Of a stretch of DNA of 48,422 nt, positions 1 through 48,422 are shown one piece after another; position 1 is the stretch's first letter; the number at the start of each line of letters is the position of its first letter. The DNA is from an uncultured Clostridia bacterium. Lineage in GTDB: Bacteria > Bacillota > Clostridia > Oscillospirales > Acutalibacteraceae. The translations under genes and the position numbers were made by a program. The stretch lies in NCBI GenBank assembly GCA_945863885.1, contig CAMAZY010000021.1, positions 1-48,422 of the forward strand, in the 5' to 3' direction. The notes under the pieces were generated by a model. That model did no database searches. It was not told the origin of the DNA and worked only from the letters and a program-made list of their open reading frames with translations.

Positions 1-955
1 CGGCTCCGGCCCCGCAGGTCTTGCCTGCGCCGGTGACCTTGCCAAGAAAGGCTACAAAGTCGTAGTTTTTGAAGCGTTACATCTTGCAGGCGGCGTACTT
101 GTTTACGGAATTCCGGAATTCCGTCTTCCGAAGTCAATTGTTCAAAAGGAAATTGACAACCTCAAGGCCTTAGGCGTTGATATCGACACCAACATTGTTG
201 CCGGACGGACGCTTTCCATTGACGAGCTGATGGACGAATACGGCTTCGAGGCTGTTTTCATCGGTTCGGGCGCCGGTCTTCCGAAATTCATGAATATCCC
301 GGGTGAAAATCTCAAGGACGTTTATTCCGCCAACGAGTTTCTGACCCGTATCAATCTGATGAAAGCGTATAAAGACCACAGCAGCACCCCGATCGCACAC
401 GGTCATCACGCAGTCGTTGTCGGCGGCGGTAATGTCGCCATGGACGCTGCCCGCTGTGCAAGAAGACTCGGTGCTGAGGTTACGATTGTTTACAGAAGAA
501 CCATGGCAGAGCTTCCCGCAAGAAAGGAAGAGATTGAGCACGCAATCGAAGAGGGCATCAAGTTCGAATTACTGTGCTCACCGATTGAAATCGGCAACGA
601 CGGAAACGGCTGTGTCGGTTCCGTCAAGTGTCAGAAGATGAAGCTCAGCGAGCCCGACGCTTCGGGAAGAGCAAGACCCGTACCCATCGAGGGCGAAACC
701 TTCGAAATGGACGCCGACGTTGTTATCATGGCGCTCGGCACTTCCCCGAACCCGCTCATCAAGTCAACGACAAAGGGACTTGAGACCCAGAGCTGGGGCG
801 GCATTATTGCCGACGAGCACGGTCAGACCTCGAGAGAGGGCGTTTTTGCCGGCGGTGATGCCGTAACAGGTGCCGCAACGGTTATTCTTGCCATGGGTGC
901 CGGTAAGACTGCCGCAGAAGCGATTGACGAGTATATTCAGAGTAAGAATAAATAA
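1..955 (+). CDS. NADPH-dependent glutamate synthase small chain / NfnB-like flavoprotein, 5' truncated by window
   Basis: The reading frame is open from base 2, so the gene starts upstream of the window; about 317 C-terminal residues are visible. It begins inside the FAD-binding Rossmann motif GSGPAGL. A second Rossmann motif, VVVGGGNVAMDAAR, marks the NADPH site, and the C-terminal GVFAGGDAVTGAATVILAMG closes the FAD site. This is the GltD/SudA/NfnB family, which moves electrons between NADPH, flavins and a partner. In Clostridia such proteins are often the large subunit of the bifurcating ferredoxin:NADP reductase NfnAB and are commonly annotated gltA. The partner gene would lie to the left and is not visible, so GltD and NfnB cannot be told apart here. 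An intrinsic terminator follows directly. Confidence 0.88.
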   Translation, partial: GSGPAGLACAGDLAKKGYKVVVFEALHLAGGVLVYGIPEFRLPKSIVQKEIDNLKALGVDIDTNIVAGRTLSIDELMDEYGFEAVFIGSGAGLPKFMNIPGENLKDVYSANEFLTRINLMKAYKDHSSTPIAHGHHAVVVGGGNVAMDAARCARRLGAEVTIVYRRTMAELPARKEEIEHAIEEGIKFELLCSPIEIGNDGNGCVGSVKCQKMKLSEPDASGRARPVPIEGETFEMDADVVIMALGTSPNPLIKSTTKGLETQSWGGIIADEHGQTSREGVFAGGDAVTGAATVILAMGAGKTAAEAIDEYIQSKNK

Positions 956-966
956 CAACTGATTTT

Positions 967-1001
967 TCCCTGCCGCAGATAAATGTGACAGGGATTTTTT
1001 T
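967..1001 (+). terminator. Intrinsic terminator after the flavoprotein gene
   Basis: TCCCTG (967-972) pairs with CAGGGA (989-994), extended inward by CGCA/TGTG pairing, and is followed by seven T residues. It separates the flavoprotein gene from the rimP operon. Confidence 0.85.
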
Positions 1002-1030
1002 ATAAAATACAGGAAAAGTCCCCGAACCCC

Positions 1031-1059
1031 TTGATATTTCCGAAATAATGTGCTATAAT
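1031..1059 (+). promoter_or_regulatory. Sigma-A promoter of the rimP-nusA-infB operon
   Basis: TTGATA (1031-1036), 17-bp spacer, TATAAT (1054-1059), preceded by TGC as an extended -10. It lies just after the terminator and 88 bases before rimP, so it is the likely main promoter of the operon. Confidence 0.85.
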
Positions 1060-1080
1060 ACCTATCGTATGGTAACGTGC

Positions 1081-1105
1081 AGAGTGGGCTTTCGAAGTCC
1101 GCTCT
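1081..1105 (+). promoter_or_regulatory. rimP leader hairpin
   Basis: An 11-bp stem (AGAGTGGGCTT with AAGTCCGCTCT, including G-T pairs) closed by a TCG triloop lies about 20 bases past the predicted start of transcription. A T-rich stretch follows (CTTTATTGCTTTTT). A hairpin at this place is common in Firmicutes rimP leaders. It may act as an attenuator or transcript stabiliser; that role is inference. Confidence 0.6.
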
Positions 1106-1146
1106 TCTTTATTGCTTTTTGACCCGACAGAAAAAGGAGGTAACCT

Positions 1147-1623
1147 ATGGCGAAAGGCGGAAACACCGTTGCGGCGGTCAGAAAAATCGTAGAGCCGTAT
1201 GCACAACAGCTCGGACTTGATATCTGGGATATCCGGTTCCAAAAAGAAGGCACGACCTGGTATCTTCGGATCTTCATCGACAAGAAAGGCGGCGTCTCGA
1301 TTGACGACTGTGTCGACATGACGCACGCAATCAATAAGCCCCTTGATGAAGCGGATCCGATTGAGCAGGCGTACTGCCTTGAAGTCAGCTCCCCCGGAAT
1401 CGAAAGAGAACTGACGAGAGACGAGCATTTTTTAAAATGCATCGGACAAAAAATCATGGTCAAAACAATCCGGCCGGTTGACGGCAAGCGGGAATTCAAA
1501 GGGGTGCTCGAAAGCTACGACAACGGAAACATCGGCTTTCGCTGTGAGGACGGCTCCGGTCTTGTCTTCGGAAAAAAAGAAGTATCCTTTGTCAAGCTTG
1601 ACGACTTCTCAGACGAAATTTAA
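1147..1623 (+). CDS. rimP: Ribosome maturation factor RimP
   Basis: 158 residues, the usual length. RimP helps the 30S subunit mature in the cytoplasm. The N-terminal alpha/beta domain ends with the family motif EVSSPGIERELTRDEHF (about residues 79-95). The C-terminal SH3/Sm-like domain covers about residues 96-153, with DGKREFKGVLESYD at its core. The ATG is preceded by AAAGGAGG, so the start is secure. First gene of the operon with nusA, ylxR, ylxQ, infB and rbfA, the conserved Gram-positive order. Its C-terminal domain has a clear second copy inside the next gene, nusA (see findings). Confidence 0.96.
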   Translation: MAKGGNTVAAVRKIVEPYAQQLGLDIWDIRFQKEGTTWYLRIFIDKKGGVSIDDCVDMTHAINKPLDEADPIEQAYCLEVSSPGIERELTRDEHFLKCIGQKIMVKTIRPVDGKREFKGVLESYDNGNIGFRCEDGSGLVFGKKEVSFVKLDDFSDEI

Positions 1624-1670
1624 AAAATGTAATCAATAATTCAACATACTGAAAGGACTGAGCGTAAAAA

Positions 1671-2915
1671 ATGAACGAAGAATTATTTGAAGCGATAAAG
1701 CTTCTTGAAAGCGAAAGAGGGATTCCTGCGGATTTTATTTATGAAAAAATCAGGGATTCCCTTGTCAAATCAGCCAAGAAGGCTCTCGGCTATACCGACA
1801 GAGAGCTGTCTTTACCCGAGCATTTTGAAAGAGCGGTGGGTAAGAACGTTATTTTGCGTTCAAGAGAAAAAATTGACGGCAAAAACGACTTCAAGGGTGT
1901 GTTGGAAGCCTATGACGACGACACCGTAACCGTGAATCTCGACGACGGCAAAAGCAAGACCTTTGAAAGAGCCGCCCTTACTGCCATCAAGCTTGCCGAC
2001 AACATTTTCTGCGATCTTGACCCGGAAGAAAAAACCATGCGTGTTTACAGAAGAATGGAAGTTGTTGACGAGGTCGAGGACAAGAGAACGCAGATGTCTG
2101 TGGAAGAGGCACAAAACTACGATGAAAATGCCACGGCGGGCGGAATCGTTGATATTACGATCGACCCGAAAACCGTAAGCCGTGTCTTTGCCCAGAACGC
2201 AAGAAGCGTTCTTCGTCAGGGCATCAGAGAGGCCGAGAGCGAAAGAAACAAAAGAGAGTTTCAGGACAACAATCAGGAGGTTGTTACCGCCGTTGTCGAT
2301 TATATTGACCCCGAAACGGGCGACGCAAGAATCACCATCGGAAGAAGCCACGCAACGCTTTATAAGGGCGATCAGCTTCCCGGTGAAACGCTCACGGTTG
2401 ATAAGGAAATCAAGGTTTTCGTTTCCGTCGTAAAGGACGAAAAGAATACCTCTTACGCCAACATTTCAAGACGGCATCCGGGTCTTGTCAAAAGACTGTT
2501 CGAGCGTGAAGTTCCCGAGGTTTCGGACGGAACGGTTGAAATTGTTTCCGTTTCAAGAGAAGCCGGTTCGAGAACCAAAATCGCCGTCGGAAGCCGTGAG
2601 GAAAATGTTGACGCCGTCGGCGCCTGCATCGGACCCAGAGGTCAGCGTGTCAACAGCGTTATCGACGCACTTTGCGGCGAAAAAATTGACATCGTCCGTT
2701 ACAGCGAGGAGCCCAAAAAATATATTGCCGCCGCCCTTGCTCCGGCTCAGGTGACAAGTGTTACCGTTGACCCGAACGTACCGAAAAGCTGTCACGTTGT
2801 TGTTCCCGACAATCAGCTTTCGCTTGCCATCGGCAACAAGGGACAAAACGTCCGTCTTGCCGCAAGACTGACCGGCTGGAAGATTGACATCATCGCACAA
2901 AGCGCAGCCGAATAA
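1671..2915 (+). CDS. nusA: Transcription factor NusA with an inserted RimP-C-like domain
   Basis: 414 residues. NusA binds RNA polymerase and controls pausing, termination and antitermination. Order of domains: NusA N-terminal domain (residues 1-40, resumed at 111-200), S1 (about 203-270), KH1 (about 300-355, with GACIGPRGQRVNSV) and KH2 (about 365-407, with LSLAIGNKGQNVRLAA). No C-terminal acidic repeats, as usual in Firmicutes. Odd: residues about 46-110 interrupt the N-terminal domain. They resemble the RimP C-terminal domain, sharing EHF, a central Gly, DGK and FKGVLE in the same spacing. A normal NusA would pass directly from the KKAL helix to the strand seen here as NIFCDLDPEEKTMRVYRR. 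The ATG at 1671 has an AAGGAC-type site 18 bases upstream. Confidence 0.95.
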   Translation: MNEELFEAIKLLESERGIPADFIYEKIRDSLVKSAKKALGYTDRELSLPEHFERAVGKNVILRSREKIDGKNDFKGVLEAYDDDTVTVNLDDGKSKTFERAALTAIKLADNIFCDLDPEEKTMRVYRRMEVVDEVEDKRTQMSVEEAQNYDENATAGGIVDITIDPKTVSRVFAQNARSVLRQGIREAESERNKREFQDNNQEVVTAVVDYIDPETGDARITIGRSHATLYKGDQLPGETLTVDKEIKVFVSVVKDEKNTSYANISRRHPGLVKRLFEREVPEVSDGTVEIVSVSREAGSRTKIAVGSREENVDAVGACIGPRGQRVNSVIDALCGEKIDIVRYSEEPKKYIAAALAPAQVTSVTVDPNVPKSCHVVVPDNQLSLAIGNKGQNVRLAARLTGWKIDIIAQSAAE

Positions 2916-2944
2916 ACAAGTATCAGGCGTAAGGAGTGAAGTCT

Positions 2945-3238
2945 ATGCAAAAAAGAAAGATCCCGATGAGAAAATGTATGGGCTGTAATGAAATGTTCCC
3001 GAAAAAAGAGCTTGTCAGAGTCGTGAAAACAAGAATTTCCGCCGAGGGCAAGGAGGAAAAATACGAAATCTCTCTTGACCTGACGGGGAAAAAGGCCGGA
3101 AGAGGCGCTTATGTCTGCAAAAAGACGGAATGTCTCAAAAACGCCCGAAAGGCGAAGCGGCTGGAACGGGTTCTTGAATGCTCGATTCCCGAAGAGGTCT
3201 ACGACCGCATGGAAAGAGAGATGACGGAAAATGAATGA
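2945..3238 (+). CDS. ylxR: YlxR-family (DUF448) RNA-binding protein
   Basis: 97 residues from the ATG at 2945, which has AAGGAG 8 bases upstream; a GTG at 2936 overlaps that ribosome site and is less likely. Family hallmarks are RKCMGCNEMFPKKELVRVV near the start and the GRGAYVC motif, with paired cysteines before and after. YlxR is a small cytoplasmic nucleic-acid-binding protein encoded between nusA and infB in most Firmicutes. It overlaps the next gene by 8 bases, so translational coupling is likely. Confidence 0.93.
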   Translation: MQKRKIPMRKCMGCNEMFPKKELVRVVKTRISAEGKEEKYEISLDLTGKKAGRGAYVCKKTECLKNARKAKRLERVLECSIPEEVYDRMEREMTENE

Positions 3239-3554
3239 CCGTCTTTTGTCCCTGTTGGGAATCGCACGGCGGGCGGGACGGCTGTCGGTCGGACACGATG
3301 CAAGCATTGAAGCGATTGTAAAAAACAAGGCTGAGCTTTGTATCCTTTGTGCCGACGCCTCCGACAGACTCAAAAAAGAAATGCGGCACGCCTGCACCTA
3401 CAAAGGAAAAAATGTTGCCGTTCTGACGCTTGACTGCGATATACTTACGCTTTCCGGGGCAATCGGTACCAAAGCCGCCGTTCTTTCTGTGAACGACAAG
3501 GGCTTTGCCGGAAAGATTGCCTCCCTTCATAACGAACAACAGTCCGCAAACTGA
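3231..3554 (+). CDS. ylxQ: YlxQ, L7Ae/L30e-family RNA-binding protein
   Basis: 107 residues of the L7Ae/L30e/S12e fold. The start LLGIARRAGRLSVGHDA is typical of bacterial YlxQ, a K-turn-binding relative of ribosomal proteins. The ATG sits inside the end of ylxR. Position between ylxR and infB is the standard one. Confidence 0.9.
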   Translation: MNDRLLSLLGIARRAGRLSVGHDASIEAIVKNKAELCILCADASDRLKKEMRHACTYKGKNVAVLTLDCDILTLSGAIGTKAAVLSVNDKGFAGKIASLHNEQQSAN

Positions 3555-3620
3555 TTGCGGACAAAACGAACCGTAGCGGTAAGATTTTCTTACCCGTACA
3601 ATCAGGAAAGGAATGATACT

Positions 3621-6089
3621 ATGCCTAAAGATAAATATAAGGTACATGAAGTCGCAAAGGACTTCGGTCTCGGCAGTAAGGATATAATCGGCATGCTTGA
3701 TAAATATATCCCCAAGGAGAGAAAACACTCTACCGTTCTTGAGGACGCCGAGCTGGATCTGATTTTTGAAACGCTGACAACCGAAAACGAGGTAGAGTCG
3801 TTCGACGCCTACTTTGCCGCCGGAGAAAAGAAAAAGGCAGAGAAGAAGCTCGAGCCGCAGGTTGAGGAGCCGAAAGAAACAAAGGCGGAAGACAAAGAAG
3901 AAAAGAAAGAAAAAGAGACGGCTAAGCCGGTCGAAAAAGTCGAAAAGCCGAATGATGAGAAGAAAAAGGCAGACGCAAAGCCTGCTTCTCAAAAAGCCGC
4001 AAAGCCGGCAAGGGACAAGAAGCCGGAACCGCAGAAAAAACCTGAAGAGCCGAAATCTGACAAGCAGAAGAAAAACGAGGACAGACGCAACAAGCCCATT
4101 CAGGCAAGAACCAAGGGTGAAAAGCGTCACGTCGATACAAGAAGCAGCAACGTTGACCTTGACAAGTACAACGAGCGCTATGAGGAAATTGCACCGGCAA
4201 GCCGTATGAAGGACACGGGAGCAACCAAGCAGAAGCTTAAGCAGAAGTCTCAGCAGTACAGAAAGCAGGGTATGCGTTCTTCCAAGCGTGAAACCGAGCA
4301 GGAAAGACTCAAGAGAATCGCCGCCGAAAGAGCCAAGAAAACGATTACCATCAAGGTGCCCGACGAAATCACCGTTGGCGAGCTTGCAATGCGGCTTCAT
4401 ATGACATCCGCCGAGGTTATCAAAAAGCTGTTCTCTCTCGGCGTGATGGCTACGGTCAATCAGACAATCGACTTTGATACCGCCGAAATCGTTGCAACTG
4501 AGCTCGGCGCAAAGGTCGAAAAGGAAGTTGAAGTCACGATTGAGGAAAGAATCATCGACGACAGCGAGGACGCTCCCGAAGATCTTCTTCCGAGAGATCC
4601 GGTCGTTGTTGTTATGGGTCACGTTGACCACGGCAAGACCTCAATTCTCGACGCAATCCGCAACACCGCCGTCACCGCAACCGAGGCCGGCGGCATCACC
4701 CAGCACATCGGTGCATACCGGGTTGACTGCAACGGTCAGATGATTACCTTCCTTGACACCCCGGGTCACGCCGCTTTCACCTCGATGAGAGCGAGAGGCG
4801 CCATGGCGACGGATATTGCCGTTCTCGTTGTAGCCGCCGATGACGGTATCATGCCGCAGACGGTGGAAGCCATCAGCCACGCAAAGGCAGCCGGTGTTCA
4901 GATTATCGTTGCCATCAACAAAATGGATAAAGAGGGGGCAAACCCCGACAGAATCAAGCAGCAGCTTACCGAATACAGCCTTGTTCCCGAAGAATGGGGC
5001 GGCGACACAATCTGCGTCCCCGTTTCCGCAAAAACCCAGATGGGAATCGACTCCCTTCTTGAATCAATATTGCTTGTTGCGGAAATGCTTGAATTGAAGG
5101 CAAATCCGAAACGTGCCGCAAAGGGTGTTGTTATCGAAGCAAGACTCGACAAGGGCAGAGGTCCTATTGCAACGCTTCTTGTTCAGAACGGTACGCTTCA
5201 TGCGGGCGATATCGTTGTTGCCGGCTCGTCCGTCGGACGTGTCCGTGTCATGGTCAACGAAAGAGGCAGACGCCTTAAGGAGGCAGGTCCCGCCGTTCCC
5301 GTTGAGGTTATGGGTCTTGACGAAACCCCGAACGCAGGCGACAGCTTCGACACCGCAAGCGACGAAAAGCTTGCCCGTCAGCTTGTTGAACAAAGAAAGC
5401 AAAAAGCCAAGGAAGAACAGTTCAAGGCGTTCCATAAGGTTACGTTTGACAATCTCTTCGCTTCGATTAAGGACGGCGAGATGAAAGAACTGAATATCAT
5501 TGTTAAGGCGGACGTTCAGGGCTCGGTTGAAGCCGTTACCCAGAACCTTGTAAAGCTTTCAAATGACGAAGTCAAGGTCAAGGTTATCTTAGGGGGCGTC
5601 GGCGCCATCAACGATTCCGACGTTATGCTTGCGAACGCTTCGAACGCCATCATCGTCGGCTTTAACGTCCGTCCCGACCCGAACGCACAGAATATGGCGG
5701 AGCGTGACGGCGTTGAGATGAGAATGTACCGTGTTATCTATGACTGTATCGAAGAAATCGAAGCGGCGATGAAGGGTATGCTTGCTCCGAAGTTCCGCGA
5801 GGTCGCTCTCGGAAGAATCGAAGTCAGAACGGTGATGAACCTTTCGTCCGCCGGAAAAATTGCCGGAAGCTATGTTCTTGAGGGCAAAGTGACAAGAAAC
5901 GCACAAATCCGTGTTGTTCGTGACGGCATTGTTATTGCCGAGGACGAAATCGCTTCTCTCCGCCGTTTCAAGGACGACGTCAAAGAGGTGGCAAGCGGCT
6001 TTGAATGCGGTATCGGTCTTACGAAATTCAACGACATCAAGGAGGGCGACATTTTCGAAGCCTTCATGATGGAGGAATACAGAGACTAA
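3621..6089 (+). CDS. infB: Translation initiation factor IF-2
   Basis: 822 residues from the ATG at 3621, which has AGGAAAGGA upstream; a longer in-frame reading back to 3555 starts with TTG, has no ribosome site and lacks similarity. IF-2 is the GTPase that brings initiator tRNA to the 30S subunit. The first about 50 residues are an IF2-N domain, then a long lysine/glutamate-rich linker (about 65-235), a second IF2-N domain, and the G domain with GHVDHGKTS (about 333-341), [13 protein letters not shown] and SAKT. Domains II-IV follow to the end. The linker is low-complexity and creates a long spurious antisense frame. Confidence 0.97.
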
Positions 6090-6132
6090 TCATAAGCACT
6101 TATTACGATACTTTCCGAAAGAGGTGATAAGA

Positions 6133-6501
6133 ATGGCAGGATACAGAGTCAGCCGTGTATCAGAGGACATCAAAAGAGAAATCACGGCGATTATCCGTGA
6201 GCTGAAGGATCCGAGAGTTGCCGGAAAAATGCTTACCGTGGTAAGAGTGGAGGTAAGTTCCGACGCTTCGTTTGCGAAGGTGTTTATCAGCGACTTTGGC
6301 GGAATTGAAAACGCAAAGGAAGCCGTTAAGGGTCTTACGGCGGCGACGGGATATATAAGACGTGAGGTCGGACAACGGCTTCACTTAAGAAAAACGCCTG
6401 AACTGAAATTTGTCGCCGACGATTCGGTGGAAAGAGGCTTCAATATGTTTAAAAAGCTTGACGAAGCCGAAAACAGGAGTGAAAAGACAGATGCCGATTG
6501 A
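6133..6501 (+). CDS. rbfA: Ribosome-binding factor A
   Basis: 122 residues, normal length. RbfA is a KH-like 30S assembly factor acting late in 16S maturation. Visible hallmarks: RVSEDIKREITAIIRELKDPR near the start and the helix-turn RREVGQRLHLRKTPELKF toward the end. The ATG at 6133 is preferred over a GTG at 6124 because GAGGTG lies 6 bases before it. Overlaps the start of the DHH gene by 11 bases. Confidence 0.95.
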   Translation: MAGYRVSRVSEDIKREITAIIRELKDPRVAGKMLTVVRVEVSSDASFAKVFISDFGGIENAKEAVKGLTAATGYIRREVGQRLHLRKTPELKFVADDSVERGFNMFKKLDEAENRSEKTDAD

Positions 6502-7438
6502 TTTTGAAGAAGCGGTAAACGAGTTAAAGAAAGCCGAAAATGTTCTTGTGCTGACGCACGCAAACCCCGACGGTGATACGCTCGGAAGCGGCTTCGCACT
6601 CGTCCGGATTTTACGACAGCTCGGAAAAAAGGCACGACTTATCAACAATGACGAAATCCCCCGGAAGTTTTCCTACCTTTATGAAGACTTGGCGGAAGAG
6701 GATTTTCCAGTGGAGACGATAGTCGGTGTAGATATTGCCGACCGTGTCTTACTCGGAAAAGAGACCGACGAAAAATACGGCGGTAACGTCAATCTTATCA
6801 TTGACCACCACGGAACGAACCGGTTGTTTGCGGAAAAGACGTATGTCGAAAGCGGTTCCGCCTCCTGTTGCGAAATCATCTTTCTTCTTGCCAAGGCGCT
6901 CGGCGTAACCATCGACAAGGGCATTGCCGACTGTCTTTATACCGGCTGTTCGACCGATACGGGCTGCTTCCGTTATTCGAACGTCACCGCAAGAACGCAT
7001 GAAATTGCCGCCGAGCTGATAAGATGCGGAGCGGATCATGCGGCAATCAACGTTAAGATGTTCGAAACGAAAAGCTTCAGCTTCATCAGACTTCAGGCGA
7101 TGGTGCTCGAAAAACTTGAGCTGTATTTTGACGGTAAGGTTTCTTTCCTTACGGTGACAAGAAAAATGCTTGACGAAACGGGCGCAAGAGACGACGAAAT
7201 CGATGCTCTTGTTGCCCTCTCCCGTCAGATTGAGGGCGTACAGGTCGGCGTTACCTTTAAAGAAAAGCCGGACGGGGTGTTCAAGGCTTCCGTCCGCACC
7301 CATGAGGGCATTGATGCCGCCGCAATCTGTTCGGCTTTTTCGGGCGGCGGACATGAAAGAGCGGCGGGCTGTTCGTTCTCCGTTCCGATTGAGGAAGCGA
7401 AAAGCAGAATGCTCGATGAACTGAAAAAATATTTTTAA
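6491..7438 (+). CDS. nrnA: NrnA-type oligoribonuclease / 3'-phosphoadenosine phosphatase (DHH-DHHA1)
   Basis: 315 residues. NrnA degrades short RNA oligomers and hydrolyses pAp in Firmicutes. The DHH domain has THANPDGDT (22-30), a VDIAD motif (80-84), DHHGTN (105-110) and TGCSTDTGCFRYSN, supplying the metal ligands. The C-terminal DHHA1 domain ends in GGGHERAAG. The ATG at 6491 has AGGAG upstream inside rbfA, so the two are probably coupled. The stop overlaps the ribosome site of truB. Confidence 0.93.
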   Translation: MPIDFEEAVNELKKAENVLVLTHANPDGDTLGSGFALVRILRQLGKKARLINNDEIPRKFSYLYEDLAEEDFPVETIVGVDIADRVLLGKETDEKYGGNVNLIIDHHGTNRLFAEKTYVESGSASCCEIIFLLAKALGVTIDKGIADCLYTGCSTDTGCFRYSNVTARTHEIAAELIRCGADHAAINVKMFETKSFSFIRLQAMVLEKLELYFDGKVSFLTVTRKMLDETGARDDEIDALVALSRQIEGVQVGVTFKEKPDGVFKASVRTHEGIDAAAICSAFSGGGHERAAGCSFSVPIEEAKSRMLDELKKYF

Positions 7439-7450
7439 GGAGGGTCAGTT

Positions 7451-8344
7451 TTGAACGGATTCGTATGTCTTGACAAGCCGCAGGGGATTACTTCGTTTGT
7501 CGCCGCGGCAAAAGTCAGAAGAATATTCGGCGAAAAAAAGACGGGACATACGGGCACGCTCGACCCTCTTGCAACGGGCGTTTTGCCGATAGCTTTAGGC
7601 TCGGCGACAAGGTTTATCGAATTGATTCCGAGCCACGACAAGGTGTACCGGGCGACCTTTCTGTTAGGCAAAAGCACGGACACGCTCGACATCACGGGTT
7701 CTTTGCTTTGCGAAAGTGAAGTCAACGTAAAAAAAGAAGACGTGGAAGCGGTACTTCCCCTTTTTATCGGGGAAAGTATGCAGTTGCCGCCGATGTATTC
7801 CGCTCTCAAAAAGGACGGCGTGCGGCTTTACGAGTTGGCAAGGCAGGGGAAAGAAGTCGGACGGGAAAAGCGAAAAATCAGAATTGATGCTCTCTCTCTC
7901 GTCGGTCAAAACGGCAACGAATATACGATTGATGTTTCCTGCTCAGCAGGAACATACATACGCTCGCTGATTGCCGATATCGGCGAAAAGCTCGGCTGTC
8001 CGGCGGTGATGACTGGTCTTACCAGAACCAAGGCAAACGGAATTCCGATTGAAAAGTGTGTGACGCTCGAAGAACTCGAAACACTGAAAAGCGAAAGGAG
8101 ATTACAAGAGGCGGTAATCCCCGTGGACAAGCTTCTTTGCTACCCCAAGGTTTTTGTTACCAAGCCGCAGGCGATTCGTTTTTCAAACGGCGGCGAGTTG
8201 GATCTTGAAAGGATAAAATGTGATAAAACAGACGGCTTCCGGCTTGTCTATTCGCCGGAAAAGGTTTTTCTCGGTGTGGGAGAAATCCGGACCGAAAGCG
8301 GCATGATGGCCGTAAAAAAAGTAATTCCCGGCTATCCGGGATAG
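7451..8344 (+). CDS. truB: tRNA pseudouridine(55) synthase TruB
   Basis: 297 residues. TruB makes pseudouridine 55 in the T loop of tRNAs. N-terminal LDKPQGITSF and GHTGTLDPLATGVLPI contain the catalytic Asp38. The start is TTG with AAGGAGG 7 bases upstream; no ATG or GTG fits the conserved N terminus. A C-terminal PUA-like segment follows. Confidence 0.96.
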   Translation: MNGFVCLDKPQGITSFVAAAKVRRIFGEKKTGHTGTLDPLATGVLPIALGSATRFIELIPSHDKVYRATFLLGKSTDTLDITGSLLCESEVNVKKEDVEAVLPLFIGESMQLPPMYSALKKDGVRLYELARQGKEVGREKRKIRIDALSLVGQNGNEYTIDVSCSAGTYIRSLIADIGEKLGCPAVMTGLTRTKANGIPIEKCVTLEELETLKSERRLQEAVIPVDKLLCYPKVFVTKPQAIRFSNGGELDLERIKCDKTDGFRLVYSPEKVFLGVGEIRTESGMMAVKKVIPGYPG

Positions 8345-8382
8345 CTAACAAATCAACAAAAATACAAAAGGAGGGTGGGAAT

Positions 8383-9303
8383 TTGCCGGATTTTGAAAAT
8401 GCGTCTCTCGGCGGTAACGCCGTTGTCGCACTCGGAAATTTTGACGGACTTCATGTCGGTCATAAAAAAGTGCTTTCAACAGCACTTGAAATCGCAAATG
8501 AAAAAGGCTACGTTCCCGTCGCTCTGCTTTTTGACGAGCACCCGAGAAAATACACGCTCGGAAAAAGACCGCCTATCCTGATGACGGACGAAATGCGGGA
8601 CAAAAAGCTTCGTGAAATGGGCTTTACGGTTGTCAAAATGAGCTTTACCGGCTTGCGTGACCTTGAGCCTTATGAATTTCTTTGTAAAATACACGAAAAG
8701 CTTCATGTAAAAGCGATTTGCTGCGGCTTTAACTATCACTACGGAAAAAACGGTGCAGGCGATATCAAGACGCTTGAAAACGACTGCAAAGAACTGGACA
8801 TTGATTTATTCTGGCAGTCGGCGGCCTTTTATGACGGCGAGCCGGTCAGCGCAACAAGAATCCGAAAAGAGCTTGAAAACGGAAACATACAGGCGGCGAA
8901 TGCCATGCTTGGAAGACCGTTTTCGTATGAACTGACGGTTGTCGAGGGTGACAAAAGAGGACGTGTTCTCGGCTTTCCGACCTTAAATCAGATTTTTCCC
9001 GACGGCTTTGCCGTGCCGAAGTTCGGTGTATACGCTTCAAAGGTGTGCATCGACGAAAAATGGTATCCGTCGGTTACGAATATAGGAATCCGTCCGACAA
9101 TCGAAACCGAAGAGCTTCGCAGTGAGACACATGTCATCGGTTTTTCGGGCGATCTTTACGGAAAACAGGTGGAAGTTTTTCTTCTTCGATATACAAGACC
9201 GGAAAAGAAATTTGACGGTCTTAAGCAGCTTGCCGAAACGATTGCGAACGATTCGAAAACGGCAAAGAAAATTTATCTTGAAAGTGAAGGGGCTTTACCA
9301 TGA
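8383..9303 (+). CDS. ribF: Bifunctional riboflavin kinase / FAD synthetase
   Basis: 306 residues. RibF phosphorylates riboflavin to FMN and adenylates it to FAD. The N-terminal nucleotidyltransferase domain shows GNFDGLHVGHKKVL and the ISSTxIR-type motif VSATRIRKEL; the C-terminal kinase domain shows RVLGFPTLNQ and NIGIRPTIE. TTG start with AAGGAGG 8 bases upstream, like truB. Its TGA overlaps the next ATG (ATGA). Confidence 0.95.
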   Translation: MPDFENASLGGNAVVALGNFDGLHVGHKKVLSTALEIANEKGYVPVALLFDEHPRKYTLGKRPPILMTDEMRDKKLREMGFTVVKMSFTGLRDLEPYEFLCKIHEKLHVKAICCGFNYHYGKNGAGDIKTLENDCKELDIDLFWQSAAFYDGEPVSATRIRKELENGNIQAANAMLGRPFSYELTVVEGDKRGRVLGFPTLNQIFPDGFAVPKFGVYASKVCIDEKWYPSVTNIGIRPTIETEELRSETHVIGFSGDLYGKQVEVFLLRYTRPEKKFDGLKQLAETIANDSKTAKKIYLESEGALP

Positions 9304-9980
9304 CGAAACTTGACGTAAAAGCCGTGTTTTTTGATTTTGACGATACGCTTCAAAGCCGTAAGGGTGCTTACCGGCTTTACTGCGAGGATTTTCTGACGAA
9401 GTATTTTCCCGATATTTCAAGCGAGGAGCGTCAGATCAAGCTTGACGAAATGGAAGAACACGTTGACGGCGGCTATAAGGACAGAGAGGTATACTTTCCC
9501 GAAATGATTGCGCTTTGGAAGTGGGATAACCACCCGCCGCTTCAGGAGCTTTTCGACTCGTTCAACAACGATTTCGGCAAGCACGTTGTTCTGCTTGACG
9601 GTGCGGTTGATGTGTTAAAGAAGCTCAGGGAAAAGGGTTATCTCCTCGGGGCTGTAACCAACGGCGTTTCCTCGCTTCAGAATACGAAGCTTGACACGGC
9701 GGGAATCCGGGAGCTGTTTGACGTGGTTGTCGTTTCGGGCGACATCGGAATCTATAAGCCCGACCGGAGAATTTTTGATGAGGCGGCAAGACGTGTCGGG
9801 ATTCCCAATGAAAAGGTGCTTTTTGTCGGCGACCACCCGGTAAACGACATCAAAGGTGCGCTCGGTGCCGGCATGAAAGCGATCCGGATGAACTACGGTG
9901 ATTTTAAAGGCAAGGGGCTCGGAGAAAAAGGGGTCACTGCCGAAATTGAGGATATCAGACAGGTACTTGATTACGTTTAA
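9300..9980 (+). CDS. HAD-superfamily hydrolase (HAD-IA, YjjG-like)
   Basis: 226 residues. Motif I is FFDFDDTL (nucleophile Asp12, acid Asp14), motif II AVTNG, motif III the lysine in YKPDRRIF, motif IV GDHPVNDIKGA. A helical cap lies between motifs I and II. Such proteins dephosphorylate small phospho-metabolites, often nucleotides; the substrate is not visible. It overlaps ribF by 4 bases, so a link to flavin phosphate metabolism is possible but unproven. Confidence 0.85.
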   Translation: MTKLDVKAVFFDFDDTLQSRKGAYRLYCEDFLTKYFPDISSEERQIKLDEMEEHVDGGYKDREVYFPEMIALWKWDNHPPLQELFDSFNNDFGKHVVLLDGAVDVLKKLREKGYLLGAVTNGVSSLQNTKLDTAGIRELFDVVVVSGDIGIYKPDRRIFDEAARRVGIPNEKVLFVGDHPVNDIKGALGAGMKAIRMNYGDFKGKGLGEKGVTAEIEDIRQVLDYV

Positions 9981-10048
9981 TATTCGTCGGCTGTTGAAAC
10001 CGGCACGAACGGTTTTCAAGACTGTCAGAATCAAGGGAGGACAAGAAA

Positions 10049-12031
10049 ATGTTTTGTGCAAAATGCGGGAAAGAGTTTTCCGATGGGTCGGCGAACTGCC
10101 CGTTTTGTTTGGAACCGGTAAAAGAAAAAAAGAAGTTTGTTGTCAATTTCCCGGATGAGGAAGTCCGTAAAGAAAGCGACAGTATTTTTTCCTTTGACCG
10201 TCAGCAGGAATACGCAAAAAGCTTTTCCGAACACGAAAACGACATTTATTCGGGAAAAGCCGAAAGCACTGAACCCGATGAACCCGAACAGGAACAAAAA
10301 ATCTTTTTCCCCGGGGAAGCTGTCAGAAACGATACGCCTCCGGTCGCAAAAGACGACCCGAAAATTACAGAGAATGAAAGCGGAGCGGATTTAAATCTGC
10401 CTCGCCGACCGGCCGAAAAAACGGCAGGCGCTTCGAAACAGAGCATCTCAAAGAAAAAGATAAACAAGCCTTCACCCGAGAAAACGAATCCGAAATCGGC
10501 AAAAGCGTTTCTGACCGTAAAAATCATGATTGCCGTCTGTGTTTTGCTGACAGTCGGTCTTACCGCTGTCGGGGCGGCAACGCCGATTTTCAAAAACAGC
10601 GCCGGTGTCGGAAAGACGGTCGCCCTGACGGGTCTTTCAAAGGAAGCGGAGGCAGACTTTGAGAATATTGCCCCGTCGCTTTCCGTGTTTTTTGAGGACG
10701 GCTACGATAAAAGCAAGGTGACGTTTGACAATATTGTTTCCTATCTTGCACCGGACAGCGAAAACGGCCTGTATACCGCTCTGTTTTCAAAAAAGGAAGC
10801 CTATGAGAATCAGGTCGATCCGCTTGAACGGTTTTCAAAGGACGACGTGACTTCTTACATAAGCGTTGACAGCGAGGAAATCGCCGAAACGGCGGGACTT
10901 TTAGGGCTTACGGCGTATGACGATATCAATACAAGCTATTGTTACTGCTGTAACGACCGGTATTATTTTGCGCCTTCGGATCAGTATTTTGCCAAAAGTG
11001 ATGAGCCGGAAAAAATGCAGGTCAAGGTGACCTCCTCCAAGCTGACCAATGCAGGAGAATACTATATCGAATGTGCGCTTTATCCCGAAGACGCCGAGCG
11101 GGACGAAAAAGGCAATTTTTCCGCCGAGCCGGAATCAAACGTTTATTTCCTTGCCGCTTGCGAAAAGAACGGCGAAAGCTTTGACTGGGCGGTCAGCAGA
11201 ATCAGCAGCACGCCGTTGTATGACCAGACAGGTGCGGCGGTTTCCGGCGAAGAGACGGACGCTTTGCCCTATGAAATGAAAACCAAAACCATAAAAGCGG
11301 TCACCTCTTCGGGTCTGACCTATGCCGAATATACCATTGAATATCCGTTTTTCAGCGGTGACGGGATAACGCAGACGACAGTCAACACGCTTTACCATGA
11401 ATTGATTTCTTCTTACCAAACGAAAGCAGACAGTGCCGACAAGCTTTACAAAGAGTATGGTAAAACCGGTGCCGACGAAAGTCGATTGCCGATAAAGGTC
11501 CATATCGTTTCCACTGTTACGTTCAACGAAAAAGGGTATCTGTCTCTTCTTGAAAGAACGACCGAAAACGATCCGACCGAGTCAGACGGAGATGCCCAAA
11601 CCACTGAAACGACAACTCAATCCTATTGGTACACAACGCAGACCGAGACCGAACCACAGTCTGAAAAAGCAGAAATACCTGAAACAACCTATGAGGGCTA
11701 TACGTTTGATATCGAAAGCGGAGACTTTGTTCAAAAGGACGATGTCCTCGGAAAGGATTACCAGGCCGTACAAAAGCTTCTTTTTGAGACATATCGGGGC
11801 GAAGAAACAGAAGAACCCGCAGAGCAGCCGACAGACACTTACTCGTACGGGTACGGTCAGCCGGAATCTGAAGGCGAAACCGAAGACACCGAGGGGATCG
11901 GTCAGAAGATTTATTCGTGTGCCTGGGTACTGATGCCGGACGGTGTGGGTTTCTGTTATCAGCCGGAAAACGGCGGACTTGAAACGGTTATTCTCGGATA
12001 CGATAAGCTTGAGAATAATCATTTGTTTTAA
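10049..12031 (+). CDS. Zinc-ribbon, single-pass membrane protein with DUF3298-like region
   Basis: 660 residues. Starts with a zinc ribbon (C3, C6, C17, C20), followed by a charged low-complexity stretch to about 155, one membrane segment (about 156-178), and a long extracellular part. The outer part contains TYAEYTIEYPFF and, later, YEGYTFDIESGDFVQKDDVL, resembling the DUF3298/RsiV-type fold. Thr/Glu/Gln-rich segments interrupt it. The expected topology is cytoplasmic ribbon, extracellular sensor. Ribosome site GGGAGG. Function unknown; a sensor or envelope role is inference. Confidence 0.7.
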   Translation: MFCAKCGKEFSDGSANCPFCLEPVKEKKKFVVNFPDEEVRKESDSIFSFDRQQEYAKSFSEHENDIYSGKAESTEPDEPEQEQKIFFPGEAVRNDTPPVAKDDPKITENESGADLNLPRRPAEKTAGASKQSISKKKINKPSPEKTNPKSAKAFLTVKIMIAVCVLLTVGLTAVGAATPIFKNSAGVGKTVALTGLSKEAEADFENIAPSLSVFFEDGYDKSKVTFDNIVSYLAPDSENGLYTALFSKKEAYENQVDPLERFSKDDVTSYISVDSEEIAETAGLLGLTAYDDINTSYCYCCNDRYYFAPSDQYFAKSDEPEKMQVKVTSSKLTNAGEYYIECALYPEDAERDEKGNFSAEPESNVYFLAACEKNGESFDWAVSRISSTPLYDQTGAAVSGEETDALPYEMKTKTIKAVTSSGLTYAEYTIEYPFFSGDGITQTTVNTLYHELISSYQTKADSADKLYKEYGKTGADESRLPIKVHIVSTVTFNEKGYLSLLERTTENDPTESDGDAQTTETTTQSYWYTTQTETEPQSEKAEIPETTYEGYTFDIESGDFVQKDDVLGKDYQAVQKLLFETYRGEETEEPAEQPTDTYSYGYGQPESEGETEDTEGIGQKIYSCAWVLMPDGVGFCYQPENGGLETVILGYDKLENNHLF

Positions 12032-12052
12032 AAACGGGGATGTGATTTGATT

Positions 12053-13045
12053 ATGTCAGCAAAAACGAATTTAGTAAGGGGGAGCTTTTCAAAGCTTGAC
12101 CCAAACACCTATGCCTTGCAATACGAAAACGACTATGCGCTTGACATGGTGCTCGAAAAAGGTGTGAAAAATATTGCCGGGCTCGGTGTGCTTCTTCAAA
12201 AGCATTTTCATACGCAAAAAGGCGAACTGAAAATGAAAGGCGGCGGCTTCGCCTGCACAACGTTCAACGCTTTTACAAAAGACGGTCAGCATATTCTTGC
12301 AAGAAACTTCGATTATAAAGACGCCCCGTCGATCGTCGTCTGGACGGCACCCGAAAACGGCTACAAAAGCGTTGCCGTGACCGACACAAATGTGCTTTTG
12401 TACGGCGACAAGTTAGGCGAAAAGAAAAATAAAAACCGGCTTTTGCTTGCTCCCTATGCCTGCATGGACGGCATCAACGAAAAGGGTCTTGCAATCGCCG
12501 TACTTGAAATCAAAACCAAAGCGACTCACCAAAGAACGGGCAAAAAGAACCTGACGACCACCGTTATGATCAGAGCCGTGCTCGACAAATGTGCCACGGT
12601 TGACGAGGCAATCGAGCTGTTCAGCCGATACGATATGAACGACTCTCTGTTTTGCAATTATCATTATCAGATTGCGGACGCAAGCGGAAAAAGCGTTGTC
12701 ATCGAATATGTAAACAACGAAATGCGGGTGATTGAGCCGAAAGAAAAGACACAGTATGTCATGAACTTTTATTTAAGTCCCGACGGCGACAACAAAAAAG
12801 GCTTCGGTTACACCCGTGAAAAATGGGTGAAAGAAGCTTTCGAAAACTGCGGCGGTACGGTGATGGAGGAGCAGGAGGCGATGAAGCTTCTTGAAAAATG
12901 CCGCCTCGATTACAAGCACAAAAGAGGCTATCAGATCACAAGCCTCTGGAGCGCCGTATATAACTGCAATGAAAGAACTATGCTGCTTTCTACCCGTATG
13001 AACTACGAAAAGCAGTACCGGTTCGGGGTTGATTACGCAATATAA
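12053..13045 (+). CDS. Linear amide C-N hydrolase (choloylglycine-hydrolase family, Ntn)
   Basis: 330 residues from the ATG at 12053; a TTG at 12047 is an alternative with better ribosome-site spacing. The Ntn signature is FACTTFNAF with likely nucleophile Cys68, then ILARNFDYKD (R84, D87), ACMDGINEKGLAIAVLE and YHYQIADASGKSVVIEY. This family includes bile salt hydrolases and penicillin V acylases, which become active when an N-terminal Cys is exposed. Here the Cys is preceded by about 67 residues with no signal peptide, so either a propeptide is cleaved or this is a C45-like subgroup. Substrate not predictable; bile-salt cleavage should not be assumed. Confidence 0.8.
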   Translation: MSAKTNLVRGSFSKLDPNTYALQYENDYALDMVLEKGVKNIAGLGVLLQKHFHTQKGELKMKGGGFACTTFNAFTKDGQHILARNFDYKDAPSIVVWTAPENGYKSVAVTDTNVLLYGDKLGEKKNKNRLLLAPYACMDGINEKGLAIAVLEIKTKATHQRTGKKNLTTTVMIRAVLDKCATVDEAIELFSRYDMNDSLFCNYHYQIADASGKSVVIEYVNNEMRVIEPKEKTQYVMNFYLSPDGDNKKGFGYTREKWVKEAFENCGGTVMEEQEAMKLLEKCRLDYKHKRGYQITSLWSAVYNCNERTMLLSTRMNYEKQYRFGVDYAI

Positions 13046-13050
13046 CAAGT

Positions 13051-13087
13051 CGGGCAGTGCACCAAAAAACGGCACTGCCCGATTTTT
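13051..13087 (+). terminator. Bidirectional terminator between convergent genes
   Basis: CGGGCAGTGC (13051-13060) pairs with GCACTGCCCG (13072-13081), with an A-rich loop, then TTTTT. The stop codon of the reverse-strand gene at 13086 lies in the T-run. Confidence 0.9.
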
Positions 13088-13973
13088 ATCTCTTTTTCAC
13101 CGCAAGCACATATCCGACGCCTTTCGGGGAGGAGATCTCCAGCCCCGGATTTTTCAGGTTATACGCCTTACAAAACGCTTCGGCTGCCGATTTTTCATCA
13201 TGAAATTCGTAAATCAAAAATCCTGCATCAGAAAGGAGCGACTCCATTTCCCGGTAAGAATACCGGGCTTTCATTTTTTCACCTGCCCCCTCGGCAAGAG
13301 ATCGGGTGCGTTCGCTTGCCGTTGTGTTTTCCGCCGTCGGGAAGTCAAATACGATCGCCGACCCCTCGCACCAAAGGGAAGAGATTTCGCCGAGAAGATG
13401 TCTGAACGCTTCTTTTTCAAGATAATAGCTGATTCCGAGAAGCTCTCCGAAAGAAAGAGCCGTCCGGTCAAATCCGGCACCCAAAAGAAGCCCGGGCAGC
13501 TCGTCCTTTGACAAGTCACAGCGGATATATTCCGTCTTACACCCGGCACGAAGCCCGGCTTTTTTGACTCTTTGAAGCTTGTCGTCAATCATCTCAGGCA
13601 GGTCAAGCTCAAACACCGTAAGCGATTCATGCTCTGTTCTGAACGGATAGGTATCGTAACCGCTTGCAAAGGATACGACCTGACTTGCTCCGAGCATGAC
13701 GGCGTTATCGAGCGCTCTTTCTGCAAAGGCACTTCGGATAAGGACGGGCGGCGCAAGCTGACGGTCGGCAATCAGCCGCAAAGCCTCCTGCTTCGTGCCG
13801 GTAAAGCCGGGCGCAAAAAACGAAACACCCGAGGAAAGATTTTCGCCGATAGTTTCGTATTCTTCTTTTGAAAGAAGCTTTTCGGCTTTGTCGTCCGAGA
13901 AAATCCGGTCGGTGTTGTTCCGGAAGTGATAGGCCCGTAAAAACAGGCTCATCAGTGCTGTCATGTTGTTCAT
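13086..13973 (-). CDS. Class I SAM-dependent methyltransferase (LCMT/TIGR00027-like)
   Basis: 295 residues from the ATG at 13973, with GGGAGG upstream. The SAM-site region VVSFASGYDTYPFR matches the GxGxDTR motif of leucine-carboxyl-methyltransferase-like proteins, followed by the acidic-loop ELDLPEMIDDK and later SFGELLGISYYLEKEAF. In bacteria this family methylates small molecules or is of unknown use. The upstream region has short inverted repeats (TTTTCC/GGAAAA at 14015-14030; GTGTA/TACAC nearby) around a weak possible promoter. Convergent with the amide hydrolase. Confidence 0.8.
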   Translation of the reverse strand: MNNMTALMSLFLRAYHFRNNTDRIFSDDKAEKLLSKEEYETIGENLSSGVSFFAPGFTGTKQEALRLIADRQLAPPVLIRSAFAERALDNAVMLGASQVVSFASGYDTYPFRTEHESLTVFELDLPEMIDDKLQRVKKAGLRAGCKTEYIRCDLSKDELPGLLLGAGFDRTALSFGELLGISYYLEKEAFRHLLGEISSLWCEGSAIVFDFPTAENTTASERTRSLAEGAGEKMKARYSYREMESLLSDAGFLIYEFHDEKSAAEAFCKAYNLKNPGLEISSPKGVGYVLAVKKR

Positions 13974-14111
13974 AAAAATGCCTCCCGTAAAAGTGTGTAC
14001 ATACTTCATACACCTTTTCCGGGAGGAAAACAAGACTTGATTATTTTCGCAAAATGTGGTAATATAAAGCCGTCGGAGAAAGAAATTTTCTTCGATTTTT
14101 TTATAGGTTGC

Positions 14112-14804
14112 CTATATATTCTCTCTGATCCACATGTCAACGATTCCGAAATCCTCTTTTCCCATAAACGGGTGCTCGCTGTTTTCGCTGACTGTAAGCT
14201 TGGCGCCGAATTGCTCACAAAAGGCTTGTAAAGACGAAAGCGGCTGTAAAGCATCCTTTCCGCCGTAAAGAACGAACGTCGGAAAAGGCCACTTCAGGAC
14301 AGGATTTTCGAAGATATACCGATAATAATCCCAACGGAGCGTATCGATTTCCGTCGGGATTTCTTTTTTGTCCCGAAGCTCCTGTTCGCTGACACCCGAC
14401 CAAAGCATCATGTGCGTGACAAGCCATTTCATGTCAACAATCGGAGACTGAAACAGGCATTTTTCAAATTTTCTGTCCGTATAGGCGTTCAGCGAAAAGT
14501 AAGCGCCGAGACTGCACGCAAACAAAGATACGCTGTCCCAATGAGAGAATGCATAATCGGCAATCACTTTTAAGTCGTGTACACCGTTCCACACGTCACA
14601 GCGGGTATCCTCATTCACCCTCTCGCCGTGTTCGGGTAAATCAAAGCTTACAGTCTGAAAGCCTTTAGCGGCCGCAATTTCGGCGAATTGCTCCGCATAT
14701 TCCTTACGGCTCATTTTGCCGTGGACGTGGATATAGATTTTTTCTTGCGGCTCACCCCAAAGAATACAGGGAATACCGCCGATTGTAAAGTGTTTTGTTT
14801 TCAT
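14112..14804 (-). CDS. Alpha/beta hydrolase
   Basis: 230 residues, no signal peptide. Nucleophile elbow SLFACSLGAYFSL (Ser in CSLG, a variant of GxSxG), acid region LYGGKDALQP, and probable catalytic His in NSEHPFMG. An early HVHGKMSRKEYAEQFAE fits the oxyanion region. Serine hydrolase of unknown substrate. First of a run of reverse-strand accessory genes. Confidence 0.78.
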   Translation of the reverse strand: MKTKHFTIGGIPCILWGEPQEKIYIHVHGKMSRKEYAEQFAEIAAAKGFQTVSFDLPEHGERVNEDTRCDVWNGVHDLKVIADYAFSHWDSVSLFACSLGAYFSLNAYTDRKFEKCLFQSPIVDMKWLVTHMMLWSGVSEQELRDKKEIPTEIDTLRWDYYRYIFENPVLKWPFPTFVLYGGKDALQPLSSLQAFCEQFGAKLTVSENSEHPFMGKEDFGIVDMWIRENI

Positions 14805-14846
14805 TTCTTTTTATCACCGATATCATAAAAGCTGATTGTTTTGAAA

Positions 14847-15176
14847 TCACACACCGAAGTGAATGACATATTGATTATGTTTTTTGGCTTTTCGTAACAG
14901 TTCACAAAGCCCGGAGAGTTTATCGATCCCGTCTGTAACGGCTATCAGCGTATCCAGCGATTTGGGCGGAATAAGCGTAATGCCGCAATAGTCAAGCCCT
15001 TTTGCAGGTATATCAACGGTATGCCAAAACGTATCGACATCGGATACTCTCTCGCTGATTGCTTCAATCATTTCATCGTCAACAGCAATACAGTTATATT
15101 TTTCAGGCTCGTACTTGTCGTATCGTACACCGGGTTTCGGTGCTTTCTTCATGATTCCAAATTCGTGTTTCGGCAT
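14847..15176 (-). CDS. Small conserved protein of unknown function
   Basis: 109 residues; ATG at 15176 with AAGGAC upstream. It starts MPKHEFGIMKKAPKPGVRYD, an N terminus I associate with small unnamed Clostridia proteins, but I cannot assign a family. No signal peptide or membrane segment; mixed alpha/beta composition. Just downstream of the HEAT-like gene and probably in the same transcript. Small single-domain genes in such clusters are often immunity or antidote proteins; that is only a suggestion here. Confidence 0.7.
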   Translation of the reverse strand: MPKHEFGIMKKAPKPGVRYDKYEPEKYNCIAVDDEMIEAISERVSDVDTFWHTVDIPAKGLDYCGITLIPPKSLDTLIAVTDGIDKLSGLCELLRKAKKHNQYVIHFGV

Positions 15177-15198
15177 TTTTGCGTCCTTTCGATTGTCG

Positions 15199-15879
15199 CT
15201 ATTTTGCTGTTTGCTGTAATCTTAACAAGCATTTCTTCACATGACCGTCAGCGTCAGCTTCAAAACAGCTTAAGTTATAATGATTCTCAAAGCCAAGCTT
15301 CAAAGAAACACACCGTATTTTGCCGAAAGGCGATTTTCGCAGCAAATCAAATATTTCTTTTGGTTTCGTACCGCCAAAAGCAGTAACAAGAAAATCTGCA
15401 ATCATTTCTTGGCATGAGCATTTTTCGGTTTTTTGAAACAATTCCGTCAGAAAATCAAAACTTTCGTTATTCTTCGAAAGCTTCCGGATAATCAAGTATA
15501 TGACATCATCATCCGGATACTTCTTAAGTGTTGTTGTCAGCACAGAATCCGGTACGCTTATCGGCGTTTTACTGATGATTTCTGCCGCTCTGCGTACAAA
15601 TAAAATGTCCTCCGATTGAAGATACTTGATCAGTAACGGATATAACTCCTTTGAATCGGGGTAACCGAAAATGACCTCTAATACGGCAAGCCGCCGGTAT
15701 TTATCTTTGTCATTCAAAAATGATTTTAAAAACTGATAGGCTTCACTCGTTTCAACAGAAGCGATTGCGTTACAGGCTAACGCAAAATCCATACCGTGTG
15801 ATGACAGGCACTGTTCTTTCAATTCCGCAAAGGATAATTCATACGGAATTCTTCTGCCGTTCATAGTGATTTTTTTCAT
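15199..15879 (-). CDS. HEAT-repeat-like protein
   Basis: 226 residues; ATG at 15879 with GGAGG upstream. Repeated helical pairs of about 35 residues (for example DKDKYRRLAVLEVIFGYPD and EDILFVRRAAEIISKT) indicate an alpha-solenoid of the HEAT type, a protein-binding scaffold. No catalytic motif seen. It follows the DUF3885-like gene by 16 bases, so both are likely co-transcribed. Confidence 0.7.
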   Translation of the reverse strand: MKKITMNGRRIPYELSFAELKEQCLSSHGMDFALACNAIASVETSEAYQFLKSFLNDKDKYRRLAVLEVIFGYPDSKELYPLLIKYLQSEDILFVRRAAEIISKTPISVPDSVLTTTLKKYPDDDVIYLIIRKLSKNNESFDFLTELFQKTEKCSCQEMIADFLVTAFGGTKPKEIFDLLRKSPFGKIRCVSLKLGFENHYNLSCFEADADGHVKKCLLRLQQTAK

Positions 15880-15895
15880 ATTTTTCCTCCGGGCT

Positions 15896-16564
15896 TTATT
15901 CTTTACTCATCCGCCTGACCATTTCGTCCCTGTCATAATCAAGGAAATACGGTTCCAGCTTATCATAAAACGCCGCCATCGCTTCGTGAGTGGAGAATAC
16001 AATATCACACCCACGGTCATCATAAACAGAAAAGATCAGTTCCTTTTCAAAAGAAACAAAGCTTACCAAGGGGTTCGTCTGCCGGACAAGCTGATTGCTT
16101 ATGATTGAATCCGCATCAAACGCTTTTCCGTCTGCATAGCATACAACCCGATTTCTTCCGAGGACAGCATTATCATCGTCATCATCAATACCGGGCAAGT
16201 CTCTTACAACAATGTGTCTGTATTGATCCTGAAAGCGGAAAAGAAACCGCATGGATGCTATTCTATCCTCGATGCAGGCTCTGTGAATTTCCTCAATATC
16301 CTGTGCGTCTTCACCTTCTGATTCCGGCGTACCGGACGCACAGTCATCATAAAGCCAATAATCGAAGAAAAGCGCATCTGCCCCGGCCGGAAACAGAAGC
16401 CGGAATATTTCCATCGCACGCCGCTGTGCACAAAGCATGTATTCTTCGTTTGTATCTCCGTTTCCGAGCTCACAGCGCAAAGCAAAAGCGTTGTTATAGA
16501 AAAACGGCGGCAAGTATTCGAAATCCTTGCTAAGAATGTTGGTTTCTACGATACTTTGTGACAT
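15896..16564 (-). CDS. DUF3885-like protein
   Basis: 222 residues; ATG at 16564 with AGGAG upstream. The N-terminal part ALRCELGNG, then CAQRRAMEIFRLLF, and the C-terminal VYDDRGCDIVF...DYDRDEMVRRM match my memory of DUF3885, whose members end in a YDDRG and a YDRE motif. Function of the family is unknown. Cytoplasmic. It lies next to a decayed copy of the rlmD 3' end. Confidence 0.65.
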   Translation of the reverse strand: MSQSIVETNILSKDFEYLPPFFYNNAFALRCELGNGDTNEEYMLCAQRRAMEIFRLLFPAGADALFFDYWLYDDCASGTPESEGEDAQDIEEIHRACIEDRIASMRFLFRFQDQYRHIVVRDLPGIDDDDDNAVLGRNRVVCYADGKAFDADSIISNQLVRQTNPLVSFVSFEKELIFSVYDDRGCDIVFSTHEAMAAFYDKLEPYFLDYDRDEMVRRMSKE

Positions 16565-16668
16565 GGTTTTTTTCTCCTGAATATCAATGTTTTCTTCATT
16601 CTTCTCCTATCTGTGTGACACAAGGAACACGCTTTCTGTGTGGCTCGGGCAATAGGATCAATGTTGTT

Positions 16669-16691
16669 CGTGTGTTGAAACATATCGACCG
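16669..16691 (-). repeat. Decayed third copy of the rlmD 3'-end motif
   Basis: On the reverse strand this stretch encodes VDMFQHTNNID in one frame, echoing VDMFPHTRHVE of the copy at 17.25 kb. The 15 bases at 16677-16691 are identical to bases in both other copies, and the flank is 12 of 15 similar. A 15-mer alone could recur by chance in 48 kb, so the call rests on position and protein similarity. Confidence 0.4.
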
Positions 16692-16813
16692 ATTTCGAGG
16701 AACAAGGGGAATACATCCACTATAAGTGTTGTCGAAAGCTATCCCAGTAGCATTATCATCGTTCGATCATTCAGCAAATTTCAGCATTAACTCTTTATAT
16801 AAACTTTCGCTAA

Positions 16814-17218
16814 TCACGCCCACTGATACTGAATTCTGAACGGAGTGAAACACAGTTTCGCATTTCTGCATTTTCTTCCTTTTTCAATGTTAAAATGCAA
16901 TGTAAATTCACCAAACATGTCAACATCATATTTGAACATAAGCATTTTCCAGTTAGATAGTTCTTCTATTGTCATTTGGCAATATTTGAGGCTATTATGT
17001 TTTACCTCATAAATATAAAGGGTACAATCGTTTTCAATATCATCTAAATGATATGTGACTGTTACTTTATGGTAGGGTGCATAGTGATTTTCAAGCTGAT
17101 CATATATAACAATTAACTGCTGCCCTACGAGTTCTATGCTTTTGATGAAGCAATCGTGCATTGACTCTGCATTTTTCATTAAACAGGTAAGGTCTTTTGC
17201 ATCGAATATCTGTTCCAT
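16814..17218 (-). CDS. Hypothetical protein in rlmD-end cassette
   Basis: 134 residues; ATG at 17218 with GGGGG upstream. Low G+C compared with its surroundings. Contains many Tyr and His residues (HYAPYHKVTVTYHLDD) and reads as a single beta-rich cytoplasmic domain. No family recognised. It sits alone between two copies of the rlmD 3' end, as the cargo of one cassette-like unit. Confidence 0.6.
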   Translation of the reverse strand: MEQIFDAKDLTCLMKNAESMHDCFIKSIELVGQQLIVIYDQLENHYAPYHKVTVTYHLDDIENDCTLYIYEVKHNSLKYCQMTIEELSNWKMLMFKYDVDMFGEFTLHFNIEKGRKCRNAKLCFTPFRIQYQWA

Positions 17219-17253
17219 AGTATCCCCCTGTCAATTTCTATCCATCCGGTTTG

Positions 17254-17394
17254 TTATTTTGACATCAAAACTACCGTCTCTACATGCCTCGTATGCGGAA
17301 ACATATCGACCGGCTGAATTTTTCTCACCTTGTACCCGTTCCTGACAAGAAACAGCAAATCTCTTGCCTGCGCAGAGCTTTTTTGTTTGTTCAT
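17254..17394 (-). pseudogene. Duplicated 3' end of rlmD (fragment)
   Basis: Bases 17272-17372 match 18188-18288, the 3' end of intact rlmD, at 98 of 101 positions. The frame is intact: from an ATG at 17394 it reads 46 residues ending QPVDMFPHTRHVETVVLMSK. That ending is closer to the usual RlmD C terminus than the one on the intact gene, so this may be the original gene end pushed downstream by an insertion. A GGAGAA lies before the ATG, so translation is possible but function is unlikely. Confidence 0.85.
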
Positions 17395-17459
17395 GAGAAT
17401 TTCTCCGTTCGGATGATTCAAGTAGCAATCAAACCGTTCCGTAGAGGCGGTCTTAACAT

Positions 17460-18077
17460 TTAATCGTTCCAGAAATGATCGATAAAGCCTTCAGACCACA
17501 AATCTTTCGGGAGAACAGTGGAGGATTTGCAGATGCCGGGAGCCGCAAGGATCGGAAGAAGGTTCTGTTGGAGCTTCTTTCCGGGCAGGTTTTTTCTCAT
17601 GACCTTAAAGGTCGTGAAGTAGACCTCTCTTCCGTTTGTCAAACTGTCAGGAAGAGGCACATTAAAGCATCTGGTAATTTCGTCCGAGATTGACAATACC
17701 ACTTCACGCAGTTCTTCCGGAGCCTCGTTGGGACGATCTTTATAAGAATATAATTTCCGAGAGATGGCATAAAGCTGCTTGCCGTTCGTTCCTAAAGCCG
17801 GATCGGGACTATAAATCATGTCAGCTGCATAATCAAAAGGAGGAAATCTTCTGAAAAGATTGTTATTCGCCTGAACAATACAGCCGATAAAGACAGTACC
17901 TTTTTTTATCAGCGTTTTTTCCTCTCGGTAGATCGTATAGAGAGAATCAATGTTTTCTATATCCGCAAAATCCTTTTCTGTTTGATAGACATTGTCTTTC
18001 AGCAGAAATTCAGGCGGATTTTGACTGTATTTTTCACGCATCAGTTCCAGTTCGTTTGCAAAAAAATCGTTATTCAT
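17460..18077 (-). CDS. Hypothetical protein in rlmD-end cassette
   Basis: 205 residues from the ATG at 18077, which has AAGGAGG upstream; an in-frame ATG further up lies in rlmD and is not needed. The middle part GTVFIGCIVQANNNLFRRFPPFDYAADMIYS and the end reading LWSEGFIDHFWND suggest a single globular cytoplasmic domain. No family recognised. It lies between intact rlmD and the duplicated rlmD end, so it is probably recently inserted cargo. Confidence 0.68.
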   Translation of the reverse strand: MNNDFFANELELMREKYSQNPPEFLLKDNVYQTEKDFADIENIDSLYTIYREEKTLIKKGTVFIGCIVQANNNLFRRFPPFDYAADMIYSPDPALGTNGKQLYAISRKLYSYKDRPNEAPEELREVVLSISDEITRCFNVPLPDSLTNGREVYFTTFKVMRKNLPGKKLQQNLLPILAAPGICKSSTVLPKDLWSEGFIDHFWND

Positions 18078-18163
18078 TGTGCGTTCCTCCTTTTTAATAA
18101 TAAGCAAGCTTTTTAATGCAGTGTTTTTTTGAAAAAACTTAAGCGACGGTTTTCTTTTGATTT

Positions 18164-19357
18164 TTATTTTGTTTTGGTGAGTAAGCATACCGACTCTACA
18201 TGCCCCGTATGCGGAAACATATCGACCGGCTGAATTTTTTTCACCTTGTACCCGTTCCTGACAAGAAACAGCAAATCTCTTGCCTGCGTTTCGACGTTGC
18301 AGGAGATGTATACGATCCTGTCCGGACCCAGCGTCACAAGACTTTTTAGAAACTTCAAGTCACTTCCGGCTCTCGGCGGATCCATAAAGACAACATCGAC
18401 CTTTTCGTTCTCACTCGCCATACTTTCCATAAACTCGCCTGCGTCCGCCGTGAAAAAGCGCAGGTTTTCTTTTTTATTGAGCCTTGCGTTCTGCTTGGCG
18501 TCACGGATTGCGTCGGGATTCAGTTCGACGCCGATGACCGTTTTCGCCTTTTTGGCGGCGGTGATGCCGATTGTGCCGATACCGCAGTAAGCATCAAGCA
18601 CCGTTTCTTTTCCTGTAAGATTCGCAAAGTCAATCGCCGTATTGTAAAGCTTTTCGGTTTGAACGGGATTGATCTGATAAAACGACTTCGGCGAAATGCG
18701 AAAACGGTTGCCGCAGAGAATGTCCTCGATATAGCTCTTGCCGAACAGCACGGCTTCGTCTTTTCCGAGGACAAGACTTGTTTTGGCGCTGTTGACGTTT
18801 TGCACGATGGTCGTAATCTCCGGGTGCAGTGACAACAGCTTTCTGATAAAGTCATTCTTTCTCGGGAAAACCGGCGTTCCGGTGACGAGAACCACCATTA
18901 CTTCGCCCGTTTTAAAGCCTCTTTTGACAAGCACATGGCGCAAAAAGCCCCTGCCCGTGTCCTCGTTGTAGGGGAGCAGTTTGAAACTCGGCAGCATCTT
19001 TCTGATGTCAACAATGATTCTGTCGGCGGTTTCGTCCTCGAGCAGGCAGTCGTCCACTAAGACGATGCGGTGACTTTTGGACTGATAGACGCCCGAAATA
19101 ATCTTACCGCTTCTTGTCAGCCCGAACGCCGCCTGCACCTTGTTGCGGTAATGGGTCGGATTTTCCATGCCGATGATTCTTTCGACAAAGCCGAAAGAGC
19201 CAAGCGTTTTGACACACTTGGCTTGCTTAAAGGAAAGCTGTTCTTCGTAAGTCATGTTCTGAAGCTGACAGCCGCCGCACTTTTTGTAAAGCGGACAGCC
19301 GTTGCCTTTCCCGGCTCTTTTCGGTTTTGCGTGATTCGGTTTCTTATTTTCTGCCAT
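18164..19357 (-). CDS. rlmD: 23S rRNA (uracil-5-)-methyltransferase RlmD
   Basis: 397 residues. Methylates uracil in 23S rRNA using SAM. Iron-sulfur cysteines are C21, C27, C30 (CPLYKKCGGC) and C104; the SAM site is DAYCGIGTIGI (255-265); catalytic Cys353 lies in VYISCN. The usual N-terminal TRAM domain is missing, so the protein begins almost at the iron-sulfur loop. The final residues, SVCLLTKTK, differ from the canonical end preserved in the duplicate at 17.25 kb. Its start overlaps a small upstream frame by 14 bases. Confidence 0.93.
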   Translation of the reverse strand: MAENKKPNHAKPKRAGKGNGCPLYKKCGGCQLQNMTYEEQLSFKQAKCVKTLGSFGFVERIIGMENPTHYRNKVQAAFGLTRSGKIISGVYQSKSHRIVLVDDCLLEDETADRIIVDIRKMLPSFKLLPYNEDTGRGFLRHVLVKRGFKTGEVMVVLVTGTPVFPRKNDFIRKLLSLHPEITTIVQNVNSAKTSLVLGKDEAVLFGKSYIEDILCGNRFRISPKSFYQINPVQTEKLYNTAIDFANLTGKETVLDAYCGIGTIGITAAKKAKTVIGVELNPDAIRDAKQNARLNKKENLRFFTADAGEFMESMASENEKVDVVFMDPPRAGSDLKFLKSLVTLGPDRIVYISCNVETQARDLLFLVRNGYKVKKIQPVDMFPHTGHVESVCLLTKTK

Positions 19358-19454
19358 ATTTTCTCATGCAGTGCCTGACGGCAAGGTGGATAACGACAAG
19401 CGTTGCTGTGGCGCAGATTGCCGCAACGGGATTGGATTGCTGTTTGTTTTTCAT
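19344..19454 (-). CDS. Candidate 36-residue membrane peptide coupled to rlmD
   Basis: Short frame with ATG at 19454 preceded by AAGGAGAAAAGCT, a good ribosome site. It encodes MKNKQQSNPVAAICATATL and continues as a hydrophobic segment before a basic tail (RHCMRKYGRK). A hydrophobic core of about 20 residues suggests one membrane helix. It ends 14 bases inside rlmD, whose own ribosome site is weak, so rlmD may be translated by coupling to it. No homolog known to me. Confidence 0.5.
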   Translation of the reverse strand: MKNKQQSNPVAAICATATLVVIHLAVRHCMRKYGRK

Positions 19455-19475
19455 AGCTTTTCTCCTTCTTTTGTC

Positions 19476-23575
<4,100 letters not shown>

Positions 23576-23586
<11 letters not shown>

Positions 23587-24283
23587 AGGTGAACACCTCC
23601 TTGAATACTTCCTCGACCGTTTTTCCCTTTTCACGAAGCTCGTCAACGTGAGAATCGACGATCACCTTGCCGTGACTTATCATCAGCACCCGGTCAAAGA
23701 TTTTTTCAACGTCATAAATCAAATGAGTCGACATTAAAATCGTGGAATCCTTGGCGTAGTTATCCATAATCAGGTCAAGAATCTTGCTTCTTGAAGCCGG
23801 GTCGACACCGCCGAACGGCTCGTCAAGAATATACAGCTTTGCGTTGCGGCTGATAATCAGAAGAAGATTGAGCTTTTCCTGCTGACCTTTTGACATGGTT
23901 TTGATGCGCTGCTTCGGGTCAAGCCCTAATTTTGCAACAAGCTCGTTCGCCTTGTTTTTGTCGAAATCCTTATAAAAATCGGCGTAATAGGCGATGGCGT
24001 CAACGGGACGCATCCAGTCGGGCAAAAACGTTTTTTCGGGAAGATAGGCAACGATGCTTTTGGTATAAACGCCCGGCTCCTCGTTGTCAATTTTCACCGT
24101 ACCGGTGTAGTCCTTGATAAGTCCGGTGAGGATTTTGATAAGCGTTGTCTTGCCGCAGCCGTTCGGTCCCAAAAGGCCGATGATCTGACCGGGATTGGCG
24201 GAAAAGCTGACATTGTTCAAGACCTGCTTACTGCCGTAGGATTTGCTCAGGGAGGAAATATTGATGATTTTTTCCATTTTCAT
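23576..24283 (-). CDS. ABC transporter ATP-binding protein
   Basis: 235 residues. Walker A GPNGCGKTT (39-47), signature MSKGQQEK, Walker B LYILDEPFGGVD and the H-loop STHL. YtrB/BcrA-like ATPase that energises the adjacent permease. An ATG two codons downstream (24277) is an alternative start; neither has a strong ribosome site. No GntR-type regulator precedes it, unlike many ytr operons. Confidence 0.92.
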
Positions 24284-24312
24284 TTCACGGACAAACAGTC
24301 CTTTTCCTTTCG

Positions 24313-27039
24313 TTATGATTTATGAAGCTTTTCAACAAGAAAGCAGATTGCCGCCGCCCAGATTGCCTGAAGCGCAATCGCCGTAAAGCAGCCGACAACG
24401 CTTGAAACTTTCAAAAGTGTGAAAACAATAAGAAGAACGAAGTTGATAAACGCCGCGGCAGCGCTGAAAATCGTCGCCGAGCGCTCGCCCGAATAAAGAC
24501 GCCACGCCGCATCCACCACGGCAAGCACGCTTTTGGACTTCAGGGCGCAGACAAGTCCGGTGTCCTGACGGATCGACTTGTTGTTCCGGTAATCCTTGAT
24601 AATCTGTGCGCCCTTGGTGCCGATCAGCTTAATGGCGGCTTCTTCGGTTCCGAGACGCTTTGCAATATACTTTTCACTAAGGCACGGGTCACAGCAGTTG
24701 ACCATTAAAACAAGGCCGGTTTTTGAAAACTGTCTGATGCTGTTTTTCGCTCGGGTAAGTACCGGATAGGTGACGATGAAGGTGGCGGCGATCATACCCT
24801 CAACAACAACGTACATGACGCTCTTGTTCTTGGAATAGCTGCGTTCCTCTTCTTCACTCGGCGCATCAATGCTGTGCTGAACGAGCATTTCACGGTTGCC
24901 GACAAGGACTCTTCTTCCGGCTATCCAGCACGCATAGCCGAGTTTTTCCTCATATTGGATATCCTCTGCCGCCGGAAGCCTGATGCCGGATTCCTTGATG
25001 AAATCATCAAACGCATCTTTAATCAGACAGTCGGTTTCCTTAAGCGTCGAGGCGGCGTAAACAACCGCGTCGGACAACGCCATGTGACCACCCGGTACAA
25101 GGCGGAATTTTGATATTTTCCCTTCGAAAATTTCGTCGGCATTTACGGTTACGGCGTTTGCAGAACCGACCTTTTCACTGTTTTCAAAGCTGAAAGCGGC
25201 GACACCGTTCACGCTTGCTTTGCTGTTGATGTCAGATCGGATGTATTCAAGAACGAGATCTCTCATAATCGGGAAGCACAGACAGATACAGCCGACAAGC
25301 CCTGTCGCAAAAGACTGAACGTTTTTGGTTACTATGCTTTGAACGAGACTGAACAGAAAGCCGGCGGCAAGAACCGCAACACAGCAATAGCTGTAAAACT
25401 TTTCGCTTTTTTTCGACGGAGCGAAAAGCTCTTCAAAATCTTTCGGAAGGTCAACATCCGCTCCGTAAATGATGGTCGGCTCGCCCTTGTCGTCGATCCC
25501 GTAGGCGAGGGCGGCTGCGTCCGCCGAATTCTCGACCTGCTGAAGTCCGTGAAGCGGGCCCGCTTTTGCCAACATACAGACGGTCTTGTTCATCGTTGTA
25601 AAGCGCATTCTGCGGCTTTCGCTGACCGCAAGAAAAGCGAACAGACTGCACGGAATATAGATCACGGTGCCGGTGAATTCCGTCATGCCGGTGATAAGGG
25701 CAGCAATCGAGTGAATCAGAACAAATACGGTCATAATCAGCACACAGGAGGCGCCGTTGAGCCGCAGCTGCCTGATGTTTTCGAAGGCGTCCGTAATGAT
25801 GTCACGGGAGAACACGGCGGCGGCAAGGAAGAGAACGAGGCTGACCGCCGTATAAATTCTTGCGCCCGAACCGTATAAGAATTCGAGTGCGCCGCCCGGC
25901 GTATAAGCCGAATAAAGAAGCGACAGCAAAAGCGAAACCGCCGTAAGAGCGAGCAGAATCTTTTCGTTCAATACGAGCTTTTTGATGTCAGCCTTGAGCG
26001 TTTTGCTAAGCTCCGAGGCACTTAACAGCTGTTGCTTCTTGACGTTTTTCCGTGCCTTTTGCGCTGAATTTTTGAAGACGTTTTCGCTGATTTTCAAAAA
26101 GGCGGATTTCTTTTTCTTTCCCGCTTTGTCAACGGCGTCGAAGATGTCCTCACCGTTTGATACGTCAACCGTGTCGGGTATGCTGTCAAGCGGCTTCCCG
26201 TTGTCGTTGCGCTCCAGAACAGGTTTGTCCGTCTCCGGTTTGGCAAGCACTCTGAAGTTGTCAATCAGATTCTTTCTTGTCGCCTTGAGGTCGGCTTCAA
26301 CCTTTTTTTCCGAAACCCGTTTCGGTTTTTGCTCGTCAACGTAGCCGTCAAGAATCAGCTGACCGTCGGGCTGTCCGTTGTTTTCTTCCGGCTCGGTTTT
26401 TTCGGCCGGATCGTGTACAACCGTTTTGTCTTCGACGGGCTTACCGTCTGAATTGTCCTTGCTGTCGGCTTTTTTGCCGAGTGAAAAATACTTGGTTTTT
26501 TCTTTTTCGTCCGAAGGGGCTTCTTCGGCTTCCTGCGGTGTCCGGCTGTCCTTTCCGGCGGTAACGTCTTCCACTATTTTTTCTCTGACCTTATGAAAAC
26601 TCTTTACCGCCTCTTCTTTTTCGGTGGCTTCATTATGCCCGATGGGCTTGATTCCGACCGATTCGAGAAGCGCGTTGATATCGTCAAGATTTTCGTCCGT
26701 ACCGGCGTCGGCGGTTTCTCTGGCGGGAACTTCTTCACCTTCCTGCTGTCCGGCGTCGATATCTTCTAACTCAAAAATGTCATATCCGTTATCGCTTTCG
26801 TCGGGTTCGGGTTCTTTTGCTTTCTTTTTATTTTTGGAAGAGCGTCTGAACCGTGAAAGAAGACTGCTTTTTTCCTCGAAAACATCGGTGCTTTCTTCTT
26901 CGTCCGAGAAGAAATCGTCCTCCTCGTGCCGCCCGGAGTCAACATCTTCACTTTCACTGTTTTCTCCGAACATTGCTTCTCTTTTTCTCATAAAGTCCTC
27001 GTCATAAAGGGACGAAGGATCGTTTCTTTTATCAGACAT
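24313..27039 (-). CDS. Degenerate P-type ATPase-like membrane protein with acidic N-terminal tail
   Basis: 908 residues; ATG with GGAGGTAAGG upstream. Residues 1-330 are acidic and low-complexity. From about 355 the layout follows heavy-metal P-type ATPases: paired membrane helices (about 360-380, 395-412, 430-450, 458-472), a small cytoplasmic domain, more helices (548-570, 576-592), the P/N domains and two final helices (858-900). The N domain is clear: GRRVLVGNREMLVQHSI (708-724), and LTRAKNSIRQF to YIAKRLG (761-797) aligns with the actuator-to-hinge region of CopA. Every catalytic motif is lost: CPC reads CFP, the DKTGT region reads VNADEIFEG, TGDN reads NCCD, and GDGxNDxP is absent. It should not pump ions. 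Co-directional with rlmB and the ABC exporter. Confidence 0.82.
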   Translation of the reverse strand: MSDKRNDPSSLYDEDFMRKREAMFGENSESEDVDSGRHEEDDFFSDEEESTDVFEEKSSLLSRFRRSSKNKKKAKEPEPDESDNGYDIFELEDIDAGQQEGEEVPARETADAGTDENLDDINALLESVGIKPIGHNEATEKEEAVKSFHKVREKIVEDVTAGKDSRTPQEAEEAPSDEKEKTKYFSLGKKADSKDNSDGKPVEDKTVVHDPAEKTEPEENNGQPDGQLILDGYVDEQKPKRVSEKKVEADLKATRKNLIDNFRVLAKPETDKPVLERNDNGKPLDSIPDTVDVSNGEDIFDAVDKAGKKKKSAFLKISENVFKNSAQKARKNVKKQQLLSASELSKTLKADIKKLVLNEKILLALTAVSLLLSLLYSAYTPGGALEFLYGSGARIYTAVSLVLFLAAAVFSRDIITDAFENIRQLRLNGASCVLIMTVFVLIHSIAALITGMTEFTGTVIYIPCSLFAFLAVSESRRMRFTTMNKTVCMLAKAGPLHGLQQVENSADAAALAYGIDDKGEPTIIYGADVDLPKDFEELFAPSKKSEKFYSYCCVAVLAAGFLFSLVQSIVTKNVQSFATGLVGCICLCFPIMRDLVLEYIRSDINSKASVNGVAAFSFENSEKVGSANAVTVNADEIFEGKISKFRLVPGGHMALSDAVVYAASTLKETDCLIKDAFDDFIKESGIRLPAAEDIQYEEKLGYACWIAGRRVLVGNREMLVQHSIDAPSEEEERSYSKNKSVMYVVVEGMIAATFIVTYPVLTRAKNSIRQFSKTGLVLMVNCCDPCLSEKYIAKRLGTEEAAIKLIGTKGAQIIKDYRNNKSIRQDTGLVCALKSKSVLAVVDAAWRLYSGERSATIFSAAAAFINFVLLIVFTLLKVSSVVGCFTAIALQAIWAAAICFLVEKLHKS

Positions 27040-27054
27040 AACCTTACCTCCGGA

Positions 27055-27810
27055 TTATTTGAGTCTTTGTCTCGCCACTTCATACATCAATATGCCCGCT
27101 GCGACAGAGGCGTTGAGCGAATTGATTTTTCCGTTCATCGGAAGCGAAACAATAAAGTCGCTTTTTTCTTTGATGAGTCTGCCGACTCCGTTTCCCTCCG
27201 AGCCGATTACAAGAGCGACCGGTCCTTTGAAGTCCGTTTCGCTCCAGAGCGTGCCGCCCATATCGGCGCTGTAAATCCATATGCCGTTCTTTTTCAGCTC
27301 GTCGATCGTACCCGCAAGGTTTCCGACTCTTGCGACGGGCATATATTCGACCGCTCCGGCGGACGCTTTTCCGACCGCCCACGTCAGAGAGGCGTTGCGG
27401 CGCTTCGGTATGATGATGCCGTGCGCGCCGGCGGCTTCGGCGGTACGGATAATCGCACCGAGATTGTGCGGGTCCTCGATTTCATCGCAGATGATAAGAA
27501 ACGGATCCTCGTTTTTATCCCTTGCGCTTTGTAAAATATCGTCAACGCTTGCATATTCGTGTGCGGCGACGTAGGCGGCAACACCCTGATGGTTGCCCTT
27601 TCCGCACATGAAGTCAAGCTTCTTTTCGTCAACTTCTTTGATGACAATTCCCTTTTCTCTGCACTCGGAAAGAATCCGTCCGACCGAGCCGTTCCGTTCT
27701 CCTCTTGCGACAAGAAGCGTATCGATTCCTCTTTCGCTTTTGAGCGCTTCGAGAATGGCATTTCTGCCGATTATAAGATCGTTACCGTCACCGGCGGTAT
27801 TGTTTTTCAT
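27055..27810 (-). CDS. rlmB: 23S rRNA 2'-O-methyltransferase RlmB / TrmH family
   Basis: 251 residues. N-terminal substrate-binding domain starting IIGRNAILEALKS, then the SPOUT domain with the three family motifs: NLGAIIRTAEAAGA, VIGSEGNGVG and LNASVAAGILMYE. Methylates the ribose of a guanosine in 23S rRNA; closely related tRNA enzymes cannot be fully excluded. GGAGG precedes the ATG. A strong promoter lies about 80 bases upstream. Confidence 0.92.
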   Translation of the reverse strand: MKNNTAGDGNDLIIGRNAILEALKSERGIDTLLVARGERNGSVGRILSECREKGIVIKEVDEKKLDFMCGKGNHQGVAAYVAAHEYASVDDILQSARDKNEDPFLIICDEIEDPHNLGAIIRTAEAAGAHGIIIPKRRNASLTWAVGKASAGAVEYMPVARVGNLAGTIDELKKNGIWIYSADMGGTLWSETDFKGPVALVIGSEGNGVGRLIKEKSDFIVSLPMNGKINSLNASVAAGILMYEVARQRLK

Positions 27811-27887
27811 GATAAGTCCTCCGTCTATGCCGCCCGTCAGTTATCGTGCTGGGCAGAGCATAAATATAAAATAATAAAATCCATTTC

Positions 27888-27916
27888 ATTATACCATAAA
27901 AAACATACCCTGTCAT
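27888..27916 (-). promoter_or_regulatory. Promoter of rlmB
   Basis: On the reverse strand: ATGACA (27916-27911), 17-bp spacer, TATAAT (27893-27888) with TGG just before the -10. It lies in the gap between the chrA-like terminator and rlmB. Confidence 0.75.
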
Positions 27917-27959
27917 CATTTTTTTGAAAAATAGCCACAAATGAATTTTGGGAAAAACA

Positions 27960-27989
27960 GCCGAAAACGGACCGCCCGAAAGCAGTCCG
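27960..27989 (-). terminator. Terminator after the chromate transporter pair
   Basis: On the reverse strand an 8-bp stem, CGGACTGC with GCGGTCCG (27968-27989), is followed by TTTT and, after a short gap, TTTTT. Confidence 0.75.
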
Positions 27990-28001
27990 CAGTTTTAAAA
28001 A

Positions 28002-28583
28002 TCAACCCATTTGGAAAATAATCCCCACGACGGCCGCCGCAACAATGCAGGCAATCGGATGAAGCTTTTTAAAGCACATGACCGCCACAAAGACAATCGC
28101 ACAGAGGATAACGCTTTTCAGATCAAAGCCGAGGAAGAAGTTTCCCGTTTCGGCGAACACTTCTCCGTTGAACAGCGCAATTTTCGCAACGCTGTAACAG
28201 GCGGCGGCAATCAGACCGACCGAAGCGGCACGAAGCCCGTAAAAAGCGTAGTTGACATATTTGGATTCCCTGAATTTCATCAGCACCCGGGAGATGATGA
28301 TGATAATCACAATCGACGGGGCGATAAGTCCGATCGGCCCTAAAATCGAGCCCGGAACGCCGGCTACGGTATAACCGACGTAGGTCGCCATGTTGATGCC
28401 CATCGGTCCCGGCGTCGATTCGGAAATCGCAACCATGTTCGAAATGTCGGCGGCATTAAACCAGCCGGTGGTTTCCCCCATCGAGGTCAGAAACGGGAGC
28501 GTGGCAAGTCCTCCGCCGATTGAAAACAGCCCGACAAGGAAAAACCGTCCGAACAGTTCCAGCAAAAGCAAGGCGTAGCTCAT
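28002..28583 (-). CDS. chrA: Chromate transporter family protein, second half of pair
   Basis: 193 residues with about six hydrophobic segments. The N-terminal GRFFLVGLFSIGGGLATLPFL and later GPMGINMATYVGY are the CHR-domain signature. A short single-domain CHR protein; two such proteins encoded together form the working transporter in many Firmicutes. Whether the substrate is chromate or another oxyanion is unknown. Overlaps the preceding gene by 4 bases. Confidence 0.88.
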   Translation of the reverse strand: MSYALLLLELFGRFFLVGLFSIGGGLATLPFLTSMGETTGWFNAADISNMVAISESTPGPMGINMATYVGYTVAGVPGSILGPIGLIAPSIVIIIIISRVLMKFRESKYVNYAFYGLRAASVGLIAAACYSVAKIALFNGEVFAETGNFFLGFDLKSVILCAIVFVAVMCFKKLHPIACIVAAAVVGIIFQMG

Positions 28584-29116
28584 GACTTTTTCCCTCCCTT
28601 AAGCAAAATTCCGATCACACCGGCAATCAGCACAAAAACAACGGGAGAAACGTTGGTCACCGTCGCCAAAACCGCAACCGCAATAAAAATCAGCGCCGTC
28701 GGAATATCAATGACGGATTTTTTCATCAGCTTGATGACCGAACTTAAAATCAGGGCGACGACCGCCGCACGGATTCCGCCGAAGGCCCATTGGACGGCAG
28801 GCAGATCCTGAAAATTCGAAACAAGGGCGGCGATTATTGTAATGATAACGACGGACGGAAACGCCATGCCGAGCGTGGCGACGATTCCGCCGATTGTCCC
28901 TTTTTGCTTGTAACCGACAAAGGTCGCCGTATTGATGGCGATAATGCCGGGTGTGCACTGACCGATGGCGTAATAATCCATCAGCTCCTCCTGAGTTGCC
29001 CAATTCTTCTTTTCGACAATTTCTTTTTGCAGCATCGGAAGCATCGCAATTCCTCCGCCGAAAGTGAAGCCGCCGATTTTTGCAAATGTTAAAAACAGTT
29101 CCAAAAGCTGCTTCAA
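28580..29116 (-). CDS. chrA: Chromate transporter family protein, first half of pair
   Basis: 178 residues with a TTG start at 29116 and GAGGTT upstream. The CHR signature is FTFGGGIAMLPMLQKE and CTPGIIAINTATFVGYK. Integral membrane protein, about six segments. Pairs with the overlapping downstream gene as a split transporter. Confidence 0.88.
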   Translation of the reverse strand: MKQLLELFLTFAKIGGFTFGGGIAMLPMLQKEIVEKKNWATQEELMDYYAIGQCTPGIIAINTATFVGYKQKGTIGGIVATLGMAFPSVVIITIIAALVSNFQDLPAVQWAFGGIRAAVVALILSSVIKLMKKSVIDIPTALIFIAVAVLATVTNVSPVVFVLIAGVIGILLKGGKKS

Positions 29117-29133
29117 ATATAAAACCTCTTTTC

Positions 29134-29168
29134 AAATAACAGCGGGAACGATTGAAATCGCCCCCGCA
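29134..29168 (-). terminator. Probable terminator after the unknown 288-aa gene
   Basis: GCGGG (29142-29146) pairs with CCCGC (29163-29167), extended by CGATT/AATCG across small bulges. On the reverse strand it is followed by a modest T-rich tail. Confidence 0.5.
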
Positions 29169-29179
29169 AAGTATCCTGT

Positions 29180-30046
29180 TTACTGCCCAAGGCCCTGAGC
29201 CATCATTCTGTCCATAAAGCCCTTTTTCTTTTCTTTTTTCGGTTTGTACGCCGGGGGATCTTCCATCTTTTTGCGGGCTTTCTGACCGCTTCTTGAAGCA
29301 AGATAGCGGTTGACCTCGATTACCGGCGGTGCCATGGTTTCACTCATATAGTCAACGCACTGCGCAAGCAGGATCTGATCGTTGTTCAGCTCGCCGAGAA
29401 TCGTTACGGCAATCAACGACTGCGTCTCGTTTGTACCGTCCTCATAAATCTCGTTGAGCACCTGGAAAAGCTTTTTCATGGTGGCGGGTCTGTTTTCTTT
29501 GATGGCGGCGATGACTGTCGGCGTGCCGTAGTTTACGAAAAAGTCCTCCGCTAAAAATTCGCCGTATTGGGCAAGACTATCCTTGTAGTGGTAACGAAGC
29601 TCGGGAAAGACGATGCAAAGACGGCTGGCAAGCGTGTTCGGGTCGTAGAATGAACCGTGCTTGACGGCGTTTTTCGAAACGGTCTGCGGGGTGCTCTTGG
29701 CCTTGCCCTGCTTCTTCGTAATATCTTTTTTTCCAAAATTCGTCGTAAGTGTTTCGTTGAACTCGCCGATAACATACTTTATGTCCTTTTCCTGCGCATC
29801 GGGGGAAAGCAAAGAGGCCACAAGGCGCTTCTGCTTGCTTTCGTCTTCGTCGGCTTCTTCGGAAAACAAAAGAGTGAAAATATCGTTCTCGTATTTCAAA
29901 GTGAGGATGGATTCATCTTTTGTATATTTTAATAAGCAGGCATCACCTTTTTCTTCTACGGAATTTTCGCTTTGCAATCCGTATTTTTGGGTCGTTTCAT
30001 TGATTCCGTCTGCAACCTTTTTAAACAGATCGACATTAACGCTCAT
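29180..30046 (-). CDS. Conserved protein of unknown function
   Basis: 288 residues from the ATG at 30046, with AAGGAGAT upstream. N-terminal half is an alpha/beta domain rich in charged residues; a Lys/Gln linker (about 115-135) leads to a helical half starting FYDPNTLASRLCIVFPELRYHYKD. The end is strongly basic (KPKKEKKKGFMDRMMAQ). No signal peptide or membrane segment. No enzyme motif recognised. Divergent from the secreted Fn3 gene, each with its own promoter. Confidence 0.72.
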   Translation of the reverse strand: MSVNVDLFKKVADGINETTQKYGLQSENSVEEKGDACLLKYTKDESILTLKYENDIFTLLFSEEADEDESKQKRLVASLLSPDAQEKDIKYVIGEFNETLTTNFGKKDITKKQGKAKSTPQTVSKNAVKHGSFYDPNTLASRLCIVFPELRYHYKDSLAQYGEFLAEDFFVNYGTPTVIAAIKENRPATMKKLFQVLNEIYEDGTNETQSLIAVTILGELNNDQILLAQCVDYMSETMAPPVIEVNRYLASRSGQKARKKMEDPPAYKPKKEKKKGFMDRMMAQGLGQ

Positions 30047-30084
30047 AGATTTATCTCCTTCAGTCTGTGAATATATACTTTGCA

Positions 30085-30113
30085 ATTATAACACAGTTAA
30101 ACAGAAAAGTCAC
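30085..30113 (-). promoter_or_regulatory. Promoter of the 288-aa gene
   Basis: On the reverse strand TATAAT (30090-30085) lies 39 bases before the ATG; GTGACT stands 17 bases upstream as a weak -35. Confidence 0.6.
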
Positions 30114-30158
30114 TAATTATTTTTAAAAATATTATCTTTCCGAGGCCGACAATTGTTG

Positions 30159-30187
30159 TTGACTTTCATTTCTCATTACATTATACT
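30159..30187 (+). promoter_or_regulatory. Promoter of the secreted Fn3 protein
   Basis: TTGACT (30159-30164), 17-bp spacer, TATACT (30182-30187), 32 bases before the ATG. Confidence 0.75.
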
Positions 30188-30218
30188 ATATTTATAACAT
30201 ATAAGGAGGAATATCCGT

Positions 30219-31451
30219 ATGAAAAGAAACATTATCAAACAAACAATCAGCTTTGTCTTTGCTCTTGTTCTGATCCTTTCTTCGTTTTCCGTTCCCGTTT
30301 CGCTCGGGATCCTTCCGGAAAACACGATCACAGCTTCGGCCGCTTCGACGAAGCTTGCTAAGGTCACCGGGCTGAAAGCGACAGCAGATGTCAAAACGGC
30401 TACGCTTAGCTGGAAAAAGGTTTCGGGTGCCGCCGGATACAACATCTGCCGTTATGACACGGCGAAAAAGAAGTATGTCTCCGTCAAGAACGTCACCGAC
30501 ACAAAAGCAAGCGTCAAAGGTCTGAAGGCTGCAACGACTTACCGCTTTGCCGTAAGAGCCTATAAGAAGTCGGGCAAAACCCTTTCCTACGGCCCGCTTT
30601 CTTCTCAGGTTACGGTTGTGACCCGCCCGAACCAGGTGACCGGTATCAAGGCGGCAAGAACCGAAAACAGCATTCAGCTTGAATGGAACGCACAAAAAGG
30701 CGTCACCGGCTATGTCGTTTACCGCTACGACACCGCAAAGAAAAAGTATATTACCGCCGCCAAAACCAAGGACGACACCGCAACGGTAAGCGGACTGAAA
30801 GCCGGCACGACCTATTATTTCGTAGTCAAGGCTTATGTCACGGTCAACAAAACCACCTATTATTCGGCCCTTTCCGACAAGGTCAAAGCACAGACGCTCA
30901 AAGCCGGCTATAGAATCGCAAAATACCAGAAGATCGACAGCGGCGAAAAGTTCACGATAGAGGGTACGTTACTCGACGAAGAGTTAGGCAACACACCCAT
31001 CACATACGCTTACCGCAGCGGTGACTATGTACTGAAAAGCAAGTTCGAAGGAATCGAAGCACGTATTCTCTATTTCGGAAAGACCGGAAACAGCTATCTG
31101 GTTATGGATCAGTTCTCACGGTATATGAAGCTCAACGGCACATCGCTTGAAAATATTGCGGATGACATGGAAATGGAGGGCGGATTTGCCGTGCCGGTAT
31201 ACGGCAATATCAAAACCGGCACCAAAACGATCAGCGGCAAAAAGTACAATTACGAAACCTATCGAGATATTGATTCCAACAAAATCGTCTTCTATTTCAG
31301 CGGCTCAACCTTAGTCCGTATCGATCAGTATGACGGGGATGAACCGGCAGGAAGCATTATCATCAAGAAGTACACCGCCTCCGTTAATGATTCCCTTTTC
31401 ACCGTACCGAAAAGTTACAGCAAGGTCAATCTTTCGTGGCTTGCCGTCTGA
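30219..31451 (+). CDS. Secreted protein with two fibronectin type III domains
   Basis: 410 residues. Signal peptide: basic MKRNIIKQ, a hydrophobic stretch of about 17 residues, likely cleaved near ITASA. Two Fn3 domains (about 45-135 and 137-228) share the phrase RYDTAKKKY and both end in a threonine-rich strand. The C-terminal 180 residues (KIDSGEKFTIEG onwards) form a separate domain I cannot name. No anchor, no LPxTG. Likely an extracellular binding or surface-associated protein. AAGGAGGA site 9 bases before the ATG. Confidence 0.82.
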   Translation: MKRNIIKQTISFVFALVLILSSFSVPVSLGILPENTITASAASTKLAKVTGLKATADVKTATLSWKKVSGAAGYNICRYDTAKKKYVSVKNVTDTKASVKGLKAATTYRFAVRAYKKSGKTLSYGPLSSQVTVVTRPNQVTGIKAARTENSIQLEWNAQKGVTGYVVYRYDTAKKKYITAAKTKDDTATVSGLKAGTTYYFVVKAYVTVNKTTYYSALSDKVKAQTLKAGYRIAKYQKIDSGEKFTIEGTLLDEELGNTPITYAYRSGDYVLKSKFEGIEARILYFGKTGNSYLVMDQFSRYMKLNGTSLENIADDMEMEGGFAVPVYGNIKTGTKTISGKKYNYETYRDIDSNKIVFYFSGSTLVRIDQYDGDEPAGSIIIKKYTASVNDSLFTVPKSYSKVNLSWLAV

Positions 31452-31534
31452 TACGTTTTTGAAAGCCGGCAAAGACTTTTTCGGATTTTTAAGTTTAATT
31501 GAACTTTGAAAAGTAAGATTGAACGGTAATACTT

Positions 31535-31586
31535 TTAACCGATGTTGATTCTAAAGCCGTCGGGTGCTATAATCACCATCGGTTAA
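31535..31586 (+). promoter_or_regulatory. Promoter framed by a 10-bp inverted repeat
   Basis: TTGATT (31545-31550), 17-bp spacer, TATAAT (31568-31573) with TGC before it. TTAACCGATG (31535-31544) touches the -35 and its exact inverse complement CATCGGTTAA (31577-31586) lies just past the start site. Centre-to-centre distance is 42 bp, four helical turns, so one regulator could bind both arms. The arms are not both transcribed, so this is a DNA-level signal. Confidence 0.7.
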
Positions 31587-31638
31587 AGTTATATTTGCTT
31601 TCGCAAGTATAAAAATCTATTGGTAGGAGGAATCTTTC

Positions 31639-33120
31639 TTGGACGAAAACGAAAACAAGAAATCTCAGCCGTCCGATATGCCCGATGAAGTCGATGCACT
31701 TGACCGTGAGCTTGAAGACTTAAGAGAAATGTTCCAAAAGCAGCTTGACGAGGAAACGGCAAAAGCGTTGAGCAAAGAAGAAAATGCCGACAAAGACGAA
31801 CAGACCGAAGAAGACGGCGAGGCTCCCGAGGATAAGGAATATACCGAGGAGGACGGCTTTTTGATTCAGCCGCTTGACGAAATCGAAGTGTCTGCGGCGG
31901 AAAGCGAACATCCCGAGGAAAAAACCGAAACGCATCTTTGCGAATGCTGCGGAGAAAAACCGTGCGACACAAGCTTCGGCGAGGACTATCCGTATTGCAG
32001 TGACTGCCGGGCGCTGATGAAAGCCAATCCGATTAACCCCTGCGGGATTCTTGCGTTTGTTCTCATGCTTATCGTCTGTGTGGCGTCTTTGTTTATTACG
32101 GCTCCGCTCGTTGACGATTACGATACGCTTCTCAATGCGCAATTTGCTTACGAAGAGAAAAAAATGACCGATGCCGTATCGTATTACCAGACGTATCTTT
32201 CTTCAAAGAGCGATGACGATACGATTTCAATGAAAGCTGTCCGCAACACGATTGATGCGATGACGACCCTCGGGTATTACGCCGATGCCGATTCGCTGAT
32301 CGAAACGTATATAAGCGAATCGAAGCTGAAAACTCCTAAATATAAAAAATATGCCGGTATCCGTCAGGAATATACGCTTTTGAGCGACACCTCGACCGTT
32401 ATCAATGAAACGCTTCCCGATATAAGTAGTGACGATTTCGATTATGAAAGCGCAATCAAGAAAGTTGACAAGCTGATCGAAGAGAATAAAACCTCGCAAA
32501 AATACAGCGAAGCATTTCTTGAATACGCAAAGTATATCGTCATGTTAAAGCATGAAGAGACGTATGAGACCCAGTTGGCTCAGCTGAAAAAAATAGAAGA
32601 AGTGGACGGCGGCAAGCATCCGTGGATTTATCTGACCCATATCATTTCCGCAGCAGCGAAAGAGGGCGATATCGAAACGGCAACGGCGTATTTCAATAAG
32701 AGCCTTGAATTTAACACGCAGGAAATGTCGCTTTATGTTTCGTATGCGGACGTTTACCGCTTCTGCGAAAAGCCCGATCCCGACAAAATGATTGAGATTG
32801 CGCAAAAGGCGGCTTCGGTATATCCGCAAAATGCCTCCCCTGTCTTTTACAGAACCTATGCGTTGGCATATCTTCTGAAGGGTGACGCCGAAAAGGCCAT
32901 GACCAACATGAGCAATTATATGCAGAGCTGTCAGACCTCTGTGGCGGACATGAATCTTTATGCGCTTTGTGCCCTTTGCACAGACGACGAAGACACCTAT
33001 AACAAAGTAGTAAGCTCGCTCGAATATTACGGCTATTCCATCGGCAAAACCGTTCAGCAGTATAAAAAAGGCAAACTCACCTTACAGCAAGTGCTGACCG
33101 ATAACGGAGGTGACATTTAA
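31639..33120 (+). CDS. Zinc-ribbon, membrane-anchored TPR-like protein
   Basis: 493 residues; TTG start with TAGGAGG 8 bases upstream. Residues 1-98 are acidic. A zinc ribbon follows (C101, C103/C104, C120, C123), then one membrane helix (about 136-155), then an outer alpha-helical part with TPR-like pairs, for example FAYEEKKMTDAVSYYQTYL and YALAYLLKGDAEKAMTNM. Same architecture as the 10.05-kb gene but a different outer domain. Function unknown; a scaffold at the membrane is inference. Shares TAATG with the next gene. Confidence 0.75.
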   Translation: MDENENKKSQPSDMPDEVDALDRELEDLREMFQKQLDEETAKALSKEENADKDEQTEEDGEAPEDKEYTEEDGFLIQPLDEIEVSAAESEHPEEKTETHLCECCGEKPCDTSFGEDYPYCSDCRALMKANPINPCGILAFVLMLIVCVASLFITAPLVDDYDTLLNAQFAYEEKKMTDAVSYYQTYLSSKSDDDTISMKAVRNTIDAMTTLGYYADADSLIETYISESKLKTPKYKKYAGIRQEYTLLSDTSTVINETLPDISSDDFDYESAIKKVDKLIEENKTSQKYSEAFLEYAKYIVMLKHEETYETQLAQLKKIEEVDGGKHPWIYLTHIISAAAKEGDIETATAYFNKSLEFNTQEMSLYVSYADVYRFCEKPDPDKMIEIAQKAASVYPQNASPVFYRTYALAYLLKGDAEKAMTNMSNYMQSCQTSVADMNLYALCALCTDDEDTYNKVVSSLEYYGYSIGKTVQQYKKGKLTLQQVLTDNGGDI

Positions 33121-33641
33121 TGACGACTCTTTATATCATCACAAAATATCTCACCTTTCCGGGCGCTCTTGTCAGAGGCTTTTTTGAACAGCTTGTCTGC
33201 CGCATCTGCGGTATCCCCGTTGAGGACAACCGGATCGTCAGACGGGACGAACTGAGCGGTCATATCGAACACGAGCTGTTCCCGAAATCAAGAGGAGCCT
33301 TTGCGGTTTGCTTTGTCCCTGCTTTCATGAACGGTATTTTTGCGTTCCTTTTGTGCCTTTGTCCGTTTGTGAATCTTTTCATGTTTGAAATGAACAACGT
33401 TCTTTCGACGATTCTTTCTGTTTTAGCTTACTGGTTTGCTTTTTCGCTTTACGCAAACAGCTATCCGACGATCGAGGACGCTCTCAACATGAAAGAAAAG
33501 GTATATAAGCAGGGTACTGTCCTGCAGAAGATCGTTTATGCCCCCGGCTTTGTTTTCCTTTATGTCGGTGCCTTTGCCGAAAGATACTGCATCACATTCC
33601 TGCTTGCAGTCGCCGGCCTTATCGGTCTTATGCTTCTGTAA
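33120..33641 (+). CDS. Integral membrane protein of unknown function
   Basis: 173 residues with three or four hydrophobic segments (about 62-85, 92-112, 138-172). The N-terminal half contains CRICGIPVEDNRIVRRDELSG and HIEHELFPKSRGAF. The start codon overlaps the upstream stop by one base, so it is coupled to the TPR gene and probably acts with it. No family recognised. Confidence 0.72.
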   Translation: MTTLYIITKYLTFPGALVRGFFEQLVCRICGIPVEDNRIVRRDELSGHIEHELFPKSRGAFAVCFVPAFMNGIFAFLLCLCPFVNLFMFEMNNVLSTILSVLAYWFAFSLYANSYPTIEDALNMKEKVYKQGTVLQKIVYAPGFVFLYVGAFAERYCITFLLAVAGLIGLMLL

Positions 33642-33659
33642 AGAAACACCAAAATATAA

Positions 33660-33690
33660 CACCGTGATCGGATTCGGTCACGGTGCTTTT
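33660..33690 (+). terminator. Terminator between convergent genes
   Basis: CACCGTGA (33660-33667) pairs with TCACGGTG (33678-33685), followed by CTTTT and GTTT. Confidence 0.85.
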
Positions 33691-33692
33691 GT

Positions 33693-34175
33693 TTACTTGT
33701 GGTACTTGGTTCCGGCTTCAATCTGCAGTGCCCGATAAATCTGTTCGAGAAGCATAACCCTCGCAAGCTGGTGCGGAAAGGTCATCGGACTCATCGAAAG
33801 ACGAAAATCGCTTCTTTCCTTAACGGAACGGGAAAGACCGTAAGAACCGCCGATAATAAAAACAAGAGTGCTGTTGCCCCGGTTTTTCAGCTCGGAAATT
33901 TTTTGGCTCAGCTGAGGGGAAGACAGCTCTTTCCCCTCAATGCAAAGGGAAAAGACAAAGGCGGAGGACGGGATTTTTTCGGCAATCCGCTTCCCTTCGG
34001 CTTCGATTGCGGCTTCAATCTCGCTTTCTTTCGGATTGTCGGAAAGGGAGACGGCGGGAAGCTGAATAATGTTGAGCTTACAAAGCGTAGTCAGCCGCTT
34101 CTGATATTCCGAAACCGCTTCGCACAGGTATTTTTCTTTAAGCTTTCCGATACAGATGATATGAATGTTGAGCAT
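33693..34175 (-). CDS. rlmH: 23S rRNA pseudouridine(1915) methyltransferase RlmH
   Basis: 160 residues from the ATG at 34175, the standard length; the longer open frame upstream overlaps another gene. SPOUT knot visible as FIIGGSYGLSRSV and the conserved end MTFPHQLARVMLLEQIYRA with final YHK. Methylates pseudouridine in helix 69 of 23S rRNA. Starts 2 bases after the YycJ-like gene. Confidence 0.95.
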   Translation of the reverse strand: MLNIHIICIGKLKEKYLCEAVSEYQKRLTTLCKLNIIQLPAVSLSDNPKESEIEAAIEAEGKRIAEKIPSSAFVFSLCIEGKELSSPQLSQKISELKNRGNSTLVFIIGGSYGLSRSVKERSDFRLSMSPMTFPHQLARVMLLEQIYRALQIEAGTKYHK

Positions 34176-34177
34176 AG

Positions 34178-34969
34178 TTAAAACCTCACGATATCCCCGA
34201 GATTTTCCTTGGGGTTCACCGTTAAAAGATAGTCGGAACCGATCTTTGCTCCGGTTTCGCCGATAGCGGCAAGGCTTGTCTGATACGCTAACGCGGGCAT
34301 ATTGTTTTCCGTGCTCAGATGGCCGAGAAACAGCCGGGTCGTGCCTCTTTCGACAAGCTGAGCGGCGGCGTTTGAACACGCTTCGTTAGAGAGATGTCCG
34401 ATATCCGAAAGGATCCGGCGCTTTAAATAATACGGATAGTCTCCGTTCTGCAGCATTCCGACGTCATGATTGGATTCGAGCATGACAAGCTCACAGCCGA
34501 CAAGATGGTTCATAATCTCGTTCGTCATATGTCCGATATCGGTCGCAACGGCGGCTTTTCTTCCGTCCGGGAGCGTGATACAGTATCCGCAGCTTTCGTA
34601 GCTGTCGTGCGGCGTCTGAAAGGGTTTGACAAAAAGGTCGCCGCAGTCAAGTCCGCCTTCGGGGATTACGGAATACGGAAACTTTCCGTTTAAGACCCCC
34701 GCTTCGTCCATGCCTTTTAACGTGCCTGCTGTTGCATAAACGGGAATTTTCAGCTGAGAAGCAAGAACCCGGATTCCTTTGATGTGGTCGGTGTGCTCGT
34801 GTGTGACAAAAATCGCACGGACAGTGGCCGGGTCAATCTGACGGTCAGAAAGAGCCTGCTTGATTCTTTTTGCGCTGACGCCGGCGTCAATTAAAATACC
34901 GCTCGCAGAAGAACCGATATAGGTGCAGTTGCCAGAGCTTGAAGAAAAGAGAGAACAAAATCTTGCCAA
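34178..34969 (-). CDS. MBL-fold metallohydrolase of the YycJ/WalJ type
   Basis: 263 residues from the TTG at 34969, giving MARFCSLFSSSSGNCTYIG, which matches the family N terminus; AAAGGA lies 11 bases before. A TTG at 34978 is only 2 bases from that site. Metal-binding motifs: THEHTDH, PHDSYESCGY, ATDIGHM, LESNHD and GHLS. YycJ-type enzymes are single-strand exonucleases linked to DNA repair and cell-wall signalling. Downstream of murA, upstream of rlmH, the common order in Firmicutes. A 58-bp MITE relative lies just before its ribosome site. Confidence 0.88.
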   Translation of the reverse strand: MARFCSLFSSSSGNCTYIGSSASGILIDAGVSAKRIKQALSDRQIDPATVRAIFVTHEHTDHIKGIRVLASQLKIPVYATAGTLKGMDEAGVLNGKFPYSVIPEGGLDCGDLFVKPFQTPHDSYESCGYCITLPDGRKAAVATDIGHMTNEIMNHLVGCELVMLESNHDVGMLQNGDYPYYLKRRILSDIGHLSNEACSNAAAQLVERGTTRLFLGHLSTENNMPALAYQTSLAAIGETGAKIGSDYLLTVNPKENLGDIVRF

Positions 34970-34992
34970 AAAAATCAAATCCTTTACATTAG

Positions 34993-35050
34993 GGAAGCTC
35001 TAAAAACTCAAGGCATTATGACGAATGTCGGGACGTTTTAGAGGTTGCTA
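34993..35050. mobile_element. 58-bp short form of the MITE family
   Basis: The left part (CTCTAAAAACTCAAGG) matches the right end of the 22.6-kb element in inverse complement, and ATTATGACGAATGTCGGGA matches its left end in inverse complement, with the middle deleted. ATTA flanks both sides (34989-34992 and 35051-35054). It lies 6 bases upstream of the AAAGGA site of the YycJ-like gene. Confidence 0.75.
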
Positions 35051-35104
35051 TTAAAAAACGGCTGATGTAAAACACAACAGCCGTCATATTTGTTTGATAC
35101 GATA

Positions 35105-36391
35105 TTATCCTGCGGCGTTTACCTTGTCACTGTCGCTGAACTCACGGCGATAAATGTCGGCTCCCAAGGCCTTCAGCTTTTCGACATAGTCCTCATATCC
35201 GCGGTCGATGTATTGAATGTCTTCGATTTCCGTTGTGCCTGTTGCCATCAGTCCGGCAACGATCATGGCTGCACCGGCACGAAGATCGTTGGCTTTAACG
35301 GGTGCGCCTGTAAGCTCTTTCACGCCCTGAAAAACGGCGATCGTTCCGTCAACCTGTACATTGGCGCCCATCCGGATCAGTTGGTCAACGTATTTGAAGC
35401 GGTTGTCCCAGACACCCTCGGACACGAGACTTGTACCCTCGGCAACGGTAAGAAGCACACTGATCTGCGGCTGCATATCGGTCGGGAAGCCCGGGTGAGG
35501 CATGGTCTTGATGTTGCAGTGACGGAATTTTCCGGTCGATTCGACACGAAGGGAATCGTCGTATTCCGTGATTTTGACGCCGCATTCAATCAGCTTTGCC
35601 GAAATCGAATCAAGATGCTTCGGGATCACGTTCTTAATCAGCACGTCGCCGCCCGTAGCCGCTGCGGCAGCCATATAGGTTCCGGCCTCTATCTGGTCGG
35701 GAATAATCGAATAGGTACAGCCGTGAAGCTCGGTAACGCCGTGGATTTTGATGACGTCGGTTCCGGCGCCTCTTACGTCTGCGCCCATGGCGTTCAAAAA
35801 GTTCGCAAGGTCGACGATATGCGGCTCTTTTGCGGCGTTTTCGATAATGGTAAGGCCTCTTGCTTTTACAGAGGCGAGCATGATGTTGATCGTTGCGCCG
35901 ACGGAAACCTTATCCATGTAGATGGCGCTTCCCGTCAGTCTCTCCGCCTTGGCGTTGACCATAGCGCTTTCAAGGTTTACGGTTGCGCCTAAAAGCTCAA
36001 AGCCTTTGATATGAAGGTCGATCGGACGGACACCGAAATCACAGCCGCCCGGTAAAGCAACCTTTGCCCGGCAGAAACGACCTAAAAGAGCACCTACAAG
36101 ATAATAAGAGGCACGAAGCTTTTTGGTCATTTCGTGCGGTACGATATAGGAGTTGACGTTTCGGGTGTCATATTCGATTGTATGCTTGTTGATTCGTCTG
36201 ACTTTTGCACCCATGCTTTCAAGAATTTTTGTCATGCATGCAACGTCGCTGATGTTCGGTAAATTTTCAATACGGCAAACGTCCTGCGCAAGCAAGGCGG
36301 CGGGTATGATAGCGACAGCGGCATTTTTTGCGCCGCTGATCTCCACCTCGCCGGTAAGCCTGTTACCGCCGTGTATAACTATTTTTTCCAA
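35105..36391 (-). CDS. murA: UDP-N-acetylglucosamine 1-carboxyvinyltransferase
   Basis: 428 residues from the TTG at 36391, with GAGGAGA upstream. First committed step of peptidoglycan synthesis in the cytoplasm: transfers enolpyruvate from PEP to UDP-GlcNAc. Lys22 in SGAKNAAV and the catalytic Cys117 in LPGGCDFGVRPIDLH are both present, so fosfomycin sensitivity is expected from the Cys. An in-frame ATG 22 codons upstream (36457) lies in the structured leader and has no ribosome site. Confidence 0.95.
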   Translation of the reverse strand: MEKIVIHGGNRLTGEVEISGAKNAAVAIIPAALLAQDVCRIENLPNISDVACMTKILESMGAKVRRINKHTIEYDTRNVNSYIVPHEMTKKLRASYYLVGALLGRFCRAKVALPGGCDFGVRPIDLHIKGFELLGATVNLESAMVNAKAERLTGSAIYMDKVSVGATINIMLASVKARGLTIIENAAKEPHIVDLANFLNAMGADVRGAGTDVIKIHGVTELHGCTYSIIPDQIEAGTYMAAAAATGGDVLIKNVIPKHLDSISAKLIECGVKITEYDDSLRVESTGKFRHCNIKTMPHPGFPTDMQPQISVLLTVAEGTSLVSEGVWDNRFKYVDQLIRMGANVQVDGTIAVFQGVKELTGAPVKANDLRAGAAMIVAGLMATGTTEIEDIQYIDRGYEDYVEKLKALGADIYRREFSDSDKVNAAG

Positions 36392-36566
36392 AAAATATCT
36401 CCTCTTTCCATGGAAACAAAAACAACCGGTTGTTTCCGATTTAGAGAGTAGAACCATGCTCTCTCACACAATGAAGCCCCGCTTCAGATGAAAAGTCAAT
36501 CTATTGAACCAAAGGCGAAAAACGCCTTCAAAGAGTAAATTACATTTAACCTACGGTATTATAGCA
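36392..36566 (-). promoter_or_regulatory. murA promoter and structured leader
   Basis: On the reverse strand an extended -10, TGC followed by TATAAT (36563-36558), starts a leader of about 160 bases. It holds several hairpins in order: AAGGCG/CGCCTT, TGAAGC with GGG loop and GCTTCA, GAGAG/CTCTC, and the palindrome AAACAACCGGTTGTTT followed by a T-rich tail, which looks like a weak attenuator. No T-box or known riboswitch motif seen. Confidence 0.5.
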
Positions 36567-36755
36567 CCATTCATCCGAAAAGGGAATACCCTTTTACCCT
36601 TTTTGTGAATTTTACCCAAAATAATAAGGCTGAAATCTTAAAAAATAACAACAATGACTCTGATATTATTTTGCGCTTTGAACGTCGGCAAAAACACGGC
36701 GAAATAATTGAAAATCAGTCGATTAAAGTAAAAAGAATGAAGAAATGAAAATAGG

Positions 36756-36784
36756 TTGCCTATTTTCCGAAGCTGTGATAAGAT
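36756..36784 (+). promoter_or_regulatory. Probable promoter of rarA
   Basis: TTGCCT (36756-36761), 17-bp spacer, TAAGAT (36779-36784) with TGA just before. The rest of the 431-base gap between murA and rarA is A+T-rich and shows no other gene. Confidence 0.5.
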
Positions 36785-36822
36785 AAATGTCAGAATTTGG
36801 TTTTTAAAAAAGGAGAACGGTT

Positions 36823-38097
36823 ATGAAAGCTCCTCTTGCAGACAGAATACGGCCTTCCTGTATTGACGAAATGGTCGGACAGCGGCATCTTCTCGAAAAG
36901 GGAAAAGCACTTCGCAACATAATAGAGTCAGGCGAGGTCCCGAATCTTGTTTTTTACGGACCGTCCGGTGTCGGCAAAACGACACTTGCGTCTATTATTG
37001 CGAAATCAACAAACCGGAAATTTCATAAGCTGAACGGAACCAGTGCGTCAACGGCGGATATCAAGGCCATCGTCGCCGAGCTTGACACGCTTGCGGCGGT
37101 AAACGGAATTTTGCTTTATCTTGATGAGATTCAGTATTTCACGAAAAAACAGCAGCAGACCCTCCTCGATTATATCGAACGGGGCGAAATCACGCTGATC
37201 GCCTCAACGACGGAAAACCCGTATTTTTATATTCATAACGCCATCTTAAGCCGGTCGACGGTTTTCGAATTCAAGAGTATCACCGCCGAAGATATCATAC
37301 CGGCGGTTGAACGGGGCTTCCGTTTTCTTGAAGAAGAGAAGCAGGCAAAGATTTCGGTTGAAGACGGAGCGGTAAAGCATATCGCTTATGCCTGCGGCGG
37401 CGACGTCAGAAAGGCGCTTAATTCTGTTGAACTTTGCGTAATCAGCACCGTTCCCGACGAAAACGGAGACTATCGGATCACACTTGAAAAGGCAAAGGAG
37501 CTGACGCAGAAAAGCTCGATGAAATATGACCGGGACGGCGACGAGCATTACGACATTCTTTCGGCTTTTCAAAAGTCGATGAGAGGCTCCGACCCGGACG
37601 CAGCGCTGCATTACCTTGCAAGACTTTTAGAAGCCGGGGATCTTCCGTCGGCGGTAAGACGGCTTATGGTCTGTGCGTGTGAAGATGTGGGGCTTGCGTA
37701 TCCGCAGATTATCCCGATTGTCAAAGCGGCGGTCGATATCGCATTGGCGGTCGGACTTCCCGAGGCGAGAATCCCGCTTGCGGACGCCGTTGTTCTTGTC
37801 TGCACAAGTCCCAAGTCGAACTCGGCATACTTAGGAATCAATGAGGCGATGTCAGATCTGAAAAAAGGAAAAAGCGGCCCGATCCCGAGACAGCTTCAGA
37901 ATATGCACTATGACGGTGAGGACAATCAGAACAAGGGTCAGTTTTATCTGTATCCCCACGATTATCCGTCTCACTATGTGAAACAGCAGTATTTACCCGA
38001 CGCAATCAAAAACCGCAATTATTATGTTTTCGGCGACAACAAAAACGAACAGGCGGCAAAGGCGTATTGGGACAGAATCAAAAACGAAAACAAGTAA
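36823..38097 (+). CDS. rarA: Replication-associated recombination protein A (AAA+ ATPase)
   Basis: 424 residues. RarA/MgsA acts at stalled replication forks. Walker A GPSGVGKTT (46-54), Walker B ILLYLDEIQ (96-104), sensor 1 STTENP and arginine finger region LSRSTVFEF. The C-terminal tetramerisation part carries RRLMVCACEDVGLAYPQ and PKSNSAYLGI, typical of the family. ATG with AAAAGGAGAA upstream. Confidence 0.94.
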   Translation: MKAPLADRIRPSCIDEMVGQRHLLEKGKALRNIIESGEVPNLVFYGPSGVGKTTLASIIAKSTNRKFHKLNGTSASTADIKAIVAELDTLAAVNGILLYLDEIQYFTKKQQQTLLDYIERGEITLIASTTENPYFYIHNAILSRSTVFEFKSITAEDIIPAVERGFRFLEEEKQAKISVEDGAVKHIAYACGGDVRKALNSVELCVISTVPDENGDYRITLEKAKELTQKSSMKYDRDGDEHYDILSAFQKSMRGSDPDAALHYLARLLEAGDLPSAVRRLMVCACEDVGLAYPQIIPIVKAAVDIALAVGLPEARIPLADAVVLVCTSPKSNSAYLGINEAMSDLKKGKSGPIPRQLQNMHYDGEDNQNKGQFYLYPHDYPSHYVKQQYLPDAIKNRNYYVFGDNKNEQAAKAYWDRIKNENK

Positions 38098-38127
38098 AGC
38101 GAAAGCCGTATTTTTTTGATAAACCTC

Positions 38128-38156
38128 TTGCAATCATAAAAAAATAACGGTATAAT
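38128..38156 (+). promoter_or_regulatory. Promoter of the PHP gene operon
   Basis: TTGCAA (38128-38133), 17-bp spacer, TATAAT (38151-38156). It lies 115 bases before the TTG start of the PHP gene. Confidence 0.8.
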
Positions 38157-38186
38157 TATATATGGTTATTTTAATATAGAGGAATC

Positions 38187-38245
38187 TTGTCCTTTTTCGG
38201 CGTAAAAACGCATATGTGGCTTAAAACAAAGGAAACTGAGGACAA
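38187..38245 (+). promoter_or_regulatory. Folded leader before the PHP gene
   Basis: TTGTCCT (38187-38193) pairs with AGGACAA (38239-38245), enclosing a small GCGT-AAAA-ACGC hairpin. It matches no regulator RNA I know. Confidence 0.4.
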
Positions 38246-38270
38246 CAGGAATTAGAAAAGGGGTTTTAAT

Positions 38271-39164
38271 TTGAAAGCGGACTTACATTGTCATTCGAAA
38301 CTTTCCGACGGAACGTTGGGCATCGATGATCTCATTCAGCTTGCGAAAAAGAGCGGAATTGACACCATCGCCGTTACCGACCATGATTTTATTGCCGGAA
38401 CGGTCAGAGCGGGCGTTCTCGGAAAACGGCTGGGCGTGAATATTATCCCGGCGGCCGAATTTACCTGTACGGATAAAAAGCGCTCAAGAAAGGCGCATAT
38501 TCTTTGTTATTTGCCCGACCGTCCCGAACAGCTTCTCGGTCTTTGCAAGCGCAACACGGAAATCCGAAAGGCCGCAAACCGCATTATGGCATTGAGAGTC
38601 GCCGAAAGATACCCCGTATCTCCCGAACTGATCGTAAAATGCGCCGCAGGCTCAACCTGCCTTTTTAAACAGCACATCATGCGGGCTCTTCTTGAAAGCG
38701 GATACACCACAACAATTTTCGGCGATCTTTATCAGGAGCTTTTTTCTAAGGAAAGCCCGAAGAATATTGTCGTAAGCCATACGGCCTATGCCGACCCGTT
38801 TGAAACGGTAAAAGAGATTCATGACGCCGGCGGAATCGCAATTCTGGCCCACCCCGGCTTTTACGACAATTTCGAGCTTCTTGACGAACTGATTGAAGCC
38901 GGTATCGACGGTGTTGAGGTATGGCACCCCGCCAATTCGCCCGAGCAGCAGGAATACCTGAAATCGGTCGCCAAAAAGCACAAGCTTCTTATGACGGGCG
39001 GAAGCGATTTCCACGGAGGCAACAATGCTGAGCCGACGCTTCTCGGTCAGTGCACAACGCCCGAAGAGAATCTCAACGAGCTTTTGAATTATAAAGCCAA
39101 ACAGCGCCGCAAGCAAAAGCGGGAGGAAAAAGCCAAGGCGGAAAGCGGTGCGCAGAATCAATAA
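38271..39164 (+). CDS. PHP-domain phosphoesterase (RNase AM / YciV-like)
   Basis: 297 residues; TTG start with AAAAGGGG upstream. PHP metal motifs: DLHCHSKLSDG (HxH), VTDHD, AAEFT, ILAHPGFYD and GGSDFHG. Close in layout to nucleoside 3',5'-bisphosphate phosphatases and RNase AM, which trims RNA 5' ends. The last about 25 residues are a Lys/Glu/Arg-rich tail. First gene of a short operon with the next one. Confidence 0.88.
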   Translation: MKADLHCHSKLSDGTLGIDDLIQLAKKSGIDTIAVTDHDFIAGTVRAGVLGKRLGVNIIPAAEFTCTDKKRSRKAHILCYLPDRPEQLLGLCKRNTEIRKAANRIMALRVAERYPVSPELIVKCAAGSTCLFKQHIMRALLESGYTTTIFGDLYQELFSKESPKNIVVSHTAYADPFETVKEIHDAGGIAILAHPGFYDNFELLDELIEAGIDGVEVWHPANSPEQQEYLKSVAKKHKLLMTGGSDFHGGNNAEPTLLGQCTTPEENLNELLNYKAKQRRKQKREEKAKAESGAQNQ

Positions 39165-39196
39165 CGACAACGAATCTTCAATTCGAAAGGAATACT

Positions 39197-39790
39197 ATGG
39201 CAGACAACGACATTAAAATTTACACAAAAGGAGCCGACATATCCTCGGCGAATCTTTCGACCGTTTTTGAAGCGATCAATCTTCACCGAGCGAACGGAAA
39301 TCTCGAAAAGGCAAAGCTTCTCGGACAAAGGCTCTCGACGATTACACCCGAAAGTGAAAAAAACGGGCTTTCGATCGACTTTAAGAATATTTTGCCGCAG
39401 CGGTATCTGTCACAGGACATCATGTATCAGATCAAGGTGCTGCTGATTTTTGCGGCCGAGTCGCTTCTTCAGGTCGAAATTCCTGTTCCGCAGCTTGCGA
39501 CAACGGCGATCAACGCTCTTTATGACAGCCTGAGAGAGACCTCGCCCGGATTTTTCAAAAACATCTCCGACGGCGCCGCCTTTACGTTCTACTACCTTGC
39601 AATGAAAAAGGGCGGGAACATCACGGAGAATATCGGAAAAGCTTTTTCGATGCTCTGCTCGGTCAGCAAAAATAACGACGGCTGTATTGCCGCCGGCGAA
39701 ACCGTCTGGAATATTGCAGTCGACCTCGTTGAAAAGGAAATCAAGAATGCCGGGTTTGTTGATATTCCCGAAGTCGGTAAAATAAAATAA
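39197..39790 (+). CDS. Conserved protein of unknown function
   Basis: 197 residues; ATG with GAAAGGAA upstream. Soluble, mostly helical, without signal peptide or recognised motif. It starts MADNDIKIYTKGADISSANL and has a hydrophobic middle near LLIFAAESLLQVEIPVPQLA. Follows the PHP gene by 32 bases, so probably co-transcribed. A hairpin follows the stop. Confidence 0.72.
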   Translation: MADNDIKIYTKGADISSANLSTVFEAINLHRANGNLEKAKLLGQRLSTITPESEKNGLSIDFKNILPQRYLSQDIMYQIKVLLIFAAESLLQVEIPVPQLATTAINALYDSLRETSPGFFKNISDGAAFTFYYLAMKKGGNITENIGKAFSMLCSVSKNNDGCIAAGETVWNIAVDLVEKEIKNAGFVDIPEVGKIK

Positions 39791-39797
39791 AAAAGCG

Positions 39798-39825
39798 ACC
39801 GCCCGATTCTGGGCGGTTATGTTTT
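39798..39825 (+). terminator. Weak terminator hairpin
   Basis: ACCGCCC (39798-39804) pairs with GGGCGGT (39811-39817), followed by TATGTTTT. It overlaps the upstream region of the next gene, so read-through is likely. Confidence 0.55.
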
Positions 39826-39839
39826 GGAAAGGAATCATT

Positions 39840-40283
39840 ATGACACACGCACAAAAGGCAAAAGAATTGTTTTTGAGCGGCTGCAACTGTTCGCAGTCAG
39901 TGTTTTGCGCCTGGGCAGACGAGCTCGGTCTCGACGAAAAAACGGCGATGAAGCTCACCTGCGGTTTCGGCGGCGGCGTCGGGAGACTGCGTGAAATCTG
40001 CGGAGCCGTCAGCGGCGCGGCGATGGTGTTAAGTATGCTGTATTCCGGCGAGGACGGACACGACCGGGCAAGGGTCTACGGGCTGATTCAGGATTTTTCC
40101 GACCGGTTCAAGGCGGAAACCGGCTCGGTGGTCTGCCGTGAGATGCTCGGACTTGACGAAAATGCACCGAAGTCACCCATACCCGAAAGCCGGACGGAAA
40201 GCTATTACAAGAAAAGACCTTGTGCAGAGCTGGTGTATCTTGCCGCCGAAAAGCTTGACGAGGTGATAAAAGAGAATGCGTAA
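39840..40283 (+). CDS. C_GCAxxG_C_C family cysteine-rich protein
   Basis: 147 residues from the ATG at 39840 with GGAAAGGA upstream. The family pattern is visible: GCNCSQSVF, CGFGGGVGRLREICGAVSGA, an isolated VVCREMLG, and RPCAELVYLAAEKL. The conserved cysteines suggest a metal or redox role; the function is not established. Common in anaerobic gut bacteria. Last gene before the large non-coding repeat locus. Confidence 0.9.
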   Translation: MTHAQKAKELFLSGCNCSQSVFCAWADELGLDEKTAMKLTCGFGGGVGRLREICGAVSGAAMVLSMLYSGEDGHDRARVYGLIQDFSDRFKAETGSVVCREMLGLDENAPKSPIPESRTESYYKKRPCAELVYLAAEKLDEVIKENA

Positions 40284-40303
40284 TGCGTAATTGCGGGCGC
40301 AAA

Positions 40304-40578
40304 ACAGATTTCAGATGTTAGAGATTAGATGTTAGAAATGGTCGCGTCTTTACCCGGTGATAACGGAAAGCCAATCCCCGCAGAGTCATCCTTTGTGCGT
40401 CGGGGAGTCTGTCGATTATAAGCGGCGGTCAGTCGAGTGGTTTCGAAAAAGGTTCATCCGGCGGCGGGACGGCGGCTGACCGATTCAGATTTCAGAAATT
40501 CAGAAGTCAGTGGTCAGAAGAAACGAAAGCCATTTAAAAATACTTCTGATATCTGATGTCTGACATCTGAAATCTGAA
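40304..40578. repeat. CAGA-type inverted repeats
   Basis: Arm 40484-40520 is built of TTCAGA/TCAGAA units; arm 40543-40578 is its near inverse complement (TCTGA units), with a 22-base A-rich loop. A related run with TCAGA/TTAGA units starts at 40304. No coding frame of interest. The stretch in between is G+C-rich with a possible CCCCG/CGGGG stem near 40380-40410. Confidence 0.65.
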
Positions 40579-40657
40579 CTGGGCTTCGCCGCACCCGGCC
40601 GCCTTTCTTCCCGTTACCGCAGACTTTCCGAAAAAAGCAAATCCGAATACTTGGCGG

Positions 40658-40686
40658 TTGACAAAGGCAGAAATATCAGGTATAAT
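40658..40686 (+). promoter_or_regulatory. Perfect consensus sigma-A promoter before the tRNA-Pro locus
   Basis: TTGACA (40658-40663), exactly 17 bp, TATAAT (40681-40686). It points toward the hairpin array, the two 205-bp repeats and tRNA-Pro; no terminator with a T-run is seen before 41294. Confidence 0.9.
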
Positions 40687-40704
40687 TTCGTAGTCCAAAA
40701 TAAT

Positions 40705-40795
40705 GTTTGCGAAGCAAACGCTTCATGCAAAACTCCGTTTTGTGCTTCATGGCGGCTTTGCCGCTGCTTCATGCGGGCGCAAGCGAGTGCTTCAT
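40705..40795 (+). repeat. Four-unit hairpin array with GCTTCAT linkers
   Basis: GCTTCAT occurs at 40720, 40744, 40766 and 40789 (first bases). Each is preceded by a 15-17-base hairpin of different sequence: GTTTGC-GAA-GCAAAC, GCAAAAC-TCC-GTTTTGT, GGCGGC-TTT-GCCGCT, and a weaker GC-GCAA-GC. Stems vary while the fold and linker are kept. Unit length is 22-24 bases. Confidence 0.85.
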
Positions 40796-40800
40796 TTTTA

Positions 40801-41210
40801 TTTCGGGGTGTAGCGTAGCCCCTGCGCGCTTGCTTTGGGCAATGTGGCCGACCGCTGCCGGTGGCAGATAAAGGGAGGACACATTGGCGCAGCGGTCAAA
40901 ATTTTTCGGCGCTCCAAGCCGTAAAAAATTTTGGGAACCGCAAGAGGGCGAGCAATGCAAGCACGGAAAACGCAAAACCGGTTGTTTTGACTTTTTAATT
41001 GAATATTTCGGGGTGTAGCGCAGCCCCTGCGCGCTTGCTTTGGGCAATGTGGCCGACCGCTGCCGGTGGCAGATAAAGGGAGGACACATTGGCGCAGCGG
41101 TCAAAATTTTTCGGCGCTCCAAGCCGTAAAAAATTTTGGGAACCGCAAGAGGGCGAGCAAAGCAAGCACGGAAAACGCAAAATCGGTTGTTTTGACTTTT
41201 TAATTGAATA
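40801..41210 (+). repeat. Two tandem 205-bp repeats starting with tRNA-Pro 5' sequence
   Basis: Units 40801-41005 and 41006-41210 differ at 3 positions by my count. Each opens with CGGGGTGTAGCGCAG and GCGCGCTTGCTTTGGG, identical to the acceptor/D and anticodon 5' parts of the real tRNA-Pro, but the D loop TTGGTA is replaced by CCCCT and the 3' half is missing. The remainder of each unit folds into several stems. The leader before the real tRNA is the same as the end of each unit. Confidence 0.9.
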
Positions 41211-41213
41211 TTT

Positions 41214-41289
41214 CGGGGTGTAGCGCAGTTGGTAGCGCGCTTGCTTTGGGAGCAAGATGCCGGGTGTTCGAGTCACCTCACTCCGACCA
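41214..41289 (+). tRNA. tRNA-Pro (anticodon TGG)
   Basis: 76 bases with encoded CCA. Acceptor CGGGGTG/CACTCCG, D stem GCGC/GCGC, anticodon stem CTTGC/GCAAG with loop TTTGGGA, T stem GGGTG/CACCT with loop TTCGAGT. All arms pair, so the gene should work. Confidence 0.96.
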
Positions 41290-41293
41290 GATC

Positions 41294-41330
41294 AGTACGC
41301 CGGTTTTGATACGAAACCGACGTACTTTTT
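41294..41330 (+). terminator. Terminator of tRNA-Pro
   Basis: AGTACG (41294-41299) pairs with CGTACT (41321-41326), with an inner CGGTTT/AAACCG stem, then TTTTT. Confidence 0.9.
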
Positions 41331-41463
41331 CTATATGCAAAGCCCTTGTAACATCAGGGATTGCACCCCCCTGCACAAAAGGTTAGTTTCATTGTGATTT
41401 GACAAGTTTAACGTGGCTGAAATTGTTTCAGCATGTCCCATAAACGCTTCCGCATGGATATAA

Positions 41464-41492
41464 TTGAAATCAAATTTGTTCTGTGATATAAT
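41464..41492 (+). promoter_or_regulatory. Promoter of the 260-aa accessory gene
   Basis: TTGAAA (41464-41469), 17-bp spacer, TATAAT (41487-41492) with TGA before it. The rest of 41331-41588 shows no gene; 41340-41375 holds CCCTTGTAACATCAGGG, a possible remnant next to the tRNA. Confidence 0.75.
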
Positions 41493-41588
41493 CTATTCTG
41501 TAAACTACAAATTATCGACAGTTAACACCATCAGAATTTCCCGATTGTCCGAACGAGTGATTACTTAAATGTGCGGCGGAGGTGCATT

Positions 41589-42371
41589 ATGTTATTTAAC
41601 AATATTATCAACCACTTGAAACAGTGGTGTATGAATAAAGCAGAGGTTTACCAAAAGGCATACGGAGCACACGGCGGCATGATAACTGTCGGTTATCTGA
41701 CCGCTTGTGAATTGGAATTCAAACTATCGATACTAATTGACAAGTCTTTTGAAAGCATAGATGATTTGAAAAGCGAAGTATTAAATCTCATTGATGTTCA
41801 TTATGAGCCCTCTGTTTCAGAACCTCAAAACAGTTTAGCACAACATATGATTGATAAAACGAATCGAGAATTCTCTGAATTCTTAGAAGAAGTGTTATCC
41901 CGGAAAAATTCTCTTGCAGTAGCAAATATTCCATATGAGCGAGTAATCATTGGTTTGGAAACTACTGCATTGCAGGAAAAATTCCGTTCAGTTTGGAAAT
42001 ATGAAAATACATCGTATTGGTTTCCTCTTATGGGAGATGAACCTAAAGAAATCTCAGAAAAGTTTTTTGTTATGTTTGACTATTTCGAACCATATAAAAA
42101 ACAGCTTGAACAGCTTATTGGACTTCCTCAAAAACATCTGTACCGTTATGGCGAAAGCGATTTCAGACCGCAAAATTGTATCGAGACCGTTGAATTCGTT
42201 GAATATGGTGGGCACGAAACGATTTATACGGATAAGGATTTTTCTTGGGCAATCTATTTTTCTCACGAAAACACAGTTGCATTTGCCGGTTCAATCGTTC
42301 CAAAGGTTAAAGAATTGCTATCCGAAGAAAAAGAACATTGGGACAAGTTCGAATGGGATCGGGCAGAATAA
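41589..42371 (+). CDS. Hypothetical protein beside tRNA-Pro
   Basis: 260 residues from the ATG at 41589 with GGAGGTG upstream. Markedly A+T-richer than the operons around it, suggesting transfer. Soluble, no signal peptide; N-terminal helical half and a C-terminal half with KHLYRYGESDFRPQNCIETV and DFSWAIYFSHENTVAFAGS. The last phrase resembles segments I have seen in immunity-like small proteins, but I cannot name a family. First of two accessory genes downstream of the tRNA. Confidence 0.7.
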   Translation: MLFNNIINHLKQWCMNKAEVYQKAYGAHGGMITVGYLTACELEFKLSILIDKSFESIDDLKSEVLNLIDVHYEPSVSEPQNSLAQHMIDKTNREFSEFLEEVLSRKNSLAVANIPYERVIIGLETTALQEKFRSVWKYENTSYWFPLMGDEPKEISEKFFVMFDYFEPYKKQLEQLIGLPQKHLYRYGESDFRPQNCIETVEFVEYGGHETIYTDKDFSWAIYFSHENTVAFAGSIVPKVKELLSEEKEHWDKFEWDRAE

Positions 42372-42425
42372 TTAACAAAATAATTTATGATTGCGGCATA
42401 TTATTTTTTATAGGGAGAAAGTATA

Positions 42426-43784
42426 TTGAACAGAAAAGATTTTAAGCGTTGTATGCGACAGGGTCTCGGGCGGTGCGTCCTCTTCTTGCGCGAAGCCGGA
42501 GATATCGAAAAGTACAAAGACCTTGTACTTTGGGGCTGTTTGCACAACTTATCCTACGATACCCAGTGCGAAGGCACAAGAGCCGCCTATCTTTATCAGC
42601 TTGTCTCGTGCTTTCACGATGATGCGTATTTTATTACACCGACCATTGACGCTTTTTGGAAGTTACCGCAACAGTCCGGTTGGACATTTGTGCATTTTTG
42701 CGAATTGCTTCGGCTGTTTGCCGAAAACGGAAACGATGAAGCGAAAAACGCCTTATATGAGAAATACAAGGTTCTCTTGTCCTCGCTTACCGTTAAGCGA
42801 CGCTTCAGAACCTACGATTATGAACGGGATCAATTTGAACAGATATGTATTGACTTGATTTTTCTCGGCGGTAGTGATGCATTTTTTAAAATTGCGGAAG
42901 ACATGGGCACACTTTTCAAAAGAAATCCGCATTACGACAGCAGTGATTTTGCACAGTTCTTTTCCGCTTCAGAAAGCAACTTCGGTAAGAAACGGTTCGC
43001 TTCCCTTTTAAAGCAAGGAGCAAGGCAATCCGAGAACATTTTCCGCTTATATGAAAATGTTCGAAGCGTTCTTCCAGATTCCTTTGTCACCGTTCGTAAG
43101 CCTATGCAAGCACCGCAGACAGATGACCTGATTACCGAAATCAACACCACAGGAGAACTGTCTTTTGCTTCAAAAGTGAAGTTTTCACGAAACGCCGGAG
43201 AAAACGAAAAAAAGCGGCTTGCCCTTGCTGTTTTAGAGGAAGAGGAGCTTTCTAAAAAAGCCGGACTGCTTTCTGCTTTTCAAAATGAAGCATTTCCCAT
43301 ACACCACGAAGAATTGATTGCCTACTCGAAATCCGACCACAAGCAATTGTGCAAAACCGCTTTCACTGTGCTGACAAATTGCAGAAGCACCGTTGTAAGA
43401 CAATATGCACTTGAATTACTTGCGTCGGGTGAAAACTCATATTATGCCATTCAGATGCTGATTTTCAATTACACACCGGAGGACAAGACGGTATTATTAT
43501 CTGCGCTGTACCGCCTTGGGGCGGACAACAAGGACGAACCGGGCCGGCACGGAATCGGACTGCATATTCTCGATGCCTTTGACCGGAAACTAAGACTGTC
43601 GAAGGAGTGTCTGCTGTATATTTACGAAACTTCCCTGTGCTCGTGCTGCCGGGAGCACGCTGTGCGCTTATTGGCAAAACACAGATGGCTGACCGCCGAT
43701 ATCATTGAAGAATGTCGTTATGACAGCAATTGTGATATAACCGGGTATATCAACCGATACTATCCGTTATACGGCAAGGGATAA
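42426..43784 (+). CDS. HEAT-like helical repeat protein, unknown function
   Basis: 452 residues; TTG start with GGGAGAAAG upstream. Begins MNRKDFKRCMRQGLGRCVLF. Repeating helical pairs (for example STVVRQYALELLASGENS and CREHAVRLLAKHRW) suggest an alpha-solenoid in the C-terminal half. Two Cys clusters (SLCSCCREHA). Cytoplasmic, no enzyme motif. Co-directional with the preceding gene at 54 bases distance. Same general class as the HEAT-like gene at 15.2 kb, in another accessory block. Confidence 0.7.
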   Translation: MNRKDFKRCMRQGLGRCVLFLREAGDIEKYKDLVLWGCLHNLSYDTQCEGTRAAYLYQLVSCFHDDAYFITPTIDAFWKLPQQSGWTFVHFCELLRLFAENGNDEAKNALYEKYKVLLSSLTVKRRFRTYDYERDQFEQICIDLIFLGGSDAFFKIAEDMGTLFKRNPHYDSSDFAQFFSASESNFGKKRFASLLKQGARQSENIFRLYENVRSVLPDSFVTVRKPMQAPQTDDLITEINTTGELSFASKVKFSRNAGENEKKRLALAVLEEEELSKKAGLLSAFQNEAFPIHHEELIAYSKSDHKQLCKTAFTVLTNCRSTVVRQYALELLASGENSYYAIQMLIFNYTPEDKTVLLSALYRLGADNKDEPGRHGIGLHILDAFDRKLRLSKECLLYIYETSLCSCCREHAVRLLAKHRWLTADIIEECRYDSNCDITGYINRYYPLYGKG

Positions 43785-43840
43785 GAGTACAAAAAAACAA
43801 TCCTTTAAGATATAAAAGTCGGATTTTCTCAGCTTGGCCG

Positions 43841-43905
43841 TTGAAAGCAGCACCACCTGCGTGTTATAATACCGTCACGGCAAAGTCTTTCTGCCGTGAC
43901 GGTAT
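43841..43905 (+). promoter_or_regulatory. Fucosidase promoter with overlapping 14-bp palindrome
   Basis: TTGAAA (43841-43846), 18-bp spacer, TATAAT (43865-43870). ATACCGTCACGGCA (43869-43882) and its exact inverse complement (43892-43905) start inside the -10 and cover the start site, with a 9-base centre. It could be a repressor operator or an mRNA 5' stem; no T-run follows, so it is not a terminator. Confidence 0.65.
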
Positions 43906-43947
43906 GTTATTCAAAACGCAAACAGAGATAATAGATAGGAGTATCGT

Positions 43948-45303
43948 ATGATAAATTCAGACGAAAGAATTGACCTCTACACCTCAATTGTGCCCAACGA
44001 GCGGCAGCTGAAAATACAGGAAATGAAGTATTATGCCTTTGTGCATTATTCCGTCAACACCTTTACCAATAAAGAATGGGGTAGCGGAAAGGAATCGCCG
44101 TCCGTCTTTAACCCCACGGCGCAGGACACCGACCAGTGGTGCGAGGCGATAAAAGCGGCGGGCATGAAAGGGCTTGTCCTGACGTGCAAGCATCATGACG
44201 GCTTCTGCCTGTGGCCGACGAAAACCACCGAGCACTGTATCCGCAACAGCCCTTACAAAAACGGCAAGGGTGACGTTGTGCGTGAGGTTGCCGAGTCGTG
44301 TAAAAAATACGGCTTGAAGTTCGGCGTGTACCTTTCGCCGTGGGACAGAAACAGTCCTCTTTACGGCACCCCGGCGTATAACGATTTTTATATTGAACAG
44401 CTGACGGAGCTTCTGACCAACTACGGGGAAATTTTCATGCTGTGGCTCGACGGCGCCTGCGGCTCAGAGGCAGACGGGAAGCCGAAGCAGAAATATGACT
44501 TCGAACGCATCTGGTCAACGGCATTAAAGCTTCAGCCGGGCATCGTCATGTCGGGCTGTGCGCCGGATGTCCGCTGGGTCGGCAACGAAAGCGGCAAGGC
44601 AAGAGAGAGCGAATGGAACGTTGTACCGAAGTTCCGGTATGAGCTTCAGAATATCGCCGAAAACTGCCAGACGGACGATAACATGAAAGCATTTCAGAAG
44701 CGTTGTCAGGACGTGATGATTCCGGATATGGGTTCAAGAGAGTTTCTCTCAAACTATAATTCGTTTATGTGGTACCCGGCCGAGGTTGACGTTTCGATAC
44801 GGACAGGCTGGTATTACCATCCGCTTCAGTCACTTACGCTCAAATCTCTGCACAGGCTGATGAGTATTTACTACGGCTCTGTCGGAAGCAACTGCCTGTT
44901 GATTTTAAATATTCCGCCGAACAGAAAAGGCCGCTTTTCCAAAGCGGACGTGCGGCGCTTAAAGCAAATCGGTCAGTGGCTTAAGAAAGAGGACGACTGC
45001 GTGATTGAAAGCTCGTACACCGTGTCGGATGATAAGATGGTGACGGACATATCGTTCTCCAAGCAGTCGGTTGACCGGCTCCGTTTTTCGGAGGACACAA
45101 CAAAGTCACAGCGGATTGAGCACTTCAGGATTTACGCAAACGGAGACTGTGTGTACAGCGGTACTGTTGTAGGCTTCTCGAAAATCGCCATTTTTGATAA
45201 GCCCATTGTCACAGATCACCTGAAGCTGGTCATTGAGCAGTGCAGAAAAGAACCGTACATTAAAAGAATTGAGGTCTGCAAGACAGGTGCATACAGACCG
45301 TGA
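43948..45303 (+). CDS. Alpha-L-fucosidase, glycoside hydrolase family 29
   Basis: 451 residues, ATG with TAGGAG upstream, no signal peptide. Substrate-binding His in FVHYS (residue 33) and KHHDGF (82-83), and nucleophile Asp168 in LWLDGACG. The C-terminal domain (from about 345) is a beta-sandwich. Releases fucose from glycans such as mucin or milk oligosaccharides, in the cytoplasm since no export signal is seen. No fucose pathway gene adjacent; a palindrome overlaps its promoter. Confidence 0.92.
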   Translation: MINSDERIDLYTSIVPNERQLKIQEMKYYAFVHYSVNTFTNKEWGSGKESPSVFNPTAQDTDQWCEAIKAAGMKGLVLTCKHHDGFCLWPTKTTEHCIRNSPYKNGKGDVVREVAESCKKYGLKFGVYLSPWDRNSPLYGTPAYNDFYIEQLTELLTNYGEIFMLWLDGACGSEADGKPKQKYDFERIWSTALKLQPGIVMSGCAPDVRWVGNESGKARESEWNVVPKFRYELQNIAENCQTDDNMKAFQKRCQDVMIPDMGSREFLSNYNSFMWYPAEVDVSIRTGWYYHPLQSLTLKSLHRLMSIYYGSVGSNCLLILNIPPNRKGRFSKADVRRLKQIGQWLKKEDDCVIESSYTVSDDKMVTDISFSKQSVDRLRFSEDTTKSQRIEHFRIYANGDCVYSGTVVGFSKIAIFDKPIVTDHLKLVIEQCRKEPYIKRIEVCKTGAYRP

Positions 45304-45314
45304 TACAACAAAGC

Positions 45315-45359
45315 GCTGACTGCCGGAATTTCGAATTCTTTCGGCGGTCAGCTTTTTTT
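45315..45359 (+). terminator. Terminator after the fucosidase gene
   Basis: GCTGACTGCCG (from 45315) pairs with CGGCGGTCAGC (ending about 45352), followed by TTTTTTT. It also lies at the end of the convergent SOD-like gene. Confidence 0.88.
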
Positions 45360-45360
45360 G

Positions 45361-45849
45361 CTATCTTTTTGTCTGCGTTACAACACCGCAGGCAATTTTT
45401 TCGCCCGCATTTCCCGACGGTTGGGTTTTGAAGTCATCGGGCATCCGGTGCAGGATGACGGTTTTGCCAAGGATTTCCCGTATCGTGTACCGGCCGGTCA
45501 AAAAGCAGGAAAACGCTTTCCCGTTCACGCCGAACAGCGGCGGCATATCGCCTGCGTGATACGGGTGCGGACAGGCATCGGGATTGTAATGCCCTTTTGC
45601 GTTCGCAAAGCGGTCGGTTTCGTTGCCCGAACAGCTTTCTCCGTCATGAATATGAAAGGCAAATACCGGACTTGCGCACCCGTTTGCTTGGGGAAGTCCT
45701 GATACCTCCGCTTTGACAAGAACGCCGCTGCGGGTACAGTAAAATCGGACGGCGCCGCAAACAGACGGATAGTTTTCGCTTCCTTTGAGAAAAGCCGTGG
45801 CTGCAGGAAGACCGGCACACGGGTTATTCAGGTAATTACGGTTATTCAT
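45361..45849 (-). CDS. Cu/Zn superoxide dismutase-like protein
   Basis: 162 residues; ATG at 45849 with GGGAGTG upstream. Metal ligands are in place: H66 and H68 (FHIHDG), bridging H87 (GHYNP), H95 and H98 with D101 (HPYHAGDMPP), and H134 (VILHRMPDD). C73 and C154 can form the usual disulfide. The active-site Arg of the GNxGxRxACG motif is Lys151 here. No signal peptide, unusual because most bacterial SodC are exported. Activity is likely but not certain. Confidence 0.85.
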   Translation of the reverse strand: MNNRNYLNNPCAGLPAATAFLKGSENYPSVCGAVRFYCTRSGVLVKAEVSGLPQANGCASPVFAFHIHDGESCSGNETDRFANAKGHYNPDACPHPYHAGDMPPLFGVNGKAFSCFLTGRYTIREILGKTVILHRMPDDFKTQPSGNAGEKIACGVVTQTKR

Positions 45850-45998
45850 ACAATCACTCCCGTATTATCATATGCGAAAAACCGGAAGCGGTTATTGCAG
45901 GTATGCGGAAGAAGACTTGTTTGTTGCGGCTTGTGCAATCAAAAACAACATCCCATTTTTTACCGCTCGGATTTTATCAAAAAAAGGCGGGCGGGTGG

Positions 45999-46027
45999 TT
46001 GAATTTCGCCAAGATATCGAGTATAAT
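45999..46027 (+). promoter_or_regulatory. Promoter of the DivIVA-like/SipW-like pair
   Basis: TTGAAT (45999-46004), 17-bp spacer, TATAAT (46022-46027). A second TATAAT at 46055-46060 lacks a clear -35. Confidence 0.75.
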
Positions 46028-46100
46028 CTTTAATGTATGTTTTAAACTGAAACGTATAATGAAAATGTATCCTTATCATTTTATGTCAGGGGGAAAACTG

Positions 46101-46529
46101 ATGTCCAATATAAATTTTACAACAGTTGAAAACGGCTATTCGCCCGAGCAGGTGGATAAATACATTTCCATGCTTCAGCAGGAATATGAAAACGCCGTTT
46201 CATGGGGGGAAGAAAACGAAAACAAGCTGAAAAAGCTTATCAGCGAGATGGAAAAATACGGTGTGTATTTCACGATAGACGAGAATAACCAGAACGAGGT
46301 TATCGAACGTGTTTTTGACGAGCTTTACAAAACCGTCGAAAAGGTAAGACAAGAGGCCGAACAGGAGGCTGTCAGTGTTGTTGCCAAGGCGAACGATAAA
46401 GCGAGAAGTATCGTCAAGCAGGCGATGGAAAGCTCCGTTGAGCTTCGTCAGGAAAACGAAACGGTTATGAAAAACCTCAAAAGCATCAGCGAAATGATTG
46501 ATACGATTCTCGATAAAGTTTCTCAATAA
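46101..46529 (+). CDS. DivIVA/GpsB-like coiled-coil protein
   Basis: 142 residues from the ATG at 46101, with AGGGGGAAA upstream. The N terminus ENGYSPEQVDKYISMLQQEY matches the DivIVA-type membrane-targeting domain (GY then a coiled coil), and the rest is a long coiled coil (about 45-140) rich in Glu and Lys. DivIVA relatives mark curved membrane and recruit division or envelope proteins. Followed after 15 bases by the SipW-like gene, so the two probably work together at the membrane. Confidence 0.78.
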   Translation: MSNINFTTVENGYSPEQVDKYISMLQQEYENAVSWGEENENKLKKLISEMEKYGVYFTIDENNQNEVIERVFDELYKTVEKVRQEAEQEAVSVVAKANDKARSIVKQAMESSVELRQENETVMKNLKSISEMIDTILDKVSQ

Positions 46530-46544
46530 AGGAAGTGACTGAAC

Positions 46545-48068
46545 TTGTCCAGCTACAGACCGAAAAGCCTTGACGAACTCAACAGCAGATATGATCAGGC
46601 GATGTCTGCCGATATGGCGATAAAAAAAGGCGTTTCCGGAATCAAAGAAAGCGAAAACCAGCTAAAGGAAAACAGATTTTCCGCCGATACAAACGATTTT
46701 GATATCGAAGCCGAAGGCTTTGCAAAAAGGATCTCTTCTCCGAAAAGCGTTGAGGATATCAGCGGAGCGGTTGACGATTTTATCCGCCATCTGAACAATG
46801 AATATGCGCCTGAAACAGTTTCTGCCCGTCCGCAGCCGAAGCCTGTGCCGCAGACCGCTCAGCCGGTGAGTCCGAAAAAGTCGGCGCCCGTTGCCGAACC
46901 TGAGCCGATGAACGACGAAAGAAGCGAGCTTCTTGATAACTACATGAAAGTCATGACGGATCAGTATGAGGACGATGATGAACCCGCCGGAGGATATCTG
47001 AAAAAGAAAAGCCGCAAGCGCCGTAAGGAAAAGACCGCCGAGGTCGTCCGGGAACAAGAGCCTATTATCCCCGACAAAAGCGAGCCCCTGCCGCTTCCTG
47101 AGGTTGATTACAACAATGCCGGCTATATGATGAACAATAACGAGCCGGCGGAATATGAAGAGCAAGGCGGTGAAAACGAGGCGGATACCTCATTTGAAAA
47201 TCTCGACACCGCTTTCAATCAGCTTGATGAACAAGCGGTCAAAGCAAAACCCAAAAAGGGCAAAGGCAGAGTGTTTTTAAGAACGCTTTTCAGCCTTATG
47301 CTGGTTGCTGTGATTGCCGCAACCGCAGCGGTGGCTTCACTTGTCCTTGTTTTTAAGGTGAATACCGGTAATGTTGTTTTTGATAAATATTGTTTTGTCA
47401 CAACGTCTGCTACCTTTGAAGAAGCCAACCTGAAAGCCGGAGATATTGTCATCTGTGAAGCGGTTGACAATATCAAAGACGGACAATTTGTCCTTTGTAT
47501 TGACAAAGAAACTACCCGCGCATCCTTTTTCTTCGGTAAAAAGAACGGGGAAATGATCGATGCCGAAGGCAACAAAATGTCTCTTGTTGACGGTCAGAAG
47601 ATTTATGAAGAAAACATAGTGGGGAGAGTGAAGCGGTCGTTCGGTCATGTGGGAACCGTAATTGATTTCATTTTCCGCTATTATGTCCCAGTATTGGGCG
47701 CACTTCTGATTCTGGCAATCGGTTTGATTCTTCTTGTTGCCGTTGTCCTTCGCAATAAGAGTAAAAGTGTCGTCGAGTTTGACGAAACCGATTCCGATGA
47801 AGAAGCGAACGAAGAGGACGGTAGCTTTTATCCGGCATCAGATGAAACGGAAGAACCGCAGCCGGAAACGGAATACGAGCCGTCTGCTAACGGGGACGAC
47901 GATTCCGACGAGGAATCAGAGCCCGAAAGAAAGTCCAAGAAAAAGAAACGCAGGAAGGATAAAAAGAAGAAATCTTCCGAACCGGAAGAAGCACCGGAAA
48001 GCGATGAAACCGAAGCGGAAGAAAGCGAAAGCTTTGACGTCAACTTTGATTCATACAGTGATATATAA
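46545..48068 (+). CDS. SipW-like signal peptidase fold without catalytic residues
   Basis: 507 residues; TTG start with AAAGGAAGTGA upstream. Residues 1-240 are a charged, Pro-rich cytoplasmic tail. Membrane helix 1 is about 247-271; the outer domain (272-375) follows the SipW/S26B layout with ANLKAGDIVIC and ENIVGRVKRSFGHVG; helix 2 is about 379-402; an acidic tail with a KKKKRRKDKKKK patch ends the protein. The catalytic SGSMEP region reads TTSATFEEA and the THRI region reads TTRASFF, so both Ser and His are lost. Probably a non-peptidase membrane scaffold; its exact role is unknown. Confidence 0.75.
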   Translation: MSSYRPKSLDELNSRYDQAMSADMAIKKGVSGIKESENQLKENRFSADTNDFDIEAEGFAKRISSPKSVEDISGAVDDFIRHLNNEYAPETVSARPQPKPVPQTAQPVSPKKSAPVAEPEPMNDERSELLDNYMKVMTDQYEDDDEPAGGYLKKKSRKRRKEKTAEVVREQEPIIPDKSEPLPLPEVDYNNAGYMMNNNEPAEYEEQGGENEADTSFENLDTAFNQLDEQAVKAKPKKGKGRVFLRTLFSLMLVAVIAATAAVASLVLVFKVNTGNVVFDKYCFVTTSATFEEANLKAGDIVICEAVDNIKDGQFVLCIDKETTRASFFFGKKNGEMIDAEGNKMSLVDGQKIYEENIVGRVKRSFGHVGTVIDFIFRYYVPVLGALLILAIGLILLVAVVLRNKSKSVVEFDETDSDEEANEEDGSFYPASDETEEPQPETEYEPSANGDDDSDEESEPERKSKKKKRRKDKKKKSSEPEEAPESDETEAEESESFDVNFDSYSDI

Positions 48069-48074
48069 CAAGTA

Positions 48075-48101
48075 AAAACCGCCTTTACCGGGCGGTTTTT
48101 T
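48075..48101 (+). terminator. Terminator after the SipW-like gene
   Basis: AAAACCGCC (48075-48083) pairs with GGCGGTTTT (48091-48099), followed by further T residues. Confidence 0.9.
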
Positions 48102-48168
48102 GCGTCTTTCGGTGTGATTATCGAGGATAGGAACATAGCGGGAGCAGGGTACTTTCAAAGCGGCTCGG

Positions 48169-48422
48169 TGCGGCGAAGCCGCATGGTTGCCGGTTTGAAG
48201 CTACGTCAAAACCTGAGTTTGTTGCAGGGCGACACCAATCCCGGGGTACATAGTACTTGATTGAAAGCTGAGTGCCCGAGCCGGTCGCATGGCGACTCCA
48301 ATTCCGGGATAGAAAGTGCTGTGCTTCTACCTGACAGCCCAAGCCGGGAGATAAGCGGTTAAATTTGAGTTTAGCGGTGTAAACTCGGCTCCACCTTTGG
48401 GTTATTCCCCTGTCAGGGGAAA
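48169..48422 (+). ncRNA. Candidate structured non-coding RNA, truncated by window end
   Basis: No credible coding frame in 48102-48422. Many compact stems: TGCGGC-GAA-GCCGCA (48169-48183), GTTGC-AGG-GCGAC (48221-48233), GTCGC-ATG-GCGAC (48284-48296), GAGTTTA/TAAACTC (48367-48386). TAGAA (48310) pairs with TTCTA (48325) while GCTGT (48318) pairs with ACAGC (48334), an H-type pseudoknot. Such density points to a conserved RNA. I suspect a known class such as the raiA motif but cannot confirm it; tmRNA, RNase P and 6S features were not seen. The strand is inferred from the stem sequences and the direction of the neighbouring gene. Confidence 0.5.

Follow-up and report, generated by a model that had tools for sequence, protein, structure and literature searches.

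The locus and its gene neighbourhood

The window analysed here comprises 48,422 nt of contig CAMAZY010000021.1 (GCA_945863885.1) from an uncultured Clostridia bacterium of the Acutalibacteraceae. A gene on the minus strand (24313..27039) runs as a single open frame of 908 amino acids, and homology found by phmmer and profile searches points to a pseudoenzyme derived from P1B-type ATPases. Residues 1-346 (26002..27039, minus strand) form an acidic N-terminal tail with 25.1% D/E, 17.1% K/R and a net charge of -28, which, judging from composition and hydropathy, has no hydrophobic segment and is probably cytosolic and disordered. The initial annotation correctly noted an acidic tail but gave it 330 residues; it is N-terminal and 346 aa long.

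The remainder of the protein (residues 347-908; 24316..26001, minus strand) is a putative membrane core with P1B topology, as suggested by profile alignment and hydropathy. Eight TM-like segments were identified by hydropathy (residues 355-373, 392-410, 425-443, 455-473, 552-570, 574-592, 857-875, and 878-896), and these stand in the P1B order with the A and P/N loops in P1B places, including a large loop at about residues 601-855 at the place of the P and N domains. A ninth hydropathy hit (residues 744-762) lies inside the soluble head. The same crude scan gave 6 to 9 segments in 101 of the 103 family members described below.

The constant neighbour of the gene is rlmB (23S rRNA Gm2251 methyltransferase; 27055..27810, minus strand), located 15 nt upstream. 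Across the family, rlmB is upstream on the same strand at 100 of 103 loci with a median gap of 21 nt; 99 of the gaps do not exceed 210 nt, and the single gap of 1109 nt belongs, by its gene map, to an interrupted member (L148). Among the three loci outside this count, two (L067 and L173) are at contig ends and one (L181) has rlmB adjoining beyond the gap limits. The strongest promoter-like site in a scan of the window precedes rlmB (27888..27916, minus strand) and matches the consensus at 11 of 12 positions; as a consensus match only, it is in line with rlmB and the pseudo-ATPase gene forming one transcript.

On the other side, the gene adjoins an ABC ATPase (Pfam; 23576..24283, minus strand) followed by an ABC-2-like permease with a weak Pfam match under the cut-off (22765..23646, minus strand). 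A joint role with an ABC-2 exporter had been suggested from this gene order, and the suggestion did not hold across the family, in which neither neighbour is conserved. The clusters of these two ABC genes have 4 members each among 63 loci, which, by the gene maps, are the window, two genomes of its genus, and one further locus (L032). Even a looser ABC-ATPase cluster is represented on the same strand, at a distance of up to five genes, only 9 times among 103 loci. Further along the window, a DUF7674 protein (29180-30085, minus strand) adjoins two short chromate-transporter-like genes (28002-29116, minus strand), of which the one at 28580-29116 was tested.

At 17 of 103 loci (e.g., L056:4281-6350), the first or second gene downstream on the same strand belongs to an EF-G-like cluster; the identity of this cluster as translational GTPase-like comes from one member tested by Pfam. 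Near the EF-G-like gene, a few loci also have a DUF4830 protein (Pfam) and a gene that by eye resembles a pseudouridine synthase. A SpoIIE-like gene, also named by eye, stands two genes away at 7 of 63 loci. A role in sporulation is not favoured because the presence of the gene is independent of SpoIVA: among 150 genomes, 116 have both, 10 have SpoIVA only, 22 have the pseudo-ATPase gene only, and 2 have neither. In this table, four genomes were scored as lacking SpoIVA by absence from the match table, a sub-cut-off match in G019 was counted as SpoIVA, and G090 was counted as lacking the pseudo-ATPase gene.

Descent from P1B pumps and fate of the catalytic motifs

Common descent of the family with P1B (CopA-like) pumps is firm on the evidence of the following comparisons. 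The window protein by itself matches Legionella CopA (3rfu) with an E-value of 6.6e-9 over residues 606-819 (phmmer, PDB sequences), and matches the NCBIfam models TIGR01525 (1.9e-5) and CopA (7.3e-5), both far below the curated cut-offs. It has no Pfam match up to E 1, and at E 0.01 the Pfam domains E1-E2_ATPase and Hydrolase were each found in 2 of 62 members. At the same threshold, the CopA model matches 61 of 62 members (best 7.3e-21), the heavy-metal ATPase model 56, and the ZntA model 28 (best 2.2e-9). A family profile built from a 62-row alignment reaches 3rfu at 1.3e-35 (hmmsearch), and hhalign of that alignment against 20 motif-intact P1B pumps gave a probability of 99.85 and an E-value of 5.9e-31 over 471 columns. 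The initial annotation is borne out in its view that the protein is a membrane pseudoenzyme derived from P-type ATPases. The CopA/ZntA likeness had been placed at residues 540-908; the homology is confirmed, but it spans about residues 349-821, thus starting earlier, while the last two TM segments beyond residue 821 are predicted from hydropathy and position.

AlphaFold2 models of the core, made with a three-sequence alignment, and of the head alone have pLDDT values of 36.2 and 43.7, respectively, both below usable confidence. With the head model, Foldseek returned 383 matches with E-values up to 10, and the best 50 of the 383 were all P-type ATPases (best E 1.2e-6). Among the matches listed, the TM-scores by query were 0.18-0.33 with an rmsd mostly of about 15, and target TM-scores of 0.42-0.57 were reached by isolated N domains of HMA6, HMA8, and CopA. 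As the Foldseek score includes sequence too, this result may be taken as weak support for a P-type fold.

The fate of the catalytic motifs was followed in 103 members from 23 families of the window's order (Oscillospirales in GTDB), aligned with 29 motif-intact P-type ATPases, 27 of which are P1B pumps. Of these members, 63 are from the window's family (the window copy, two named relatives from an Oscillospiraceae bacterium and a Ruminococcus sp., and 60 further loci) and 40, collected by profile search, are from 22 other families. L031 is truncated at a contig end, and L148 is represented only by the C-terminal piece of its interrupted frame. In the same alignment, all 27 P1B pumps keep DKTGT, TGES, CPC, and GDGxND, with the pumps having been chosen by DKTGT.

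DKTGT is named as the signature motif in one review (PMC10654040). Orthologs that keep it would have spoken against a pseudoenzyme, and none of the 103 members has an intact DKTGT or a Lys at its second position. The equivalent in the window protein is NADEIF (residues 633-638; 25126..25143, minus strand, by alignment), with Asn at the phosphorylation site as in 6 of 103 rows including the window. Across the family, the first or the second position is acidic in 97 of 103 members, followed by D/E at the Gly position (89/103), L/I/V (102/103), and Phe (89/103). The Asp shifts between clades, being at the first position in 63 rows and at the second in 32, and both positions are acidic in 5 rows.

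The A-domain equivalent (residues 475-545; 25405..25617, minus strand, by alignment) is shortened and lacks TGES; its median length across the family is 70 residues (57-73) vs. 135 in the 27 motif-intact P1B pumps, and the column of the TGES Glu is a gap in 102 of 103 members and Cys in one. At the CPC site, the window protein reads FPI (residues 589-591; 25267..25275, minus strand, by alignment), having lost both Cys and kept the Pro. CPC is present in none of the 103 members, with the first Cys in 1 and the second in 3, and the Pro is retained in 90. GDGxND occurs in none of the 103 proteins, its alignment columns being empty (L031 ends before the site), and a metal-binding motif of the GMxCxxC type was likewise found in none. 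The His of the N-domain HP is present in one member. The motifs had been reported as all gone, TGDN included; this stands for CPC, DKTGT, and GDGxND, but not fully for TGDN, where the window protein has CCDP (residues 782-785; 24685..24696, minus strand, by alignment) and its Asp is kept (NCCD in the window). At that site, Asp is found in 97 of 103 members, Thr in 65, Gly in 1, and Asn in none.

Without DKTGT, GDGxND, and TGES, the known phosphorylation cycle cannot run, and the loss of pump function in the family is well supported by the aligned sequences. Compared with the P1B-1 copper ATPases (CopA, 3rfu), the family has homologous first six membrane segments and P and N domains and keeps the N-domain glycines, whereas it lacks DKTGT, CPC, TGES, GDGxND, and the GMxCxxC-type motif and has an A domain of half the length and a long acidic tail. 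The likeness to the ZntA/CadA-type P1B pumps is seen in the ZntA model matches given above, which are fewer and weaker than those to CopA; the same motifs are lost relative to these pumps.

The best-conserved part of the family is the N-domain equivalent (residues 661-765; 24745..25059, minus strand, by alignment), which has the highest mean majority fraction (0.454), followed by the P1 region (0.405) and the TM regions (0.274-0.339). Gly 701 and Gly 714 are present in 102 and all 103 members, respectively, and each in all 27 P1B pumps. Other conserved residues are specific to the family, namely Phe 677 (96/103), Phe 754 (86/103), and Tyr 758 (99/103), at which Ile, Ile, and Asp predominate in the P1B pumps.

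Distribution, selection and the acidic tail

When 71 members and 29 motif-intact pumps were placed in a quick maximum-likelihood tree, the family came out as a single clade with a support of 100; its place among the P1B pumps is unsure because the family stem is 1.61 changes per column long. By profile search, the gene is present in 138 of 150 genomes of the window's family (139 reported, with G090 left out because the strength and range of its match are probably those of a motif-intact pump). Across the order, 137 of 147 genomes clearly have the gene, although the search reports 142; the lower figure was used because G175, G181, G209, G214, and G276 match no better than 1.6e-27, like motif-intact pumps, and four of these, whose rows are not among the matches listed, may be fragments. 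Outside the order, no full-length relative was found by profile search in 143 genomes of the class sample (148 sampled) or in 147 genomes of the phylum sample, with cut-offs of 1e-15 and 1e-20, respectively, which could hide very distant relatives. The matches listed outside the order in these two samples lie within about profile columns 190-489, which are common to motif-intact pumps. About 12 of the 150 genomes of the window's family gave no acceptable match, so some of them can do without the gene. Genomes without the gene are often small, as 7 of the 12 are 1.0-1.4 Mb in size, one of the seven being only 69% complete. In one member (L148; G171:C38), the frame is interrupted by a stop codon.

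The core of the protein is under strong purifying selection. Against the nearest relative (L031), with which 617 of 740 aligned residues are identical, dN/dS is 0.048 for residues 347-742 (396 codons), 0.028 for residues 600-742, and 0.131 in the tail; the neighbouring rlmB of the same genome pair gave 0.033. These values rest on one pair and are approximate because dS is near 1. Selection had previously been argued from the full-length, intact frame, and the core values agree with that argument.

Tail length varies in the family from 0 to 1064 aa with a median of 320. Two members, L166 (548 aa) and L176 (544 aa), are nearly tailless, showing that the core can dispense with the tail; the zero tail length of L176 is real, whereas that of L148 reflects its broken frame. 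Short patterns recur among the 100 tails of 60 aa or more. A helix-like motif of the [FY]S[VL]DDILAE type, searched with a looser regular expression, is present in 39 tails (100 shuffles gave 0.14 on average and at most 2), and a second pattern of the WS..DID.LL type is present in 15 vs. 0.0, a contrast that overstates the evidence since both patterns were devised after reading the tails. The first motif is absent from 61 tails, and from the window tail as well; 3 of the 39 tails that have it carry it only more than 100 residues in. A relaxed form occurs within the first 90 aa of 55 of the 100 tails (2.53 in shuffles).

The motif may extend beyond the family. In a search of 147 genomes, it was found in the disordered tails of two other proteins, which we regard as a lead and not as a result. 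One is an ABC-2 permease (PF01061; L240:3427-4749, G253, with the same gene in L202), which stands among glycosyltransferase-like genes (by eye) and has a long N-terminal tail that opens with FSIDDILAE. The other is LspA (PF01252; L241:2404-3357, G243, with the same gene in L218), whose long C-terminal tail ends in YSLEDILAEFRDI, a motif of the same type. By established topology, the N-terminus of the permease and the C-terminus of LspA should both be cytosolic. A hit in L209 looks like a contig-end fragment of the pseudo-ATPase family, and the other hits, which encode folded protein regions or, in G179:C19, lack a reading frame of 100 aa, were discounted as chance. An N-terminal motif of the LYDEDF type in the window's genus gave five hits in three genomes, three in the pseudo-ATPase and two inside other proteins.

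Possible roles of the protein

The simplest reading of these sequences would be a membrane-anchored head that binds a ligand or a protein, together with a partner-recruiting tail. More specifically, the family may be a non-pumping membrane scaffold or ligand-gated sensor made from a CopA-like P1B pump by a single descent, a proposal to which we give about an even chance. The eight-helix membrane part would now serve as an anchor, and the P/N head would bind either a protein or a ligand, which could still be a nucleotide, but would not be phosphorylated. The long acidic tail, which often has a start of the [FY]S[VL]DDILAE type, would dock a cytosolic partner. The initial annotation had likewise proposed a sensor or scaffold, and we infer such a role here. 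The retention of the TGDN Asp and the CPC Pro in most members leaves room for a residual function of both sites.

Alternatively, the protein may still be a transporter, with the membrane part serving a new substrate as a channel or carrier that works passively or is driven by a partner and does not rely on P-type chemistry. The order of the TM-like segments in the window protein, the helix-breaking M4 Pro kept in 90 of 103 members, and the selection on the membrane-containing core are all consistent with this reading. However, the metal-binding cysteines of CPC are almost entirely lost, and the TM regions are less conserved than the P1 and N regions, and thus we consider continued transport rather unlikely. 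An elaboration of the sensor idea, in which the protein is the membrane hub of an envelope-organising system, is speculative and seems doubtful to us. The head would sense a ligand, and the tail motif, common to envelope proteins such as a surface-polysaccharide-type ABC-2 permease and the lipoprotein signal peptidase, would be recognised by one cytosolic partner.

The conserved gene order raises a further alternative, namely that the protein holds RlmB or ribosome-linked factors at the membrane or regulates them there. The near-constant, closely spaced rlmB upstream and the EF-G-like cluster gene downstream at 17 of 103 loci agree with such a partnership in translation. This evidence is gene order alone, however, and a gene may stay in one transcript with a housekeeping gene even if their products never meet; moreover, no RNA- or ribosome-linking domain was found in the window protein with Pfam or NCBIfam. 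A link to translation therefore has only a slim chance of being correct.

Less probable still is an enzyme with new chemistry, in which the rebuilt P-domain motif and the TGDN Asp would make a HAD-like phosphatase or phosphotransferase. The acidic residue in place of the D or K of DKTGT and the TGDN Asp (97 of 103 members each), together with the D/E at the Gly position (89/103), could furnish such a site. On the other hand, the Asp shifts by a single position from clade to clade (63 vs. 32 rows), unlike a nucleophile, the Lys is absent in all 103 members, and the HAD phosphatase signature is incomplete, as the acidic pattern at motif I (DxD) shifts and no member has GDGxND (HAD motif IV). Lastly, a decaying pump (a pseudogene in progress) or a chance resemblance, as might be read from the loss of all catalytic motifs, the scarcity of Pfam matches (none in the window protein; E1-E2_ATPase in 2 of 62 members at E 0.01), and the broken frame of L148, is hardly credible against dN/dS values of 0.028-0.048, order-wide retention, new conserved residues, and the profile-profile E-value of 5.9e-31.

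Among the matches listed in the open-access literature, no bacterial pseudo-P-type-ATPase family was found, which is not proof of absence, and human TMEM94 was the nearest published case. TMEM94/ERMA of animals has a P-type-like architecture, as does the pseudo-ATPase family, beside which it is set here by description only; it differs in being an animal protein with ten helices and a disputed function. One structural study reports neither ATP at the site proposed for phosphorylation nor a Post-Albers cycle and argues against P-type ATPase activity (PMC12134183); another presents TMEM94 as the ER Mg2+ ATPase (PMC13322241).

An order-wide, selected, and rlmB-linked family shows that the P1B fold can persist without pumping, and the family offers a natural control for non-transport roles of this fold. 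It also cautions that proteins of this kind should not be labelled copper exporters. The role of a dead pump thereby becomes a testable question in cultivable gut commensals.
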